Assembly: GCF_900187885.1 (NCBI RefSeq)
Contig: NZ_FYEK01000027.1
Span: 87,630-151,629, forward strand
Reading direction: 5' to 3'
From: Thermoflexus hugenholtzii JAD2
Lineage (GTDB): Bacteria > Chloroflexota > Anaerolineae > Thermoflexales > Thermoflexaceae
DNA: 64,000 bases
In this document: piece after piece, positions 1-64,000 of the stretch
How the letters are laid out: each line of letters opens with the position of its first letter
Numbering within the stretch: position 1 is the stretch's first letter
The notes under the pieces: generated by a model
Seen by the model: the letters and a program-made list of their open reading frames with translations, nothing else
What the model was told of the DNA's origin: nothing
Database searches by the model: none
Program-made: the position numbers and the translations under genes

Positions 1-1
1 C

Positions 2-904
2 GGGATGGGCGGCTCGGCCATCGGGGCGTCCCTGGTTGCCGCCCTGACAGCCGGGGAATGCCCGATCCCTGTCACCGTGGTGCGGGATTACGCCCTGCCG
101 GCCTTCGCCCGCGGCCCGCGGGTTCTGGTGATCGCCTCCAGCTATTCCGGGGAGACCGAGGAGACCCTGGAGGCCTTCGAGACCGCCCGGCGGCGAGGAT
201 GCGCCCTGGCGGCGGTGGCGACGGGAGGCCGGCTGGCAGAATGGGCCCGGGCGTGGGAGGTCCCGCTCTTCCGGTTCGAGCCGGTCGGGCAGCCTCGGGC
301 GGCCTTAGGCTATTCTTTTTCCATCCTCCTCGGCCTGTTCCACCGGCTGGGCCTGATCCCGGATCAACAACCCGCCATCGATGAGGCAGTTGCCCTGATG
401 CAGGAGGATGTCCAGAGGATGGCTCCCGAGGTCCCGGTCGTCCAGAACCCGGCCAAGCGGATGGCCGGGCAGCTGATCGGCCGCCTCCCTGTGATCTTCG
501 GGGCCGGGCCCCTGGCGGAGGTCGCCCGCCGCTGGAAAACCCAGATCAACGAGAACGCGAAGGCGGCGGCGGTCTTTGAGGCTCTGCCGGAGGCGGATCA
601 TAACACCATCGTGGGGACTGAGTTCCCCGCCGAGCTGCTATCCCACGTGATGGCCCTGTTCCTGACCGCGCCTGCGGATCACCCGCGCAACGCCCTGCGG
701 GCTCGCATCACCCGGGAGATTTTCATGAAGAAGGGGGTGAACACGGATCTCTTCGTGGGGCGAGGCTCCAGCCTCCTCGCCCAGGCCTTCTCCCTGATCC
801 TGCTGGGGGATTTCATCAGCGTGTATCTGGCCCTGGCCTACGAGATCGATCCATCGCCGGTGCAGGTGATCGCCGAGCTGAAGGCCCGCCTGGCAGGAGG
901 CTGA
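2..904 (+). CDS. bifunctional phosphoglucose/phosphomannose isomerase (5' truncated by window edge)
   Basis: SIS-fold sugar isomerase that interconverts fructose-6-phosphate with glucose-6-phosphate and mannose-6-phosphate in the cytosol. The visible part opens with the phosphate-binding GMGGSAIG motif, followed by ASSYSGETEETL (SIS motif) and the catalytic-region signature EALPEADHN. The C-terminus looks complete at about 300 visible residues, against a usual family length near 330-350, so only the N-terminus lies outside the window. The fragment at 4732-4912 preserves the missing start (MGREEHDLLVALF...) and suggests about 30 residues precede this point. The stop is followed 5 nt later by the next gene, so it probably heads an operon with the MNT-HEPN pair and lpdA. 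Confidence 0.9.
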   Translation, partial: GMGGSAIGASLVAALTAGECPIPVTVVRDYALPAFARGPRVLVIASSYSGETEETLEAFETARRRGCALAAVATGGRLAEWARAWEVPLFRFEPVGQPRAALGYSFSILLGLFHRLGLIPDQQPAIDEAVALMQEDVQRMAPEVPVVQNPAKRMAGQLIGRLPVIFGAGPLAEVARRWKTQINENAKAAAVFEALPEADHNTIVGTEFPAELLSHVMALFLTAPADHPRNALRARITREIFMKKGVNTDLFVGRGSSLLAQAFSLILLGDFISVYLALAYEIDPSPVQVIAELKARLAGG

Positions 905-908
905 GCGC

Positions 909-1364
909 ATGCCGCAAGGATGGCAGGAGGTTGTCCCCGGCATACGGATCCATATGGGCCGGCTGCGCCGGGCGGCGCGCGCCCTGGGGCTCCAGGTGAT
1001 CTTCCTGTTCGGCTCCCGGGCCCAAGGCCGGCCTCACAGGGCCAGCGACGTGGATCTGGCGGTGCGCGCAGCTTCCCCGCGCTGGCGGGACTGGCGGTGG
1101 CAGCTCCGGTGCATCCGGGAGCTGGCAGAGGCTGTGGAGGGCGCGGAGGTGGACGTCGCCTTCCTGAACCAGGCTTCCCCGGAGCTGCTCTGGGAGGCGT
1201 GTCAGGGCATCCTCCTCTATGAGGACCAGCCCCTGCGGGGGGCTTCCCTTCATTCCTATACGTTGCGCCTCTATGAAGACCACGAGAAGCTGCGCCGCGC
1301 AGCCCTCCGCGCGCTGAGGCGAAGCCATGGCCGCGCGAAAGCCTCACGGCGTTCTGCTCGCTAA
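909..1364 (+). CDS. mntA: MNT-type nucleotidyltransferase (MntA-like), pair 1
   Basis: Minimal nucleotidyltransferase of the DNA polymerase beta superfamily, 151 aa. The catalytic motif GS-X10-D-x-D is intact (G35, S36, D47, D49 in GSRAQGRPHRASDVDLAV). In characterised HEPN-MNT modules the MNT partner neutralises the HEPN RNase by AMPylating a tyrosine near its active site; a role here is inferred by family. A Shine-Dalgarno (AGGAGG) lies 8 nt before the ATG. The 3' end overlaps the following HEPN gene by 38 nt, typical of a coupled toxin-antitoxin pair. It sits unusually inside a metabolic operon, between the isomerase gene and lpdA. Confidence 0.8.
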   Translation: MPQGWQEVVPGIRIHMGRLRRAARALGLQVIFLFGSRAQGRPHRASDVDLAVRAASPRWRDWRWQLRCIRELAEAVEGAEVDVAFLNQASPELLWEACQGILLYEDQPLRGASLHSYTLRLYEDHEKLRRAALRALRRSHGRAKASRRSAR

Positions 1365-1764
1365 ACTTCAGAACCTCGAGGCCTATCTCCAGGAGCTGGA
1401 ATCCCTGGTGAGGATTCCGCTTGCTGAGTTCATGGAGCGCCCCTACTACCGACGGGCCGCGGAGCGCTTGATCCAGATCACCGTAGAGGACGCCATCGAT
1501 TGTGGAGCGATCGTGTCGGATCTGCCGGGAAAGCCCATCCCCGTAGCTTCCCGTGAGGTGTTTGTTCGTCTGCATCAGGCCGGCGTTTTGGGGCGCTCGC
1601 CGGCCCATCGCTTCCAGGAATATGTGGGATTGCGCCATCGGATCGTCCACGACTATGACCGGATAGAGGCGCGGCTGGCTCATCGGGTCGGGCAGCGATT
1701 GGTGCGAGATGGCCGTTCCGATCTGGTGGCCTTATCGCGTTGGGTCCAGGGGCGGATCCGCTAA
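1327..1764 (+). CDS. hepT: HEPN-domain (DUF86/HepT-like) protein, pair 1
   Basis: 145-aa alpha-helical protein of the DUF86/HepT type. The signature RX4HXY is present as R103-HRIV-H108-D-Y110 (RHRIVHDY), the catalytic and AMPylation motif of HepT RNases. It overlaps the upstream MNT gene by 38 nt, which implies coupled synthesis of toxin and antitoxin. Expected role by family: a metal-independent RNase held inactive by its MNT partner. Whether this copy is an active toxin cannot be told from sequence. Downstream lpdA begins 65 nt later with its own good ribosome binding site. Confidence 0.8.
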   Translation: MAARKPHGVLLAKLQNLEAYLQELESLVRIPLAEFMERPYYRRAAERLIQITVEDAIDCGAIVSDLPGKPIPVASREVFVRLHQAGVLGRSPAHRFQEYVGLRHRIVHDYDRIEARLAHRVGQRLVRDGRSDLVALSRWVQGRIR

Positions 1765-1829
1765 TCCCTGTCATCGGCGTGAGGCCATCCATAGAGTGGA
1801 TCGCCAAGACGCTTTCTCAGGAGGATCCC

Positions 1830-3245
1830 ATGCCGCAGTATGATGTGGTGATCATCGGAGGCGGGCCGGGGGGGTATGTGGCGGCCATCCGGGCGGCCCA
1901 GCTGGGCCTGAAGACGGCCCTGGTCGAGCGGGAGCATCTGGGCGGCATCTGCCTGAACTGGGGCTGCATCCCCACCAAGGCCCTGCTGCGCAACGCCGAG
2001 GTCATCGAGCTCCTGCGCCGGGGGGACGAGTTCGGGTTCTCTTTTGAGAACCTGAAGGTCGACTATGAGGCGGCCTACCGCCGCAGCCGTCAGGTGGCGG
2101 ACCGCCTGGTGCGGGGCGTCCAGTTCCTGATGCGCAAGAACCGCATCGATGTTTACGAAGGGGAGGGCCGTCTGCGCTCCGCCAACCAAGTGGAGGTCCG
2201 CCCCACCCAGGGGGCGGCGGTGGGCGGCCAGCGCTTCGAAGGCGTCCTGGAAGCGAAATACATCGTTCTGGCCACCGGGGCGCGGCCGCGGCTGCTGCCC
2301 GGCCTCTCCGTGGATCCGCCCCGAGTGATCACCTATCGCCAGGCCCTGGAGTTGAAGCAGGTCCCCCGTTCCATCGTCATCATCGGCGCGGGCCCGATCG
2401 GCCTGGAGTTCGCTTATCTCTTCCGGGTCTACGGGGCGGAGGTCACCCTGATCGAGATGCTGCCGCACCTCGCGCCCCTGGAGGACGAGGAGATCAGCGT
2501 CGAGCTGGAGAAGCAGTTCACCCGCATGGGGATCCGCTTCATGACGAACACGCGGGTGGAGGCGGTGCGAGCGGCGGGCGAGGGGGTGGCCGTAGAGGCC
2601 GGCGGCCAGACCCTCCAGGCGGAGACCGTGCTGGTGGCCATCGGCGTCCAGCCGAACACGGAGGAACTGGGCCTGGAGGCGGTGGGGGTCCAGGTGGAGC
2701 GCGGGGCGGTGGTAGTGAACGATTTCCTGCAGACCTCGGTGCCGAACATCTACGCCATCGGTGACCTCACCGGGAAGCTGGCCCTGGCCCATGTGGCCTC
2801 GGCCCAGGGGATCGTGGCCGTCGAGCACATCGCCGCCCGGGAGGGGAAGGGGCCCATGCCGCCGGCCCTGGATTACCTGGCCATGCCCCGCTGCACCTAC
2901 TGCCGCCCACAGATCGCCTCCATGGGGTTGACGGAGAAGCAAGCCAAAGAACAGGGATACACCGTGAAGGTGGGGAAGTTCCCCTTCCAGGCCAACGGCA
3001 AGGCCCTGGCCTTCGGGGAGCACGCGGGGTTCGTCAAGCTGGTCGTGGACGCCAAATACGGGGAGATCCTGGGGGTCCACATGATCGGCCCGGAGGTCAC
3101 CGAGCTGCTGCCGGAGCTGGTCCTGGCCCGCACCGCGGAGCTCACTCCCGAGGAGATCATCCGTGCCGTCCACGCCCATCCCACCCTCAGCGAGGTCCTG
3201 GCCGAGGCGGCCCACGCGGCCCTGGGGGCGGCCCTCCACATTTAG
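1830..3245 (+). CDS. lpdA: dihydrolipoyl dehydrogenase
   Basis: FAD-dependent pyridine nucleotide-disulfide oxidoreductase (E3) that reoxidises dihydrolipoamide in 2-oxoacid dehydrogenase or glycine cleavage complexes. 471 aa, the usual length. The N-terminal FAD motif is GGGPGG (10-15), the redox-active disulfide is C41/C46 in GGICLNWGCIPTK, the NAD-binding segment is IIGAGPIGLEFA, and the C-terminal HAHPTLSE carries the active-site His-Glu pair. ATG 1830 is chosen because CAGGAGG sits 5 nt before it and the protein then starts directly at the FAD fold; an in-frame ATG at 1740 would add an unconserved tail. No E1/E2 genes are next to it. It ends in a strong hairpin (3270-3299). Confidence 0.95.
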   Translation: MPQYDVVIIGGGPGGYVAAIRAAQLGLKTALVEREHLGGICLNWGCIPTKALLRNAEVIELLRRGDEFGFSFENLKVDYEAAYRRSRQVADRLVRGVQFLMRKNRIDVYEGEGRLRSANQVEVRPTQGAAVGGQRFEGVLEAKYIVLATGARPRLLPGLSVDPPRVITYRQALELKQVPRSIVIIGAGPIGLEFAYLFRVYGAEVTLIEMLPHLAPLEDEEISVELEKQFTRMGIRFMTNTRVEAVRAAGEGVAVEAGGQTLQAETVLVAIGVQPNTEELGLEAVGVQVERGAVVVNDFLQTSVPNIYAIGDLTGKLALAHVASAQGIVAVEHIAAREGKGPMPPALDYLAMPRCTYCRPQIASMGLTEKQAKEQGYTVKVGKFPFQANGKALAFGEHAGFVKLVVDAKYGEILGVHMIGPEVTELLPELVLARTAELTPEEIIRAVHAHPTLSEVLAEAAHAALGAALHI

Positions 3246-3332
3246 GGGGAGATCCCCTCAAGGGAAAGCGGGGGTGGGCGGCTCGCATCGCCCACCCCCT
3301 TTCGATTCAGAGGACGTCCACCACCACCTGCG
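3240..3332. repeat. direct repeat copy 1: lpdA stop + terminator + lipoprotein-gene tail
   Basis: The block begins at the last lpdA codon (ATTTAGGGGG), includes the terminator, and ends with the sequence coding VVVDV-stop on the minus strand. It matches 4914-5007 with scattered differences. In copy 2 the same tail is the genuine 3' end of the lipoprotein gene, so copy 1 carries only a transplanted remnant. Confidence 0.8.
3270..3299. terminator. bidirectional terminator hairpin after lpdA
   Basis: GGGGGTGGGCG (3270-3280) pairs with CGCCCACCCCC (3289-3299) across an 8-nt loop, followed by TTT. It serves lpdA on + and the broken gene on -. A closely similar hairpin stands at 4944-4975 as part of a ~93-bp duplicated block. 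Confidence 0.7.
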
Positions 3333-3653
3333 CGCCCACCATCTCCGCGTAGGCCAGCAGGGCGCGCACCTCCTCATGCGTTTCGGGAAAGGCCATCCCG
3401 TCCGGCCCATGGATTCGCCCGCTGCGGCGGGCGATCCGGTCCGGAAGGCCCTGGCCGGCCGCGTGATGAAGCCGGATCTCCAAATCTGCCCAGATGAGCG
3501 GATGAGGGGGAGGCGGGAAGGCGAGAGCCCTTCTTCCAGCGTGCAATCCCGGAGCGGGGTTCCCGGCCCGAGCTGCTCTTCCAGGAACTCCAGGGCGGCC
3601 GGAGATAGGGGGACGGTCACCGAGCGTTCGCCCCACCCGTTCCAGCGGCGCAT
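3307..3653 (-). pseudogene. truncated, frameshifted FAD-linked oxidase (alkylglycerone-phosphate synthase-like)
   Basis: The N-terminus of a FAD-linked oxidase of the AGPS/GlcD type read in two frames. From 3653 the first frame gives MRRWNGWGERSVT... to ...LSPSRLP. After a C-run at about 3506-3510 the second frame continues HPLIWADLEIRLHHAAGQ, LPDRIARRSGRI, PDGMAFPETHEEVRALLAYA, the standard lead-in to the FAD-binding domain. The reading then stops abruptly at VVVDV, which is not oxidase sequence but the tail of the lipoprotein gene at 4983. Roughly 110 residues of a protein normally near 500 remain. A one-base loss in a C homopolymer explains the frameshift, and the duplication junction explains the truncation. 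Confidence 0.7.
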
Positions 3654-3739
3654 TGAAGGCTCCAGCGAAGAAGATCAGGCCCATCTCTCCGTTTCCCCCG
3701 CGCCGCTATGCGGCGCGGCTCTTCCCGTCCAGAGGCCAG

Positions 3740-4153
3740 TCACAGGAAAGCAGCAAAAAATCTCCGCAGCCGCTCGAGATCTTCCAGGCCGGATTGAAGG
3801 ATTTCGTAAACGATCCGGCGATCCACCTCCATGTATTCATGGACCAGGATGTTGCGAAACCCAATCATGCGTATCCATTTCTCTTTCAGCTCAGGATCCA
3901 ATCCAGCCCGTTCAGTCAGAATCGCTGGAATGTCGCTATACCATCGAACTTCCCCCAGGCTGAGATCAGCGATGATATGGTTGCCCATGTCCAGGAGGGC
4001 CTCGATGGCGAGCTGCAGAAAGCGCTCCGCGCTGCCATAGCGCTCGGGGTCCTGAATAAATTCCTCAAAGCGGTAGCGTCGCAGACGGCGCAGGATCTCC
4101 AGGTATTCATCCAGCTTGCGAAGTCGACGTTGAAGAACTTCCGGTCGAACCAT
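3740..4153 (-). CDS. hepT: HEPN-domain (DUF86/HepT-like) protein, pair 2
   Basis: 137-aa helical DUF86 protein with an intact RX4HXY motif, R100-NILV-H105-E-Y107. It starts at ATG 4153, inside the 3' end of the MNT gene (47-nt overlap). The family consists of RNase toxins neutralised by the adjacent nucleotidyltransferase. Gene order (MNT first, HEPN second) matches pair 1 but lies on the opposite strand, and the two HEPN proteins are clearly divergent in sequence, so this is not a simple copy of pair 1. The gene stands inside the duplicated segment at 3.2-5.0 kb. Confidence 0.8.
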   Translation of the reverse strand: MVRPEVLQRRLRKLDEYLEILRRLRRYRFEEFIQDPERYGSAERFLQLAIEALLDMGNHIIADLSLGEVRWYSDIPAILTERAGLDPELKEKWIRMIGFRNILVHEYMEVDRRIVYEILQSGLEDLERLRRFFAAFL

Positions 4154-4565
4154 GGAGGATCCTCCGTTTGTAAGCCTCCCGCTGCACCCGCAGGTAGGGG
4201 ACGAAATCCAGATACTGGCGCACAACGCGGGAGAAGAAGGCCCCGGGATCGAAAGCATCGGTCCGGTAGATGATCCGATTGTGGCGGACCGCTTCGAACT
4301 TCAGGAGGATATCCTCGGTGTCCAGGAACACCACATCGACCCGGCAGAAGCCGTGGCGGGCGAGGTCGGCCAGCAGCGATAGAAGATCCGGCCGCGGGGA
4401 CCCCTGGCGCACCAGGACGGCCAGATCCAGGTCGCTCTCCGCATGCAGGCGGCCCTCGGCAGCGGAGCCGAAGAGATAAACCGCTTCGATCTGGGGATAT
4501 TTCCCGAAGATCTCCGCCAGGCGATCCAGATTTGGAAAGGGGGCGCTCTCCGGACGATCCGGCAT
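4107..4565 (-). CDS. mntA: MNT-type nucleotidyltransferase (MntA-like), pair 2
   Basis: 152-aa minimal nucleotidyltransferase with GS-X10-D-x-D (G33, S34, D45, D47 in GSAAEGRLHAESDLDLAV), the antitoxin partner of the overlapping HEPN gene. Start ATG 4565 is supported twice: GGGGAGGG lies 8 nt upstream, and a TATAAT -10 element at 4597-4602 places transcription initiation downstream of the alternative in-frame ATGs at 4592 and 4598. It is divergent from the isomerase fragment at 4732. Confidence 0.8.
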   Translation of the reverse strand: MPDRPESAPFPNLDRLAEIFGKYPQIEAVYLFGSAAEGRLHAESDLDLAVLVRQGSPRPDLLSLLADLARHGFCRVDVVFLDTEDILLKFEAVRHNRIIYRTDAFDPGAFFSRVVRQYLDFVPYLRVQREAYKRRILHGSTGSSSTSTSQAG

Positions 4566-4596
4566 GGGTTTTCCCTCCCCGGGATCCGACATGGCC

Positions 4597-4602
4597 ATTA
4601 TA
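4597..4602 (-). promoter_or_regulatory. -10 element of the MNT-HEPN pair 2 promoter
   Basis: Perfect TATAAT on the minus strand. The -35 position 17 nt upstream reads TTTGGG, a weak match. It lies 31 nt ahead of the preferred mntA start. Confidence 0.5.
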
Positions 4603-4731
4603 GCGAATCGCTCCCTCGCCCCAAACGGGCAGGTCTGACCCTGGCCGTTCGAGGGAGGCGCAGGCCCGGAGCTCGCGGGATGCGGAAAGCGGCAGGACCT
4701 GCCGGCGGATATCCCAGAGGAGGAGGAAACG

Positions 4732-4912
4732 ATGGGCCGGGAAGAACACGATCTGCTCGTGGCGCTCTTCGAGGCGATGGCGGTGCCGTTGCCTTCCGGG
4801 TGGACGGCCTCGGCCTTCGATGGGGTGGTGATCGCGGGGATGGGCAGCTCGGCCATCGGGGCGTCCCTGGTTGCCGCCCTGACGGCCGGGGAATGCCCGA
4901 TCCCCATCACCG
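4732..4912 (+). pseudogene. 5' fragment of phosphoglucose/phosphomannose isomerase gene
   Basis: It begins with a perfect ribosome site (GGAGGAGGAAACG-ATG) and the isomerase N-terminus MGREEHDLLVALFEAMAVPL, then FDGVVIAGMGSSAIGASLVA. From 4840 to 4912 it is almost identical at DNA level to the start of the window (bases 2-78), with only a few substitutions. Homology stops at CACCGT (4912), where the lpdA-stop/terminator repeat begins, so about 60 of ~330 codons survive. One substitution changes GMGGSAIG to GMGSSAIG. It may still be transcribed and would yield a short non-functional peptide. Confidence 0.8.
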
Positions 4913-4913
4913 T

Positions 4914-5007
4914 ATTTAGGGGGGATCCCCTTCGCGGGAAAGCGGGGGGTGGGCGCGGCGAACCGCCCACCCCCCTTTCGATTCAGGGGACGTCCACCAC
5001 CACCCGC
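4914..5007. repeat. direct repeat copy 2: lpdA stop + terminator + lipoprotein tail
   Basis: Partner of 3240-3332. It starts ATTTAGGGGGG immediately after the isomerase fragment and contains the terminator GGGGGGTGGGCG / CGCCCACCCCCC (4944-4955 / 4964-4975). It runs into the 3' end of the intact lipoprotein gene. Confidence 0.8.
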
Positions 5008-5537
5008 ACATCGATGTCCACCGGCCCCGCTCCGTTGTTCCGGAGCGTGATGTAGCTGCAGCCGGCGAACACGTTTCCCTGCGGCCCTTTCCACATCCGT
5101 TCGACGCCTTGGGTGTTCACGGTCCATACGATCCCCTCGCCGTTCCCGGCGGTGACCTTCCAGGAGAGAGCGAGGCCGAAGCCGGCGCACGCTGGCCGCT
5201 CGGTGTAGCCGATCATCGCCGCGATCTCGTAGCCGTCATGGGTCCACTCCTCGCCGGCGTTTAGGTGGAGATGGAAGCATCCCTCGGCCGCCCGGCTCGT
5301 GAAGGGGGCGCTGGGCCCCGGGATCGGCGGGGCCGCGCATGAGGTGCCGAGGGCGGCCATCGGGGTCGGCGTCGGGATCAGGGACGGGGTGGGCGATGGA
5401 GCCGTCGTCGGCGTGGCCGGGGCCGGCGCCCGCGGGCCCGCCTCCTCTTCGATCCGGGGAGGCGTGGGGATAGGCTGCTGGCATGCCACGGCCAGCGCGG
5501 CGCTGAGCAACAGCAACCCGATCCTCCACTTTCCCAT
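4983..5537 (-). CDS. predicted lipoprotein, function unknown
   Basis: 184-aa secreted lipoprotein. Start ATG 5537 has AAAGGAGG 5 nt upstream and yields a classic signal (MGKWRIGLLLLSAALAVAC) with lipobox AVA-C. A Pro/Thr-rich linker follows (PTTAPSPTPSLIPTPTP), then a ~120-residue globular part with four cysteines that looks like a small beta-sandwich. No family was recognised. Such Thr/Pro-linked lipoproteins are common at the surface of Chloroflexota. Its 3' end was copied to 3307-3332. It originally stood convergent to lpdA, judging from the repeat architecture. Confidence 0.75.
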   Translation of the reverse strand: MGKWRIGLLLLSAALAVACQQPIPTPPRIEEEAGPRAPAPATPTTAPSPTPSLIPTPTPMAALGTSCAAPPIPGPSAPFTSRAAEGCFHLHLNAGEEWTHDGYEIAAMIGYTERPACAGFGLALSWKVTAGNGEGIVWTVNTQGVERMWKGPQGNVFAGCSYITLRNNGAGPVDIDVRVVVDVP

Positions 5538-5581
5538 CGGCTCCTCCTTTCGCTTGAGGGTCTCAGGCCGGCCGGGGCCGC

Positions 5582-6171
5582 TCACTCCCACCGGAAGAAC
5601 CGCGCGGCGAGCAGCCCGCCGGCCACACCGGTCACGATCAGGAAGGCGAGGTCCCCAAGGTGGCTCCCCAACGACCCTCCGGCCCACAGTCCGCGCATCA
5701 GGGTGACCACGTGGGTCAGAGGAAGCCATGCCGAGATCCGGCGGATGGACTCGGGCAGGATTTCCAGTGGCATCCAGGCGCCGCCCAGGGCCATCATGGG
5801 GAAGGCCAGGATCATCCCCACAGCCTGGGCGACCCGAGCGGTGGGCGCGAGGCTCCCCACAGCCAGCCCCAGCCCCAGGAAAGCGAGGGTGCCCAGGGTG
5901 AAGCCGACGAGGACCCCCAGGGGATCCCCCTCGAAGCGCATGCCGAATAACAGCCGCCCCACGAGGACCAGGGCGATCCCTCCGAGGAGGGTCACCACCA
6001 AGTAATCGCCAGCTGGGTGGTAAGGTAAACCGCGGGAGGCAACGGCGTCGCCTGGAATCGGCGCAGGACCTTCGCCTCCCGCCTGGCGGCCATGCCGATG
6101 GGGACGGAGATCAGCCCGACGCTGTAGATTTTACGCAGCTCCTGAACCTCGATCACCGCGCCCATCGTCAT
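5582..6171 (-). pseudogene. collapsed ABC exporter: ATPase start fused to ABC-2 permease, frameshifted
   Basis: Reading from ATG 6171 (GGGAGG just upstream) gives MTMGAVIEVQELRKIY, the start of an ABC-type ATPase. It then passes without a break into SVGLISVPIGMAARREAK, VLRRFQATPLPPAVYLTTQL, which is mid-permease sequence of an ABC-2 transporter. A frameshift near 6000 then leads to VVTLLGGIALVLVGRLLFGM and the remaining ABC-2 transmembrane segments, ending RFFRWE. Nearly all of the ATPase and the front of the permease are missing, consistent with one internal deletion across a two-gene operon plus a later frameshift. It is not expected to function. It abuts the CPBP gene, whose TGA is immediately followed by this ATG. 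Confidence 0.7.
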
Positions 6172-6885
6172 TCACCTCCCGCTGAAGAGAATGGGGACCA
6201 GCAGGTCCACCCAGATGTTGTTGAGAAAGTGCATCAGCATAGGCGGATAAATGGAGCGATAACGCAGATACAGCAGGGCGGGGAAGAAGGACCAGAAGAA
6301 GATATAGAGGACGAGGCCGGGCCCGATGGCGCCGTGATAAAGGGCGAAGAGAACGTTATGTAGGAGCAGCGCCCCGAGACGGCCGATGCGTCCTTCCAGG
6401 GCCGGGAGCACATATCCCCGGAACATGGTCTCCTCCGCCGGGGGGACCAGGATCAGGCCGGCCAGGGCCGCTGTTGCGAATTCCGGGATGGAGGCGGGCT
6501 GGATGAAGCCCCGTTGTGCGGGATCCCAGTAAAGGGGGATGCCGAGGGCTTGCCGCAGGACGTCGAAGGGCAGCCAGATCATCGCGGCCGCCCATGCCCC
6601 CAGAACGGCCAACCCGATGGCGTCCGGGGAGAGCCTCCCCCGCCATCCCAGATCCGCAAGGCCGATGCCTTCCCGACGGAGGATCCACACAAGGGCCCAC
6701 GCGGTGGCAGCGGCCCACAACGCGTAGAGCAGCACGCGCAACAGGGCCGGATCGTGGATCCCAAGGGCCAGGGTCGCTCTCTCCGGAGGGAGACCCGCGG
6801 CGCGGAGGCCGGCGAGGGTCAAGGAGGTGGCGATGACGCTGAGGAAAGGGAAGAGAAGATAGCGACGCGGAAGATCGGTGCGCAT
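6172..6885 (-). CDS. CPBP-family intramembrane metalloprotease
   Basis: 237-aa polytopic membrane protein of the CAAX-protease/bacteriocin-processing (CPBP, Abi) family. The glutamate pair of motif 1 is seen as E151-E152 with R156 (AEETMFRGY), motif 2 as FALYH with H184, and motif 3 as MHFLNN with H220. GGGAGG lies 6 nt before the ATG. Substrates are unknown; family members process prenylated proteins or peptides, or act in immunity. It is grouped with a membrane protein, a winged-helix regulator and the remains of an ABC-2 exporter, suggesting a former small export/resistance operon controlled by the regulator at 7673. Confidence 0.85.
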   Translation of the reverse strand: MRTDLPRRYLLFPFLSVIATSLTLAGLRAAGLPPERATLALGIHDPALLRVLLYALWAAATAWALVWILRREGIGLADLGWRGRLSPDAIGLAVLGAWAAAMIWLPFDVLRQALGIPLYWDPAQRGFIQPASIPEFATAALAGLILVPPAEETMFRGYVLPALEGRIGRLGALLLHNVLFALYHGAIGPGLVLYIFFWSFFPALLYLRYRSIYPPMLMHFLNNIWVDLLVPILFSGR

Positions 6886-6912
6886 CTTTGCACCTCCCGG
6901 TCTCAGGGTCGT

Positions 6913-7638
6913 TCAGCTCGCCGCAGCGCGGCGGAGCTCGCGAAGCCCCAGGGCGGCCATCGCCAGACCCATCAGGCCTTCCAGGGCGAAGGCGAGATCC
7001 GGCCGCCCGGCGAAGAGGGCGAGAAGGGGAACGCCGAAGGCACAGAGGATGCCCAGCGGGAAAAAGAGGGGGACCAGGACGCCGGAGAGGAAAAGGCCGA
7101 TCCCGATGGCGTAGCCCCAGAGGGCGGTGGCCGCTCCAGCCGGGAGAGAGGCCGGGCTCAGGCCGGCGATCAGCACGGCCATCCCGCCCATGAGGATCCC
7201 CCACGCCCAGCCGATCTTGGGGGCGATGGCGACCCGCAGGGGAGGCATCCCCTCCAGCCGTCCCTGACGAGCGGCGACGGAGTAGACCGCCCCAATCCCC
7301 CCGGCCGCCGTCAGCAGGACGGTGCCCAGCGTCCAGTAAGGAGAGCGGGTGAGGGTCCAGATCACGGCGGCCAAGATCCCCGCGATGGCCCACACCAGGC
7401 CGGCCGGGAGGATCCCGGCGAGGGGCGCGGTAGCCCCCCAAAAAGCCACGTAGAGGGTAGGGGCCCAAAAGGAGCGGCCGAACAGCAGATCCGCGAAGAT
7501 GTTGAAGGCGGAGTAAAGGCCGAAGGCGATCATGTAGTGGGCGAAGTGTCGGACTTCGGACCGTCCCTTCATCGCGATCAGCCGCAGGATGTCCACCGTG
7601 TCCAGCAGCTCCTGAATCGCCTGATCATCCGTTCGCAT
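6913..7638 (-). CDS. polytopic membrane protein, function unknown
   Basis: 241-aa integral membrane protein with about six hydrophobic segments after a short soluble N-terminus (MRTDDQAIQELLDTVDILRL). AAAGGAGG stands just before ATG 7638. I do not assign a family; similar proteins often accompany small winged-helix regulators and ABC-2 exporters. It sits 34 nt after the regulator gene, so the two are probably cotranscribed. Confidence 0.7.
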   Translation of the reverse strand: MRTDDQAIQELLDTVDILRLIAMKGRSEVRHFAHYMIAFGLYSAFNIFADLLFGRSFWAPTLYVAFWGATAPLAGILPAGLVWAIAGILAAVIWTLTRSPYWTLGTVLLTAAGGIGAVYSVAARQGRLEGMPPLRVAIAPKIGWAWGILMGGMAVLIAGLSPASLPAGAATALWGYAIGIGLFLSGVLVPLFFPLGILCAFGVPLLALFAGRPDLAFALEGLMGLAMAALGLRELRRAAAS

Positions 7639-7672
7639 CCGGACCTCCTTTCCACTCCACAGGGTAGAGCAG

Positions 7673-7990
7673 TCAGCGCCGGGCGCGTGGGCCGGGCTTT
7701 TTCAGGGACCGCAGCAGGGCGGACAGGCGCTCCAGGTATTCCCACAGCCGGCGGCGGCCCTCCGGGGTGAGGGTGTAGGTGGTGCGGGGTCGTCGCCCCA
7801 CGAAGGCCTTGTGCACCTCGATGAGCCCGTGCTCCTCCAGCACCCGGAGGTGCTGGGCCAGGTTGCCGTCCGTGACGCCCAGCTCCCGCTTCAGGGTCCC
7901 GAAGTCCAGCTCCCCCGCCTGAAGGAGCAGTGTCATGATCCCCAGGCGCACCCGCTCGTGGATGATGGGGTCCAGATCCAGGATCTCCAT
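7673..7990 (-). CDS. winged-helix transcriptional regulator (ArsR/HTH_27-like)
   Basis: 105-aa single-domain winged-helix repressor. The helix-turn-helix is in the first half (LDFGTLKRELGVTDGNLAQH), followed by the wing with YTLTPEGRRRLWEYLERL. This is the small family that regulates neighbouring membrane proteins in many Gram-positive and Chloroflexota genomes. No effector cysteines or metal ligands are apparent. It is the first gene of the leftward operon, and the CACTTTG/CAAAGTG palindrome about 140 bp upstream is its likely operator. No clear Shine-Dalgarno precedes ATG 7990. Confidence 0.8.
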   Translation of the reverse strand: MEILDLDPIIHERVRLGIMTLLLQAGELDFGTLKRELGVTDGNLAQHLRVLEEHGLIEVHKAFVGRRPRTTYTLTPEGRRRLWEYLERLSALLRSLKKPGPRARR

Positions 7991-8131
7991 AGGCCGTTAT
8001 CGCATTCCGGGGCTGTCCGAATATGCCGGCCGGGGAGGGGCTCCCTCCGCCCGCTTTCCGATCGCCTTCAGGCTCAGCAGGGCCACGACGCCGATCTCCT
8101 TTGCAGACCAGTTTACTTTGTTAATGAAAAG

Positions 8132-8150
8132 CACTTTGTGTAGCAAAGTG
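8132..8150. promoter_or_regulatory. 19-bp operator-like palindrome upstream of the winged-helix regulator
   Basis: CACTTTG-TGTAG-CAAAGTG is a perfect 7-bp inverted repeat with a 5-bp spacer in an A+T-rich patch. A second ACTTTGT half-site lies 18 bp to the left (8115-8121). This is the typical size and symmetry of a winged-helix dimer site, and autoregulation is inferred. Confidence 0.5.
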
Positions 8151-8252
8151 TAACGGACTTCCCCGATCCTGTCAAGAGGGACGTTTCGGGCCCGCGGCCG
8201 GGGATGATTCGCGGACGTGACCCTCCTGACGGGCCTTCTTCCTTCCCGCGCT

Positions 8253-8281
8253 TTGGCGCATGGGGCGGAGTGTGTTACGAT
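8253..8281 (+). promoter_or_regulatory. candidate promoter for aconitase
   Basis: TTGGCG (8253-8258), 17-bp spacer, TACGAT (8276-8281), about 50 bp before the aconitase ATG. The rest of the gap 7991-8330 shows only the palindrome at 8132. Confidence 0.45.
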
Positions 8282-8330
8282 AGCCATGGCATTTGCTTCC
8301 ATACCCGAGGAACATGGAGGCGGTGCAGCG

Positions 8331-11105
8331 ATGACGCGGTCCGATCCCTTCGGCGCGAAGGCGACGCTGGAAACCGCGGCCGGAACGGTCGTGTATTACC
8401 AGCTCAGCCGTCTGGCGGAGCAGGGCGTAAGCGATCCCTCCCGTCTGCCCTTCTCCATCCGGGTCCTTCTCGAGAACCTCCTTCGGCACTGCGACGGCAG
8501 CCTGGTGACCGAAGAGGATGTCCTGGCCCTCGCCCGCTGGGCCCCTCGGGATCTTCCGGATCGGGAGATCCCGTTCATGCCCGCCCGGGTGATCCTCCAG
8601 GATTTCACCGGCGTCCCTGCGGTGGTGGATCTGGCGGCGATGCGCTCCGCGGTGAAGCGCCTGGGCGGGGATCCCCGACGGATCAACCCCCTGGTCCCGG
8701 CGGATCTGGTGATCGATCACTCCGTCCAGGTGGATTTCTTCGGGACGGAGCTCGCTTTTTACCTGAACGTGGAGAAGGAGTTCGAGCGCAACCGGGAGCG
8801 CTACGCCCTGCTGCGCTGGGCCCAGAAAGCCTTCCGGAACTTCCGGGTGGTGCCCCCCGGCACCGGCATCGTCCACCAGGTGAACCTGGAATACCTGGCG
8901 AAGGTGGTTCAGACCCGAGGGGTGAACGGGGAGGTGGTGGCCTTCCCGGACACCTTGGTGGGCACGGATTCCCACACGACGATGATCAACGCCCTGGGCG
9001 TGCTGGGTTGGGGCGTGGGCGGCATCGAGGCCGAGGCGGTGATGCTGGGCCAGCCTTACTATATGCGCATCCCGGAGGTGATCGGCGTCCGCCTCACGGG
9101 CCACCTCCCCGAGGGCGCCACGGCCACCGACCTCGTCCTCACCATCACCCAGCTCCTCCGCAAGAAGGGGGTGGTGGATAAGTTCGTGGAGTTCTTCGGG
9201 CCCGGGCTCCGCGCCCTCAGCCTGCCGGATCGGGCGACCATCGCCAACATGGCGCCCGAATATGGTGCCACATGCGGGTTCTTCCCCGTGGATGAGGAGA
9301 CGCTGGCGTATCTGCGGGGGACCGGGCGGGAGCCGGATTTGGTGGACCTGGTGGAGCGCTACACGAAGGCCCAGGGCCTCTTTTACGATGGCCAGGGGCC
9401 GGATCCCCTCTATACGGATGTGGTGGAGCTGGATCTGGGGGCCATCGAGCCCACCCTGGCCGGGCCGCGGCGCCCCCATGACCGGGTGCCCCTGCGGGAG
9501 GTGAAGCGCCAGTTCTGGGAGAGCATCGCCTCCATGTTGCCGCCCCTGAACCCGGCTCAGGCGCAGGCCGTCGGCCGGCTGGAAGGGGAGGGCGGGGTGG
9601 TCGCGCCCGCTCCCGCGGCGACGGCGGCCCCCTCTGCCCCCGCCATCTGGGTGAGCCTGGACGGCCAGACGGTGACCCTGGGGCACGGCGCTGTGGTCAT
9701 CGCGGCCATCACCTCCTGCACCAACACCTCGAACCCCTCCGTGATGATCGGGGCTGGGTTGCTGGCCCGCAACGCGGTCAAGCGCGGGCTGATGGTGAAG
9801 CCCTACGTGAAGACCAGCCTGGCCCCCGGCTCGCCGGTGGTGGTGGATTACCTACGTCGGGCGGGTCTGTTGCCCTACCTGGAGGCCCTGCGCTTCCATC
9901 TGGTCGGGTTCGGCTGCACCACATGCATCGGCAACAGCGGCCCGCTGCCCGAGCCCATCGCCAAAGCCATCCGGGAGCACAATCTGGTGGCCGTCGCCGT
10001 CCTGAGCGGCAACCGCAATTTCGAGGCCCGCATCCATCCGCTGGTCCGCGCCAACTACCTGGCCTCCCCCATGTTGGTGGTGGCCTACGCCCTGGCCGGC
10101 CGCATCGACATCGACTTCGAGCGTGAGCCCATCGGGTTCGACCCCAACGGCCAGCCGGTCTTCCTGCGGGACATCTGGCCCTCCCCGGAGGAGATCCAGG
10201 GCGTGATCCGCGAGAGCCTGGACCCGGAGATGTTCCGGGCCCGCTATGCCCGCGTCTTCGAAGGGGATGAGCGGTGGCGGAGCCTCCCGGTCCCGGAGGG
10301 GGATCTCTATGAATGGGATCCGGATTCCACCTACATCCAGGAGCCGCCCTTCTTCCGGGAGTTCTCCCTGGAGCCTCCGCCGCTGCAGGACATCCGGGGA
10401 GCGCGGGTCTTGGCCGTGCTGGGCGACACCGTCACCACCGATCACATCTCGCCCGCCGGCAGCATCCCGGTCAACAGCCCTGCGGGGCAGTATCTGATCG
10501 CCCGGGGGGTTCCGCCGGCCGACTTCAACACCTACGGCGCCCGGCGCGGCAACCACGAGGTGATGATCCGCGGCACCTTCGCCAACATCCGCCTGAAGAA
10601 CATGCTGGTGCCGGGGACCGAAGGGGGCTACACGGTCTATCATCCCACCGGAGAGCGGATGACCATCTATGAGGCGGCGATGCGCTATCAGGAGGTGGGG
10701 ATCCCGCTGATCATCCTCGCCGGCAAGGAATACGGCAGCGGCTCCTCCCGGGACTGGGCGGCCAAGGGCACGGCGCTGCTGGGGGTCAAGGCCGTGCTGG
10801 CCGAGTCCTTCGAGCGGATCCACCGCAGCAACCTGGTGGGGATGGGCGTGCTCCCGCTGCAGTTCCGCCCCGGCGAGAACCGGGAGTCCCTGGGCCTCAC
10901 CGGCTTCGAGATCTACGATATCGAGGGGATCGCTCAGGGCCTGCGGCCGCGCCAGGAGGTCATCGTGCGGGCCCGGCGGGCGGACGGGACGGAGATCGCC
11001 TTCCCGGCCATCGCCCGTCTGGACACGCCGGTGGAGGTGGAATATTACCGCCACGGTGGGATCCTCCCCGCGGTGCTGCGGCGGATCCTCCAGGAGGCGT
11101 CCTGA
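8331..11105 (+). CDS. acnA: aconitate hydratase (AcnA/IRP type)
   Basis: [4Fe-4S] enzyme isomerising citrate to isocitrate in the TCA cycle. 924 aa, typical for the AcnA class. The three cluster cysteines are C463 ([16 protein letters not shown]) and C529/C532 ([11 protein letters not shown]). The C-terminal swivel domain shows the [10 protein letters not shown] motif. An Ala/Pro-rich stretch (about 420-440) links the domains. ATG 8331 is preferred: GGAGG lies 10 nt upstream and the next conserved block follows at once, whereas the upstream in-frame start at 8217 would precede the promoter-like sequence. Confidence 0.95.
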
Positions 11106-11158
11106 AGGGAAAGCCGAAGGGGCCAGGCTCCCACATCCTCGGATCTCAGGAGGTTGCC

Positions 11159-11590
11159 ATGGATGAGAAGCTGGCGCAGCTCATCGAAGGTCTGAATCGG
11201 GATCTCAACGCCGAGCTCAACACGATCATCCGTTACATCCGCCATGCCAGCGTCCTCAAGGGCCTGGCCGGCCACGAGGTGCGGGAGCTCCTCCAGAAGG
11301 AGGTGATGGACGAGGTCAAGCACGCGATGTATCTGGCCGACAAGATCGTGGCCCTGGGCGGAATCCCTCGGGTCCAGCCCCAGGCGCCCACGGAGGTCTC
11401 CGACTGGCGGGGCGTGCTGGAGGATTCCCTCAAATTCGAGCTGGAGGCGATCGCCGGCTATCGGGAGCGGGCGGCCCAGGCCGAGGCGGTGGGGGATATC
11501 GGCCTGAAGGCCACCCTGGAGATGTTCGCCGAGGACGAAACCCGGCACAAGGAGGAGATCGAGCGGCTCCTGGGCGGGCCAGCCTTTTAG
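11159..11590 (+). CDS. ferritin-like/bacterioferritin-type protein
   Basis: 143-aa four-helix bundle with the metal-binding pattern of the ferritin-like superfamily: E in NAELNTIIRYIRH, E-x-x-H in VMDEVKHAMYLAD, E in FELEAIAGYRERA, and E-x-x-H in EDETRHKEEIERLL. It probably stores or detoxifies iron, or is a related di-iron protein. It is 53 nt downstream of the Fe-S enzyme aconitase and could be cotranscribed with it. CAGGAGG precedes the ATG. Confidence 0.8.
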   Translation: MDEKLAQLIEGLNRDLNAELNTIIRYIRHASVLKGLAGHEVRELLQKEVMDEVKHAMYLADKIVALGGIPRVQPQAPTEVSDWRGVLEDSLKFELEAIAGYRERAAQAEAVGDIGLKATLEMFAEDETRHKEEIERLLGGPAF

Positions 11591-11685
11591 CGGTCGGTGA
11601 AAACCAGGCGGGCCCACAGGGACCGGGCTGCGAGCGCGGTCCGAAGGGTTGGTCCATTCCACGATCCCCATCGGGAGCAGCGGCA

Positions 11686-11708
11686 GGGGCGACCCACCGG
11701 GTCGCCCC
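11686..11708. terminator. hairpin GGGGCGACCC/GGGTCGCCCC
   Basis: Perfect 10-bp stem (11686-11695/11699-11708) with a 3-nt loop, downstream of the ferritin-like gene. There is no U-tract, so termination is uncertain. A relative stands at 56789-56806, so this may be a dispersed palindrome. Confidence 0.4.
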
Positions 11709-11728
11709 TCCATCGCCTCAAATCGCGC

Positions 11729-11917
11729 ATGATGATGTGGATCGAGAAAGCTGAAGGCGATTGGAGAACCAGTGCCCGGGAACTCCGGGCCCGCAGGCAC
11801 CCGAATTACGATGCAGCCTGCTTCCATGCCCAACAAGCTGCGGAGAAATACTTGCAAGAAAACAGAATATTCTTTCCAAAAGCCAGGAACAGGCTGTTGG
11901 GGTCCTGGAGCGCCTGA
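11729..11917 (+). pseudogene. HEPN-domain protein fragment
   Basis: 62 codons encoding the first two helices of a HEPN domain of the PF05168 type (IEKAEGDWRTSARELRARR, AACFHAQQAAEKYLQ). After YLQ the similarity is lost and the frame soon stops, so more than half the usual ~130 residues, including the region of the catalytic R-X-H, is missing. No nucleotidyltransferase partner remains beside it. It runs up to 20 nt before holB. Confidence 0.6.
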
Positions 11918-11937
11918 GCGGATCGATTGAGGCGCAA

Positions 11938-12990
11938 ATGGGGTTGGCTCGTTGGGTGGTCGGTCATCGGTCGGTCATCCGCCTGTTGGAGCGCCAGCGG
12001 GCGGAAGGGCGGATCGCCCACGCGTATCTGTTCACGGGTCCGCCCCATGTAGGCCGGCGGACCCTGGCCTGGGCGTGGGGGATGGCCCTGTTGTGCGCCG
12101 AGTCCGATCCTCCCTGCGGGTCCTGTCGCGCGTGCCGCCGGATGGAGGCCGGACATCATCCTGATGCCCTGTATGTGGCCCCGGAGGGCAACAGCCTGAA
12201 GATCGATCAGATCCGCGAGGTCCAGCGGCAGCTCGCCCTCACCCCGGTGGAGGGGCCTTATCGGGTGGTGCTCTTCGATGAGGCGGAGAAGATGACCACG
12301 GAGGCCGCGAACGCCCTGCTCAAGACCCTGGAGGAGCCGCCCTCTTACGCGGTGCTCATGCTCATCGCGCCCTCCCCTGAGTCCTTGTTGCCTACCGTAG
12401 TCTCCCGCTGTCAGGTCCTCTCTCTCGATCCTGTTCCGATCGCTGAGATCCGTCAGGCCCTGCAGGCTCGCTGGGGTGTCCCCGCCGAGCGGGCGGATCG
12501 CCTGGCGCGGCGCTCCGGAGGGCGCCTCGGATGGGCGGTCCAGGCGGCCCATGACCCGGAGGTAGCGGCCCGCTATGAGGAGCGGATCCGCCGGATCCAT
12601 GAGCTGCTGACCCGGGGACGATGGGAGCGGTTCCGGTTCGCCGAGGCGCTGGCCGGAGAAGAGGAAGAGACCCGCCAGGCCTTTCTGGAGGCCGCCATGG
12701 CATGGTGGCGAGATGTCTTATACTGCGCGGCGGGAGCCGCGTTGCCCCTGATTCACGAGGAGGACCGCCAGCGCATCCAGCGGGTGGCGGAGCGGGTGGG
12801 CCTGGCGGGCGCCCGGACCGCGCTGGAGGCCACGCGGCGGACGTGGAACGCCCTGCAGCGCAACGCCAACGCCCGCCTCGCCCTGGAGGCGATGCTCCTG
12901 GACTGGCCCTTCCTTCCTGAGGAGGATTTTGAATCGGATCCCATGCCGGCTCCTGCGCTCTCGTCGGATGTGCCGGGAGGTCCGCCATGA
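11938..12990 (+). CDS. holB: DNA polymerase III delta' subunit
   Basis: Clamp-loader AAA+ subunit, 350 aa. N-terminal VVGHRSVIRLLERQ with HAYLFTGPP, a zinc-binding cluster (CAESDPPCGSCRACRRME), Walker B-like VVLFDEAEKM, ANALLKTLEEPPSYAVLML, and the arginine-finger SRC motif (VVSRCQVL). The P-loop is degenerate (GPPHVGRRT), as is usual for delta' subunits that do not hydrolyse ATP. ATG 11938 is chosen because the family homology starts there and TGAGG lies close upstream. Its stop overlaps the next gene's start (ATGA). Confidence 0.9.
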   Translation: MGLARWVVGHRSVIRLLERQRAEGRIAHAYLFTGPPHVGRRTLAWAWGMALLCAESDPPCGSCRACRRMEAGHHPDALYVAPEGNSLKIDQIREVQRQLALTPVEGPYRVVLFDEAEKMTTEAANALLKTLEEPPSYAVLMLIAPSPESLLPTVVSRCQVLSLDPVPIAEIRQALQARWGVPAERADRLARRSGGRLGWAVQAAHDPEVAARYEERIRRIHELLTRGRWERFRFAEALAGEEEETRQAFLEAAMAWWRDVLYCAAGAALPLIHEEDRQRIQRVAERVGLAGARTALEATRRTWNALQRNANARLALEAMLLDWPFLPEEDFESDPMPAPALSSDVPGGPP

Positions 12991-14372
12991 GCCGTCGCAG
13001 AGCGCTCCCCGGCCTCCTCCTGTTGCTCCTGTTCGTTGGGTCCAGCCCCATGCGCCCGGATGGGATCCCTCCTGCGGACGTGGAGAACGCGCTCTGGTAT
13101 GTATGGAGCCGCTACATCCCTGCCATCCCATTCCATGCCTCCCCTGCTTTCCCTTCGATCGGGGGAGAGGTCCAGGCCGGACCGTATCAGGTTTATCTCC
13201 CTCTGGTGATGCGCGCGCCTTCGGCCGCGCCGGAGTTTCGGGCCCTTTGGGTGACGCGGTTTGACTGGACGCGGGCGGATGGGACGTGGGCGCGGCCGGA
13301 GATGCTGGTGGCCATTGCGGATCAGGCGGCGGCGGCCCGTTTCAACGTTCTTCTTTTCCAGGTTCGTGGGGTGGGGGATGCGTATTACGCGCCGGGGTAT
13401 GAGCCGTGGGCGGCTCGTTTGACGGGGACGGTGACGCGCACGCTGGGGGTTTCACCAGGGTTTGATCCGCTTCGGGTGCTTCTGGAGGCGGCCCATGCCC
13501 GGGGGCTTCAGGTTCACGCGTATGTCAATGTGTATCCGACCTGGCTCTGCGGGGTGGGGGCGCCTCCGGACGGCCTGAACCCGCCTCATCCTTTCTGGAC
13601 TTTCTCCCGGACCAACGGGCGCTCGTGGAGCGCGTGGCGAGTGTATGATGCTTCGGGCATGCCAATGAATATGATGACCTGTGGCAGTTACCTCTGGGCC
13701 ACGCCGGCGTGGTCGGGGGTGCGGGATCACTTGCGGCGGGTGGTGGGGGATCTGATGCGCCGATATGATCTGGACGGGGTGCATCTGGACCTGATCCGCT
13801 ATCCGGGCCCGGATTATTCCTATGATCCGTTCACGCCCTCCTTCAGCAGCCCGGCGGAGCGGGCGGAGTGGCAGCGGGAGCAGGTGAACGCCATGGTCCG
13901 GGAGATCTCGGTGGTGGTGAAGGGGATACGTCCGCAGGCCTGGGTCACTGCGGCGGTGTGGGGGGTTTATCAGAACCGCTGGGGGTGGCCGGGGTTCCGC
14001 CAGGGCTATTCGGACTACTATCAGGATTCCAAGCGCTGGCTGCGGGAGGGGTGGGTGGACGCCATTATGCCGATGATTTACCCGGCGGGGCCCTCCGCGA
14101 ACTGCCCGGACACCACGGTCTGGACCCTGGATCGTTTCCGCATCCTGGTGGCGGATTTCCTGGCGGACGCCGGCGGGCGCTATGTGTTTCCAGGCATCCA
14201 CGGGGGCTATGCCTGCTTCCAGGACGTCCTGGACCGCATTCAGGCGGCCCGAGCGCTGGGAGCGCGGGGGATGGCGATCTTCGCCTACGGGCCTCTGAGC
14301 CAGCGGGGCTACTGGGATGAGCTGGCCACCCAGGCCTTCCCGCAGCCCGCTCCCGTCCCGCCGTTGCCCTAA
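12987..14372 (+). CDS. secreted glycosyl hydrolase-like protein (GHL10/DUF187)
   Basis: 461 aa with an N-terminal signal (MSRRRALPGLLLLLLFVGSS) and a TIM-barrel domain of the GHL10 family starting at EFRALWVTRFDW. Core segments include FNVLLFQVRGVGDAYY, LQVHAYVNVYPTWL, YDLDGVHLDLIRYPG and AIMPMIYPAG. Relatives act on cell-wall or surface polysaccharides. It overlaps holB by 4 nt, so translation is coupled although the functions are unrelated. A hairpin (14377-14395) of the dispersed repeat type follows the stop by 5 nt. Confidence 0.85.
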   Translation: MSRRRALPGLLLLLLFVGSSPMRPDGIPPADVENALWYVWSRYIPAIPFHASPAFPSIGGEVQAGPYQVYLPLVMRAPSAAPEFRALWVTRFDWTRADGTWARPEMLVAIADQAAAARFNVLLFQVRGVGDAYYAPGYEPWAARLTGTVTRTLGVSPGFDPLRVLLEAAHARGLQVHAYVNVYPTWLCGVGAPPDGLNPPHPFWTFSRTNGRSWSAWRVYDASGMPMNMMTCGSYLWATPAWSGVRDHLRRVVGDLMRRYDLDGVHLDLIRYPGPDYSYDPFTPSFSSPAERAEWQREQVNAMVREISVVVKGIRPQAWVTAAVWGVYQNRWGWPGFRQGYSDYYQDSKRWLREGWVDAIMPMIYPAGPSANCPDTTVWTLDRFRILVADFLADAGGRYVFPGIHGGYACFQDVLDRIQAARALGARGMAIFAYGPLSQRGYWDELATQAFPQPAPVPPLP

Positions 14373-14376
14373 GGGG

Positions 14377-14395
14377 GCCGAAAACGAATTTCGGC
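14377..14395. repeat. solitary hairpin repeat GCCGAAA/TTTCGGC
   Basis: GCCGAAA-ACGAA-TTTCGGC, a single member of the hairpin family that forms arrays at 32.5, 35.2, 36.3 and 50.1 kb. It lies directly after the GHL10 stop and may end transcription there. Confidence 0.6.
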
Positions 14396-14462
14396 TTACC
14401 ACAGGGCTTGCTCGAAGGCCGCCCCGCATCCGCGATTCCCGTTCCCGGTTGTGGACAGCCTC

Positions 14463-15494
14463 TCATCCGCCCTTCATGAACTCTTCGATGGCCGTGCGAC
14501 TGATGCGATAAGTGGTCCCGATCTTGCGGGCCTTCAGCTGGCCGGACTCGATGAGCTGCACGATGTCTTCCGGGGAGACCTTCAGGTAGGCGGCGGCTTC
14601 TTCCACGGTCATGATCTCCGGGGCGGGGGTAGGGCCGGTCGGAGCGGCCGGGCGGGTCATCCCCTGGAAGAGCTGGGTGAAGAACTGGGCGAGCCCGAAG
14701 CCGGCCCCTGCGCCCACGCCGGCCGCGGCCAGCCCGCCCAGCTCCTGCTGGGCCGCCTCCCGCAGGGCGTCCGCCGCCTGCAGCTGGGCATAGGTCTGCA
14801 CATCGAGCAGCCCCATGGCCCGCAGCTCCTCAACGGTCTTCGAGGAGGGACGCAGGGACTGCACGTAGAAGGCTTTGAGGTCCAGCCCCAAGGCCCCGAA
14901 GTCCTCCTGCGCTTTGGCTCGCACCGCCGCGCCGAGCTCTTCGAAGAACCCGGCCAGGTCCACCACCGGGCGGTTGAAGTTCCCCACCACATCGGCCAAT
15001 TTGCTCACCAGGATGCTGCGCAGGTAGCCCACGATGCGTTCGGTCTCATACAGGCGTTGCACGCCCACGATCTTGTTGACGAAGAGCTGGGGATCCCGCA
15101 CCTGAAGGGCGAAGGTCCCGTGGCCCTGAAGCAGCACCACCCCCAGGCCCATGCCAGGGTTGCGCACCACGATGGGGTCCGGGGTCCCCCATTTGAGGTC
15201 CACAAACTCCCGGGTGGAGACGAAGTAGACTTCGGCGGTGAAGGGGGAGCGGCCGCTGAAGAGCGGGCCCAGCAGGTTGATCAGCAGCGGGATGTTGGCT
15301 GTGGTCAGGGTGTGACGGCCCGGCCCGAACACATCCAGGGCCCTCCCGTCCCGGAAGAACACCGCGACCTGGCTCTCCCGCACGATCAGCTGGGAGCCCA
15401 ATCGAAAATCCCCGGCCCCCTCCTCCGGGAAACGGCGGACGATCTCCCGTCCGGTGTCATCCGCCCACTCGATCACATCGAAGATGCGGGGCAT
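14463..15494 (-). CDS. SPFH/Band-7-like (virion core protein-like) protein with C-terminal excisionase-type HTH
   Basis: 343 aa. An SPFH-type domain spans roughly residues 20-230 (RLGSQLIVRESQVAVFFRDG, ...GPGRHTLTTANIPLL..., DLKWGTPDPIVVRNP). A helical and Gly/Ala-rich linker follows (GGLAAAGVGAGAGFGLAQFF). It ends in an excisionase-like helix-turn-helix of about 50 residues (MTVEEAAAYLKVSPEDIVQL, ...GTTYRISRTAIEEFMKG). GGAGGGG lies 3 nt before ATG 15494. YdjI/virion-core-like SPFH proteins are thought to scaffold membranes; the DNA-binding tail is the unusual part. It is monocistronic. Confidence 0.8.
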   Translation of the reverse strand: MPRIFDVIEWADDTGREIVRRFPEEGAGDFRLGSQLIVRESQVAVFFRDGRALDVFGPGRHTLTTANIPLLINLLGPLFSGRSPFTAEVYFVSTREFVDLKWGTPDPIVVRNPGMGLGVVLLQGHGTFALQVRDPQLFVNKIVGVQRLYETERIVGYLRSILVSKLADVVGNFNRPVVDLAGFFEELGAAVRAKAQEDFGALGLDLKAFYVQSLRPSSKTVEELRAMGLLDVQTYAQLQAADALREAAQQELGGLAAAGVGAGAGFGLAQFFTQLFQGMTRPAAPTGPTPAPEIMTVEEAAAYLKVSPEDIVQLIESGQLKARKIGTTYRISRTAIEEFMKGG

Positions 15495-16104
15495 CTTCCC
15501 CTCCTCACTGAGGTTTGAAACCGATCCGAAAGGAATTCCAGCTCGTGGATTTCCGCTCGAGGGCTCCGGCCTCATTTTACCGGAGGAAACGGTTTGGGGG
15601 AATCCATCAAAGAGGCAATCCTCCCGCAGGAGCCGAGACTATTGTGAGACCGAGGAGACCGAGGTTCAGACTGCAGGAGCGGCTTTCGCTACGACCCTTC
15701 GGGATCGAAGAAGGCGGGGATTGCGGGTGGAAGGTTCCTCCTGACCGAAATGCTCGCCGTTGCCATTGAGGCTCGGGTTCGGGGCGAAAGCCCCTCCTAA
15801 AAAAGATCGGGGCTCTTCCCCTTCGATGATGGGGATTGGATGTGGGGCAATGGCGGGCAGTGGCCCTGCTTGAACCCATGGCGCAACGAGAGGGGGAAGG
15901 TGGCCTCTGTCCCTCTCCGATCATTCCGGGACATGAGCCTCCATCGTTGGGTTTTCGGCTCCATGGCGCTCCGGCATCCGCGTCCTCCGGAGTAGGCAAT
16001 GAGGGGCGAAAGGGATTACAATCCAGGTGATTTACTTCATTCGGTCCCCGGCCGGCCTCGCGTCAGGGGGGCGGCCGGAAATGAACCTGTTCCGGAGGTG
16101 TGCG
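15495..16104. other. 610-bp gap without a recognisable gene
   Basis: Two related GC-rich segments, GGAGCGGCTTTCGC near 15675 and the hairpin GGGGC-GAAA-GCCCC near 15780, resemble decayed palindromic repeats. No coding potential was convincing. The 3' end must hold the promoter of the Fe-S carrier gene, but no clear hexamers were seen. Confidence 0.4.
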
Positions 16105-16497
16105 ATGGTCGAGCCGGCCCGGCGGGATGAGGAGCTCACCGTGCAGGTTCCGGTGGTGAGGCTGACGGAGGCGGCAGCCCGACGTCTGCGCGCGCTCATT
16201 CGCGAGAAGAACATCCCCGCCCGGTATCTGCGGGTGTTCGTCGCCGGCGGGGGATGCTGCGGGCTTCAGTATGGCATGGGGTTCGAAGACCAGCCCGCGG
16301 AGACGGATCACCAGCTGGAGAGCCAGGGGATCTCCCTCCTGGTGGACCCGATCAGCGCCTCGTATCTGTGGGGCTCGACCATCGACTACGTCGAGGATCC
16401 GGCCGGGGGATTCTTTCAGATCCACAATCCCAACGTCCTTCCCTCCTGCGGGTGCGATCATTCCTCCGGTTCCAGCTGTGGATGTGGCTCCCATTGA
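16105..16497 (+). CDS. A-type iron-sulfur carrier (HesB/IscA/ErpA family)
   Basis: 130-aa carrier that delivers Fe-S clusters to apoproteins. Conserved cysteines are C51 in GGGCCGLQYGM and C115/C117 in PNVLPSCGCD. The Ser usually following the first Cys is replaced by Cys (C52), and the tail has an extra CGCG pair (C125/C127). GGAGG lies 6 nt before ATG 16105; an in-frame ATG at 16081 is possible but without a good ribosome site. The window also holds aconitase, a plausible client. Terminator at 16503-16535. Confidence 0.85.
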   Translation: MVEPARRDEELTVQVPVVRLTEAAARRLRALIREKNIPARYLRVFVAGGGCCGLQYGMGFEDQPAETDHQLESQGISLLVDPISASYLWGSTIDYVEDPAGGFFQIHNPNVLPSCGCDHSSGSSCGCGSH

Positions 16498-16502
16498 GAA
16501 AC

Positions 16503-16535
16503 GAGGGGGCGGACGGTCCTTCCGTCCGCCCCCTC
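16503..16535. terminator. bidirectional terminator between Fe-S carrier and pheT
   Basis: GAGGGGGCGGACGG (16503-16516) pairs with CCGTCCGCCCCCTC (16522-16535) over a 5-nt loop, between convergent genes. Confidence 0.7.
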
Positions 16536-16544
16536 CCCGAGCGG

Positions 16545-19082
16545 TCACATCCCCTCCTCTTTCTGACGGACGACGGCGCCGAGCCGTTCGGCGGCCGCGC
16601 GGATGAGGCGTTCCCGCAACGCGGCCACCTCCCGGTCCGTGAGGGTGCGGTCCTCCGCTTGATAGAACACAGTGAAAGCCAGGCTGCGGTGCCCGGGCGG
16701 GATGGGCGGCCCCTGGTAGACGTCGAAGAGGCGCACTTCGCGGACCAGGGGGGCGCCGGCCTCGCGCAGCACGGCGGCCAGGGCGGCAGCCGGCACGCTC
16801 TCCGGCACGATGAAGGCTAAGTCCTCCACCACCGGGGGCACCCGAGGCACCGCCTCAAAGACATGCGCGATGGAAGCCAGCGCCTGCAGGGCTTCCAGAT
16901 CCAGCTCGGCGATCAGGACGGGCTGATCCGGCAGCTCCCAGGCCCGGCGCACCAGCGGGTGCAGCTCCCCCAGGATCCCCAGGGAACGTCCACCGGCCTT
17001 CACCTCCGCTCCCCGGCCCGGGTGCAGGCTCGGATGTTCCGCCCGCTCGAAGGCCACCCCCGGGATGTGCAAGCGCTCCAGCAACGCCTCAACGACGCCC
17101 TTCAGATCGAAGAAGTCCATCCGCCCCCGATCCACGGGAAGCCACGAGGCGGGATCCCGCGGCCCGGTGAGGGCGATGCCGATCCGCCGCGGCTCCTCCG
17201 GAAGGGCCTCTCCGGGACGGGGGAGAAAGACCTTCCCAACTTCGAAGATCGCCACCCGTTCCCGGAACCGGAGGTTGGCGCGAAGGGTGCGCAGCAACCC
17301 GGGGAGCAGGGTGTGGCGGAGGACGGTGCGCTCCTCGCTGATGGGGTTGATCAGCCGGACGTAGTCCAGGGCCGTGTAGGGATTGGCGACGCCGGGAGGG
17401 GCCAGACGGGCTTCCTCGTCCGGATGGATCAGGGCGTAGGTGATCACTTCCTGGAGCCCGCAGGCCACCAGGATGTCCCGGACCCGCTCCTCGAAGGCCC
17501 AGGCGGGGTTGCCCCGCTGCGGGGGCAGGAGATCCCGGAGCCGGGTCTCCGGCATCCGGTCATAGCCCCAGATGCGGGCGACCTCCTCGATGAGATCCTC
17601 CGGGCGCTGGCAGTCCAGCCGATGATCGGGGACGGTGACCCGCCAGGCGGCCGGGGCGGAGCGGGAGCGGGCGGGAGGCCGGGCGGGCTCGACCCGGAAC
17701 TCCAGGGCGCGCAGGATCCGCTCGATCTCGCGGGGCGGGATGGCGAAGCCCAGCACGCGCTCCACATCCTGCGCGGAGAGCGGGAGGGTCACCCGTCGGG
17801 CCTTGCGGGCGTAGGCGTCGACGATCCCGCGGGCCACGACCCCATCGGCCAGGCGCTGCATGAAGGCGGCGGCCCGTCGGGCGGCGGGGAGGGTGAGCGC
17901 CGGGTGGATCCCTCGTCCGAAGCGGGCGCTGGCCTCGCTGGGCAGCTTATGGCGGGCGGCCGTGCGACGGATGGAGATGAAGTCGAAGTTCGCGGACTCC
18001 AGGAGGACGGCGCGGGTGGCCTCCCCGACCTCCGTCTCCGCGCCCCCCATCACCCCGGCGATGGCGATGGGGCCGGCCTCGTCACAGATCAGGAGGTCCT
18101 CCGGATCCAGATCTCGCTCCATCCCATCCAGGGTGCGGATCCGCTCGCCGGGGCGGGCGCGGCGGACGATGATCGTGGGGGGGCGGCCGCCGGCCCGCTC
18201 CACCAGCCGGTCGTAGTCGAAGGCGTGGAGGGGCTGGCCCCATTCCAGCATCACATAGTTGGTGATATCCACGATGTTGTTGATGGGGCGCATCCCGCAC
18301 AACCGCAGCCGCCACTGCATCCAGTAGGGGGAAGGACCGACCCGCACGTCCTGGATGACCATCGCAGCGTAGCGAGGGCAACCCTCCGGGTCTTCAATGC
18401 GGATCCCCACGAGGCGGCGGGCCGCCGGGCCGAGTGCCTTCACAACGGTGGGAGGGTAGCGCAGACGCTTGCCGGTGAGGGCGGCCACCTCTCGGGCCAC
18501 CCCGATGATCGAGAAGGCGTGGGCCAGGTTGGGGGTGAGATCAATCTCCAGCACCACGTCCCCCATGTAGTCCGCCAGGGGCATCCCCACCGGCGCCTCC
18601 GGGTCCAGCAGGAGGATCCCCTCGTGGTCCTCGGAGATCCCCAGCTCCTTCTCCGAGCAGACCATCGCATCGGAGTAGACGCCGCGGATGGCCCGGCCCT
18701 GGAGGGTCATCTTCACCCAGCCCGGCTGGTGGCCGTCGTAGAGGGTGGCCCCTTCCAGGGCGAAGGCCACCTTGAGAGGGCGCTCCGGCGGGCGTTCCAG
18801 GAAGGGGAACAGGTTGGGCGCGCCGGTGACCACCACCTTCGGCTCCCCCCGGCCGTAGTCCACCGTGGCCAGGAGCAGGCGGTCGGCGTTGGGATGGCGC
18901 TCCACCCGGAGGACCTGCCCAACGACGATCCGCTCCCGGTCCCATTCCAGGGGGGCGCCGGGGACCCCGAACCGCTCGATGGCGGTCACCTCCAAGCCGG
19001 CCAGGGTCAGGCGCTCGGCCAGCTCCTCTGGCGACAGATCGATCCTCACGTATTCCTGCAGCCAGCGCAACGGAACCCGCAT
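16545..19082 (-). CDS. pheT: phenylalanine--tRNA ligase beta subunit
   Basis: 845-aa beta subunit that with PheS charges tRNA-Phe. Domains in order: N-terminal MRVPLRWLQEYVRIDLSPEE, EMAP-like tRNA-binding domain (IVVGQVLRVERHPNADRLLL), B3/B4 editing region (RPINNIVDITNYVMLEWGQP, ...LHAFDYDRL...), B5 domain (RVTLPLSAQDVERVLGFAIP) and C-terminal FDX-ACB domain (VPRVPPVVEDLAFIVPE...). ATG 19082 is selected over upstream in-frame starts because GAGGAGG stands 9 nt before it and the family starts here. It is separated from pheS by the MNT-HEPN fusion gene; the spacing of 48 nt still allows cotranscription. Confidence 0.95.
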   Translation of the reverse strand: MRVPLRWLQEYVRIDLSPEELAERLTLAGLEVTAIERFGVPGAPLEWDRERIVVGQVLRVERHPNADRLLLATVDYGRGEPKVVVTGAPNLFPFLERPPERPLKVAFALEGATLYDGHQPGWVKMTLQGRAIRGVYSDAMVCSEKELGISEDHEGILLLDPEAPVGMPLADYMGDVVLEIDLTPNLAHAFSIIGVAREVAALTGKRLRYPPTVVKALGPAARRLVGIRIEDPEGCPRYAAMVIQDVRVGPSPYWMQWRLRLCGMRPINNIVDITNYVMLEWGQPLHAFDYDRLVERAGGRPPTIIVRRARPGERIRTLDGMERDLDPEDLLICDEAGPIAIAGVMGGAETEVGEATRAVLLESANFDFISIRRTAARHKLPSEASARFGRGIHPALTLPAARRAAAFMQRLADGVVARGIVDAYARKARRVTLPLSAQDVERVLGFAIPPREIERILRALEFRVEPARPPARSRSAPAAWRVTVPDHRLDCQRPEDLIEEVARIWGYDRMPETRLRDLLPPQRGNPAWAFEERVRDILVACGLQEVITYALIHPDEEARLAPPGVANPYTALDYVRLINPISEERTVLRHTLLPGLLRTLRANLRFRERVAIFEVGKVFLPRPGEALPEEPRRIGIALTGPRDPASWLPVDRGRMDFFDLKGVVEALLERLHIPGVAFERAEHPSLHPGRGAEVKAGGRSLGILGELHPLVRRAWELPDQPVLIAELDLEALQALASIAHVFEAVPRVPPVVEDLAFIVPESVPAAALAAVLREAGAPLVREVRLFDVYQGPPIPPGHRSLAFTVFYQAEDRTLTDREVAALRERLIRAAAERLGAVVRQKEEGM

Positions 19083-19130
19083 ATCCCTCATCCTCCTCAA
19101 TGGGATCTGGAAGCCCTGGGGCCCTTCGGC

Positions 19131-20000
19131 CTACTTTCCGGGGCGAAGCCCTGTCGCGACCCCGATGGCCTGGACGAAGTCCTCGATGTCCCGCATCGCC
19201 TGGGGGATTGCTTGGAAGACGAGGCGATCATCTACCTCCCAGTAGCGATGAACCAGCCGATGGCGCATACGAATCAAGTCGGAGAGGCGCTGCGCGAGGG
19301 CCTCGCGGATCACCCCATGCTCCCGGAGCACTTGAATCGCCTCACCATAGGTTTCCGGCGAGCGCCAGCGGTTCTGAGCGATCAGATGCTGGGCGATATC
19401 CACGATGGCTTCCGCCGACACCACCAGGTGATACCGGGCGCTGCCCCGTCGGTGCGGGTCGGCCAGGAAATCTGCTTCAGGCATCCGGGCAAGGGAGTCG
19501 AGAGCGCGCTGGCTTTCGAACAGCGCGGAGAGCAGGTTGCGCATGCGATCGCTTGGATAGCGGATCATCTGGAAGACACCTCGCAGGTAAGCTTCGTGCA
19601 GGCGGCGGACATCGAAGTGTTCCGACCAGGTCGAGGCCTCGAAGTCGGCGCGGCGGTCCTCGTCGCGGCAGAGGAGGATGTGGCGGGGCCGGATGGCGGC
19701 GAAGCGGAAGGCCGGTGGCGCGGCGTTCAGGGCCCGCACGTCCACCGGGAAGGGGAGGCCGGCCCGGCGCAGCGTCGCCTCCAGGCGAGCGGCCAGCTCC
19801 GCTTCCCGGGGCCAAGCCGGCGTGGGAAAAGGATCCAGGAACACCGCGACGTCGATGTCCCGGAAGACTTCCCCCTCGACGAAGGAGCCGTGCAGGTAGG
19901 CGAAGACCACATCAGGCTCCCCAGCCAAGGCCTCGGCCAAGCGCTCTTCGACACGGCCCTTTTCTTCCTCATAGACCCGCCAGGTCTTGATCGGCTCCAT
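19131..20000 (-). CDS. fused MNT nucleotidyltransferase-HEPN protein inside the pheST operon
   Basis: 289 aa. Residues ~1-115 form a minimal nucleotidyltransferase with G38-S39 and D48-x-D50 (HGSFVEGEVFRDIDVAVF). Residues ~130-289 form a DUF86/HepT-type HEPN domain with RX4HXY as R246-HRLV-H251-R-Y253 (RHRLVHRY). Toxin-like and antitoxin-like domains are thus on one chain, with all signature residues present, in the order in which the separate genes occur in the two pairs near 1-4.5 kb. The start lies 10 nt after the pheS stop with GAGGG 5 nt upstream, and pheT follows 48 nt later. It is therefore expected to share the T-box-controlled pheS transcript. Function is inferred by family only. Confidence 0.8.
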   Translation of the reverse strand: MEPIKTWRVYEEEKGRVEERLAEALAGEPDVVFAYLHGSFVEGEVFRDIDVAVFLDPFPTPAWPREAELAARLEATLRRAGLPFPVDVRALNAAPPAFRFAAIRPRHILLCRDEDRRADFEASTWSEHFDVRRLHEAYLRGVFQMIRYPSDRMRNLLSALFESQRALDSLARMPEADFLADPHRRGSARYHLVVSAEAIVDIAQHLIAQNRWRSPETYGEAIQVLREHGVIREALAQRLSDLIRMRHRLVHRYWEVDDRLVFQAIPQAMRDIEDFVQAIGVATGLRPGK

Positions 20001-20009
20001 CTTCGCCCT

Positions 20010-21044
20010 CTAATCGAACTGCTCTAAGAAGCGTAGGTCGTTGGCCCAGAAATATCGAATATCGTCAATGCGATGTTTGAGCATAGTGATCCGTTGCGGC
20101 CCCATGCCGAAGGCGAAGCCGGTGAAGCGGCGGGGGTCGTAGCCGCCGTTCTGCAGGACCACGGGGTGCACCATCCCGGCGCCGGCGATCTCGAGCCAGC
20201 CGGTGTGCTTGCAGACCCGGCAGCCTCGCCCCTCGCAGAGGATGCAGTCGATGTCCACCTCCACGCTGGGCTCGGTGAAGGGGAAATACGAGGCGCGGAA
20301 GCGGACCTTGCGCTCGGGTCCGAACATCCGGCGGGCGAAGTCCGCCAGGGTGCCCTTGAGGTCGCTCATGGTCACCCCGGGGCCCACGGCCAGCCCCTCC
20401 ACCTGATGGAACATGATCTCGGAGCGGGCGGTGATCTGCTCGTAACGATAACACATCCCGGGCAGGATCACCCGGATGGGCTCCGGGCAGAAGGCCCGCA
20501 TGGCATGGATCTGTCCCGGGGAGGTGTGGGTGCGCAGGATCACTCCCTCCCGGTCGGTGTAGAATGTGCTCCACATATCCCGGGCGGGGTGATGGGGTGG
20601 GATGTTGAGCAGCTGGAAGTTGTATTCATCGGTCTCCACGTCCCGGCTGGTGAAGACCTGGAAGCCCATCTCGGCGAAGATGGCGACGATCTCCCGGAGA
20701 GTGCGCGTGGCCGGGTGAAGCCGGCCGGCGCGAACCGGACGGCCGGGCAAGGTGACGTCCAGGGGCGGGGCCTCCAGCTCGCGGCGCAGGGCGGCTTGGC
20801 GCAGGGCCTCCCGCCGCGCGGCGTAGGCTGCCTCGAGGGCCTCTTTGACCTCGTTGGCCTTGCGCCCGATGGCCGGCCGCAGCTCCCGGGGGAGGGTCCC
20901 CAGGATCGCAAAGGCTTCCATCAGCCGACTGCGCCGGCCCAGATAACCGGCATACCAGGCCTGGAGGGCCTCCTCGGTGTCCAGCCCCTCCAGCTCCCGC
21001 AACGCCTCCTCACGCAATCGTTCCAGCTCGTCCACGGTGACCAT
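20010..21044 (-). CDS. pheS: phenylalanine--tRNA ligase alpha subunit
   Basis: 344-aa catalytic subunit, class II aaRS. N-terminal coiled-coil (about 1-90), then motif 2/3 signatures: PARDMWSTFYTD, RTHTSPGQIHAM, YRYEQITARSEIMFHQVEGL, and C-terminal GFAFGMGPQRITMLKH. A CILCEGRGCRVCKHTGW insert carries four cysteines, as in zinc-binding PheS forms. ATG 21044 follows AGGAGG by 10 nt; the in-frame extension to 21071 lies in the leader. Expression is governed by the T-box leader at 21070-21385. Confidence 0.95.
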   Translation of the reverse strand: MVTVDELERLREEALRELEGLDTEEALQAWYAGYLGRRSRLMEAFAILGTLPRELRPAIGRKANEVKEALEAAYAARREALRQAALRRELEAPPLDVTLPGRPVRAGRLHPATRTLREIVAIFAEMGFQVFTSRDVETDEYNFQLLNIPPHHPARDMWSTFYTDREGVILRTHTSPGQIHAMRAFCPEPIRVILPGMCYRYEQITARSEIMFHQVEGLAVGPGVTMSDLKGTLADFARRMFGPERKVRFRASYFPFTEPSVEVDIDCILCEGRGCRVCKHTGWLEIAGAGMVHPVVLQNGGYDPRRFTGFAFGMGPQRITMLKHRIDDIRYFWANDLRFLEQFD

Positions 21045-21069
21045 GCCGGCGTGCCTCCTGGTAGGGGTC

Positions 21070-21385
21070 AATGAGGATCCCGGGAAACAACCACGCCCTC
21101 ATCCCGGTCAGGGACGAGGGCGTGGGGCTCCCCCGCGGTACCACCCTGCTTGGCCTGCGGCGCGCAGGCCCGCTCTTCGCCGGAGGCAAGGGTCTCCGGC
21201 GGCCCGGATAACGGTGGGCCCTCCGGGAACGGCTACTGGGGAGAGGGCTTCCGGAGGCCTCTCCGGTTCGCCGTTCCGGCTCCGGGGCGAACTTCAGCCG
21301 GCGGTCGCCGAGCGGGGCTCTCAGCCGCGGCCCCGCCGCTCTGGCGGCGCCGTCCCGGCCTACTCCTCCCCTTCTTCGCCGTTCG
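21070..21385 (-). promoter_or_regulatory. T-box riboswitch leader, Phe specifier
   Basis: Minus-strand leader of pheS. The hallmark T-box sequence GGGTGGTACCGCGG is at 21146-21133. The stem I landmarks are seen as GGGGAGGAGTAGGCC near 21370, with the AGTA bulge. The specifier loop near 21300-21286 reads CTGAAG-TTC-GCC, so the specifier codon is UUC (21291-21289), matching Phe. The terminator stem is CCACGCCCTCGTCCC pairing across TGACC (21125-21091), followed by TTGTTTCC. Uncharged tRNA-Phe binding should favour the antiterminator and raise pheS, the MNT-HEPN fusion and pheT together. Confidence 0.9.
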
Positions 21386-21403
21386 GAAAAAAGATCGGGC
21401 CAT

Positions 21404-22675
21404 TCAAGGATCTTCGGAGTTCCCAGTCGCTTCCAGGGCCCAGGGTTGGGGGGCGACCAGCTCGCCCTGGGCTTGCAGCAGAAGGCCGATGCGGGCCTCT
21501 CGCGCGAGCTCCAACGCCCGACGATCCAGGACCACCCCGAAGATCAGGGGCAGCACAGGGCCTCGCACGCCATATGCGCGCAGAGCTTCCTGCACGGCGG
21601 CGTTGCGCAGCAGGTCCGCGAAATCGTGAACCGCACGGGGTCCGAGACGGGCCTTTACAGAGATGATGAACCAGGCCTCCTCGCCGTCCGGCCCGCGCAC
21701 CCGGGCGATCCCATCCAGCTCCCCAATCCGGTCAATGGCCAGGGTGGCGATCGGCTCCAGGAGGACATAACCGCGCTCCGCCAGATAACGCTGCACGGCC
21801 TCCACCATCTGGCCTTCCACGGTCACGCCGACGATCTGGCCGAACCGGTCCAGGGTGCGCTGGAACTGTTCCTGACGCAGGAGGACATGCTGCAGGGTCT
21901 CCTCGGTGCGGCGCTGGGCTTGGGCGAGTTCGGCGAAGCGGCGGTCGGTTTCGGCTCGGTGGGCGGCCAGGGATTCTTCAGTGCGGCGCTGGGCCTCGGC
22001 GAGCTCGGCGAAACGCCGCTCGGTTTCGGCCCGGTGTTCCAGGAACTCCTGGCGGTGGGCGGTGAAGGCTTCGCTCAGGTTGCGGATGGCCTCGGCCATC
22101 TCGGCGAAGCGGCGGTCGGTTTCGGCCCCGTGTTCCAGGAACTCCTGGCGATGGGCGGCGAAGGCCTCTGTCAAGCGCTGGAGGTTTTCCTCGGTGCGGC
22201 GCTGGGCTTCGGCCAGGCTGTGTATGGTCCCGCTTAAGTCCTGAACCACTTCAGCCAGGTTGCCGACGGTGGCGTTGAGCTCTGCCAGACGGGCCTCCGT
22301 CTGGGCCTGGTAGGCCAGGAACTCCTGATGGTGGGTCACAAAGGCCTCGCTCAGGCGCTGGAGGTTTTCCTCGGTGCGGCGCTGGGCTTCGGCCAGGCCG
22401 TGCACGGTCTCGGCCAAGTGGCGCACGGTCTCGCCCAGCCGGTGGATGGCCTCGGCCATCTCCGCCAAGCGGGCGTCGGTCTCCCGAGCCTGCCGCCGCT
22501 GGGCGCGGTAGAGGGCGAGGATCAGACGGGCGGCTCGCCGGAAGCCCCGCTCCATCCGCTCGGGCATCCGGCGCACTTCTTCGGCGGCCAGCAGGGCCCA
22601 CAGGGGCTCCCGCCACTCGGGATGCGCCCGCAACAGCTCCGCCAGATCCCGCAGATCCTCCACCGTGAACGCCAT
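21404..22675 (-). CDS. coiled-coil protein with C-terminal nuclease-like domain (DUF3782-like)
   Basis: 423 aa. N-terminal MAFTVEDLRDLAELLRAHPE, then about 230 residues of heptad-rich coiled coil built from repeated modules (LAEAQRRTEENLQRL... three to four times; AAHRQEFLEH; ETDRRFAEMAEAI). The C-terminal ~120 residues show a PD-(D/E)xK-like pattern (GELDGIARV...AWFIISVKARLG). Proteins of this build are common in Chloroflexota and cyanobacteria and have no established function. ATG 22675 follows GAGGAGG. Its promoter overlaps a hairpin (22698-22746). A decayed paralog lies just upstream. Confidence 0.75.
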   Translation of the reverse strand: MAFTVEDLRDLAELLRAHPEWREPLWALLAAEEVRRMPERMERGFRRAARLILALYRAQRRQARETDARLAEMAEAIHRLGETVRHLAETVHGLAEAQRRTEENLQRLSEAFVTHHQEFLAYQAQTEARLAELNATVGNLAEVVQDLSGTIHSLAEAQRRTEENLQRLTEAFAAHRQEFLEHGAETDRRFAEMAEAIRNLSEAFTAHRQEFLEHRAETERRFAELAEAQRRTEESLAAHRAETDRRFAELAQAQRRTEETLQHVLLRQEQFQRTLDRFGQIVGVTVEGQMVEAVQRYLAERGYVLLEPIATLAIDRIGELDGIARVRGPDGEEAWFIISVKARLGPRAVHDFADLLRNAAVQEALRAYGVRGPVLPLIFGVVLDRRALELAREARIGLLLQAQGELVAPQPWALEATGNSEDP

Positions 22676-22697
22676 CAGGAGCCTCCTCTGAGGGAAT

Positions 22698-22746
22698 ATT
22701 GTAAAAGCAAAACGCGGGGCGAGCAAGGTCACGCACCCCGCGTTTT
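22698..22746 (-). promoter_or_regulatory. promoter embedded in a terminator-like hairpin
   Basis: Minus-strand TTGCTC (22726-22721), 17-bp spacer and TACAAT (22703-22698) drive the coiled-coil gene. The same DNA contains AAAACGCGGGG (22709-22719) pairing with CCCCGCGTTTT (22736-22746), a stem whose right side falls within the promoter spacer. It could separate the gene from upstream transcription. Confidence 0.55.
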
Positions 22747-22899
22747 TCCAAAACACGCTAACTCCTCGGCAGCATTCCGCCTATGGCTCATCTCTTTCTG
22801 GATCGTTTAAAGGAAAGATCCTCCACCGGGCTTCGGCCCGCCTCGGACGTCCCGCACTTCATTCCTAACCTCGTCCGACAAATTTGGGACACACCCTGT

Positions 22900-23061
22900 G
22901 CTTCCAGGGCCCAGGGTTGAGGAGTGACCTGTTCCGCCTGGGCTTGCAGAGGATTTGACAGTCCATCCGTCAGGAGCAAGCGGCACAGCTCCTTCCGCCA
23001 CTCCTCGTGTTGCTCCAGCAGTCGAACCAGATCGTGGAAAATCCGTGATGGTGAACGCCAT
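22900..23061 (-). pseudogene. internally deleted, frameshifted paralog of the coiled-coil/nuclease-like gene
   Basis: ATG 23061 begins MAFTITDF. After a one-base shift in the TTTT run the text continues HDLVRLLEQHEEWRKELCRL, LLTDGL, the family N-terminus, and then jumps directly to NPLQAQAEQVTPQPWALEAQ, which matches the C-terminal end of the protein at 21404 (LLLQAQGELVAPQPWALEA). The coiled coil and nuclease-like domain are gone. Confidence 0.65.
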
Positions 23062-23125
23062 CGGGCCCTCGCGGTGAATCCTCAACTGGATTTTATCACA
23101 CGTGCGCTCCGCCTCAGAGGATCCG

Positions 23126-24259
23126 TCACCGGGGCCGGGCGGGGGGATTGCCTGGGGGATCCTCCAGCAGCCCGCCCAGGATGGCCTTGCGCACCGCGGC
23201 GGCGCGGGTGTGAACGCCCAGCTTGCTCAGGATGCTGTCGACCTGTTTCTTAACCGTGTTGGGGGAGACCACGAGCCGTTCGGCGATCTCCTTGTTGGTC
23301 AGCCCGTGGGCCATCCAACGCAGGACCTCCCGCTCCCGGGGGGTGAGGGAGGCCAGGGCGGCCTGGTCCTCCGGCGAGAGCGTCCCGGCGGGGCGGGCAG
23401 GGGCCGGCCGGGGGCGCCCGGCTAAGGCCTGCCGGACAAACTGCAGGAAGTTCTGCCGGTTAAAGGCGGCTTTGTCCAGGAAGGCCATGACCCCCAGGCT
23501 CTGGTAGGCCATCTCCACCTCATCGGCGGAAGCGGTGGCGCTGACAGCGATGGTGGGCAATCCTCGCCGCCGGGCCACCCGCAGCAGCCGCAACCCGTCC
23601 CGATTGCCGAAGGGATCCATAGAGCTGGCCAGCTGGAGGTCGACGATGAGCAGGGCGAAGGATCCCTGCTCCAGCCAAGCCAGGGCCTCGCCGTAGGAGG
23701 AGGCCGTCTCCACCGCCAGGCCGATCTCCCCCAGCAACTCCCGGTAAAGATCCTGCCAGCCCGGGTCGTCCTCCACCACCAGGGCCCGGGGGCCTGGGTG
23801 CGATGCCGACGGGGCCCCGGCGGGAGCAGACGGGGAAGGCGAAGGCGCGGAGGGGAGGAGCTCCCGATGAAGGAGGCGAGCGGCGACCTCCCGAAAGGCT
23901 CGACGTCGGAAGGTCTCCTTCCGCAGGAAATCGGCCGCCCGATGACGGGTCAGAGCCTCCACGGCCATCTCAACGGTGGCGTAGCCGGTCAGGGCGATGG
24001 CCGGGACCGACGGGCTTCGCTCGGCCAGGGCGTCCAGGACGCGGAACCCACCCCGATCCCGGTGATCCCCGGGGTCGAGGGAGATGTCCACCACGGCCAG
24101 CGCGTAGGGGCGCTCCCGCAACCAGGCCAGGGCGGTGGGGACGTCTGGGGCGGCGTCGACCTGCAGCCCCAGCTCCTCGAGCTCCTCGGCGAGCAGCTGC
24201 CGCCAGGCCGGGTCATCTTCTACGATCAGCGCGCGCATCGGCGTGCGCTCCGGGATCAT
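23126..24259 (-). CDS. response regulator with two receiver domains and LuxR-type HTH
   Basis: 377-aa REC-REC-HTH regulator. REC1 (about 8-125) has acidic VEDD, phospho-acceptor region VVDISL, LTGYA and FLRKE. REC2 (about 160-285) has VVEDD, IVDLQL, SATAS and LDKAAF. The LuxR/NarL HTH (about 310-370) reads LTPREREVLRWMAHGLTNKE and VSPNTVKKQVDSILSKLGV. Both receivers retain Asp, Thr/Ser and Lys, so both could be phosphorylated. Its ATG overlaps the TGA of the upstream kinase gene (ATGA), so kinase and regulator are almost certainly a cognate pair. DNA targets are unknown. Confidence 0.9.
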   Translation of the reverse strand: MIPERTPMRALIVEDDPAWRQLLAEELEELGLQVDAAPDVPTALAWLRERPYALAVVDISLDPGDHRDRGGFRVLDALAERSPSVPAIALTGYATVEMAVEALTRHRAADFLRKETFRRRAFREVAARLLHRELLPSAPSPSPSAPAGAPSASHPGPRALVVEDDPGWQDLYRELLGEIGLAVETASSYGEALAWLEQGSFALLIVDLQLASSMDPFGNRDGLRLLRVARRRGLPTIAVSATASADEVEMAYQSLGVMAFLDKAAFNRQNFLQFVRQALAGRPRPAPARPAGTLSPEDQAALASLTPREREVLRWMAHGLTNKEIAERLVVSPNTVKKQVDSILSKLGVHTRAAAVRKAILGGLLEDPPGNPPARPR

Positions 24260-26442
24260 CGGCTCGCTCCCTCCTTTCCCTCAAGGCGTGAAGGCATCCC
24301 GCCCGGATCCATCGGGGCGCGGGGCAGACGGATGTGAAAGGCTGTGCCCTGGCCCGGGGCGCTTTCCACCCGGATCTCCCCGCCGAACCGCTGGATGAGC
24401 AACTTCACCCACCACAGGCCGAAGCCCAGCTTTTTCGGCGCGCGCTTGGTGGAGAAATCCAGCTCGAAGATCCGCTCCTGGATCTCCGGGGGGATCCCCG
24501 GCCCGTTGTCCCGGACGGTGAGGATCACGTCCTGGGGGCCGGCGGCTCCCTCGATGCGGATCCAGCCGCTCTCCCCCAGGGCCTCCACCGCGTTCTCGAT
24601 CAGGTTGAAGAAGACCAGGGCCAGCTGGGGCTCCCCGGCCATCACCGGTGGCAGATCCTCCAGCCCGACGACCTCCAGCCGGATCCCCTCCGGGATCCGC
24701 AGATCTCGCAGGGCCATCTCCAGACAGGGGAGGACCGGGATGGGGCGGGGGGCCATCGGCCGCAGGTAGACCATGGCCTCCCGCACCGCGTCCATCGCCG
24801 CCCGGGCCCGGCTTTCGATCTCCTGCAGGATCGCGTGGAGATAAGCGTCTTCGAGGAGGGCCGGCCGCTTCTCCCGCAGCCCCTCCAGGCGCGCCGGGAT
24901 CAGGCCGATGTAGTTGTTGAGGCGGTGGAGGAGGTTGGCGGCGATGTCGCCGACGGCGGCGAAGGCCTCCATGATCGCCTGACGCTCCCGGGCCTCCTGA
25001 AGGGCCCGGACGTGTTCGGCCAGCTGGACAGCCAGGGCGGCGTGGTTGGCCAGGATGATCAGCAGACGCTGGTCGCGCTCGGTGAAGGTGCGCGGGCGGG
25101 AGGAATGGACGACGAACACTCCGCGGACGGCGCCGGTGGGGTCCAGCATCGGCACGGCCAGGGCCCATCCGCCGGTCTCGAAGGAGAGGGGGCGGCGGGC
25201 CCGGCACACCGCCTCGGCCAGCCCGGCGGTCCCGGCCATGGTGGGGTGGGTGGCGAAGGCGAGGGCCGGCGGGCCCTCGGGGTGGATCAGCCAGATGGCG
25301 CCGTCGGAGGCCTGCAGCAGCTCGCAGGCCAGGGCGACGGCGTGGGCGAAGAGGGCCTCGCGGCCGGCATGGAGGAGCTGCCCGGTGATCTCCTGCATAC
25401 CCCGCAGCAGCCGCATCTCCTGGAGGGCGATCACCGCCCGGGCGGCCAGCATCTCCAGCAGCCGCTGGTCGGCCTCCGTGAAGGCCCCGGGCTCCGGGCT
25501 TTCCAGGTTCAGCACGCCCTCCGCCTCCCCGCCGGCTCCGATCAGCGGCACGGCGAGCTCCGCGCGGATCTCGTGACCGGCCAGCCAGGGCCGATAGATC
25601 GAGGCCCAGGGCGAGGTGTGCAGGTCATCGATGCGCAGCGAGCGGCCGTGGACGGCCACCCATCCGACGATGCTGGTCTCGTCCAGGTCCAGCTCGGGCG
25701 CTACATTGGGGAGCAGAGGGCGGCCGATCACCGCGCCCAGCACCAGGCGCCGGCGCCCGCGGTCCACCAGGCGCAGCGTGCCGAAACGGGCGCCGGTCAG
25801 CTCCAGGGCGATCCGCAGGATGGCCTCCAGCACCTCCTGGGGATCGGCCCGGGCGCTGAGGAGGTGATCCATGCGCCGCAGCTCTTCCAGCTCACGGGTG
25901 GCCCGGCCCAGCGCCTGCCGGAGGCGCTCCATGGCCCGCGCCCGCTGCAGGGCGAGGGTGGCCAGGCCGGTGAAGGCCTCGATGGCTTCGATCTCCTCTT
26001 CGGTGAAGGGGCGCTCCTCCCGGCATGAGAGGTAGAGCACTCCCACCGGCCCCTCGGCGGTCAGCAGAGGCCAGCACCCCACGCTGCGGGCGCCCGCCGC
26101 CTGTTTCGCGGGATGGATGGGGATGTCCGGCGCCTCCCAGGAGAGGACGCGCCGTCGATGGAGAAGCGCATGGGCGGCCATCCCGTCCGGCCGGGGCCAG
26201 TCCGGCCCGGTGAGCTCCCCGGTCTTCCCCACAGCCACGCGGGAGGCTGGATCCAGGCCGCCCTGTTCCGGATCGTAGCAGAACAGGATGGCGGCGGGCG
26301 CCTCCCGGCCCTCCAGCAGGCGGAGGGCCTCCTCCCCGATGCGGCGCATGCATTCGGGGAGCGGCGTTTCAGGGGGGAGGCCGGCCAGGCGCTCCCCCGC
26401 CGCCTTCAGGCGCTGGCACAGCTCGCGCATCGCCGGGGTCAT
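24256..26442 (-). CDS. soluble multi-GAF sensor histidine kinase
   Basis: 728 aa without membrane segments. Three GAF-type sensor domains (about 15-165, 190-340, 350-500) precede a HisKA-like helix pair with the variant H-box LLHRLNNYIGL and a HATPase domain: N-box FFNLIENAVEAL, G1 DNGPGIP, G2 LGFGLWWVK. It is cytosolic, so it probably senses small molecules, redox or light through a GAF-bound cofactor; no chromophore cysteine was identified. ATG 26442 was chosen because it lies after the promoter and starts the helical N-terminus. It is translationally coupled to the double-receiver regulator. Confidence 0.9.
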   Translation of the reverse strand: MTPAMRELCQRLKAAGERLAGLPPETPLPECMRRIGEEALRLLEGREAPAAILFCYDPEQGGLDPASRVAVGKTGELTGPDWPRPDGMAAHALLHRRRVLSWEAPDIPIHPAKQAAGARSVGCWPLLTAEGPVGVLYLSCREERPFTEEEIEAIEAFTGLATLALQRARAMERLRQALGRATRELEELRRMDHLLSARADPQEVLEAILRIALELTGARFGTLRLVDRGRRRLVLGAVIGRPLLPNVAPELDLDETSIVGWVAVHGRSLRIDDLHTSPWASIYRPWLAGHEIRAELAVPLIGAGGEAEGVLNLESPEPGAFTEADQRLLEMLAARAVIALQEMRLLRGMQEITGQLLHAGREALFAHAVALACELLQASDGAIWLIHPEGPPALAFATHPTMAGTAGLAEAVCRARRPLSFETGGWALAVPMLDPTGAVRGVFVVHSSRPRTFTERDQRLLIILANHAALAVQLAEHVRALQEARERQAIMEAFAAVGDIAANLLHRLNNYIGLIPARLEGLREKRPALLEDAYLHAILQEIESRARAAMDAVREAMVYLRPMAPRPIPVLPCLEMALRDLRIPEGIRLEVVGLEDLPPVMAGEPQLALVFFNLIENAVEALGESGWIRIEGAAGPQDVILTVRDNGPGIPPEIQERIFELDFSTKRAPKKLGFGLWWVKLLIQRFGGEIRVESAPGQGTAFHIRLPRAPMDPGGMPSRLEGKEGASR

Positions 26443-26505
26443 CCGAAACCGCCGAGGCCCGGCAGGGCGATGGCGCCCATCCGCCCTGCCGGATTTTGAA
26501 GGGGA

Positions 26506-26533
26506 ATTATACAAAGCGGAGCCCTCGCTGCAA
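26506..26533 (-). promoter_or_regulatory. sigma-70-type promoter of the kinase-regulator operon
   Basis: TTGCAG (26533-26528), 16-bp spacer, TATAAT (26511-26506). The expected transcript begins near 26499, just ahead of an 11-bp stem hairpin (26459-26469/26482-26492), CCGGCAGGGCG with its complement, that ends 17 nt before the ATG. Confidence 0.65.
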
Positions 26534-26548
26534 CTTCTCACCGCTCGC

Positions 26549-27940
26549 TCAGCCCCGGCGACGGGACTCCGGGCGAGGGAGCGGGGTGCGGTAGGGAGGG
26601 ATCTCCAGGGTGATCACCGTCACCCGGGTCTCATCGCTTAATCGAGAAGCAATGCGTGGATCCAGCTTCTCCAGCTGATCCAGGGGGATGGCGGTGGTGA
26701 TCACCGTGGGCAGCTTCGCCAGGTAGCGGAAGTTGAGCAGCTGATACAGCTTCTCCCGGGCCCAGGGGGTGGCGCTCTCCAGCCCCAGGTCGTCCAGGAC
26801 TAGGAAGGGGACGAGCTTGGCCTCGTCGAAGCGTCGGTCGTAGGGCGCGTCGCTCCGGGGGTGGAAGGCGGCGCGCAGCCAGTCCAGGAGGTCGGGGACC
26901 GCCACGAAGAGGACGGGGGTCCCGCGGGCGGCTACGGCGTTGGCGATGGCCGCCGCCAGGTGCGTTTTGCCGGCGCCGTAGCGGCCGAACAGCACCAGCC
27001 AGCCGTGGGGGTGCTCCGCGTAGGCCCGGGCCATGCGGATCGCCTCCCGCAGGTTGTCGCGCTCGCGAGGCGAGAGCTCCGGCCGCTCCCGGAAGGTCTC
27101 GAAGGTCATCTCCTGGAGCAGGGGGAGGAGGTTCAGATCAGGCCCCGCGGTGGGACCGCCCCGCCGGAAATCGGGAGCCAGGATGTGCACGATCTCCACC
27201 AGCCGGGCGTCCTGGAGGCGGGAGCGCAGGCGGGGCTCGAAGGCCTCCAAAGAGAGATTGGTGGTGATCACCGTGGGCAGGCGGGCGTTGTATCGCCAGT
27301 CCAGGAGCTGGAACAGCTTCTCCTGAGCCCATGGCGTGCTCTGCTGCGCCCCCAGGTCGTCCAGGATCAGGACGGGAGCTTCCCGCAGCTGCCAGAACCG
27401 TTCCTCATAGGAGACCTCGGCCTCCGGATGGAAGGCTGCTCGCAGCTCGTCCAGCAAGTCGGGGACGGGGATGAAGAGGGCGGCGACCCCCCGCTCCAGC
27501 AAGCGATGGGCGATGGCGGCGGCCAGATGCGTCTTGCCGCACCCGGTCCCGCCCCGCAGCACCAGCCAGCCCTGCGGGTCCTCGGCGAAGGCCTTTGCCC
27601 GTTCGTAAGCGCGCCGCAGGCTCCGGGCATGATCCGGGGGGAGGCCCCGCCCGTCCGGCAGGAAGTTCTCGAAGCGCTTGTCCACAAGGGCCCGCAGGGG
27701 GCCGGCTGCCTGGATCCGCTGGCGGAACTCTGCGGCCTGGCGCTCCGTCTGGCAGGCGCAGGGGATCGCCCGGCCGAACAAAGGATGGCCGGGGGGCACG
27801 TCGTAAGAGATGTAGCCCAGCCCGCCGCAGATCGGGCAGGCCTCCGAGCCCTCCAGCGATGGAGCGCCCGGGAGCTCATCCCGGGTCTCATCGCCGGCGC
27901 TTTTTCCAGGTTTCGGCAGCACGTCGCCAATATGCTTCAT
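26549..27940 (-). CDS. tandem-AAA+ DnaC/DnaI-like helicase loader
   Basis: 463 aa. An N-terminal zinc-finger-like part (C35-P-I-C38 ... C61-A-C63) precedes two complete DnaC/IstB-type AAA+ modules: Walker A GGTGCGKT (130-137) with Walker B LILDDL (191-196), and Walker A GRYGAGKT (319-326) with Walker B LVLDDL (379-384). Both share the motif order AEDPQGWLVL/AEHPHGWLVL, PDLLDELRAAFHP/PDLLDWLRAAFHP and LPTVITT, so the second arose by internal duplication. Ordinary DnaC/DnaI loaders have one AAA+ module in about 250-310 aa. It is last in an operon with dnaB and a DnaD-like gene (53-nt overlap), which fixes its role as loader of DnaB with good likelihood. Confidence 0.85.
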   Translation of the reverse strand: MKHIGDVLPKPGKSAGDETRDELPGAPSLEGSEACPICGGLGYISYDVPPGHPLFGRAIPCACQTERQAAEFRQRIQAAGPLRALVDKRFENFLPDGRGLPPDHARSLRRAYERAKAFAEDPQGWLVLRGGTGCGKTHLAAAIAHRLLERGVAALFIPVPDLLDELRAAFHPEAEVSYEERFWQLREAPVLILDDLGAQQSTPWAQEKLFQLLDWRYNARLPTVITTNLSLEAFEPRLRSRLQDARLVEIVHILAPDFRRGGPTAGPDLNLLPLLQEMTFETFRERPELSPRERDNLREAIRMARAYAEHPHGWLVLFGRYGAGKTHLAAAIANAVAARGTPVLFVAVPDLLDWLRAAFHPRSDAPYDRRFDEAKLVPFLVLDDLGLESATPWAREKLYQLLNFRYLAKLPTVITTAIPLDQLEKLDPRIASRLSDETRVTVITLEIPPYRTPLPRPESRRRG

Positions 27941-28580
27941 CCAGGCCTCCGGTCTCCCGGCCTTCGGTTGCCCAGCGCTCCAGGATGCGGCGGACGTAAG
28001 ACCAGCGGCGGACGTTGCGGGAGACGGCGATGCGGAGGGCCTCCTCGATCCACTCCGCCGGATAGGTCCGGGCGGCCTCCTCCAGCTCCTGGGCGATCAA
28101 TGGGGTGAGGGGTCCGATGTTCTGCTCGTAAAGGGCGAAAAGGTTCGGCCGGTCGGCGACCAGGACGGCGGACTCGCCGAGCTCGAGGGAGGCCGGGCGC
28201 TCGCCCCGTCGGATGGCCTCGTAGGCCAGACGCCCTCGCGGCGTGTTCAGGAAGTAGAGGTCATCCGTCCGCCCATCCTCCTCGATCCGCACATGCAGCA
28301 GGGTGCCCCGGGCGACCGCTCGGTTCAGGCCCTCGCGGATCTCGTGAGCGGGGAGGGCGGCGGTCAGGGCGGGATCGGCCTCCAGCTCCGAGCGCCGGGC
28401 GTAGCGCAGGGGGCCGCTGCGGCGGGCCATGTGATAGAAGCAGACCAGGGTCACCCGCAGCTCCCCCGGGTGATCGATGCGAGGGAGCAGCTCGGTGAAG
28501 AAAGCCTCCGGGAGGGGCACCGTGCGGGTTTTGCCGCCCGGGAAGCCAGTGAAGGGCCTCGCCTCATTCCCCCTCGTCAC
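27888..28580 (-). CDS. DnaD-like replication initiation protein
   Basis: 230 aa. The N-terminal winged-helix-like region (KTRTVPLPEAFFTELLPRID) is followed by a C-terminal DnaD/DnaB-II domain (NLFALYEQNIGPLTPLIAQE, ...YPAEWIEEALRIAVSRNVRR, WSYVRRILERW). In Firmicutes, DnaD recruits the helicase and loader to the origin; the same role is inferred. The start is GTG 28580, which overlaps the dnaB TGA (GTGA) and has AGGAG 8 nt upstream. It overlaps the downstream loader gene by 53 nt, so the three proteins are made together. Confidence 0.8.
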   Translation of the reverse strand: MTRGNEARPFTGFPGGKTRTVPLPEAFFTELLPRIDHPGELRVTLVCFYHMARRSGPLRYARRSELEADPALTAALPAHEIREGLNRAVARGTLLHVRIEEDGRTDDLYFLNTPRGRLAYEAIRRGERPASLELGESAVLVADRPNLFALYEQNIGPLTPLIAQELEEAARTYPAEWIEEALRIAVSRNVRRWSYVRRILERWATEGRETGGLDEAYWRRAAETWKKRRR

Positions 28581-29932
28581 AGCCGGATCTCCTGCTTGTG
28601 CAGATCGACGAACTGGGCCTGCTGCGGTCGGAAATACAGCTCGACGGTCCCGATCGGCCCGTTGCGGTGCTTGGCCACGATGATCTCCGCGATGTTCTTG
28701 CGATCCGTGTCCGGATTGTAGATCTCGTCCCGGTAGATGAAGATCACCACGTCCGAGTCCTGCTCGATGCTGCCGCTCTCGCGGAGATCGGCCAGGATGG
28801 GCCGTTTGTCGTGGCGCTGCTCCACAGCCCGGGAGAGCTGGGAGGCGGCGACCACGGGGATGTTGAGCTCCCGGGCCAGGCTCTTGAGGGCGCGGGAGAT
28901 GTAGGAGATCTCCTGCACCCGGTTCTCCGCCCGGATATCCGCCGTCATCAGCTGGAGGTAATCCACGATCAGGAGATCGAGCCCGTGCTCGGCGTAGAGG
29001 CGCCGGGCCTTGGCCCGCAGCTGCAGGGCGGAGATGGCCGGGGTGTCGTCGATCCAGATGGGGAGCTCCGAGAGAGTGCTCACGGCGTGCACGAAGCGCG
29101 GCCACTCGTCCTCCCGCAGCTCTCCCAGCCGCAGGCGCTGGCCCTCGATCCCCGTCTCCTGGGTCACCAGCCGGTGCACCACCTGCTCCGCGGACATCTC
29201 CAGGGAGAAGATGGCCACCCGCTGGCGGTAGCGCTTGGCGGCGTTGAGGGCGAAGGAGAGCAGCAGCGACGTCTTCCCCACCCCGGGCCGGGCGGCCACG
29301 ATCACCAGGTCGGAGCGCTGTAGCCCCCCCAGCAGTCGGTCCAGGTCCCGGAAGCCGGTGGGGATGCCCAGGGGCTCCCCCCGGTGCTCATAGAGATACT
29401 CGATGTGCTCGTAATAGGCCCGCAGGAGGTCGCGGATCGATTGAACGTCCCGGATCAGACGGCGCTGGGCCACGGCGAAGAGGGCCGCCTCCGCCCGGTC
29501 CAGCAGCTCGTCGACCTCGCCGGGTGGCTCCTCGTAGGCCATGCGGGCGATCTGGGTGGCGGCCTCCAGCAGGCGCCGCCGGATGGCGTCCCGCTCCACC
29601 AGGCGGGCGTAATCCAGGGCGTGCACCGTGGTGGGGACGCGGGCGGCCAGCCCGATGAGGAAGCCCCGTCCGCCCACTTCCTGGAGGCGTCCCTGGCGTT
29701 CCAGCTCGTCGGCCACCGTGACCGGATCGATGGCCTCCCGCCGGTCGTGGAGGGCCAGATAGGCCTCCCAGATCCAGCGGTGCTTCTCCAGGAAGAAGTC
29801 CTCCGGCCGCAGCATGGTCGCCAGCGTGTGGATGAGCTCGGGGTCCAGGAGGATCGCTCCCAGGACGGCCTCCTCGGCCTCCAGGTTGTGGGGAGCCAGG
29901 GGCACCCGCTCGGCCAGCTCCGGTGTGGTCAT
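28577..29932 (-). CDS. dnaB: replicative DNA helicase
   Basis: 451-aa hexameric 5'-3' fork helicase. The N-terminal primase-interacting domain (PHNLEAEEAVLGAILLDPEL) is followed by a RecA-like domain with Walker A ARPGVGKTSL, Walker B LLIVDYLQLM, and C-terminal KHRNGPIGTVELYF. No intein is present. AGGAGG is 6 nt before ATG 29932. It is first gene of the dnaB/dnaD-like/loader operon. Confidence 0.95.
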   Translation of the reverse strand: MTTPELAERVPLAPHNLEAEEAVLGAILLDPELIHTLATMLRPEDFFLEKHRWIWEAYLALHDRREAIDPVTVADELERQGRLQEVGGRGFLIGLAARVPTTVHALDYARLVERDAIRRRLLEAATQIARMAYEEPPGEVDELLDRAEAALFAVAQRRLIRDVQSIRDLLRAYYEHIEYLYEHRGEPLGIPTGFRDLDRLLGGLQRSDLVIVAARPGVGKTSLLLSFALNAAKRYRQRVAIFSLEMSAEQVVHRLVTQETGIEGQRLRLGELREDEWPRFVHAVSTLSELPIWIDDTPAISALQLRAKARRLYAEHGLDLLIVDYLQLMTADIRAENRVQEISYISRALKSLARELNIPVVAASQLSRAVEQRHDKRPILADLRESGSIEQDSDVVIFIYRDEIYNPDTDRKNIAEIIVAKHRNGPIGTVELYFRPQQAQFVDLHKQEIRL

Positions 29933-30266
29933 CCCTTCCTCCTGCCGGGTGGCAATGGCGCACGGGGGTGATTTTCAGCTCCCCCCAGCACCCTTTCACC
30001 GGGCTCGTCGGCGCGGCCCGGGGGGCTCCCGTTGCGGTGCTCCAGGCAGGGAGCCGGGCGCGCGCACGACGCGAGACGCCGGCGGTCAAGACGCAAACCG
30101 GCCGCCCGCTCTCCCCCCGGAATCCGGGTGTCTGGGATCCTGAGGGTCTGCGGACGCTCGGGAAAGCCGGGGGTTGCGGTTCCGCGCGGTCCGGCCTTCG
30201 GGTGCGGGGAAAGAGGCGGCGGCCTGGTCCCCAGGGGAGCGGCCCGGGCGATCTCCGGCGGGGCCC
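29933..30266. other. 334-bp GC-rich gap upstream of dnaB
   Basis: No gene was recognised. On the minus strand it could form a long hairpin with GGCTCCC / GGGAGCC arms (about 30051-30026) just before dnaB. It shows no match that I can recall to RNase P, SRP, 6S or tmRNA consensus elements. It should contain the dnaB promoter. Confidence 0.35.
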
Positions 30267-30785
30267 TCACTCCTCCCCGCCCTCGCCCAGGTCGTCCAGA
30301 TCGAGGGATTCGATCAGATCGCGGAAGGGGGACTCCTCGAGCTTCGCCTCGGGGCTCTCCAGGCTCTCGCTCTCGATCTCCTCCTCCCGCGGGTTGACCC
30401 CCGCCCGCTCCATCACGTCCTCATCCACATAGATGGGCACGCGGGCCCGGACCGCGAGGGCGATGGCGTCGCTGGGACGGGAGTCGATCTCCAAGCGCCG
30501 GGAGTCCATCTGGATGATGATGCGAGCGTAGAAGGTGTCGTTGCGGAGATCGTTGACCACCACGTAGAGCACCGTCCCCCCCATCTCGGTGATCACGTTC
30601 TTGAGGAGGTCGTGGGTGAGGGGGCGGGCCACCTCGATCTGCTGCAACTCGATGTTGATGGCCTCCGCCTCATAGGGGCCGATCCAGATCGGAAGGTAAC
30701 GGTCGCTCTCCCGCTCCCGCAGGATGATCACCCGATGCTGGGACATCAGGCTGGCGCGGATGCTGTCGATCACCACCTCAATCAT
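30267..30785 (-). CDS. BFN-domain (bifunctional nuclease, DUF151) protein
   Basis: 172 aa. The BFN domain covers about residues 1-135: SQHRVIILRERESDRYLPIW, IGPYEAEAI, RPLTHDLLKNVI and the conserved DSRPSDAIALAVRARVPIYV. A 40-residue acidic tail (ESESLESPEAKLEESPF...) follows. Relatives are described as nucleases or as regulators of RNA/protein stability; the exact activity here is not predictable. The start is supported by GGGGGAGG. Confidence 0.85.
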   Translation of the reverse strand: MIEVVIDSIRASLMSQHRVIILRERESDRYLPIWIGPYEAEAINIELQQIEVARPLTHDLLKNVITEMGGTVLYVVVNDLRNDTFYARIIIQMDSRRLEIDSRPSDAIALAVRARVPIYVDEDVMERAGVNPREEEIESESLESPEAKLEESPFRDLIESLDLDDLGEGGEE

Positions 30786-30841
30786 CGCAGCCTCCCCCGG
30801 CTCGTTCCGCCGACGCCATCTCGTTCAGGGTTCTTAACTCG

Positions 30842-30850
30842 ATTATACCA
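30842..30850 (-). promoter_or_regulatory. extended -10 promoter of the BFN gene
   Basis: TGG-TATAAT on the minus strand (TATAAT at 30847-30842) gives an extended -10. The -35 position is weak (TTCCCT). It lies 57 nt before ATG 30785. Confidence 0.5.
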
Positions 30851-30981
30851 CCAGGGTCAAGGAGGGAAGGGAACGCCGCGGGGCCGCGCCCCGACGGTCG
30901 AGATCCCGTTCCCTCTCTCCGAGGGGAAAGCCGGGCTACCATAGAGGGGCAGGGATCCCCGAAGGACAGGAGGCCGCGTCG

Positions 30982-32550
30982 ATGACGGCGCTGGAGCTGG
31001 ACGGCGAACATCTCACCCTGGAGGATGTGGTGGCGGTAGCCCGGGGACGGCGCCCGGTGGCCCTGGCCCCCGAGGCCTGGGCTCGGGTCCGACGAAGCCG
31101 GGAGGCGGTGGAGCGATTGCTCGCCCGGGGGGCGGTGATCTACGGGGTGACCACCGGGTTCGGACACCTGCGGAACATCCGCATCTCCCCGGAGCAGGCG
31201 TCGCTTCTGCAGCACAACCTGTTGCAGAGCCACGCGGTCGGGGTGGGGCCGGAGCTCTCGGAGGAGCAGGTGCGGGCGATGATGGTGGCCCGGCTGAACT
31301 CCCTGGCCCGGGGCCACTCCGGGGTCCGCCCGGAGGTCCTCCAGCTGCTCATCGAGATGCTCAACCGGGGGGTCCATCCCGTGGTCCCGGCCCAGGGCTC
31401 CCTGGGGGCCAGCGGGGACCTGGCGCCGCTGGCCCATATGGCGTTGCCGATGATCGGCCTGGGGGAGGCCATCGTCGGGGGCCGGCGGCTGCCCGGAGCC
31501 GCCGCCCTGGAGGCGGCGGGGCTGCGGCCGCTGCGGCTGGAGGCCAAGGAGGGCCTGGCCCTGATCAACGGGACGGCCTTCATGGCCGGGATCGGCGCCC
31601 TGGTCACTTACGACGCCGAGATCCTGGTGCAGACCGCGGATGTGGTGGGGGCGATGACCCTGGAGGCCCTGGAGGGATCCGTCGTCCCCTTCGACGAGCG
31701 CCTCCACCGGGTGCGGCCCCATCCCCGGCAGATGGACTGCGCGGCGTTCCTGCGGGCGCTGTTAGAGGGCAGCGAGCTGCTGAGCGATCCCCAGCGTCCC
31801 TCCCGGGTGCAGGATGCTTACTCCCTGCGCTGCATGCCCCAGGTGCACGGCGCGGTGCGGGACGTGGTGGCCTACGCCCGCTGGGCCCTGGAGATCGAGC
31901 TGAACAGCGCCACAGACAACCCGCTCATCTTCTGGGAAGAGGGGGAAGCGGAGCCCGCGGTGCTGTCGGGGGGGAATTTCCACGGCGAGCTGATCGCCCT
32001 GGCCATGGATTACCTGGCCATCGGCCTGGCGGAGCTGGCCAACATCTCGGAGCGCCGCCTCAACCGGCTGCTGGATCCGGCGGAGAACGAAGGGCGGTAT
32101 CCCCCCTTCTTGGCCCTGGACCCAGGGCTGCATTCCGGCTTCATGCTGGTGCAGTATACGGCGGCGGCCCTGGCCTCGGAGAACAAGGTGCTGGCCCACC
32201 CGGCCAGCGTGGACACCATCCCCTCCTCGGCGAACACGGAGGATCACGTGAGCATGGGCGCCACGGCCGTGCGCCACGCGGAGATGGTGTTGCGCAACGC
32301 CCAGCGGGTGGTGGCTGCGGAGCTGTTCGCAGCGGGCCAGGCCATCGACCTGCGCCGGCGGCAGGCCGGGCGTCCGCTGCGGATGGGGAAGGGGACGGCG
32401 GCGGCCTACGCCCTCCTCCGCCAGCACGTGCCCTTCCTGGAGGCGGACACGGTGATGGCGCCGTGGATGGAACGGGCCTGCCGGCTGGTGGCGGAAGGAC
32501 ACCTCCTGCGCGCCGCCCGAGAGGGGATCGCCGGATTGCGCGCCGAATGA
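30982..32550 (+). CDS. hutH: histidine ammonia-lyase
   Basis: 522-aa lyase that converts histidine to urocanate, the first step of histidine use. The MIO cofactor triad A143-S144-G145 is in GSLGASGDLAPLAHM. Further signatures are YGVTTGFG and QDAYSLRCMPQVHGA. ACAGGAGG precedes ATG 30982. No other hut genes are visible. The last codons (ARE-AE-stop region, GCCGAATGA) fall in the first hairpin of the repeat array at 32539, so the natural C-terminus may have been altered by insertion. Confidence 0.93.
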   Translation: MTALELDGEHLTLEDVVAVARGRRPVALAPEAWARVRRSREAVERLLARGAVIYGVTTGFGHLRNIRISPEQASLLQHNLLQSHAVGVGPELSEEQVRAMMVARLNSLARGHSGVRPEVLQLLIEMLNRGVHPVVPAQGSLGASGDLAPLAHMALPMIGLGEAIVGGRRLPGAAALEAAGLRPLRLEAKEGLALINGTAFMAGIGALVTYDAEILVQTADVVGAMTLEALEGSVVPFDERLHRVRPHPRQMDCAAFLRALLEGSELLSDPQRPSRVQDAYSLRCMPQVHGAVRDVVAYARWALEIELNSATDNPLIFWEEGEAEPAVLSGGNFHGELIALAMDYLAIGLAELANISERRLNRLLDPAENEGRYPPFLALDPGLHSGFMLVQYTAAALASENKVLAHPASVDTIPSSANTEDHVSMGATAVRHAEMVLRNAQRVVAAELFAAGQAIDLRRRQAGRPLRMGKGTAAAYALLRQHVPFLEADTVMAPWMERACRLVAEGHLLRAAREGIAGLRAE

Positions 32551-32835
32551 ATTCGGCCTGGGGGGCCTGTGGCCAACGGTCGGCCTGCGCCGACCGGAAA
32601 GGCGTTCTTTGCGTCGGCGGAGGCCGGCGCTTGGCGCGAAAGCGCCTTTGGAGGCCGATTTCAATCGGCGGGGAGGCCTTTGGCCGGCGGTCGGCCTGCG
32701 CGCCGAATCAATTCGGCCTCGAGAGGCCTTCGGCCAACGGTCGGCCTGCGCCGACCGAAAAAAGCGTTGGTGGAGGCCGATGCGGATGTGCAGCGTGGGG
32801 AGGAGGTCCGTTTCAATCGGGGTGAAAGTCTTCGG
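32539..32835. repeat. multi-hairpin repeat array 1 (subfamily A)
   Basis: Contains GCCGAATGAATTCGGC (32542-32557), GGTCGGCCTGCGCCGACC (32578-32595), GCCGATTTCAATCGGC (32654-32669) and GCCGAATCAATTCGGC (32702-32717), plus degenerate copies. All are 6-bp stems with four-base loops, or close variants. The order of elements recurs in array 4 at 50.1 kb. Open frames through it repeat words such as GRPAP and ADRK and look non-coding. It fills most of the gap 32551-32952. Confidence 0.85.
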
Positions 32836-32952
32836 CATGAGGGCCGACGGATCCCCTCGCGCATTTGCCCGGGTTCGTGACCAGGGGGCGTCCCGCCAGA
32901 GGCTCCGTGAAAGCCGAGTCCGATCTATGGATCGAGGAGAGATGGTTTGCGT

Positions 32953-34089
32953 ATGAGAATCGCTCGAAAGCGCATCGCCCGGATGACCCGAATCGGGTGG
33001 TGGATAGGCTCGCGGGTGATGCTTCTGACCGCGCTGGGGGTCGTCCCTGCCGCAAGCGGCCTGCCCCGGCTCCGCCTGGATCCGCCCCGGGCGCCGGCGC
33101 CTTCCCCTTCCGTTGTGGGGATCCACACGCGGGTGACCGATGAGGTGGATCCCGCTCGGATCTACCGAACGTTTCAGATGGCCCGGGCCATGGGCGCGGA
33201 CTGGGTGGTGGAGTTCTTCCCGTGGCCCTATCTGGAACGGGCCCCCGGCCGCTTCGATTGGTCCCACAGCGACCTGCGGATCTTCCTGGCCCGGCGGGAG
33301 GGGTTACGGGTCATCGCCCGGCTGGGGATGGTGCCGACCTGGGCCCGCCCCTGGCGCGCCCCGGCCACTTACCTGGGGCCGGAGGCGGTCCTCCCCTTCG
33401 CCCGGTTCGCCGCCGCCTTCGCCGCCCGCTACCGGGATCAGGTGGCCGCCCTGGTGATCTGGAACGAGCCCAATCTCTACATCGAGTGGGGCGATCGGCC
33501 GCCGGACCCTGCCTTCTTCGTCGCGGTAATGCGGGCGGTCTATCAGGAGGTGAAGGCGGCCGCGCCGGAGGTGCCGGTGCTGGCCGGCGGGCCGGCGCCC
33601 ACCCTGGAGGACTCCCCGCGCGCGATGAACGACCTGCGGTTCCTGCGGGAGGTCTACGCCCAGGGCATCGCCGCGTACTTAGATGGCTGGGCGATGCATC
33701 CTTATGGGTTCGGGAACCCGCCGGAGGAGCCGCCGGACCCCGGGCGCCTGAACTTCCGACGGGTGGAGCTGATGCGGGCGATCATGCAGGGCTATGGGGA
33801 CGATCGGCCGATCTACATCACCGAGACCGGCTGGAACGAATCGCCTGAATACGATCACGGCCTCCCGCCGGAGGTGCGGGCGGATTACACGGTGCGCGCC
33901 TATGAATACGCGCGGCGGAACTGGCCGTGGTGCCCGGTGGTGGCGATGTGGGCCCTGCGCTACCCATGGCGGGAAGATCCGGTCCTCGAAGGATACGCCT
34001 TCCTGGATCTGGATTTCCGGCCCCGCCCCGTCTACGAGGCTGTTCGGCGTTACACCCACGGCGAGCGATCCATCGATACAAATCGATGA
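32953..34089 (+). CDS. secreted clan GH-A glycoside hydrolase-like protein
   Basis: 378 aa. An N-terminal hydrophobic signal/anchor (TRIGWWIGSRVMLLTALGVV) precedes a (beta/alpha)8 barrel related to GH39/GH5. The acid/base is E172 in IWNEPNLY and the nucleophile E291 in YITETGWNE, both in canonical clan GH-A contexts. The substrate is unknown; an extracellular glycan is likely. Start ATG 32953 follows GAGGAGAG by 12 nt, and TTG 32947 is an alternative. It lies between the repeat array and hom, on the same strand. Confidence 0.8.
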   Translation: MRIARKRIARMTRIGWWIGSRVMLLTALGVVPAASGLPRLRLDPPRAPAPSPSVVGIHTRVTDEVDPARIYRTFQMARAMGADWVVEFFPWPYLERAPGRFDWSHSDLRIFLARREGLRVIARLGMVPTWARPWRAPATYLGPEAVLPFARFAAAFAARYRDQVAALVIWNEPNLYIEWGDRPPDPAFFVAVMRAVYQEVKAAAPEVPVLAGGPAPTLEDSPRAMNDLRFLREVYAQGIAAYLDGWAMHPYGFGNPPEEPPDPGRLNFRRVELMRAIMQGYGDDRPIYITETGWNESPEYDHGLPPEVRADYTVRAYEYARRNWPWCPVVAMWALRYPWREDPVLEGYAFLDLDFRPRPVYEAVRRYTHGERSIDTNR

Positions 34090-34169
34090 ATGATTCGAAG
34101 GGGATGGCCGGCTGTGGATGTGGTAAACTGGCCTCCACATTGCTCAGCATCGATGACGAGGAGGGGAAG

Positions 34170-35216
34170 ATGACCCGTTCTCTGCAACGCGTAGCCCTCA
34201 TCGGGTTCGGGGCGGTGGGGCGCGCCTTCGCCCGGCTGCTCCTGCGCAAGCGCGAGGAGATCCTCCAGCGCTACGCGCTGGACCTGCGGGTCACCGGGAT
34301 CATCACCGCCCGCCGGGGGGCGGCCTGGGATCCCGAGGGGCTGGACCTGACCGCCGCCCTGGAGGCGGTGGAGCGGGGCGGGGATCTGAGCGCCCTCAGC
34401 CGGAGCCCGGCGCCCCGGGAGACCCTGGCCTTCATCGAGCGGTGCCCGGCGGATGTGGTCGTGGAGATCACCGTCCTGGATCCGCGCACCGGACAGCCGG
34501 CCACGGACCACGTTCGGGCGGCCCTGCGCTCGGGTCGGCATGTGGTGACCGCCAACAAGGGCCCCCTGGCCTTCGCCTACCGGGAGCTGCGGGACCTCGC
34601 CCGCTCCCGCGGCCGGGCCTTTCTCTATGAATCCACCGTGATGGACGGCGCCCCGCTCTTCAGCCTGGTCCGCGAGGGGCTGCCGGCCACCCACATCCTG
34701 GGCTTCCGGGCTATTCTCAACAGCACCACCAACTTCATCCTCACCCGGATGGAGGAGGGGATCCCCTTTGAGGAGGCCGTGCGGCAGGCCCAGGCCATCG
34801 GGATCGCCGAGGCCGATCCATCGAATGACATCGATGGATGGGACGCAGCGGTCAAGACGTGCGTGCTGGCCAATGTGTGGATGGAGGCGGATCTGCGGCC
34901 GGATGCGGTGGAGCGGACCGGCATCCGGGGGATCGGGCCGGAGGACCTGGCGGCGGCGCGGCGGGAGGGGCGCCGGATCCGGCTGGTGTGCACGGCGGAG
35001 CGCTCGGCGGACGGGACGGTGCGGGCCCGGGTGGCCCCGGAGGCCGTCCCCCTGGAGGACCTGCTGGCCCACGTGCGGGGGACCTCCTCCGTGATCACCC
35101 TGCGCACCGACACCCTGAAGCAGCTCACCCTAATCGAGCACGAGCCCGAGCCGGCCCAGACGGCCTTCGGCATCCTGGCGGACCTCATCAACGTCGCGCG
35201 GGGCCATTGGGGATAG
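34170..35216 (+). CDS. hom: homoserine dehydrogenase
   Basis: 348-aa NAD(P)-dependent enzyme reducing aspartate semialdehyde to homoserine, on the route to Thr and Met. The Rossmann motif is GFGAVGRAFARLL at the N-terminus, then HVVTANKGPLA, and the catalytic-domain hallmark GFRAILNSTTNFIL...EADPSNDIDGWDAAVK. The C-terminal ACT regulatory domain of longer forms is absent. ATG 34170 follows GAGGAGGGG. The stop is followed at once by repeat array 2. Confidence 0.92.
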   Translation: MTRSLQRVALIGFGAVGRAFARLLLRKREEILQRYALDLRVTGIITARRGAAWDPEGLDLTAALEAVERGGDLSALSRSPAPRETLAFIERCPADVVVEITVLDPRTGQPATDHVRAALRSGRHVVTANKGPLAFAYRELRDLARSRGRAFLYESTVMDGAPLFSLVREGLPATHILGFRAILNSTTNFILTRMEEGIPFEEAVRQAQAIGIAEADPSNDIDGWDAAVKTCVLANVWMEADLRPDAVERTGIRGIGPEDLAAARREGRRIRLVCTAERSADGTVRARVAPEAVPLEDLLAHVRGTSSVITLRTDTLKQLTLIEHEPEPAQTAFGILADLINVARGHWG

Positions 35217-35476
35217 GGACCGCTGATCGGAATCGGCCCTGGGAGGTGCTTGCGCGCCACGTGCCGGCCTCTTGTGCCGATGGAGATCGGCCTCGCGGGG
35301 CGCTTGGTGCCGGGCGTCGGTCTGCGCCGACGGGGAAAGCCTTTTTGGCCGGCGCAGGCCGGTCACTGGCCGAAGGCCCATGAGGTCGAATTCACTTGAC
35401 GCCCGGAGGCCGGCCATCCGGGCGAGAGCCCGTGGGGTCGAATGCATCCAACCCCTCCCGAGGCCGGAGAGCTGCC
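35217..35476. repeat. multi-hairpin repeat array 2 (subfamily B)
   Basis: The core 35266-35400 includes GCCGATGGAGATCGGC (35276-35291) and the word CCCATGAGGTCGAATTCA. It closely matches array 3 in the same orientation. Together arrays 2 and 3 bracket the Uma2 gene. It occupies the whole gap between hom and that gene. Confidence 0.8.
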
Positions 35477-36127
35477 TTAGCGGTTGCGTTGCTCGATCTC
35501 CTCCAGACACTCCTTCGCCGAGGGGAGGGGATCCTGCCACAGCCATTCCACTCGCAGAGCGAAGCCCCGCACCGCGACGCTGGACACCCATCCGGCGGTC
35601 ACCCGCTCCGCCTGGTAGGTCTCTCCGGACTGCCGATACACCCAGAGCTCCCGATGCTCGGGATCCACCACCCAGTATTCCGGCACCCCTGCCTGGGCGT
35701 AATCCTGGGCCTTCTCCTCCCGATCGAGGGTGCGGGTGGAAGGGCTGGTCACTTCGATGATGAGCACAGGGCGCACCGTAAGCGGGACGCCCCGGGCATG
35801 GGGGATGTCTTCCGGGGCCAGCACGAACACATCGGGCTCCCGTACCACGTCCGGCAGGATCTGGAGGGCCGCCGGGCCGGTCAGGGCTTCGCCCCACCGG
35901 GTTCGCTCGCAGAACTCCTGGAGCAGCCGATACAGGAAGCCGACCAGGCGCTGGTGTTCGGCAGTAGCTGGCGAATGCACCAGAACCTCCCCGCGGGCGA
36001 ATTCCCAGATCTGATCCTCCGGGGCCTCCGTTAGATAGCGCTCCAGGGTCCAGCCCCCGATTCGCGCGAGATAGGGAGCCTCGAAAGTGCGCGGCCGATC
36101 CGTCCACACCACCATTTTCACGCCCAT
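35477..36127 (-). CDS. Uma2-family (DUF820) putative endonuclease, copy 1
   Basis: 216-aa PD-(D/E)xK-fold protein. Signature blocks are REPDVFVLAPED and VLIIEVTSPSTRTLDREEKA, followed by QDYAQAGVPEYWVVDPE, the standard Uma2 active-site region with D, E and K. Biological role is unknown; the family is greatly expanded in Chloroflexota and cyanobacteria and spreads horizontally. It is flanked by direct copies of repeat subfamily B (35266-35400 and 36351-36466), which may mark an inserted cassette. A second copy lies at 48896. Confidence 0.85.
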   Translation of the reverse strand: MGVKMVVWTDRPRTFEAPYLARIGGWTLERYLTEAPEDQIWEFARGEVLVHSPATAEHQRLVGFLYRLLQEFCERTRWGEALTGPAALQILPDVVREPDVFVLAPEDIPHARGVPLTVRPVLIIEVTSPSTRTLDREEKAQDYAQAGVPEYWVVDPEHRELWVYRQSGETYQAERVTAGWVSSVAVRGFALRVEWLWQDPLPSAKECLEEIEQRNR

Positions 36128-36256
36128 GGATCCGCCCCCTGGGTTTGACGTCCTCTCGTGACCTCACAGCCGGCGGGTTCTCCCAGGCCCCTTATTCCTT
36201 ACGTTCCCTTCCATCGTATGGTATGCCCAGGAGAGGGTCAAGGCCTTCCCGTGGGT

Positions 36257-36480
36257 TTTCCCGCGGGGCCGAATCGGTCTCCGGTGGGCCATCGGCCTTC
36301 TGAGGCGTTTACGTGAGAGGCGCGGGTCCTCGCTGATGGCTGGCGCCGGAGGCCTCTTGTGCCGATGGAAATCGGCCTCGCGGGGCGCTTGGCGCCGGGC
36401 GTCGGCCTTCGTCAACGCAAAACGCCTTTCGGCCGGCGGAGGCCCATGAGGTCGAATTCATTCGACACCCCCCTCGCCTC
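36257..36480. repeat. multi-hairpin repeat array 3 (subfamily B)
   Basis: The core 36351-36466 contains GCCGATGGAAATCGGC (36361-36376) and the word CCCATGAGGTCGAATTCA and matches array 2. It is about 20 bp shorter. It fills most of the gap 36128-36483 upstream of the Uma2 gene. Confidence 0.8.
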
Positions 36481-36483
36481 CCA

Positions 36484-37974
36484 TTACTGCCTCTTTCGCC
36501 ACACCTGGGCCCGCATCCCCTCGAACTCCTTCTCCCAGCGGGGATCCTCCTCCAGGGCCCGGGCCAGCTCCTCCTGGAGGACTTTGTCGATCAGCAGGCG
36601 GTCGACCCCGTAGCGCGCCAGCCGCTCGTGGTAGCGGGACGCCCGGGAGATCCAGACGTAGTCCAGCCACAGCTCGTAGGGGTAGAGCTCCACCCGGGGG
36701 TCCACGAAGACCTTCTGCTCCGGCAGGGCCCAGATCAGGTAGCTGCCGTAGCCCATCTCGTTGAACAGGCGCCCGCCGGGGCGCGCCCGCAGGTATTCCA
36801 CCGCGTCCACCGGCGTCTCGACCCCGACCAGCGGCCCGACGGGGTGCCCCCGCCACACCTGCCGCCAGTAGGCCTCCGGCAGGGGGATCCGCTCTACCCA
36901 CCAGGGCTGCACGGCGAGGACGGGCAGGAAGAGCAGGGCGGCGAGGAGGGCGTTGAGCGGGCGGGGCGGCGGGCTGGGCCAGGGCCACGGCGGCAGGGCC
37001 CCGGCCAGCAGCCGGGCCAGGATGGGAGCGGCCACCATCCCGAACCAGATCACGTAGCGCTGGCCGTTCCAGGCCAGCCAGAGGAAGGCGACGAGCAGCA
37101 GCGCCTCGGTGGGGGAGAGGCGGTGGCGGGAGTAGGCGAGGGCCAGCAGCAACACCAGGATGCTCCCGTAGAACGTGACGTTGGCGATCCCGTGCGGGGT
37201 GGGGGAAGCCCACTCCACCACCAGGGTCTGGCTGGGCCGGTCGGTGAGCAGGCGGTGGACGTAGCCCAGGATCCCGATCCCCTGGGGGTTGAGGAGCAGG
37301 GCCAGCAAGGTGAGAGCGGCGGTGCCTGCCAGGGGGCGCAGGGTGGAGAGCGGGCGCTGCCCGAGGAGCGCCTCCAGGGCCCCGCCCGTCAGGAAGAGGA
37401 GCAGCAACACCGGGCCCAGGATGAAGGCCCCGTGGGCGTTGACCCAGAAGGCCATCAGCGGGGGGAGGAGGAGGAGGGCCCTCGGGCGCAGGGCGCCCTC
37501 CCGGAAGCGGGCGAGGAGGAGGTAGAAGATCGCGAAGGGCACCCAGGACCAGATCTGGGGGCGCAGCACCAGGTTGTTGAGGGCCATGCCGGCGGCCAGC
37601 GTGAGGGCCAGGGCGGCCAGGCGCCCGGAGCCGCTGCGGCGCTTCGCCTCCCATCCGATCAGGGCGAAGGCCGCGAGGGCCAGGAGGTTGCGGGCGAAGG
37701 TGGGAAGCGGAAGCCCCCCGGCGCGGTAGAGCCAGGCGAGGAGGACCTCCCCCAGCCAGGCCCCGTAAGTGAAGGGGGCATCCGGCGGCAGGGTCCAGCC
37801 GAACATGTTCGTAGCAGGGATACGCCGCTCATCGAGGATGAGCGCCCCGATCTTCAGGTGCCACCAGAAATCGTTGGGGGGCAGTGGCACCAGCGAGACC
37901 AGGACCCCGAAGGCCGCAAGGACCACAGTGAACCAGAGGAGGTCGATGGAGGCCCTTATCCCGTGGGTCCGCAT
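36484..37974 (-). CDS. polytopic membrane protein, GT-C glycosyltransferase-like
   Basis: 496 aa, with about ten to twelve hydrophobic segments and a soluble C-terminal ~110 residues. The N-terminal loop after helix 1 has PPNDFWWHLKIGALILDERR, with an acidic residue where GT-C enzymes place their catalytic Asp. The C-terminal part (RARPGGRLFNEMGYGSYLIW, VFVDPRVELY) is typical of a conserved Chloroflexota family of uncharacterised membrane proteins. It is the last gene of a six-gene membrane cluster and overlaps the preceding gene by 19 nt. Confidence 0.7.
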   Translation of the reverse strand: MRTHGIRASIDLLWFTVVLAAFGVLVSLVPLPPNDFWWHLKIGALILDERRIPATNMFGWTLPPDAPFTYGAWLGEVLLAWLYRAGGLPLPTFARNLLALAAFALIGWEAKRRSGSGRLAALALTLAAGMALNNLVLRPQIWSWVPFAIFYLLLARFREGALRPRALLLLPPLMAFWVNAHGAFILGPVLLLLFLTGGALEALLGQRPLSTLRPLAGTAALTLLALLLNPQGIGILGYVHRLLTDRPSQTLVVEWASPTPHGIANVTFYGSILVLLLALAYSRHRLSPTEALLLVAFLWLAWNGQRYVIWFGMVAAPILARLLAGALPPWPWPSPPPRPLNALLAALLFLPVLAVQPWWVERIPLPEAYWRQVWRGHPVGPLVGVETPVDAVEYLRARPGGRLFNEMGYGSYLIWALPEQKVFVDPRVELYPYELWLDYVWISRASRYHERLARYGVDRLLIDKVLQEELARALEEDPRWEKEFEGMRAQVWRKRQ

Positions 37975-39122
37975 GGCATTTCTTTCTCCGGGAGATGGTT
38001 CGGCATCGCCGCGCCGCGCCGGGCCAGGAGGACCCAGCCCAGCAGCACCGAGCCTGCCCAGAAGTAGAAGATCTGAGGCATGGAGGTGAACAGGAGGATC
38101 CCGTTCAGGAGCCCATAAGCCAGGATCAGCCCGAGACGTCGGGGCGCAGGGGAATGCGAAATCAGATGGTAGAAGGCAGGGATCAGCCCGACGAGCGCCA
38201 GCGGCAGGTCGAAGGTCCAGCCGTATGCCGCTGTCGCCAGGGAGATCAGCGTCCACAAGGGGATCTCCGAGATGGAGGGGCGGTAGCGCAGCCAGAGCCC
38301 CAGGCCGATGAGGGGGGGAAGGAACTGGAGGGCTACATACGAGGGGCCGATCAGCAATCTCAGGAAGCCTCCCAGGGTCGCAGTGGCCCAATCGGCGGGC
38401 GGGTGGTGTTGCCAGGCGTGGAGATACTGTTCGAAGACCGCGGGTTGCAGAAGCCCGGAGAGGGCGGAGGCTCCGGCCACGGCGGCGAACAGCCCGAGGG
38501 CGAAGCCGGGTTTCCGTTGCCGGATGGATTCGGCCAGCAGGGTCAGGAGCACGAGATAGGCCAGGTGGGGCTTCACCAGCAGGAGGGCGGACCAGAGCCC
38601 GGCCCGGAAGGGATGGCGCGGGAACGCGCGCATTGCCTCGACCAGGGCGGGCAGCATCAGCGGCGTGATCTGACCGGCTTTGAGGGCGTGGAGCGCCGGC
38701 GCGAAGGTGAAGACCAGGGCCCAGACCCCCCACGGCCGCGCCGGCCGGACGTGGAGGGAGCGGCTCAATTGCGTCCCGCTCCAGGCGAGGGCGGCCAGCT
38801 GAAGGAGGAACCACAGGCTGCGAGCGAGGGGATAGGGCAGCGCACCGAAGGGGACGAGGAGCGCCAGGACCCATGGGGGGTTCCACAGCATGACGGCTTC
38901 CTCCAGTGGGCGCCCCGCTTCCCGTTCGAGGCGGAGCAACTGTTCTGGATCGTAAGGGTTGCCGCCGGTGAGGGTCAGGCGGCCGGCCGCCCAGTATTCA
39001 ACGAAGTCATCCAGGCGGATGAAGGATGGAGAGGTCAGGATCCGCTCGGAGAGCGCAAAGAGCATGGCGCCCGCAGCGATCAGCAAGGGCCATCGCATGA
39101 CCCGATAGACCGTCCCCCGCAT
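37956..39122 (-). CDS. GT87-family (DUF2029) membrane glycosyltransferase
   Basis: 388-aa polytopic protein with the GT87 layout: first loop DDFVEYWAAGRLTLTGGNPY with an acidic residue, then MLWNPPWVLALLVPF, LKAGQITPLML and SALLLVKPHLAYL. Characterised relatives are polyprenol-phosphate-mannose-dependent mannosyltransferases. ATG 39122 is preferred (AAGGAG 9 nt upstream) over 39146/39152. It is part of the six-gene cluster. Confidence 0.75.
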   Translation of the reverse strand: MRGTVYRVMRWPLLIAAGAMLFALSERILTSPSFIRLDDFVEYWAAGRLTLTGGNPYDPEQLLRLEREAGRPLEEAVMLWNPPWVLALLVPFGALPYPLARSLWFLLQLAALAWSGTQLSRSLHVRPARPWGVWALVFTFAPALHALKAGQITPLMLPALVEAMRAFPRHPFRAGLWSALLLVKPHLAYLVLLTLLAESIRQRKPGFALGLFAAVAGASALSGLLQPAVFEQYLHAWQHHPPADWATATLGGFLRLLIGPSYVALQFLPPLIGLGLWLRYRPSISEIPLWTLISLATAAYGWTFDLPLALVGLIPAFYHLISHSPAPRRLGLILAYGLLNGILLFTSMPQIFYFWAGSVLLGWVLLARRGAAMPNHLPEKEMPCGPTG

Positions 39123-39142
39123 GGTCCGTGCTCCTTCTCTGA

Positions 39143-40910
39143 TCATGGCCATGATTTCAATTCGACCTTATAGCCCTGGGAGATAAGATGGCGGATGAAA
39201 TCCTTCCTCCCAAAGGCAATGATCGTAATCCTGTTTCTCTGGATTTCGACGAGCTGATAGAAGTCTTGGAACATTCTGGAGGTCAGCAGGTTATACAAAA
39301 CTTGTTGGTTGAACTGGAAATCCCTGAGGAACAGTTGCCATCCGTATCCGTCCGTATGATCGTAAGGCAGGAGGAGCTCCGGGGGATCTCGGAAGAGCAC
39401 CTCCGGGTTGAATGCCACATGACCCGGCACGGAGCCCGGATGCCATCGACGGCTGTGCGCCATCTCGCGATGGTTCAGTCCCATAAGATCCAGCACAGGC
39501 CCCTCATAATCGAGGCGGAATCGACCGGCTGTGACGATGCCAACCCGTGGCGGTGCAGGGGCGAAGAGGAGATTCATCCGATGGGCCAGCAGGCTTTTCT
39601 CTCTTGGGAGGTAAAACTCGAATCTCATTTGCATCTTATCCCATTCAGGGAAAGAAAGAATGGGTGTAGATGGGGATATATCCCATTGAGAGAGGCACAA
39701 ATTTAGCCAGTTGTCTGTATTGATGAGGGGGAGAAGCAAGCAGAGGCAAAGTGTGAGCACATGAAGCCTATAAGGGATGGGGAGCAGGTTTGCCCACAGA
39801 TCCCCAAGGGCGATCAGGAGGAGACCCAGGATCGGCCATATCGGCTGATAGAAGCGTGCCATAGGAAAATAGTCGGCGCCGGTCGTCAGGGGGATGGAAA
39901 CACCCAGCAGTGCCAACCCGGTCATGTGGAAAAGACGGATCAGGGCTCCGGGTGGCTCCTCTCTATCCGAGCCGCGAAGGGCGCTGATCAGGGTAGAAAG
40001 GCGGCGAAGGATGGTATGAACACCCCAGAGCAGGGCAGTGAGACCCATCCAGTAGGTAATCCCGAACTTCAGAAAGTAAATCACGCCGCTTCGCAGTGCC
40101 TGTGCGGGTGGAACACGCTTGGCGTAGAACGTGTTGGGCAGGAAATCTCCAAACAGACTAAGCCGCCATACGGTTAGAGCGATCAGGATGGCTCCACCGA
40201 TCCCCAGCAGGGTGAGGGTCCGGCCCGTATTGATTTTGCGGCCTCGGGCGCGATGGTTGACGATGTCCAGCAGGATGAAGCCCAGCGCCCAGATCATCCC
40301 TTCTGGGCGGGACAGGATGAGAAAGGCAACCAATCCGCCTGCGATCCATGTTAGGAAGGCCACGCCACAGGGCGATCGCCACGCTGGTCACCCCCAGCGA
40401 GAGGAGCACCGTATCCATCAGGCTGATGGTGTTCCAGATCACAAAGCCGGGGATGCTCAGGATCCATATTCCGATAAAAAGGGTGGCGGGGGAAAGCCAC
40501 CCCTTCTCGGTCCCTATGGTCCCAATCACCAACCCCAGCAAGATTGCCGTCAGGGTGCAGGCCACAAGGAGCACCCCGCTTTCCATCGGGATCCCGAACA
40601 GGTATGTTCCCAGCATGGGAAGCAGCCATAGGGGCGATGTAAATCCCTCCACCGGCTGCTCGCCTGGGTTGTAAACGAGGCCGTAGCCCTCCACCACATG
40701 CTTGGCGTAGACGGCGAAAATATAAGCATCGTCAATCCCAGGACCAGGGACATCCAGACATGCGAGGGCTGTCTTTGTCGCAATTCCGACCGCAATAGCG
40801 GAGGCGAGGAAAGCGAGGCTCCATGGAAGGATTGGCCCTGGTATGGCTGGCGTTTCTTTTAGCGATTGTGGGTTGCTCGGTGTCGATTGAAGATATGCCC
40901 TGTGGAGCAT
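39143..40910 (-). pseudogene. frameshifted PMT/GT39-like membrane glycosyltransferase
   Basis: Two frames form one protein of about 590 aa. From ATG 40910 (AGGAG 8-9 nt upstream) the first frame reads through helix 1 to the catalytic-type loop PGIDDAYIFAVYAKHVVEGY and VYNPGEQPVEGFTSPLWLLP, and on to SLGVTSVAIALWRG near 40370. The second frame takes over at about 40363 with VAFLTWIAGGLVAFLILSRP and runs to KVELKSWP. The shift is one base next to CTGTGGCGTGG, not in a long homopolymer. It is either a true inactivating mutation or a sequencing error. The substrate is probably a lipid-linked sugar. Confidence 0.75.
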
Positions 40911-40921
40911 CCGGTGATCTC

Positions 40922-42130
40922 CTATCGGGATTGAGCGTTCAAGGTGTCTGGCTGGAGCTTCGTTTGATACCCGGCCGCGGTGAGGGCCGGCAGCGTCCAT
41001 TGTATCCCCCAGCCGACGTGGCGGGCCATCCAGGCGGTGAGGGGTGCTCCGAGGAAGAAGGCGACCCAGACCAGGGCGAAGGCCGCGCGCAGGGCCGGGC
41101 GGGCGGCGGGAGCCTGTTCCCAGAGCAAAAGGGCTGGGAGCAGCAGGATGGCCCCGTCGTAGATCATCGCATGCGGGGTCAGATACAGGGTGAGGACCAC
41201 CGCCGCCGCAAAGCGCAGGGGCTCCTCCCGGTGGCGGCGCCAGAAGCGGAGGACAGCCCCGGTGGCGATGAGCGCGGAAAGGAGCGCGAGGGCGTCGGCC
41301 AGGCGGGGCTGCCCCGGCAGCAGCAGCCGCCAAAACCCCCGCGGGCTGTGCAAATGCCACAGCGGGAACTCCTTCCAGGACGGAAGATCCGGGTAAATGT
41401 TCAGGGCGAAACGCCCATAGGCGGCTGTCGCTTCCGGCAACAGCGCCCCAGAGAGGGTCAGCAGTGTGGCCCCGGTCAGGCCCAGCCCGAACAGGGCCCG
41501 CCATCCGCGAGGGCCTTCCATCCCCCAGAGAAGCAGGAGCCCCAAGAGCAGATGGGGCTTATACAGCAGCAGCCCGGAGAGGGCGCCGGCGGCCATCGCG
41601 CGGTTCCGCCGCCACATGATCCAGACCCCGGTGAGGAGGGCTAGGCTGAGGAGCCCGTTCTGCCCGAAGCTCACCGAGGCGAAGACCGGGAGGAAGGTGA
41701 GGGCCCAGGCGGTGGTCTCGAGGAAACGGGCGGGTCGGAGGGCCCGCATGCTGAGGACAAGCAGCAGGAGCTGCAGGGCGCTCCAGAGGGCGAAGCTGAT
41801 CAGATAAGGCGGGAGGGAGAACGGCACGAAGAGGAGGGCGAAGAAGGGTGGGTTGAGGAAGGCGTGGTAGGCTGGGAGGTGGGGCCCGATGATCGCCCGC
41901 TCGGCGGCCAGCTGCGCCTCCGGGTCGTAGAGGCGGGCCGCCTGCCCGTGGCGGATCATCCACCCGGCGGCATAAAATTGGAGGTAATCCGTCCCGATCA
42001 CCTGGCCGGCGAGGTCCAGGTTCCCCGAGCCGCCGAGCAGGCTGAGGAGCCATCCGCTCCACAGGGCGATCCCGGCGATCCATGCGTAGCGGAGGCGGAT
42101 TGGGGTTAGATAATCGAATTTTCTCATCAT
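40922..42130 (-). CDS. GT87-family (DUF2029) membrane glycosyltransferase
   Basis: 402 aa with multiple transmembrane helices and the GT87 motifs GTDYLQFYAAGWMIRHG, ARLYDPEAQL, FLNPPFFALLFVPFSLPPY, VSFGQNGLLSLALL and LLLYKPHLLLG. ATG 42130 overlaps the TGA of the upstream gene (TGATG). High G+C, in contrast to its upstream neighbour. It ends 12 nt before the frameshifted gene. Confidence 0.75.
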   Translation of the reverse strand: MMRKFDYLTPIRLRYAWIAGIALWSGWLLSLLGGSGNLDLAGQVIGTDYLQFYAAGWMIRHGQAARLYDPEAQLAAERAIIGPHLPAYHAFLNPPFFALLFVPFSLPPYLISFALWSALQLLLLVLSMRALRPARFLETTAWALTFLPVFASVSFGQNGLLSLALLTGVWIMWRRNRAMAAGALSGLLLYKPHLLLGLLLLWGMEGPRGWRALFGLGLTGATLLTLSGALLPEATAAYGRFALNIYPDLPSWKEFPLWHLHSPRGFWRLLLPGQPRLADALALLSALIATGAVLRFWRRHREEPLRFAAAVVLTLYLTPHAMIYDGAILLLPALLLWEQAPAARPALRAAFALVWVAFFLGAPLTAWMARHVGWGIQWTLPALTAAGYQTKLQPDTLNAQSR

Positions 42131-43344
42131 CAACGATCTTTTAATGAAAATAAGTAGTCATATATCATCAAGATTAGAGCAATTGGTGGAAAGAAGGCTA
42201 GAAGAGCAACTCGCAGTAATGCGCCAGCAAATAGGAGGAAAAAAGATCCTAAATAAACAAAAATTATTAAATACAATAATCGATAAGATGGTTTCCAGGC
42301 TGACCAAAATGAAAAAATTGGTATAATTATAACCAAATCATGAATTAGGACATATGGTGCGGCTATTAACGGATATAGAATCGCAAATATCCAAGCAGGG
42401 ATTTGGTTTGGGAAGGGGAGGTTACGTAGCGAATGAGCGAGCCAGGCAAGCCCGATACCAAACAATAATAATTGTAATGTAGAAAAGATTGTTAAAATTG
42501 GCTTGGCGGATACCGGAAAAATGGTAGCCAGTAATCCGTAAGGTGTGATTAATGCGAATGAAGGGAAGCCCTGGATCCACGGCAACTCAAGCAGGAGAGA
42601 TTGAAGTCTAATATAATCCCAATATATTGCTAAATTTCCGCTCAATATGTCAATGAAGATCCATAGAATTGCAGTAGCGGTGAAAGTTAACAATGCGGCC
42701 CATTCCTTCCAGATCATCCATAATATGAGGAAACCAAGTGTAAAATGAGGCTTATACAGGAGAAGGCTACACAAGAGACCAGCTAAACTGGGGTGGCCGG
42801 CACGTTGCCACCACAGAATGTTGGTAACCAGCCATAGAGTAAGTCCATGATTTTGACCTACTCGCCAGCCTAATGCAAAAGGAAAGAATGAAAGAACAAG
42901 AATAATCATTTGCCAAAATGTTAATCCAGACGATTTTGTTTTATCGTTAATAATCATATAAAGTTGATGTGTTGAATGAAAAACCAAAATCAGGGTAAGT
43001 ATATTCCAGATGAGAAAAGCAACAGGCAAAGAGAAAACACTAAATATACTATAAAACATAGCTACATAGGGCGGACTAATAAATGGGTTGAGCCCTGGAT
43101 AAGAGGTGGGTGCAATGAGTGATTCTTGAATATGGGCTTGTGCTTGGAAATCGTATAGATGAGTCGGATTATGACGATAAAGGAGTCCCGCTCCATAGAG
43201 TGTAATGAAATCGGTCCCCAAGATGAACCCCCAACCTCCCTGCCAGCCTTGTCGAAAAAGAAAATCAAAGCCTATTGCTGCCCAAAGGACAGCAAAAATT
43301 AATCTTGGATAATTGTGAAGTCGCTGAATCATTTTATAGTTCAT
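42130..43344 (-). CDS. A+T-rich GT87-family (DUF2029) membrane glycosyltransferase
   Basis: 404 aa with the same layout as its GT87 neighbours: GTDFITLYGAGLLYRHNPTH, LNPFISPPYVAMFYSIFSVF, VGQNHGLTLWLV, SLLLYKPHFTLG. The DNA is strikingly A+T-rich with Lys/Asn/Ile codons ending in A or T, unlike everything else in the window, which points to recent acquisition. The start is taken as ATG 43344 (MNYKMIQRL); no good Shine-Dalgarno is visible. It lies 10 nt after the preceding gene and overlaps the next. Confidence 0.75.
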   Translation of the reverse strand: MNYKMIQRLHNYPRLIFAVLWAAIGFDFLFRQGWQGGWGFILGTDFITLYGAGLLYRHNPTHLYDFQAQAHIQESLIAPTSYPGLNPFISPPYVAMFYSIFSVFSLPVAFLIWNILTLILVFHSTHQLYMIINDKTKSSGLTFWQMIILVLSFFPFALGWRVGQNHGLTLWLVTNILWWQRAGHPSLAGLLCSLLLYKPHFTLGFLILWMIWKEWAALLTFTATAILWIFIDILSGNLAIYWDYIRLQSLLLELPWIQGFPSFALITPYGLLATIFPVSAKPILTIFSTLQLLLFGIGLAWLAHSLRNLPFPNQIPAWIFAILYPLIAAPYVLIHDLVIIIPIFSFWSAWKPSYRLLYLIIFVYLGSFFLLFAGALLRVALLAFFPPIALILMIYDYLFSLKDR

Positions 43345-43354
43345 TGGTTGTTTT

Positions 43355-44968
43355 CTATTTAACCTTGCTGATCTCAAAGATGTATATCGGTGGATGCAAG
43401 AAAGATGGGCTCCCGGATAGCGAACGGGGACCGCATGGCCGATCATCCCGGTAGTAAAGATGGGTCACGCGGTAGCGTTGAAGCAAGGCGCGTTCCTCCT
43501 CAGGGGGAAGGTCCCCCTGGAAGAAGGCGGCCACCTCCTCTCGTTTCCGGGCCACCTGGAATGTCGCTCCGGGGTGGCCCAGGACCACCCGGCCCCGGAT
43601 GTAACCGGCCAGGAAGTTCCCATCCTCCTCGCAGGCGAGCACGACCACCTGCGCCCCCTGCTGGCGCAACCCCATGGCGGCCTCGAAGGCGGCAACCGGC
43701 TCGAACACTGCCCGAGGGAAAGGGCCTGTCCCCAGCATGGAGAGCGCATACACCGTGTAGAGAAACGCGTTCTGACTATACAGCGCGATCCCTATCGCGG
43801 CGCCCCCGAGAACACGACGACCGGGGGTGGTCCACCACGAGCGAAAGCGGGCGTATAAATCCGCCGCCACGGGAGCCGCGAGCGCGGATAGGAGCGGCCC
43901 GATGCCATATGCAAAGCGCCGAGCGTAGGGAAGCGGCAGGTAGGAGAGAAGGAACAGCGCGCCGGCGGATCCGGCGAGGAACCGCCAGCGGGTGACGTCT
44001 GGGCCCGCCGACGCGCCCCATCCCCGAAGGACGCCCGGGAGCGCGAGAAGCCCCATCAGGCCGAAGGCGGCCAGGACCAGCGGAGGCGGATAAGGCGGCT
44101 GGAGGTTCTGCTGACCATACGCGACGCTCCAGAACGGATCGCGCTGGAAGATGGCGACATGATAGCCCACCAGCGGGACCGTCAGGAGGACCGGGGGGGC
44201 GATGTGGCGGAGCCCCGGGATCATCTCCTGACGGTGGACGCTGAGCCACACGCAGAGGAAGGCCAGGAAGGAGATCAGGCTGAAGGGATTCAGCGCGGCC
44301 AGGAGGAGCGGCGTTGCGGAGAGGCGCAGCCTGGATCCCATCGAGGCGGAGGAGGGCGGGGCGCTCAGGTCGGAGAGCGCCGTCAGGAGCAGGGCCAGGG
44401 CGAGGGTGAGATGAGGCGGCGCCATCAGGGCCAGGAACGTGTTGTGTTCGATCCGCGTGGCCACATCCATGGCCGCCTGCCCCCATGGAGATGCGATGCG
44501 GAACAGGGAGAGGCCCAGCGGGATCATCCAGACCGGCCCGGTGGAAAGCGCCAGCCCAAGGGCGATGGGATGGTGTTCCCGGTCTGGAAGGAAAGCGCCG
44601 AAGAAGCTCAGCAGGCGATCCCAGAGGATCAGAAGGCCCGCCACGGCCACGACGGCGTAGAGGCTTTCCAGGGGGGCTCCGAGGATCCGAGCGAGATGCC
44701 CCAGCGCGACATAAAAGAGATACTGCAGGGCGGGCGGATGGGGCTCCGGGGAGAACCGATTCACGATCCGCCAGGCGCCGGCCATGCCCTGATCCATCGC
44801 CGAGAGATACTGGGAGAAATCCCCGCCGTAGACCCAGGGTCGGGCCAGCCGCCAGCCCGCCGGCGGAAACCCGAACGCGATCGCCACCGGCCCTCCCAGG
44901 AGCAGGAGAAGGACGAGGGCCCCGATCGGTTTCTGAAGAATCGGGAGACGGGCGTGCTTCTTCTCCAT
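43355..44968 (-). CDS. large polytopic membrane protein, GT-C-like
   Basis: 537 aa with about ten transmembrane segments. The first loop (RPWVYGGDFSQYLSAMDQGM) has an Asp, and the next conserved piece is NRFSPEPHPPALQYLFYVAL, a pattern of GT-C glycosyltransferases. The soluble C-terminus (QQGAQVVVLACEEDGNFLAG, ...RYRVTHLYYRDD) resembles the C-terminal domain of sibling proteins in Chloroflexota. ATG 44968 is taken, with GTG 44977 as alternative. First gene of the membrane cluster. The native G+C content contrasts with the next gene. Confidence 0.65.
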   Translation of the reverse strand: MEKKHARLPILQKPIGALVLLLLLGGPVAIAFGFPPAGWRLARPWVYGGDFSQYLSAMDQGMAGAWRIVNRFSPEPHPPALQYLFYVALGHLARILGAPLESLYAVVAVAGLLILWDRLLSFFGAFLPDREHHPIALGLALSTGPVWMIPLGLSLFRIASPWGQAAMDVATRIEHNTFLALMAPPHLTLALALLLTALSDLSAPPSSASMGSRLRLSATPLLLAALNPFSLISFLAFLCVWLSVHRQEMIPGLRHIAPPVLLTVPLVGYHVAIFQRDPFWSVAYGQQNLQPPYPPPLVLAAFGLMGLLALPGVLRGWGASAGPDVTRWRFLAGSAGALFLLSYLPLPYARRFAYGIGPLLSALAAPVAADLYARFRSWWTTPGRRVLGGAAIGIALYSQNAFLYTVYALSMLGTGPFPRAVFEPVAAFEAAMGLRQQGAQVVVLACEEDGNFLAGYIRGRVVLGHPGATFQVARKREEVAAFFQGDLPPEEERALLQRYRVTHLYYRDDRPCGPRSLSGSPSFLHPPIYIFEISKVK

Positions 44969-45034
44969 TGGGATCACGCTGTCCGGTTTTAGAAAGAGAC
45001 AGGATACCGAAGGCCCATTTTCAAGCGCACGTTC

Positions 45035-46051
45035 TCACTTCGGCGGCCGCTGATAGCGGCGGCGCAGGGCCTCAAGGGGGGCGCCCCGCACCTCGATGCG
45101 AACCCCCTGGCCGATCCCGGCCCAGATCCCCCAGTGCAGGTGTTCGATCTCCTCTGGATCGAAGCCCATCAGCCGGGCGCCGATGACGTCGACGGCCAGG
45201 GGATCGGCCCCCACGAGCAGCACCCCGTGGGGCACCGGCGTCCCGAACAGCGGCCCATCCCCCTCCATCCCGATGACGCCGTCGATGACGCTGACGACGG
45301 GGGGCAGGCTCTGGCGCAGGCCCAGGATGCTGGGCGTGAGGCCGTTGACGTGCAGCATGTTCTTGGGCCACCCGTAACGGATCCCGGGGACCACCCCGAA
45401 CAGGTTCTTGAGGCTCAGGGTGACGCCAGCCCAGTGATGGGTCTTGAGCTTGGCGGCGGAGACGATGAGATCGGCCTCGACGACGTGGCGGGGGAGCCAC
45501 AGGCGCGGCTGCCCGGGGAACCAGCCGTCCCGCGCGGGGACCGGCCGGGGATCGTCGTAGTTGAGGTCGATGAAGGGGATCCCCCGGCGGGCCAGGACGG
45601 CGGCCAGGCCGCTGTGCTCGACCACCGGCCCGGCGTCCCGGCGGAACCCGGGGCCCTCGCCGACGACGATCTCCGCCGCCCCCCGGGCGCGCAGCACATC
45701 GAGGATCGCGCCCACCACCTCGGGGGCGGTGACCAGGGGGCGTCCTTCGATCCACTCGATCAGGTTCGGCTTCACCAGCACCCGCTTGCCGGCCACATCC
45801 GGCATGCCGGCCTGATCCCACAGCGCCATCAGGGCGTCCCGCAGCAGGGCCTCATCGTAGGAGAGGGAGGCGCCCAGGGCCACCGTCGCCGGGGGCTCCA
45901 CCCGCCGCCGCCAGCCCCGCAGCAGCCAGGCCAGGAACCGCCGCACGCCCACCGGCTGCGTTCGGCGCTCGGCGAAGGCCAGCCCGCCCCCGATGCCGGC
46001 CAGGAGCAGCAGGCGCAGGAAGGCCCGTCGGGTCAGCCGCGGGGCGGCCAT
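45035..46051 (-). CDS. Tat-exported DUF362 protein
   Basis: 338 aa. The N-terminal twin-arginine signal is TRRAFLRLLLLAGIGGGLAF. The DUF362 domain follows: KRVLVKPNLIEWIEG, VGEGPGFRRD, LIVSAAKLKTHHWAGVTLSL, KNLFGVVPG and GVLLVGADPLAVDVIGARLM. DUF362 proteins often carry Fe-S clusters or bind polyanionic ligands; no CxxCxxC ferredoxin motif is seen here. It overlaps the upstream toroid gene by 19 nt, so the two are cotranslated. Confidence 0.8.
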   Translation of the reverse strand: MAAPRLTRRAFLRLLLLAGIGGGLAFAERRTQPVGVRRFLAWLLRGWRRRVEPPATVALGASLSYDEALLRDALMALWDQAGMPDVAGKRVLVKPNLIEWIEGRPLVTAPEVVGAILDVLRARGAAEIVVGEGPGFRRDAGPVVEHSGLAAVLARRGIPFIDLNYDDPRPVPARDGWFPGQPRLWLPRHVVEADLIVSAAKLKTHHWAGVTLSLKNLFGVVPGIRYGWPKNMLHVNGLTPSILGLRQSLPPVVSVIDGVIGMEGDGPLFGTPVPHGVLLVGADPLAVDVIGARLMGFDPEEIEHLHWGIWAGIGQGVRIEVRGAPLEALRRRYQRPPK

Positions 46052-46935
46052 GGCCAGCCTCCGTTCAGGGCCAGCGCCGACAGGGCGGTGACGTAAGGGT
46101 TGCTTTCCCAGCTTCCATCCGGCGCTTGTTGCCTTTGCAGCCGCTCTCGGGCCTCCGGGTCCTCGATCCCTATGGCGGCCAGGGCGATCTGCCCCAGGGC
46201 CAGGGCCATGGCCCCGCCGTCCCGATGCATCTCCGCGCGCAGCGCCGCGACGTCCTCCGGGCGGATCGCCTGCGGGGAGAGGATCTGGAGGGCGAGGAGC
46301 GCCCAGGCGGTGGGGTGGGGGCGGGGGGGCAGGTTCGCCCCCAGCATGAAAGGGTTGCCGAAGTTCCAGCCGCCGCCGACGCACCGCCGGTCCACGAGAT
46401 AGCCCACCGCCTCCGCGATCCGGTCCCGGTGCGTCTCCACGGCGGCGGCGGCGTGAAGGGCGAGCAGGGCCAGGGCGGTGGGTTCCACCCAGGAGGCCTC
46501 CCCGGGCCGCCAGGGCCAGCCCCGGAGGGACGGATCGATCCGCAGGGTCCGGCGCACCTCGGCGGTCAGCTCCGCGGCCTCGATCCGGATGACGGGTATC
46601 TCGATCAGCCAGCGCACGCCCCGGGCGACCTCAGGAGCTCGAGGGTCCAGACGGGCCAGCCCGAGGATCCCCCAGGCGGTCATCCAGTGGCTTTCGGGGT
46701 CCTCGGGATCCATGCCCCAACCCCCATCCGGCCGCTGCGCCGCTTCCAGCCATCGCCGGGCCCGTTCTACGGCCGGCGCGGCCTCGGGGTCCGGACCCAG
46801 GGCCACAAGGGCTGCCCCGGTGGGCTCCGTCGCCGAAGGGGATCCGGGTCGGTAGCCCCATCCCCCGTCCGGGTTCTGGGATCGGGCCAGGAAGGCCCGG
46901 GCGTTTCGGGCCGAAGGCTCTCCCGGCGTGCCCAT
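46033..46935 (-). CDS. prenyltransferase/squalene-cyclase repeat (alpha/alpha-toroid) protein
   Basis: 300 aa made of alpha/alpha-barrel repeats with QW-like motifs: SQNPDGGWG, AQRPDGGWG, RRCVGGGWN, QQAPDGSWE. The DxDD motif of class II terpene cyclases and the zinc ligands of prenyltransferases were not seen, so it is more likely a binding or structural toroid than an active cyclase. No signal peptide. It is coupled to the DUF362 gene downstream. Confidence 0.75.
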   Translation of the reverse strand: MGTPGEPSARNARAFLARSQNPDGGWGYRPGSPSATEPTGAALVALGPDPEAAPAVERARRWLEAAQRPDGGWGMDPEDPESHWMTAWGILGLARLDPRAPEVARGVRWLIEIPVIRIEAAELTAEVRRTLRIDPSLRGWPWRPGEASWVEPTALALLALHAAAAVETHRDRIAEAVGYLVDRRCVGGGWNFGNPFMLGANLPPRPHPTAWALLALQILSPQAIRPEDVAALRAEMHRDGGAMALALGQIALAAIGIEDPEARERLQRQQAPDGSWESNPYVTALSALALNGGWPWPPRG

Positions 46936-47029
46936 CCGCTCCCCGTGAAGCGAAAGTCCTTCCTAAGGAACGACGTCCATGCTTCGTGAGGTGCCTTTGT
47001 CATTCTACCTGGGATCATGGACAGAAAGG

Positions 47030-47065
47030 CCGGGATCCCGTTCCGTTGGAAGAACAGGATCCCGG
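47030..47065 (-). terminator. terminator of flp copy 1
   Basis: CCGGGATCC...GGATCCCGG arms with inner CGTTC/GAACA pairing, directly after the pilin gene. The same hairpin follows copy 2 at 47456-47491. Confidence 0.6.
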
Positions 47066-47089
47066 CCCTTGGGGAGGAGAAGGGGTGCT

Positions 47090-47263
47090 TTACGAACCCT
47101 GCAGGCCGCTGACGATGGAGGAGAACACGGTGCTGACCTGGGTGCCCAGGATGGTGAGGATGGCGATGACCACGACGGCGATCAGCACCAGGATCAGGGC
47201 ATACTCCACCAGCCCCTGCCCCTTCTCCCGCAACCACAGCCACGCTTGAAGCAACCGGACCAT
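47090..47263 (-). CDS. flp: Flp-type pilin, copy 1
   Basis: 57-aa prepilin, translated directly: MVRLLQAWLWLREKG then QGLVEYALILVLIAVVVIAI. The class IVb Flp cleavage motif G|xxxxEY is present (cleavage after G15, E20-Y21), followed by a hydrophobic core and a short tail ending SGLQGS. It would be a subunit of tight-adherence (Tad) pili, processed by a TadV-type peptidase. AAGGAGG lies 6 nt before the ATG. No tad genes are in the window. It is nearly identical to copy 2. Confidence 0.85.
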   Translation of the reverse strand: MVRLLQAWLWLREKGQGLVEYALILVLIAVVVIAILTILGTQVSTVFSSIVSGLQGS

Positions 47264-47327
47264 CACGCACCTCCTTGGGTTTAAGGTTTCTGACCCATAG
47301 TGTAAGCCGTTCGCGCCCGGAGGCGAG

Positions 47328-47340
47328 TAGGACTTTGGTC
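47328..47340 (-). promoter_or_regulatory. conserved box upstream of flp copy 1
   Basis: GACCAAAGTCCTA on the minus strand, 65 nt before the ATG, identical to a box 60-62 nt before flp copy 2. There is no clear -35 at either promoter, so it may be an activator site. Confidence 0.45.
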
Positions 47341-47455
47341 ATGGGGGGTTGAGAGCCTGTTGGCTCGCGGTGTGCCCATTTTTAGAATCCTGGCGATCGC
47401 GCCCTCCGTTGCCTGGAAAAGTGGGAGCGCTTCCGGGAGAGCGTCCCCACCCAAG

Positions 47456-47491
47456 CCGGGATCCCGTTCCGCCATGAGAACAGGATCCCGG
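47456..47491 (-). terminator. terminator of flp copy 2
   Basis: Same GGGATCCCGTTC/GAACAGGATCCC hairpin as at 47030-47065, ending the second pilin transcript before copy 1. Each pilin gene is therefore its own unit. Confidence 0.6.
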
Positions 47492-47515
47492 CCCTTGGGG
47501 AGGAGAAGGGGTGCT

Positions 47516-47689
47516 TTACGAACCCTGCAGGCCGCTGACGATGGAGGAGAACACGGTGCTGACCTGGGTGCCCAGGATGGTGAGGATGGCGATGACCACG
47601 ATGGCGATCAGCACCAGGATCAGGGCATACTCCACCAGCGCCTGGCCCCTTTCCCGCAACCCCAGCCACGCTTGAAGCAACCGGACCAT
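47516..47689 (-). CDS. flp: Flp-type pilin, copy 2
   Basis: 57-aa prepilin MVRLLQAWLGLRERG-QALVEYALILVLIAIVVIAI... with the same G|xxxxEY processing site. It differs from copy 1 at only a few residues (G for W at 10, R for K at 14, A for G at 17, I for V at 30). AGGAGG lies 6 nt upstream. The duplicated unit covers the gene and its terminator (47027-47275 versus 47453-47701) with an unrelated spacer between. Confidence 0.85.
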   Translation of the reverse strand: MVRLLQAWLGLRERGQALVEYALILVLIAIVVIAILTILGTQVSTVFSSIVSGLQGS

Positions 47690-47748
47690 CGCACACCTCC
47701 TGATTCAGAATTCTCACTTAAATATACGCTCAAAACACGCTCCGGAGA

Positions 47749-47792
47749 ATAGGACTTTGGTCCTAATATGCCAGGTTAAGATGATTTAACCG
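47749..47792 (-). promoter_or_regulatory. operator-like elements upstream of flp copy 2
   Basis: AGGACCAAAGTCCT (47764-47751) is a 5-bp inverted repeat around CAAA shared with copy 1. Beyond it lies a GGTTAA-6-TTAACC palindrome (47774-47791) not found at copy 1. A TATATT sequence 27 nt downstream of the box could be the -10. Confidence 0.45.
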
Positions 47793-47932
47793 AATGGAGT
47801 TTAAGAGAATCTATGAAGCTCTCTTAAAGGTGAAGGTGAGGCTTGCGGATGGACTCGGGGGAGATCGGAGGGGTGGAGGGGAAGTGGGGGCGAGGCGGGT
47901 GAGGGATCCGCCCCGCCCCGGCGGGGTCGCGT

Positions 47933-48880
47933 TCAGCGGGGGGTGGCGGCGGTGGGGACCCCTCGGTGCTCCAGCTCGGCCAGGAACTTCTCGGCCTCCA
48001 TGGCGGCCATGGCCCCGAAGCCGGCCGAGGTGATGGCCTGCCGGAACCAGCGGTCGTGCACCTCGCCGGCGGCGAAGACCCCCGGGACGCTGGTGTGCAG
48101 CCGCTCGTTCACCCGGATGTAGCCGGCCTCGTCCAGCTCGAGCTGCCCCCGGAACAGGGCGGTGTTGGGCTCGTAGCCGATGAAGATGAAGACGCCATCA
48201 GTAGGGAACTCCCGCTCCTCCCCCGTCTTCACGTTCCGCAGGCGCACCGCCCGCACCCGGCCCTCGCCCAGGATGGCGGTGACGATGGTGTCGGTGATGA
48301 ACCCGATCTTCGGGTTGCGGCGGGCGCGCTCCTGCAGGATGGGCTGCGCGCGGAACTGGTCGCGCCGGTGGATGATGGTCACCCGGCGGGCGTAGCGGGT
48401 GAGGAAGAGGCCTTCTTGGAAGGCGCTGTCGCCCCCGCCCACCACGACCACCTCTTTGTCCGTGAAGAAGAAGCCGTCGCAGGTGGCGCACACCGACACG
48501 CCGCGCCCCCAGAACTCCTGCTCCCCCGGGACGTTCAGGCGGCGCGGGGTGGCCCCGGTGGCGACGATCACCGCCTTCGCCTGGTATTCCCCTCCGTAGG
48601 TTCGGATCTGGAAGGGATGCCCTCGGAAGTCCACCTCGATGGCCTCGTCGAACTCAAAGCGGGCGCCGAAACGCTCGGCCTGTTGCTTCATGCGCTCCGC
48701 CAGCTCCGCCCCCCCGATGGGCTCCGGGAAGCCGGGGAAGTTCTCGACGAGGTCGGTGGTGGCGATCTGCCCGCCGACGCTGTTGCCGGTGATCACCAGC
48801 GGCGAGAGGTTCGCCCGCGCCGCGTAGAGGGCCGCCGTCAGCCCCGCCGGCCCCGCGCCCAGGATGATCAGGTTCTCCAT
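47933..48880 (-). CDS. trxB: thioredoxin-disulfide reductase
   Basis: 315-aa FAD/NADPH flavoenzyme reducing thioredoxin. FAD motif [15 protein letters not shown], active disulfide C131-A-T-C134 ([12 protein letters not shown]), NADPH motif [11 protein letters not shown], and C-terminal FAD-binding [20 protein letters not shown]. The usual AAGD at the last motif is AAGE, a conservative change. It follows the Uma2 gene by 15 nt, in an apparent def-Uma2-trxB operon. Confidence 0.92.
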
Positions 48881-48895
48881 CGTGACCCTCCGTCC

Positions 48896-49465
48896 TCATA
48901 GATCTCGGAACAAGTCCTCCAGGTCGACCTCCAGGCCCGGGATCAGGCCGCTGCGCACCCGACCCTTCCCCCGGGCGGTATCGGCCAGCACGAACCGCTC
49001 CCCCTCCAGCCGGTAGACCTCCACCCGCTGGGTGTCCGGATCGACCACCCAGTACTCCTGCACCCCGGCCTGGGCGTAGTCGTAGCGCTTCTCCAGCAGA
49101 TCCAGATGGGCCGTCGAGGGGGACAGGATCTCCACGATGAGGTCCGGCGCCCCCTCGATATGGGTCTCCCGCAGGCGGTCCGCGTGCTCTTTCAGGACGA
49201 CCAGGAGGTCGGGCTGGTAGACGGTGTCCTCCCGCAGCTTCACGTCCAGCGGCGCGTCGTAGACCCATCCGATGCCGGCTCGACGCACCGCCTCGACGAG
49301 CAGGAGCTCCAATCGCAGGGAGATTTCCTGATGCCTTCGGGATGGCGATGGGCTCGGCATGGGCACCCCCCGAACGAGGATCCAGTAGCCCGGTTGAGTC
49401 TCCGTCCACCGTCGGAAGTCCTCGTAGCGTTCGAACCGCAGGCCCTCGGCGATCGCGCGCGCCAT
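48896..49465 (-). CDS. Uma2-family (DUF820) putative endonuclease, copy 2
   Basis: 189 aa with YQPDLLVVLKEHAD, LIVEILSPSTAHLDLLEKRY and DYAQAGVQEYWVVDPDTQRV. It is related to, but clearly divergent from, the copy at 35477. It is compactly arranged between def (18 nt) and trxB (15 nt) and therefore probably cotranscribed. No repeat subfamily B flanks it. Function unknown. Confidence 0.85.
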   Translation of the reverse strand: MARAIAEGLRFERYEDFRRWTETQPGYWILVRGVPMPSPSPSRRHQEISLRLELLLVEAVRRAGIGWVYDAPLDVKLREDTVYQPDLLVVLKEHADRLRETHIEGAPDLIVEILSPSTAHLDLLEKRYDYAQAGVQEYWVVDPDTQRVEVYRLEGERFVLADTARGKGRVRSGLIPGLEVDLEDLFRDL

Positions 49466-49483
49466 CTTCTCCCCCTTTCGGTT

Positions 49484-49996
49484 TCAGGAAACCGGCTCCG
49501 GGACCGGCTGGGCGCGCCAGATTTTGGTGGGATCCTGGATGCGGTCCGGGAACAGGATGCCGTCCAGGTGGTCGATCTCGTGCTGGAAGACCCGGGCCAC
49601 CAGCCCCTCGGCCCGGATGCGGACCCGCCGCCCCTCCGGGTTGAGGCCGCGCACGATGACCCACCGGGCGCGGGGGACCCAGCCGTACCATCCGGGGATG
49701 GAGAGGCAGCCCTCCACCCCTTCCGCGATCTCCGGGGAGGCCTCGACGATCTCCGGGTTGATCACCGTGTAGAGCACCCCGCTGCCCGGCACCTCCTCGT
49801 CCTCCGGGACCTCGACGACGATCACCCGCAGGGGCTCCCCCACCTGCGGGGCGGCCAGCCCGATCCCCTCCGCCGCCCGCATGGTCTCGACCATGTCGGC
49901 GATCAGGCGGCGCAGGGCCGGGGTGATCCGCGTCACCGGCTCGGCCTTCCGCCGCAGGATGGGCTGATCCGCCATCACGATCGGCCGCACCGCCAT
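49484..49996 (-). CDS. def: peptide deformylase
   Basis: 170-aa metalloenzyme removing formyl groups from nascent proteins. All three motifs are present: GIGLAAPQVG, EGCLSIPG and HEIDHLDG (Cys and the two His bind the metal). ATG 49996 follows AGGAGGG by 11 nt. It is first of the leftward def-Uma2-trxB group. Confidence 0.93.
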   Translation of the reverse strand: MAVRPIVMADQPILRRKAEPVTRITPALRRLIADMVETMRAAEGIGLAAPQVGEPLRVIVVEVPEDEEVPGSGVLYTVINPEIVEASPEIAEGVEGCLSIPGWYGWVPRARWVIVRGLNPEGRRVRIRAEGLVARVFQHEIDHLDGILFPDRIQDPTKIWRAQPVPEPVS

Positions 49997-50124
49997 CGGT
50001 TCGTTCCCTCCTGGTCCCATGCGGATTAGATGCAGATCCCCGCGGCGCGTGACACCCCGGGAGCCCGGTCGTCCCGCCGCGCGTCTTCTCATTTTAAACG
50101 GAGTCCCCTCATTTTTGCGATCCC

Positions 50125-50570
50125 GCGGGGTCGAATGAATTCGGCCTGGGGAGGCCTTGGGCCGATGGTTGACCTGCGCGCCGAATGAATTCGGCCTTGG
50201 AAGGCCTTCGGCCGACGGTCGGCCTGCGCCGACCGGAAGAGTGTTCTTTACGTCGGCGGAGGCCGACGCTGGGCGCGCCAGCGCCTTGGAAGGCCGATTT
50301 CAATCGGCGCGAAGGCCTTCGGCCGACGGTCGACCTGCGCCGACCGGGAAGGCGTTCTTTACGTCGGCGGAGGCCGACGCGTGGCGCGCAGCGCCCCTGA
50401 AGGCCGATTTCAATCGGCGTGAAAAGGCCAACGCGGGGCGCGGAGCACGCCGAAGGAATTCGCCCTTGGTCGGAGGCATTCGTGTGTTCGTGTCTCTATT
50501 TGTGGACGGCCCGCCGCGACCGGTGAGGCCCTGGTAGGCTGCTGGCAGGCCGAAATGAATTTCGGCTTCC
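50125..50570. repeat. multi-hairpin repeat array 4 (subfamily A)
   Basis: Largest array. Elements include GCCGAATGAATTCGGC (50180-50195), GCCGATTTCAATCGGC (50293-50308 and 50403-50418) and GCCGAAATGAATTTCGGC (50549-50566). The module GGCCTTCGGCCGACGGTC recurs at 50203 and 50314, giving a unit of about 110-111 bp in 2 complete and 2 partial copies. It occupies the 640-bp gap between def and the PPDK-N gene. The same modules occur at 32.5 kb. Confidence 0.85.
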
Positions 50571-50638
50571 GTCTTTGACCGTTCGCCGCCCCCGCGGTAT
50601 GCTCCTATTTCGAAACCCCTCGGTTCGGGACGCTACCG

Positions 50639-52987
50639 ATGGATGGGGAGCGTGGGTATCCCTGGCATCTGCCGCCCGCCCTGGCCCTGCATCTCGAGAT
50701 CCTCCGCTACCCGATCCTGGCCCGCCGGATCCGGGAGCGGATGCGCCAGGAGCTGTTCGCCCGCGGCATCATCACCCCCGAGGCCTTCGAAGCCGAGGTC
50801 CGGGAGAAGGCCCTGATCTCCCAGCGCCTGGAGGGGCTCACCGATCCCTTCGGCCAGGAGTCGGCGGAGGAATGGGAGGAGCGGCTGGCCCAGATCCGGG
50901 ACCAGCTGACGGAGTTCTATTTCGCCTACAACCTCCCCCACAGCCTGTTCGTGGAGATCGTCCGCTCGGTGCTGGAGGAGCGGGCGCCGGGGCACCGCCC
51001 GGTGCTCACCTTCAACCCGGAGCTGGCCCCGGTGGAGGCCCTCTTCGCCCAGGCCGAGGCCTACGAGGCGGCGCCCCCCGAGCAGCGCAAGGCGGTGCTC
51101 CCCCACTTGAAGGAGATCCGCGTGGTGCTCATCAAGAGCATCATCAGCGATCAGCTGGCCTTCGTTGGCATCGCCCGGGAGCATTTCACGTCGGCGGACC
51201 TGCGGGCCATCTACGAGCGGCGCATCGGGCAGGGCAAGATCGGGGGCAAGGCGGCGGGGATGATGCTGGCCTGGCGGGTGCTCCAGGCCCCTGACCCGGA
51301 GGATCCCTTCCCCCTGGCCGAGCGGGTGGGCATCCCGGATTCCTGGTTCATCGGCGCGGACGTCTTCTACGAGTTCATGGAGCGCAACGGGCTGCTCCCT
51401 TACCTGAACCAGAAATACAAGCCCGAGGAGGAGATCCGAGCGGAGTTCCCCGAGGTGCAGCACGCCTTCTTGGCGGGACGCTTTCCGGGCTGGTTCGTCC
51501 AGCGGCTGCGGGACCTGCTCCGGGAGGTCGGACCGCATCCCCTGATCGTGCGGTCCTCCAGCCTCCTGGAGGACAACTTCGGCGCCTCCTTCGCCGGCAA
51601 ATACGAGAGCCACTTCTGCCCCAACCAGGGCTCCCTGGAGGAGAACCTGGAGGCGTTGCTGACGGCCATCAAACGGGTTTACGCCAGCGTCTTCCACCCG
51701 GACCCTCTGATCTACCGGCGGCATGTCGGGCTGCTGGATTACGACGAGCGGATGGCCATCCTGCTCCAGAAGGTGGAGGGGACGCGCTACGGGCGCTACT
51801 TCTTCCCGCCCGTCGCGGGGGTCGCCTACTCCCGTAACCCCTTCCGCTGGAGCCCGCGCATCCGGCGGGAGGACGGCTTCATGCGGATGGTGGTGGGCCT
51901 GGGCACCCGGGCGGTGGAGCGGGTGGCCCACGATTACCCCCGCATGGTCGCCCTCAGCCACCCGGGCCTGCGCCCGGAGAAGGACCCCCAGGCCATCGCC
52001 CGCTACGCCCAGCACTTCATCGACGTCATCGACCTGGAGGAGAACGCCTTCCGCACCCTGCGGGTCCACGAGGTGCTGGAGGGGGATTACCCCGGCCTGG
52101 CTTACCTCGCCGCAGTCCATAAAGGGGACTACCTCCAGCCTCTCATCGGCCGCCACGTGGACCCCCGCGCCCTGGTCCTCACCTTCGACCGCCTGCTCCA
52201 GGAGACGGACTTCGCGCCGCTGATGCGGGCGGTGCTGCGCAAGCTGGAGCGCCACTACGGCCGCCCGGTGGACATCGAGTTCGCGGTCCTCCTGGAGGGC
52301 GGGCGGCCGCCCCGCCCGATGCTGCGGCTGCTCCAGTGCCGCCCGCAGACCGATCGGGAGCAAGCGGCCCGTCCCCGCATCCCTCGGGACGTCCCGGAAG
52401 AAGACATCCTGTTCGCTTCGTATCAGATGGTGCCCCACGGGGCGGTGTATAACATCCGCTACGTCATCTACGTGGATCCGATGGCCTACACCCGCATCCC
52501 GGAGCTGAGCGCCCGCCTGGAGATCGCCCGGGTGATCGGGCGGCTGAACCGCCGGCTGGCAGGGGAGCGGTTCATCCTCATCGGACCCGGGCGCTGGGGA
52601 AGCGTGAACCCGTATCTGGGGGTGAAGGTGGGCTACGCGGACATCTACAATGCCCGGGCGCTGGTGGAGATCGGGCTGCGGGGAGCCCAGGGGTCGCCTG
52701 AGCCCTCCTACGGCACACATTTCTTCCGCGACCTCATCGAGGCGCAGATCTATCCCCTGGCCCTGAGCCCGGACGACGAACGGGCGGCCTTCCGGGCCGA
52801 TTTCTTCCTCCGGGCGCCCAACGTTCTCGCCGCGCTGCTGCCGGAGGAGGCCTCCCACGCGGAGGTGGTGAAGGTCATCGACATCCCCGCCGTGGCCGGC
52901 GGCCGGTATCTCCACCTGGTGATGGACGGCGATCAGGAGGAGGCCATGGCCTACCTGGGGCCGAAGGTGGAGGATCCGGGTGCTTGA
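50639..52987 (+). CDS. PEP synthase/PPDK N-terminal ATP-grasp domain protein
   Basis: 782 aa. The central ATP-grasp-like domain has GKIGGKAAGMMLAWRVL, HPLIVRSSSLLEDNFGASFA and ILLQKVEGTRYGRYF, ending LRLLQCRPQT, as in the pyruvate/phosphate dikinase N-terminal domain. The swivelling phosphohistidine domain and the PEP-binding TIM barrel of full enzymes are absent. Instead there are a ~200-residue helical N-terminus and a C-terminal domain with LIGPGRWGSVNPYLGVKVGY. It could be a kinase/phosphotransferase of unknown target. Same strand as tgt, 44 nt before it. Confidence 0.75.
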   Translation: MDGERGYPWHLPPALALHLEILRYPILARRIRERMRQELFARGIITPEAFEAEVREKALISQRLEGLTDPFGQESAEEWEERLAQIRDQLTEFYFAYNLPHSLFVEIVRSVLEERAPGHRPVLTFNPELAPVEALFAQAEAYEAAPPEQRKAVLPHLKEIRVVLIKSIISDQLAFVGIAREHFTSADLRAIYERRIGQGKIGGKAAGMMLAWRVLQAPDPEDPFPLAERVGIPDSWFIGADVFYEFMERNGLLPYLNQKYKPEEEIRAEFPEVQHAFLAGRFPGWFVQRLRDLLREVGPHPLIVRSSSLLEDNFGASFAGKYESHFCPNQGSLEENLEALLTAIKRVYASVFHPDPLIYRRHVGLLDYDERMAILLQKVEGTRYGRYFFPPVAGVAYSRNPFRWSPRIRREDGFMRMVVGLGTRAVERVAHDYPRMVALSHPGLRPEKDPQAIARYAQHFIDVIDLEENAFRTLRVHEVLEGDYPGLAYLAAVHKGDYLQPLIGRHVDPRALVLTFDRLLQETDFAPLMRAVLRKLERHYGRPVDIEFAVLLEGGRPPRPMLRLLQCRPQTDREQAARPRIPRDVPEEDILFASYQMVPHGAVYNIRYVIYVDPMAYTRIPELSARLEIARVIGRLNRRLAGERFILIGPGRWGSVNPYLGVKVGYADIYNARALVEIGLRGAQGSPEPSYGTHFFRDLIEAQIYPLALSPDDERAAFRADFFLRAPNVLAALLPEEASHAEVVKVIDIPAVAGGRYLHLVMDGDQEEAMAYLGPKVEDPGA

Positions 52988-53031
52988 GATCGGCCCAGCC
53001 GGAACCCTGGCAGAGCTCGGGGGACGAGACG

Positions 53032-54165
53032 ATGCGCGCGGAGCCCATCCGATTCACCCTCCTCGCCCGGGACGGCCGGGCGCGGGCCGGTTTCCTGGAC
53101 ACCCCCCACGGCCGGATCCCGACGCCGTGCTTCGCCCCGGTGGGCACCCAGGGGGCGGTCAAGACCGTGCCGGCGTGGGACCTGGAGGCTCTGGGGGCGA
53201 AGCTCATCCTGGCCAACACCTATCACCTCTATCTGCGGCCCGGGGATGAGCGGATCGCCCGCCTGGGCGGCCTGCACCGCTTCATGGGCTGGGACGGCCC
53301 GATCCTCACCGACAGCGGGGGCTTCCAGATCTTCAGCCTCCAGGGGTTGCGGGAGGTGGACGACGACGGGGTGACCTTCCGCTCCCACCTGGACGGCTCC
53401 CTCCACCGCTTCACCCCGGAGAAGGCGATCCGCATCCAGGAGAACCTGGGGGCGGATCTGATCATGTGTCTGGACGAGTGCCCGCCTCCCCTGGATTACG
53501 ATTACAATGTGCGAGCTCTGGAACGGACCCACCGGTGGGCGGAGCGCTGCCGGGCGGCCCACACCCGCCCGGATCAGGCCCTCTTCGGCATCGTGCAGGG
53601 CGGGGTCTTTGAGGACCTGCGGACCCGGAGCGCCCGCTTCCTGATCGGCCTGGATTTCCCGGGCTACGCCATCGGCGGGCTCTCGGTGGGCGAGCCCAAG
53701 GCCCTCACCTACCGGGTCCTGGAGCTCATGGACGCCCTGCTGCCGGAGGAGAAGCCCCGTTATCTGATGGGCGTGGGGACCCTTCTGGATTTCGTGGAGG
53801 CGGTGGCGCGGGGGGTGGATCTCTTCGATTGCGTGATGCCCACCCGGGTGGCCCGCCACGGGACGGCGATCACGCGGACGGGGCGCCTGAACCTGCGCAA
53901 CGCCCTCTACGCGGAGGACCCCCGGCCCATCGATGAGACGTGCGGCTGCCCCACCTGCGGGCGCTTCTCCCGGGCCTACCTGCGCCACCTGTTCAACGTC
54001 GGGGAGCCCCTGGCGATGTATCTCACCACCCTGCACAACCTCTACACAATGTTCCGGTTCATGGAGGACATGCGGCAGGCCATCCTTGAGGGGCGCTTCG
54101 CGGAGTTCCGGGCCGCCGTCCTGGAGGCCCACGCCGCCCTGGCCCCGGAGGAGGCTGACCGATGA
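53032..54165 (+). CDS. tgt: queuine/preQ1 tRNA-guanine transglycosylase
   Basis: 377-aa enzyme inserting preQ1 at position 34 of tRNA. PTPCFAPVGTQGAVK, active-site ILTDSGGFQIFSL, GIVQGGVFEDLR, and zinc site CGCPTCGRFSRAYLRHLF. Start ATG 53032 is preferred because homology begins at RFTLLARDG; only a weak GGGGGA precedes it. Other queuosine genes are not in the window. It overlaps the HAD gene by 4 nt (ATGA). Confidence 0.93.
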   Translation: MRAEPIRFTLLARDGRARAGFLDTPHGRIPTPCFAPVGTQGAVKTVPAWDLEALGAKLILANTYHLYLRPGDERIARLGGLHRFMGWDGPILTDSGGFQIFSLQGLREVDDDGVTFRSHLDGSLHRFTPEKAIRIQENLGADLIMCLDECPPPLDYDYNVRALERTHRWAERCRAAHTRPDQALFGIVQGGVFEDLRTRSARFLIGLDFPGYAIGGLSVGEPKALTYRVLELMDALLPEEKPRYLMGVGTLLDFVEAVARGVDLFDCVMPTRVARHGTAITRTGRLNLRNALYAEDPRPIDETCGCPTCGRFSRAYLRHLFNVGEPLAMYLTTLHNLYTMFRFMEDMRQAILEGRFAEFRAAVLEAHAALAPEEADR

Positions 54166-54947
54166 GCGCCGCGCCGCGGGCCCCGGAGATCGCGGCGGTC
54201 CTCCTCGATCTCGACGGCACCCTCTACACCGCAGAGGGACCGATCCCGGGCGCCGCCGAGGCGGTGCGGGCCCTCCGGGCGCATGGGGTGACGGTCCGCT
54301 TCGTCACCAACACCACCACCCGCAGCCGCCGGGCCCTGGCCGAGCGGCTGAACCGCATGGGCTTCCCGGCCGTCCCGGAGGAGATCTACAGTCCGCCCTG
54401 GGCGGCGGGCTGCTTCCTGCGGGCCCGGGGCGCCCGGGCCTTCCTGCTGGTGCCGGAGGGCGCGCGGGAGGACTTCGCCGGCGTCCCGGAGGATGACCAA
54501 CGGCCCGATTACGTGGTGGTAGGGGATCTGGGGGAAGATTGGACCTTTGAACGCCTGAACCGGGCCTTCCGGCTGATCCTGGAGGAAGGCGCCGGCCTCA
54601 TCGGCCTGGGGCGAACCCGTTACTGGCGGGCGGCGGACGGGCTCCGGCTGGATGTCGGTCCTTTCGTCGCCGCCCTGGAGGAGGCCACCGGGCGGAAGGC
54701 CCTCATCCTGGGGAAGCCGGATCCCGCCTTCTTCCGGTTGATCCTGGAGGATCTGAAGGTGCCGCCGGAGCGAGTGGCGATGGTGGGGGACGACATCGAG
54801 ATCGACGTCGGCGGGGCGCAGGGGGTTGGGATGCGGGGCGTCCTGGTGCGGACCGGCAAGTTCCGCCCGGCGGACCTGGAGGGATCGATCCGCCCGGATG
54901 CCGTGTTGGGCTCCGTGGCCGAGCTGCCCGTGTGGCGGTTCGGGTAA
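54162..54947 (+). CDS. HAD-IIA family phosphatase (NagD/LHPP-like)
   Basis: 261 aa. Motif I LLDLDGTLYTAEGPIPGA, motif II FVTNTTTRSRRALAERL, motif III lysine in LILGKPDPAFFRLIL, motif IV MVGDDIEIDVGGAQGVGMRG. It is close to the LHPP-like subgroup of IIA phosphatases. The substrate is uncertain. It is translationally coupled to tgt. Confidence 0.88.
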   Translation: MSAAPRAPEIAAVLLDLDGTLYTAEGPIPGAAEAVRALRAHGVTVRFVTNTTTRSRRALAERLNRMGFPAVPEEIYSPPWAAGCFLRARGARAFLLVPEGAREDFAGVPEDDQRPDYVVVGDLGEDWTFERLNRAFRLILEEGAGLIGLGRTRYWRAADGLRLDVGPFVAALEEATGRKALILGKPDPAFFRLILEDLKVPPERVAMVGDDIEIDVGGAQGVGMRGVLVRTGKFRPADLEGSIRPDAVLGSVAELPVWRFG

Positions 54948-54952
54948 CCGAA

Positions 54953-54985
54953 CCGGCGGGGGCGCCCGGTCAGCGCCCCCGCCGG
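54953..54985. terminator. bidirectional terminator between HAD gene and secreted protein gene
   Basis: CCGGCGGGGGCGC (54953-54965) pairs with GCGCCCCCGCCGG (54973-54985), followed by CGTTT on +. Confidence 0.7.
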
Positions 54986-54998
54986 CGTTTCGCGAGGC

Positions 54999-56510
54999 TC
55001 ACTTGCCCTTCCCCTTCTCCTGGCCGGGCGGCGTCTCCGGCCGCTTCTCCTGCCCGGGCGGGGTCTCGGGCCGCTGCTCCTGGTGAGGCTTGTTCTCAGG
55101 CCGGTGCTCCAGCCCGGGCGGCATCTCCGGCCGCTTCTCCAGCCCAGGCGGGGTCTCCGGCCGCCCGCCGCCCTGCTTCGGCGGCATAGCCGGCCCGGCC
55201 TCCACGTTCTCACAGTGCGGGACGCCCATCCTCCCCTCATTGAAGGCCGCCAGGACCTCCGCCCAATGGATCAGGGTCTGGCCCTCCGGCGACGAGGCCG
55301 GGACGCCGGGGCTGTGGCTTCCGAACCAGGCCGTGGCGGCGTCGATCACCGCCGACACCTCCAGCGGCGGCGTCGCCCCGTTCGCCACGTTCAGGACCGC
55401 GGCGATGTATTGGTGGGCCAGGATGTAATACGCGTCCCCGCGAGGTGCTGTCCAGAGGACCTGCATCCAGGTCTTCCCGCTGGAGAAGAAGGTGGCGTCC
55501 GGGGAATAGCCCTCCGGCCAGGCATCCGGGTGGGTCTTCCAGAAGCCATAGGTGAGGACGCAGCCGACCGGGCACGGTGGGGCCGTCAGGTGCACCACCG
55601 CCTCCGCCGTGCGGGTTTCGTGGGTGTCCCCTTCGGTCAGGGTGGCGACGTTGTGGAGCTCCGCCATCACATCGCAGGCCGTCTCGTTGGTGATGGTCTT
55701 GTGGAAGGACACGGAGCCGGAATCGTGGAAGGTCCACGGCCCGGTCTCACTGGGCATGCAGGTGAAGCCAGCGGGGCAGTGCTCCTCATCGCTCACCGAG
55801 GCGGATTCGTCCACTTCGACCACCGTAGGCGAATCCGGCAGGGAGAAGCCCGCCTTCGGCTCCGGCCCGAAGGGCTCGCCGAGATGACCGGAGTGGTTGG
55901 TGATGGTGACGTGGGCGCGGTTGCGATACTGGGTGACGCCCTCAAGCGGCGTGAAGGGGATCTCGTAGTCATAACAATGGGACTCGCCCGGATCAAGGAT
56001 CGGCTTTTCGGTGATGTCCACCGTCACCGTGAGGAAGGGGGTCCAATCGGTCACATCTGGAGGCTTCTTGTATTCCACGATGTCGGTGATCGCCAGGCCC
56101 TCGGTAGCCGCTTCCCCGGTGTTGGTGACGCAGATCGTGCCGCGCACGCCGGCGGATTCGCTCTCCCCGACCTTCTCCCGGGTTACCACGATGGTATACA
56201 TCACCTCCCCGCTCTCCCCGCGGGCGAGGGTGAGGGCGTCCGGGGAGGCCGACTTGGTGAGGGACCAGTCGTAGGTGATGACGTGGGTCCAGAAGCCCTC
56301 CGCGGTTTTGTCTGCAGCAATCGAGGTGCCGGCCTCGCCCTGCTGGGGATCCGCGCGAGGTGGGGCGATCTCCCGGCCTCCGGTCCATCCGGAGACCACG
56401 GCGGCGAGGCCGGAGGGGCTTCCGGCCGCTGCCATGGCGGTGCCGAAGGCCACCAGGGCGATGGCCGCGATGGCGATCACGAGCCCCAGCCGCAACCATG
56501 TGCTCCGCAT
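54999..56510 (-). CDS. secreted protein with TYGFWKTHP motif and Pro-rich repeat tail
   Basis: 503 aa. A signal peptide (LVIAIAAIALVAFGTAMAAA) is followed by beta-rich segments (YDWSLTKSASPDALTLARGE, VRGTICVTNTGEAATEGLAI) like those of surface DUF11/CARDB-type modules. A domain with CVLTYGFWKTHPDAWPEGY then follows, a motif frequent in bacterial secreted proteins. The tail consists of about six repeats of RPETPPGQEK/RPEMPPGLEH type, ending GKGK. Likely cell-surface or matrix protein. It is transcribed from an A+T-rich promoter region with tandem 9-bp repeats. Confidence 0.8.
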   Translation of the reverse strand: MRSTWLRLGLVIAIAAIALVAFGTAMAAAGSPSGLAAVVSGWTGGREIAPPRADPQQGEAGTSIAADKTAEGFWTHVITYDWSLTKSASPDALTLARGESGEVMYTIVVTREKVGESESAGVRGTICVTNTGEAATEGLAITDIVEYKKPPDVTDWTPFLTVTVDITEKPILDPGESHCYDYEIPFTPLEGVTQYRNRAHVTITNHSGHLGEPFGPEPKAGFSLPDSPTVVEVDESASVSDEEHCPAGFTCMPSETGPWTFHDSGSVSFHKTITNETACDVMAELHNVATLTEGDTHETRTAEAVVHLTAPPCPVGCVLTYGFWKTHPDAWPEGYSPDATFFSSGKTWMQVLWTAPRGDAYYILAHQYIAAVLNVANGATPPLEVSAVIDAATAWFGSHSPGVPASSPEGQTLIHWAEVLAAFNEGRMGVPHCENVEAGPAMPPKQGGGRPETPPGLEKRPEMPPGLEHRPENKPHQEQRPETPPGQEKRPETPPGQEKGKGK

Positions 56511-56586
56511 AGGTCACCTCCTCTCAACTTTAATGCGCTTTCTACCTGAAATACCGTTATTCGCTGCTCGAAGGATATGGTTATGG

Positions 56587-56631
56587 ATTATATAACCTAA
56601 GTTATGAAATTTTTACTTTAGATACTTTAGA
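56587..56631 (-). promoter_or_regulatory. promoter and tandem repeat upstream of the secreted protein gene
   Basis: TATAAT (56592-56587) with a poor -35 (TAAAAA). Immediately upstream two perfect copies of TCTAAAGTA lie head to tail (56631-56614). The A+T-rich context and missing -35 suggest activator control. Confidence 0.5.
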
Positions 56632-56747
56632 GGTGGAGGGATAAAGGATTCACGGCAGCCGCCCCTTTTGTTCTCATCGATTTCAGGGGCAGCGGGCGGC
56701 CCTGCAGCGGCGAAAACCAAGCCGCGCAGGCCGGAACTCGAACCCCG

Positions 56748-56806
56748 GCATGACCGGCTAGCCCCTGGCAAGGTCATGCGTGTGTAGAGGCGACCAGCCG
56801 GTCGCC
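56748..56806. repeat. two inverted repeats in the 56.5-57.0 kb gap
   Basis: GCATGACC (56748-56755) pairs with GGTCATGC (56772-56779), and GGCGACC (56789-56795) pairs with GGTCGCC (56800-56806). The second resembles the hairpin at 11686. No gene was recognised between 56511 and 57013. Confidence 0.5.
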
Positions 56807-56947
56807 CCTCCAGCTACTGGCATCCCGTCGATAAAGCAGGAAGCAGCCGGTCATGGATTTCATCCCAAGCGGGTGAGATCCAATGATGGGTTGCGGAACG
56901 GATCGGTTTCGGGGTTCCGGACGGAGAAGAGGTGAGCGCTTTCGGTT

Positions 56948-56990
56948 CCCGCCCGGAGGGCGGTCCTGTGGAGGCCGTCCTCCGGGCGGG
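56948..56990 (-). terminator. terminator of the first glutamate dehydrogenase gene
   Basis: CCCGCCCGGAGG (56948-56959) pairs with CCTCCGGGCGGG (56979-56990), 24 nt after the gdh stop. Confidence 0.6.
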
Positions 56991-57013
56991 TGTCGGTGGG
57001 GGATGGGGTGGTC

Positions 57014-58357
57014 TCAGGGATAAATCCCCCGGATGAGGGTGGCCTGGGCGACGCGCCAGATGGCCAGGGCCTGGGCCGCCGTGCGGTAGTCGCCGCGCTT
57101 CAGGCCGTAGGGGCGGAGCTCCTCCTCCTTGGCCAGCACCTCGTAGAAGGCGCGCTTCAGGATCCGCTCCATCCGGCTGTTGATCTCCTCCTCCGTCCAG
57201 AAGAACGACTGCAGATCCTGCACCCACTCGAAGTAGGAGGCGATCACCCCGCCCGCGTTGCACAGGATGTCCGGGACGATGAAAACCCCCTTCTCGATCA
57301 GGATCTCGTCGGCCTCGGGGGTGGTGGGGCCGTTGGCGCCCTCGGCCAGGATGCGGGCCTGGATGGAGGGGGCGTTCTCCGCCGTGATCTGGTTCTCCAG
57401 GGCGGCGGGGATGAGCACATCCACCTTCAGCGTCAGGAGCTCCGCGTTGGAGATGGGCTCCCCCTCGGGGAATCCCACTACGGTCCGGTGTCGACGGACG
57501 TGTTCGACGAGCTGGGGGATGTTCAGGCCTTTCGGGTGGTAGACGCCGCCGTGGACGTCGCTGACAGCCACCACCTTCGCCCCCATCTGGTGGGCGGTGA
57601 GGGCGGCATAGGAGCCCACGTTCCCGAAGCCCTGGATGGCGAGGGTGGCCTGCTCGATGGGGATGCGGTTCACCTTCAGGGCCTCGGCCACCACCATCAT
57701 CACCCCGCGGCCGGTCGCCTCCACCCGCCCCATCGTCCCTCCGACTTCCAGAGGTTTCCCGGTGACCACGGCGGGCTGGGTGAAGCCGGTGTGCATGGAG
57801 TAGGTGTCCATGATCCAGGCCATGATCTGGGGGTTGGTCCCCACATCCGGTGCGGGGACGTCCCCACCCGGGTGCATCAGCAGGCTGATCTCGGTGGCGT
57901 AGCGGCGGGTGAGGCGTTCCAGCTCCCGGGGGGAGAGCGCGTTGGGGTCCACAGCCACGCCGCCTTTGGCGCCCCCGTAGGGGATGTTCACCAGGGCGCA
58001 CTTCCAGGTCATCCACATGGCCAGGGCCCGCACCTCCTCCAGGGTGACATCCGGGTGGTAGCGGATGCCGCCCTTGGTGGGGCCGCGGACGGCGTTGTGG
58101 TGCACCCGGTAGCCGGTGAACATGCGGATGGAGCCGTCGTCCATCTGGACGGGGAAGTTGACGATCAGCTCCCGTTTGGGGCGGCGCAGGAACTCGATCA
58201 GCCCCCGCTTGAGGGGATGGCCCGAGGCTTCCAGGATATGGGCGGCCTTGTCGAACTGGGCCAGGGCGGCCTGCCAGGCCTGCAACCCTTTCCGGATGGC
58301 CTCCGGAGAAGAGTAGGATGGACTGTAGATCGGCGCTTCGATGCGATCGCCCTCCAT
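57014..58357 (-). CDS. gdhA: glutamate dehydrogenase (paralog 1)
   Basis: 447-aa Glu/Leu/Phe/Val dehydrogenase interconverting glutamate with 2-oxoglutarate and ammonia. Substrate-domain lysines are in [12 protein letters not shown] and [15 protein letters not shown], the acidic catalytic region is [18 protein letters not shown], and the Rossmann motif is [12 protein letters not shown]. An extra ~25-residue N-terminus is present compared with paralog 2. CAAGGAGG lies 5 nt before the ATG. It follows paralog 2 after an own terminator, so it may have a separate promoter. Confidence 0.93.
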
Positions 58358-58394
58358 AGTCCCTCCTTGCGCATGGATCTATCGCCCATAAATT

Positions 58395-58424
58395 CCGGAG
58401 GGCCAGCCGATGCTGGCCCTCCGG
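58395..58424 (-). terminator. terminator between the two glutamate dehydrogenase genes
   Basis: Perfect 13-bp stem CCGGAGGGCCAGC / GCTGGCCCTCCGG with a CGAT loop, followed on the minus strand by AATTTATGG. Confidence 0.7.
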
Positions 58425-58449
58425 GAACCGTCGGGGCCGGGATGGAAGT

Positions 58450-59718
58450 TTACACCCAGCCCCGCAACCGCATGGCCTCCACCACCCGCTCGATGGCCAC
58501 GATGTAGGCGCCCAGCCGGTTGTGCACCCGGTAGCGCCGGGCCGTCTCGTGCACGGCGTGGAAGGCCGCGGTCATCTTCTCGTCCAGGCGCTGGTGCACC
58601 TCCGCCTCGCTCCAGTAATACCCGTAGGCGTTCTGGACCATCTCGAAGTAGGAGACCGTCACCCCGCCGGCGTTGCAGAGGAAGTCCGGGATGACGTAGA
58701 TCCCCTTGTCGTGGAGGATGTGGTCGGCCTCTGGGGTGGTCGGCCCGTTGGCCAGCTCGGCCACGATGCGGGCCCGGATGCGCGGCGCGTTCTCGGCGGT
58801 GATCTGGTTCTCCAGGGCTGCCGGGAAGAGCACCGTCACCGGCAGCTCCAGCAGCTCCTCGTTGGTGAGGGCCTCCGCCCCAGGGAAGCCCACCACGGTC
58901 CCGTGCTCCCGCTTCCAGGCCGACAGGGCGGCGAAGTCCAGCCCCTTCGGGTTGTAGACCCCGCCCTGGGAGTCACTGACCGCCACCACCTTCAGGCCCA
59001 GGAGCTCGGTCCCCAGGCGGTGGGCGTGCTGGCCGGCGTTCCCGTAGCCCTGGATGGCAGCGGTGGCCCCGTTCAGGTCCAGGCCCAGGACCTTCGCCGC
59101 CTCCCGGGTGGCGTAGATGCCACCGCGGGCGGTGGCGTCCTCCCGGCCCTTGCTCCCGCCCAGGGGCAGGGGCTTGCCGGTGATCACGCCGGGCGCGTTG
59201 TAGCCGACGATGGTGCTGTATTCATCCATCATCCAGGCCATGATCTGGGGGTTGGTGTAGACATCCGGCGCGGGCACGTCCCGCTCCGGCCCGATGAAGG
59301 GGGCGATGGCCCGGATGTAGGCGCGGCTGATGCGCTCCAGCTCCCCCTGGGAGAGATGCTTGGGATCGCACACCACGCCGCCTTTCCCACCGCCCAGGGG
59401 CAGGTCCATCACCGCGGTCTTCCAGGTCATCCACGCCGCCAGGGCCCGGACGGTGTCGAGGGTCTCCTGAGGGTGATAGCGGATGCCGCCCTTGGCCGGA
59501 CCGCGGGCGTCGTTATACTGCACGCGGAAGCCCCGGAAGATGCGGATCGAGCCGTCGTCCATCCGGACGGGGAAGGTCACCTGGATCTCCAGCTTGGGCC
59601 AGCGGAGCATCTCGTGGATGTGGGGCTCCAGGCCGATCACCTGGGCGACCTCATCCAGCTGCTTCTGGACGATCTCGAAGGGGTTCAGGGTCTCCGGCTT
59701 GATCTGTTCCACCGCCAT
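58450..59718 (-). CDS. gdhA: glutamate dehydrogenase (paralog 2)
   Basis: 422-aa dehydrogenase of the same family: [63 protein letters not shown], and the shared [15 protein letters not shown]. The two enzymes are clearly divergent, so they may differ in cofactor or form a mixed oligomer, as in thermophiles with paired GDH subunits. AAAAGGAG lies 9 nt before the ATG. Transcribed from a strong promoter with a structured leader. Confidence 0.93.
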
Positions 59719-59763
59719 GGCGATCGCTCCTTTTGGGAGATAGAAGATGGGGTAGGGTCTCCG

Positions 59764-59826
59764 GGATCGCAGGGCCCGGAAAATAATACGGGGCCACCCC
59801 GGGCGAGGTGGCCCCGTATGCGATCC
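59764..59826 (-). promoter_or_regulatory. attenuator-like hairpin in the gdh leader
   Basis: ATACGGGGCCACC (59786-59798) pairs with GGTGGCCCCGTAT (59807-59819), followed on the minus strand by TATTTTC, the form of an intrinsic terminator, within the 5' leader. Outer arms GGATCGCA/TGCGATCC (59826-59819 and 59771-59764) could form a competing or extended stem. Confidence 0.55.
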
Positions 59827-59898
59827 TCCGGTCCGCTTTCCGAACGATCTTCCCCAACCCCATGGGATCCGTGCGGGAACTCCAATCAGCCTGCTTTC

Positions 59899-59927
59899 AT
59901 TCTACCCGGAAGAGGCCGCTCCGTCAA
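59899..59927 (-). promoter_or_regulatory. promoter of the gdh paralog 2 gene
   Basis: TTGACG (59927-59922), 17-bp spacer, TAGAAT (59904-59899). The transcript would start near 59892, leaving a leader of about 170 nt. Confidence 0.7.
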
Positions 59928-59996
59928 CCCGGCGCGCCCGGCGAATCGCCTCGCCCCGGGTCTTCCCGTTCGGGAGACGGGGCGATCGCGGAATGC

Positions 59997-60025
59997 TTGA
60001 CAGCCCCATCGGTAAGAATTACTAT
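59997..60025 (+). promoter_or_regulatory. promoter upstream of the large multi-GAF kinase
   Basis: Consensus TTGACA (59997-60002), 17-bp spacer, TACTAT (60020-60025). The start would be about 410 bp before the kinase GTG. The intervening leader holds one open frame (60067-60450) of doubtful coding value and no recognised RNA. Confidence 0.6.
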
Positions 60026-60446
60026 AACATCAGCGGCTTTGGAAGGGATGTGAGGAAGGGACCCCGATGGAAGGCGTGGCGCCGCGTAGCCGGATCCGCT
60101 CCGTTGAAGATCGATGGGCAGGCTTCTCGGATTCCCCGCTTCGGATCGTCCGGAGCGAAGGCCTCGTTCGCGGGATCGGATGTAGATCTATCCCCCCCGG
60201 GGGGGTAAATTGCCTTCCCTTCGTGCCCTCCGACGTCCTCGTCAGGTGTGGCGGTCCCCGCTTGCCCGGGCGAGCCCGGTGGGCTTCCCCGCGCTTTCCG
60301 AGCCCCTTCGGGAATGCAGCGGGCATCTTCCTTAATCCCCTGGCGGTATCTCAGAGGGAGCGGTGTGCAGCCCCCCGACGTCGGGGATCCGGGTGGAGGA
60401 GGGGCACCGAAGGGGCGATCCCGGAAACCTTAAGGGAGGGGGAGTG

Positions 60447-63242
60447 GTGATACAGGAGCCTTCTCCGGCGAGCGGGGGGGTTCAGCCGATGGAGATCCCT
60501 CCGACGATCCGGGATCCCCTGCTGGAGTGGGTGGATTGCCTCCTGCGATCAGCGGATCCCGAGGAGGTGCTCCGGGAGGCCGCGGCAGCGCTGGGATCCC
60601 CGGGGCATGCGGTCGCCCTGGGGCTGTGGCTCCCGGATTCGGAGGGGACCTGTCTCCGGTTGGTGATCGGGACGGGGGCGCTGGCGGCCGCCGCCGGGAT
60701 CCTAGAGCGGCCGCTCTCCGGCGAGCCCTCCTGCGGGGCCGTTTGGTCTTATCATTCCGGTCGGCCCTCGATTGAAACGTTCGACGCGCCGGCTATGCCG
60801 GCCGTCCGCCTGAATCTCCCCCTGCGCGCCCGGGAGGACGGGGAGCCCATAGGCGTGCTCACCGCCGAGGGGTCCCCCGCCTTGCGGACGGCAGAGGCGC
60901 AGCAACGGTTGCTCCTGCTGGCCCGCTGGCTGGCCGGGCTCCTGTCTGTGGGCGCCTCTGGATCGGCCGGGCCGCTGATGGCCCGACTGAACCGTCTGGC
61001 CCTCATGGTCAACGAGGAGATGGCCCTGGAGCCCCTGCTGCATCACATCGTCCGGGAGCTGGTGGAGCTGCTCCGGGGCGATCGGGGGGCGATCGCCCTG
61101 ATGGCGGAGGGAGGGGATCACCTGGTGGTGGTGGCCGAACACAACCCGGCCGGGACGCCCTCGGGGCTGGGCGTGAGGATCCCCATCGCGGGGAATCCCT
61201 CGATGGAATGGATCCTGCGGGAGCGCCGGCCCCTGGCCATCCCGGATGTCCGGGATGCGATCCTGGGGCCCGTTGGGCCGGCTCTGGAGGCCTTGGGGAT
61301 CCGCTCGCTGTTGATCATCCCCCTGGTGGTGGGGGAGCGGGTCATCGGGACCATCGGGGTGGACAGCGTGGGGCGCCCTCGCGTCTTCACGGAGGCGGAG
61401 CAGCATTTGGCCCAGGTCGTCGCGGCCCAGGTGGCGGGCGCGGTGGAGCGCGCGCGGTTGCTCGCGGAGGCGCAGCGTCGGGCGGCCCATTTGGAGGTCC
61501 TGCACACGGTGCTTCGGGAGGCGACGGCCGCGCCGGATCTGAACGCGCTGATGGAGCGGGCCCTCACGCAGCTTCGCGCGGCCCTGAAGGCCCCGATGGG
61601 GGCGATCTGGCTGCCCGGGCACGCGGTGGTGCATGGGCTTTCGATGGAAACGAGGCGACAGATCACTGAGGCGGTTCGCACGGCGGGCCTGGTGTTTCAG
61701 GGGCCGATCGCCGTGAACGACTGGCATGCACTCCCAATGGATCATCCGATGCAGCCGCTGCAGCCAGTGATCGCGGGGGTAGGGATCCGGGCCTCGGTGA
61801 CCGTGCCGATCGGGCGGGCGGAGGCGCCTCTCGGCGGCTTAAGCCTGGCCGTCCCGGAGCCCCGGGTGTGGGGGCCGGAGGAGATCGCGCTGATGGAGGC
61901 GGTGGGGCGGGAGCTCGGCGCCGTGATGGAACGGCTGCAGCTGCTGGAGCGGCTGCGGGCCCAGACGGAGCGGCTCCACATACTGTATCAAACCGCCCGG
62001 GCGCTGGCCCACGGGGAGGAGGTGTTCGAGCTGCTGGAACAGGCCCTGGGGGAGATCCGGGCTCATCTGGAGGCCGATGCGGTGAGCGTATATGGAAGGG
62101 ATGCGGCGGGCTCCGGGCTCCGGCTGATGGTCACCCAGGGTTTCTCCCCGATACCTCGGGTGGAACTGGGGGAGGCAGCCAGGACGATCACCGGTCGTGT
62201 CGGGGCGACCGGAGAGGCCCTGTGGGTGGAGGACTGCACGGCGTATCCGTATCCGCCGGAGACCCGGGCCATCATCGAACGAGAGGGGTTCCGCACCCAT
62301 GCCGCGCTGCCCTTGCGCCATCAGGGGGAGATCCTGGGGGTGCTCCATGTGCTCTGGCGCCGGCCCCGTGCGCTGGATCCGGAGATCCGGGATCTGCTGC
62401 AGAGCCTGGCGGACCTGCTGGCCACAGGGATCCATCGGGCCCAGCTGCTGGAGCGGGCGCGTCAGGAGGCGGCGGAGCGGGCGGCCCTCAACCGGGCGCT
62501 GGGGGAGGCACTGCGGTTGCGGGAGGAGATGATCCAGAACGTCTCCCACGAGCTGCGCACGCCACTTACGGTGGCCATGGGGTATCTGGAGCTGCTGGCC
62601 GAAGGGGTGCTGGGTCCCTTGAACGCGGCCCAGCGGGAGGCCGTGGAGGTCAGCCGCGGGCGCCTGCAGGAGCTGCACCGGTATGTGGAGCTGCTGCTGA
62701 CCATGCAGATGGCACGGGCGGCGGGGGAAGGGCGTCGGCAGCCCCTGGACCTGGCGGATCTGGTCCGGGAGGCGGCGCGGCGCCTTCAGGCCCGGCTGGA
62801 TCCGGCTCGCCACTCGCTTCAGGTGGAGGTCCCGAAGGAACCCGTGTGGATGGTGGGGGATCCCGAAGAGCTGGCCTGTGCCATCGGGGAGGTTCTGGAT
62901 AACGCAGTGAAATTCTCACCCGCAGGGGGGCGGATTGGGATCGCCCTCGCAGTGGGAGAGGGGGAGATCCTCCTGCGGGTGTGGGATGAAGGGATCGGTA
63001 TCCCGCCGGAGCATCTGCCGCGGGTGGGGGAGCCGTTCTATCAGGTGGAGGGAGGCACCACGCGCCGCTTCAGCGGGATGGGGATCGGCCTGGCGGCTGT
63101 CCGGGCGATCCTCGAGGCCCACGGCGGTGCCTTCCACATCCGACCCCGATCCCCTCGCGGCACCGAAGTCCTCCTGCGACTCCCCTTGCACCGGGATCCG
63201 GAGCCCCAGACGTCCCCGCCGGATCCCGATCCCCGGGGCTGA
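60447..63242 (+). CDS. large multi-GAF sensor histidine kinase
   Basis: 931 aa, cytosolic. About four GAF-like sensor domains precede a HisKA domain (NVSHELRTPLTVAMGYLELL, phospho-His in SHELRTP) and HATPase: N-box CAIGEVLDNAVKFSP, G1 WDEGIGIPPEHL, G2 FSGMGIGLAAVRAILEAHGG. The start is taken as GTG 60447, because GGGAGGGG lies just upstream and no ATG has a ribosome site (next ATG 60489). No adjacent response regulator is present, so it is an orphan kinase here. The C-terminus is a short Pro-rich tail. Confidence 0.88.
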   Translation: MIQEPSPASGGVQPMEIPPTIRDPLLEWVDCLLRSADPEEVLREAAAALGSPGHAVALGLWLPDSEGTCLRLVIGTGALAAAAGILERPLSGEPSCGAVWSYHSGRPSIETFDAPAMPAVRLNLPLRAREDGEPIGVLTAEGSPALRTAEAQQRLLLLARWLAGLLSVGASGSAGPLMARLNRLALMVNEEMALEPLLHHIVRELVELLRGDRGAIALMAEGGDHLVVVAEHNPAGTPSGLGVRIPIAGNPSMEWILRERRPLAIPDVRDAILGPVGPALEALGIRSLLIIPLVVGERVIGTIGVDSVGRPRVFTEAEQHLAQVVAAQVAGAVERARLLAEAQRRAAHLEVLHTVLREATAAPDLNALMERALTQLRAALKAPMGAIWLPGHAVVHGLSMETRRQITEAVRTAGLVFQGPIAVNDWHALPMDHPMQPLQPVIAGVGIRASVTVPIGRAEAPLGGLSLAVPEPRVWGPEEIALMEAVGRELGAVMERLQLLERLRAQTERLHILYQTARALAHGEEVFELLEQALGEIRAHLEADAVSVYGRDAAGSGLRLMVTQGFSPIPRVELGEAARTITGRVGATGEALWVEDCTAYPYPPETRAIIEREGFRTHAALPLRHQGEILGVLHVLWRRPRALDPEIRDLLQSLADLLATGIHRAQLLERARQEAAERAALNRALGEALRLREEMIQNVSHELRTPLTVAMGYLELLAEGVLGPLNAAQREAVEVSRGRLQELHRYVELLLTMQMARAAGEGRRQPLDLADLVREAARRLQARLDPARHSLQVEVPKEPVWMVGDPEELACAIGEVLDNAVKFSPAGGRIGIALAVGEGEILLRVWDEGIGIPPEHLPRVGEPFYQVEGGTTRRFSGMGIGLAAVRAILEAHGGAFHIRPRSPRGTEVLLRLPLHRDPEPQTSPPDPDPRG

Positions 63243-63446
63243 GGGGTCGGGCCGCTGTGAGCCGTTGCCTGACCAGCGCGAGGCCCAGGGCGCTTATTGA
63301 AGACCGGAAAGTTCCGCGCTCTCCCTCGGGCTCTCCTGCTCTTTCAGGGCGGGGGCCGTATCGGACCCATAGATCCAGAACTCATTCAGCGTCTGGATCC
63401 ATCCCACGCCTGGCAAGGCCGGAAGGCCCAGCTCCCTCCGCCCCTC

Positions 63447-63474
63447 TTGACAAGCGATTGATTTTGAATACAAT
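63447..63474 (+). promoter_or_regulatory. promoter of the DeoR-type regulator
   Basis: TTGACA (63447-63452), 16-bp spacer, TACAAT (63469-63474), close to consensus. The rest of 63243-63446 holds nothing that I recognise. Confidence 0.7.
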
Positions 63475-63486
63475 TGAAGCCAAAGA

Positions 63487-63506
63487 ATTCGAAACCATTC
63501 GAAACC
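63487..63506 (+). promoter_or_regulatory. tandem operator ATTCGAAACC x2
   Basis: Two perfect head-to-tail 10-bp copies occupy the space between the -10 and the ATG. One helical turn separates the half-sites, a layout used by DeoR-family repressors, so autoregulation is likely. Confidence 0.55.
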
Positions 63507-63509
63507 CCC

Positions 63510-64000
63510 ATGCGGTATCCGTATGAGCGGCGGCAGGCGATCCTGCGGATTTTGGAGGCCGAGGGGCGGGTCTCGGTGGCGGATCTCAGCCGCCGGTTTG
63601 CCCTCTCGGAGGTGACGATTCGGAAGGACCTGGCGTGGCTGGAGGCGCAGGGGTTGTTGATTCGCACGCATGGGGGGGCCCTGCCGGCGGATCGCAACCC
63701 GGTCGAGCTGGCGTTTGAAGTGCGGGAACGCCTGAACCGGGAGGAGAAGATCCGCATTGGGCAGGCGGCGGCGTCCCTGGTTCAGGATGGAGACAGCATC
63801 GCCCTGGATGCCAGCACGACGGCCATGTATCTGGCGCGGTTCCTTCGGGATCGTCGGGAGCTCACCGTGCTCACCAACGGCATCCGGGTGGCGATGGAGT
63901 TCGCCGGGCGGCCGGGGATCACCGTGCTGATGCCCGGGGGCATGTTGCGCTGGGAAGCTTTCTCCCTGGTTGGAACATGGGGCGAGGACCTCCTGCGGCG
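63510..64000 (+). CDS. DeoR-family transcriptional regulator (3' truncated by window edge)
   Basis: First 163 residues of a DeoR/GlpR-type repressor, translated directly from ATG 63510. The N-terminal HTH is YERRQAILRILEAEGRVSVA, then RFALSEVTIRKDLAWLEAQG and LIRTHGGALPA. The sugar-phosphate-binding domain begins with DSIALDASTTAMYLARFL and LTVLTNGIRVAMEF. Such proteins control sugar catabolic operons that usually follow them. No Shine-Dalgarno is visible before the ATG (GAAACCCCC-ATG). Confidence 0.88.
   Translation, partial: MRYPYERRQAILRILEAEGRVSVADLSRRFALSEVTIRKDLAWLEAQGLLIRTHGGALPADRNPVELAFEVRERLNREEKIRIGQAAASLVQDGDSIALDASTTAMYLARFLRDRRELTVLTNGIRVAMEFAGRPGITVLMPGGMLRWEAFSLVGTWGEDLLR

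Follow-up and report, generated by a model that had tools for sequence, protein, structure and literature searches.

As described in the available portions of two accounts, TnpAREP/RAYT systems or REPtrons, such as those of E. coli, comprise a Y1 transposase gene present as a single copy, with palindromic repeats around it which are also dispersed in the genome and which form inverted pairs known as REPIN or BIME (PMC6006769, PMC8266576). In the available part of their survey, Quentin et al. 2018 give for Y1 subclass 1.2 the signature Y---Q--HH, a low copy number and a position near IS200 TnpA; the subclass is described there mostly from Cyanobacteria and Bacteroidetes, and the REP associations named there involve class 3 and, within class 2, some of its subclasses, but not subclass 1.2 (PMC6006769). 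The GTAG/CGTC palindromic repeats, of which the GTAG type has been reported in Chloroflexi, are presented in the accessible text as dispersed palindromes, often dimers, made of single hairpins of 20-40 bp with an unpaired tetranucleotide tag at one end (PMC3733652). In the accessible part of the Thermoflexus genome paper, repeats are mentioned only as a CRISPR count (PMC8129789). The literature covered, with few subscription journals among it, held no report of the repeat described below, nor of REPs with subclass 1.2.

The window, a stretch of 64,000 nucleotides from Thermoflexus hugenholtzii JAD2, contains an Uma2 family gene between two copies of a hairpin-rich repeat. We read the locus as part of a REPtron-like system with a TnpA of subclass 1.2 type at its core, and it is this system that makes the locus of interest, the story of the Uma2 gene itself being ordinary. 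The features concerned are as follows.

32537..32822, minus strand: two further copies of the repeat family (nhmmer), of which 32537-32676 has the dialect of its own genome
34164..35216 (putative start), plus strand: homoserine dehydrogenase gene, left border of the interval (PF00742 and PF03447)
35266..35404, plus strand: repeat copy A, a six-hairpin unit (nhmmer 121.5 bits, model positions 1-139)
35423..35456, plus strand: partial extra copy of the last hairpin of the unit (68% to the tail of copy A)
35477..36127, minus strand: Uma2 family gene, 216 aa (PF05685, 122 bits)
36351..36474, plus strand: repeat copy B, with an internal deletion (nhmmer 108.7 bits, model positions 1-143)
36484..38046 (putative start), minus strand: membrane-protein gene, right border, syntenic in congener G001, T. 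japonica, T. sinensis and T. tengchongensis
50128..50426, minus strand: two further copies and a fragment, with a second Uma2 gene at a distance of about 0.7 kb (nhmmer; 50175-50315 has the dialect of its own genome)

The homoserine dehydrogenase shows 88-94% amino acid identity in eight congeners (Thermoflexus, Chloroflexota, the closest named records), and the product of the right-border gene had no Pfam match at E 0.001. Copies A and B sit between convergent genes, the dehydrogenase ending at 35216 and the membrane-protein gene at 36484. They match over 79 ungapped nucleotides at 87% identity (35266-35344 against 36351-36429) and have a common tail, CCCATGAGGTCGAATTCA, while about 20 nucleotides are deleted within copy B; at 110 bits the match of A to B is far above chance. 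The initial annotation had described them as direct copies in the same order and orientation with Uma2 alone between them, and its coordinates, order and orientation are borne out, the Uma2 ORF being the sole plausible gene between the copies. Beyond this, with copy A as the query the repeat family was matched at 59 places of the own genome, copy B being the closest to A, and it occurs at two more places of the window, 32537-32822 and 50128-50426. Several ORFs listed for positions 32463-36415 of the window cross repeat stretches and are presumably spurious.

Over the window and 32 fetched stretches of the own genome, a profile of the family gave 64 non-overlapping matches, and 46 of these are almost complete. 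With a covariance model, the matches listed number 123 in the own genome, at least 150 in G001, 129 in T. japonica, 2 in T. sinensis, 70 in isolate 629H.11 (G004), 37 in SKYG36 (G005), 0 in SKYB22 (G006), 12 in isolate JZ-3 (G007) and 132 in T. tengchongensis (G008), counts that may contain opposite-strand matches as the unit is near-palindromic. Alignment of 61 copies resolved the unit of about 140 bp into six hairpins, namely h1 (GCCGATTGAAATCGGC), h2 (GGCGC..GCGCC) and h3 (GCGTCGGC..GCCGACGC) followed by h4, h5 and h6. Pairing is kept in 97.7% of 2190 cells, and both sides of a pair have changed in 45 cells, where shuffles give 11.7 and slid controls no more than 9. When the first half was compared with the reverse complement of the second, the mean local score was 21.8 against 8.5 for shuffled sequence; each of 61 units exceeded its own shuffle mean. 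The two halves are thus reverse complements in architecture, which makes the unit a pair of triple-hairpin modules in inverted orientation, h1-h2-h3 followed by h3'-h2'-h1', and so the REPIN/BIME design on a larger scale. Single-strand folding of copies A and B is only weakly better than that of shuffles (z -1.1 and -1.8), and it is strong in one T. japonica unit and one other unit of the own genome (z -3.9 and -4.4). The tetranucleotide GT[AG]G is not conserved at the hairpin feet, with 23 occurrences anywhere in 61 units on both strands, and is absent from the consensus of the linker. Besides, an Rfam search of window positions 31000-52000 gave no structured RNA over gathering thresholds, by which a known structured RNA was ruled out as the identity of the repeat.

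The Uma2 product matches PF05685 at 122 bits against a Pfam cut-off of 27, the PADLOC candidate defence models PDC-S03 (E 4.8e-28) and two solved chains, 9y1l and 6okh. The initial annotation had supposed a special tie between Uma2 genes and the repeat and had offered that the putative nuclease may act on the repeats; in its fullest form this would make the repeats Uma2's own, as ends or targets of a mobile unit that carries the gene. The gene is indeed bracketed here and in its T. tengchongensis ortholog, but among the 23 Uma2 loci of the own genome (26 matches after merging of fragments) just one has the repeat on both sides, and three have it within 1.5 kb where 1.0 is expected (binomial P 0.075), so that proximity does not rise over chance. 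Likewise, among 30 fetched Uma2 loci of the genus the repeat was found in the flank of only three: the window gene (L084), its T. tengchongensis ortholog (L085) and L109. G001 and T. japonica have the repeat in abundance but no close ortholog of the window Uma2 (best 62-63% identity), and nothing therefore suggests that the nuclease acts on the repeat. The outer limits of the bracketed segment are array units rather than unique ends. On contig C22 of the own genome a gene unrelated to Uma2, a 427 aa ORF (L066) which by eye we take to be a mannose-1-phosphate guanylyltransferase, also lies between two same-strand copies; together with the chance-level proximity of Uma2, this makes the bracketing a product of an abundant same-strand repeat and not a trait of Uma2. 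The repeats belong to a dispersed family and not to Uma2, in all likelihood a mere passenger in an array that has decayed, and ownership of the repeats by Uma2 is already largely refuted and in our judgement very improbable. For Uma2 a tempting but wrong link is removed and, if the reading favoured below is true, a testable one, exchange via repeat arrays, would take its place.

The second Uma2 gene in the window (48920-49423) has repeats (50128-50426) about 0.7 kb off on one side only. In the own genome several of the 26 matches to Uma2 are incomplete, broken into pieces or interrupted by an in-frame stop, so that the family seems to be decaying there as well as multiplying.

The interval between the dehydrogenase and the membrane-protein gene takes different forms in the congeners. 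It measures about 110 bp in T. sinensis with neither repeat nor Uma2, consists in G001 of about 1 kb of other sequence without the repeat, spans about 2.3 kb without the repeat in SKYB22, and holds in T. japonica a repeat array with a transposase inside and no Uma2. In T. tengchongensis an array next to the right-hand gene contains Uma2 and the dehydrogenase lies on another contig, with repeats following it there too. In G004, G005 and G007 the right-hand gene was not found in the fetched stretch, and the interval is not readable across. Recombination through the repeats, which had also been put forward for this locus, is in part upheld: alleles lacking Uma2 exist in T. sinensis and T. japonica, and the lower synonymous divergence of Uma2 and a foreign repeat dialect, both given below, suggest exchange, but the single-repeat scar that excision should leave was seen in none of the genus genomes with a readable interval. 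The G001 interval (L076, 3470-4520) looks by eye like a toxin-antitoxin pair, with a small antitoxin and a toxin of PIN type.

On the T. tengchongensis contigs C79 (L154) and C10 (L153), arrays link both the dehydrogenase and the Uma2 cassette with genes that have other locations in congeners. These genes (ORFs of 1046 aa and 605 aa) are, in congeners where they were found, on other contigs or far from the interval, so that the joins may be either repeat-mediated rearrangement or misassembly, the two being indistinguishable on these positions. A clean repeat-mediated inversion was dropped, as the positions of both ORFs fit rearrangement or misassembly. The joining of different genes at the same repeats is what would be expected if metagenome assembly had fused unrelated contigs at repeats, and the arrangement at the locus itself could then be an artefact; this appears improbable, since the adjacency of Uma2 and the right-hand gene is independently present in T. 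tengchongensis and each unit at the locus stands as a single copy of about 120-140 bp.

The T. japonica array occupies the same interval as copies A and B; within it an ORF for an IS200-like Y1 transposase (TnpA) has seven units, full or partial, to either side. The best three of nine Y1 matches in the genus (T. japonica, SKYG36 and G001) lie within arrays of the unit, which count 14, 4 and 12 copies, full or partial, and the other six are without it. These three loci are at different places, the gene being beside the dehydrogenase in T. japonica, at 1.83 Mb in G001 with the dehydrogenase at 0.51 Mb, and on contig C380 in SKYG36 with the dehydrogenase on C278. The three proteins are 77-82% identical and all carry the Y---Q--HH signature; they score 58.3-66.6 bits with the NCBIfam IS200 model (cut-off 55) and 25-27 bits with the RAYT model REP_Tyr_transpos (NF047646), below its cut-off of 80. 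A three-sequence profile found TnpA in three of nine genus genomes with a single match each, and neither the Y1 search nor this profile detected it in the own genome. Among the matches listed, TnpA occurs in three of the six genomes with at least 37 unit matches and in none of the three with at most 12; the three unit-rich genomes that have no TnpA count against its link to the repeat.

A classical IS element around Uma2 was ruled out, the own genome being without a Y1 transposase. At two of the genus Y1 loci without this unit (L149 and L147) the flanks also carry repeats.

Relatives of TnpA are present in 105 of 298 genomes of the class. At 25 of 28 class loci (the best 30, less L174 and L197 with short flanks), several of them from the same genera and hence not independent, a repeat of at least 45 bits is shared by the left and right flanks, against none of 22 dehydrogenase controls (23 supplied, one dropped for a short flank). 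These repeats are mostly direct and lie within a few hundred bases of the TnpA gene; two loci (G067 and G034) have none, and that of G226 falls just under the threshold. Uma2 loci, of which 8 of 30 have a left-right flank repeat, were probably inflated as a control by adjacent Uma2 paralogues and by the window locus, and the dehydrogenase loci were therefore used instead. Hairpins cover 37% of the class flank repeats against 3% of the remaining flank sequence, the coverage of the repeat exceeding the control at 22 of 24 loci and reaching at least 30% at 16 of 25, and the Y---Q--HH signature is found at 28 of 30 loci. G276 and G063 show clear inverted-pair symmetry; in G073 it is weaker yet over shuffles, in SKYG36 barely over them and in G257 not over them. 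For these five units, which are outside the alignment of 61, the best-scoring split point was taken and the shuffles were fixed to that split, which favours the real sequence. The flank repeat is dispersed in G073 (31 matches), and in G276, which is of another genus and 72% complete, it occurs only at the transposase. The pairing of TnpA with flanking repeats appears widespread in the class Anaerolineae.

The units might instead be static hairpins, serving as transcription ends, mRNA stabilisers or nucleoid sites and spread by gene conversion and tandem duplication, with TnpA as a passenger that landed in their arrays. The position of A and B between convergent genes fits such a role, as do the tendency of units from the same array to cluster (in a tree without support values) and the many copies retained by the own genome without a transposase. 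That all three of the closest transposases lie in arrays at different genomic places, and that the pairing of transposase and repeat recurs across the class with different repeat sequences, makes this explanation unlikely.

A covarying pair in hairpin 4 distinguishes dialects of the repeat. Its C-G form is found in copy A and in all seven rows each of T. japonica and T. tengchongensis, and its T-A form in 37 of 41 rows of the own genome and all six of G001; copy B retains the C arm and has lost the other, and two further own rows are C-A. Copies A and B also cluster with those of T. japonica and T. tengchongensis in a tree that has no support values. The Uma2 gene has 92% DNA identity to its T. 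tengchongensis ortholog, and its pS of 0.228 (95% interval 0.165-0.293) is lower than that of the dehydrogenase (0.313) or the right-hand gene (0.330), with bootstrap fractions of 0.027 and 0.0075 respectively. The neighbour genes of the window are nearer to G001 (dS 0.23 and 0.21), the interval of which is without the repeat. The third-position GC of Uma2 is 0.81 against 0.91 and 0.93 for the neighbours. These sequence comparisons suggest that the Uma2 cassette and its array were exchanged between lineages; the signal is modest, coming from a single gene pair in which Uma2 may just evolve differently, and the T. tengchongensis dehydrogenase and Uma2 used in it are on different contigs.

In a variant of this last step, A and B could be old vertical relics of an ancestral array, and Uma2 could have arrived ahead of the species split and not been exchanged since. 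Copy A is 83% identical to the closest T. tengchongensis copy, about the same as the sequence upstream of Uma2 (83%), as vertical descent would have it, but the synonymous divergence of Uma2 lies below that of both neighbours and the closer G001 has no array in the interval. Descent of this kind is a possibility to be taken seriously, though we do not favour it.

The reading we favour, to which we give a probability of roughly 0.7, is that the locus is a decayed REP-like array whose units are mobilised by the Y1 TnpA of relatives, with Uma2 as a passenger probably exchanged via the units. Copies A and B would be the remnants of an array of units between the dehydrogenase and the gene at 36484. 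By analogy with TnpA-REP, the units would be non-autonomous, and a single-copy IS200-like Y1 TnpA would recognise their single-stranded hairpins, cut them and spread them. The gene for this enzyme is housed in the unit arrays of relatives, the window genome having the repeats and no detectable TnpA, owing to which we infer the mobility of the units here from relatives. The weak folding of A and B, the class loci that have no flank repeat and the confinement of the G276 repeat to the transposase also speak against this reading. Uma2 would be a passenger in the interval whose T. japonica array houses TnpA; homologous recombination between units from the arrays of two lineages probably introduced or exchanged it. 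As array units run head to tail, a gene landing in an array automatically comes to lie between direct repeats. Of all this, the repeat family with its six hairpins and inverted-pair symmetry, the place of TnpA in arrays, the shared interval and the lack of TnpA in the window genome are shown, and mobilisation of the units by TnpA and the way in which Uma2 came here are inferred.

More tentatively, and with somewhat less than even confidence, we propose that the subclass 1.2-type Y1 transposases of Anaerolineae have a REPtron of their own, mobilising long inverted pairs of multi-hairpin modules without a GTAG guide, probably through recognition of the hairpin loops, and with arrays that act as recombination pads for the swapping of single genes, such as the candidate defence gene Uma2, between species. 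If true, a REP-like system would be linked to an IS200-type transposase from a branch of the family in which we found no description of one, with an element design that differs in its multiple hairpins and in lacking a GTAG guide. It would also offer an independent case for testing what Y1 recognition needs and why the genes are single-copy.

Set against known systems, the one described here stands closest to the REPtrons. With them it shares a single-copy Y1 gene flanked by its own repeats (3 of 3 loci in the genus and 25 of 28 class-wide, the window genome being without the gene), the dispersal of these repeats (59 matches in the own genome, at least 150 in G001) and the inverted pair of the REPIN/BIME (every one of 61 units scoring over the mean of its shuffles). 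It differs from them in that its TnpA scores as IS200 and not as REP_Tyr_transpos, that there is no GTAG guide, and that each half of the unit has three hairpins and not one. The GTAG/CGTC repeats resemble the units as dispersed and often dimeric palindromes, whereas the units are about 140 bp long with six hairpins, and no GTAG tag was found in them. The IS200/IS605 insertion sequences share the transposase core, reflected in the score with the NCBIfam IS200 model, but instead of multiple near-identical copies there is here one gene per genome, in three of nine genus genomes, and it is the flanking arrays that are multi-copy. Y1 subclass 1.2, to which the TnpA would belong by its signature, has in common with it this signature, the low copy number and the closeness to IS200 TnpA; described mostly from Cyanobacteria and Bacteroidetes, this type is met here in Anaerolineae and in the company of REP-like repeats.
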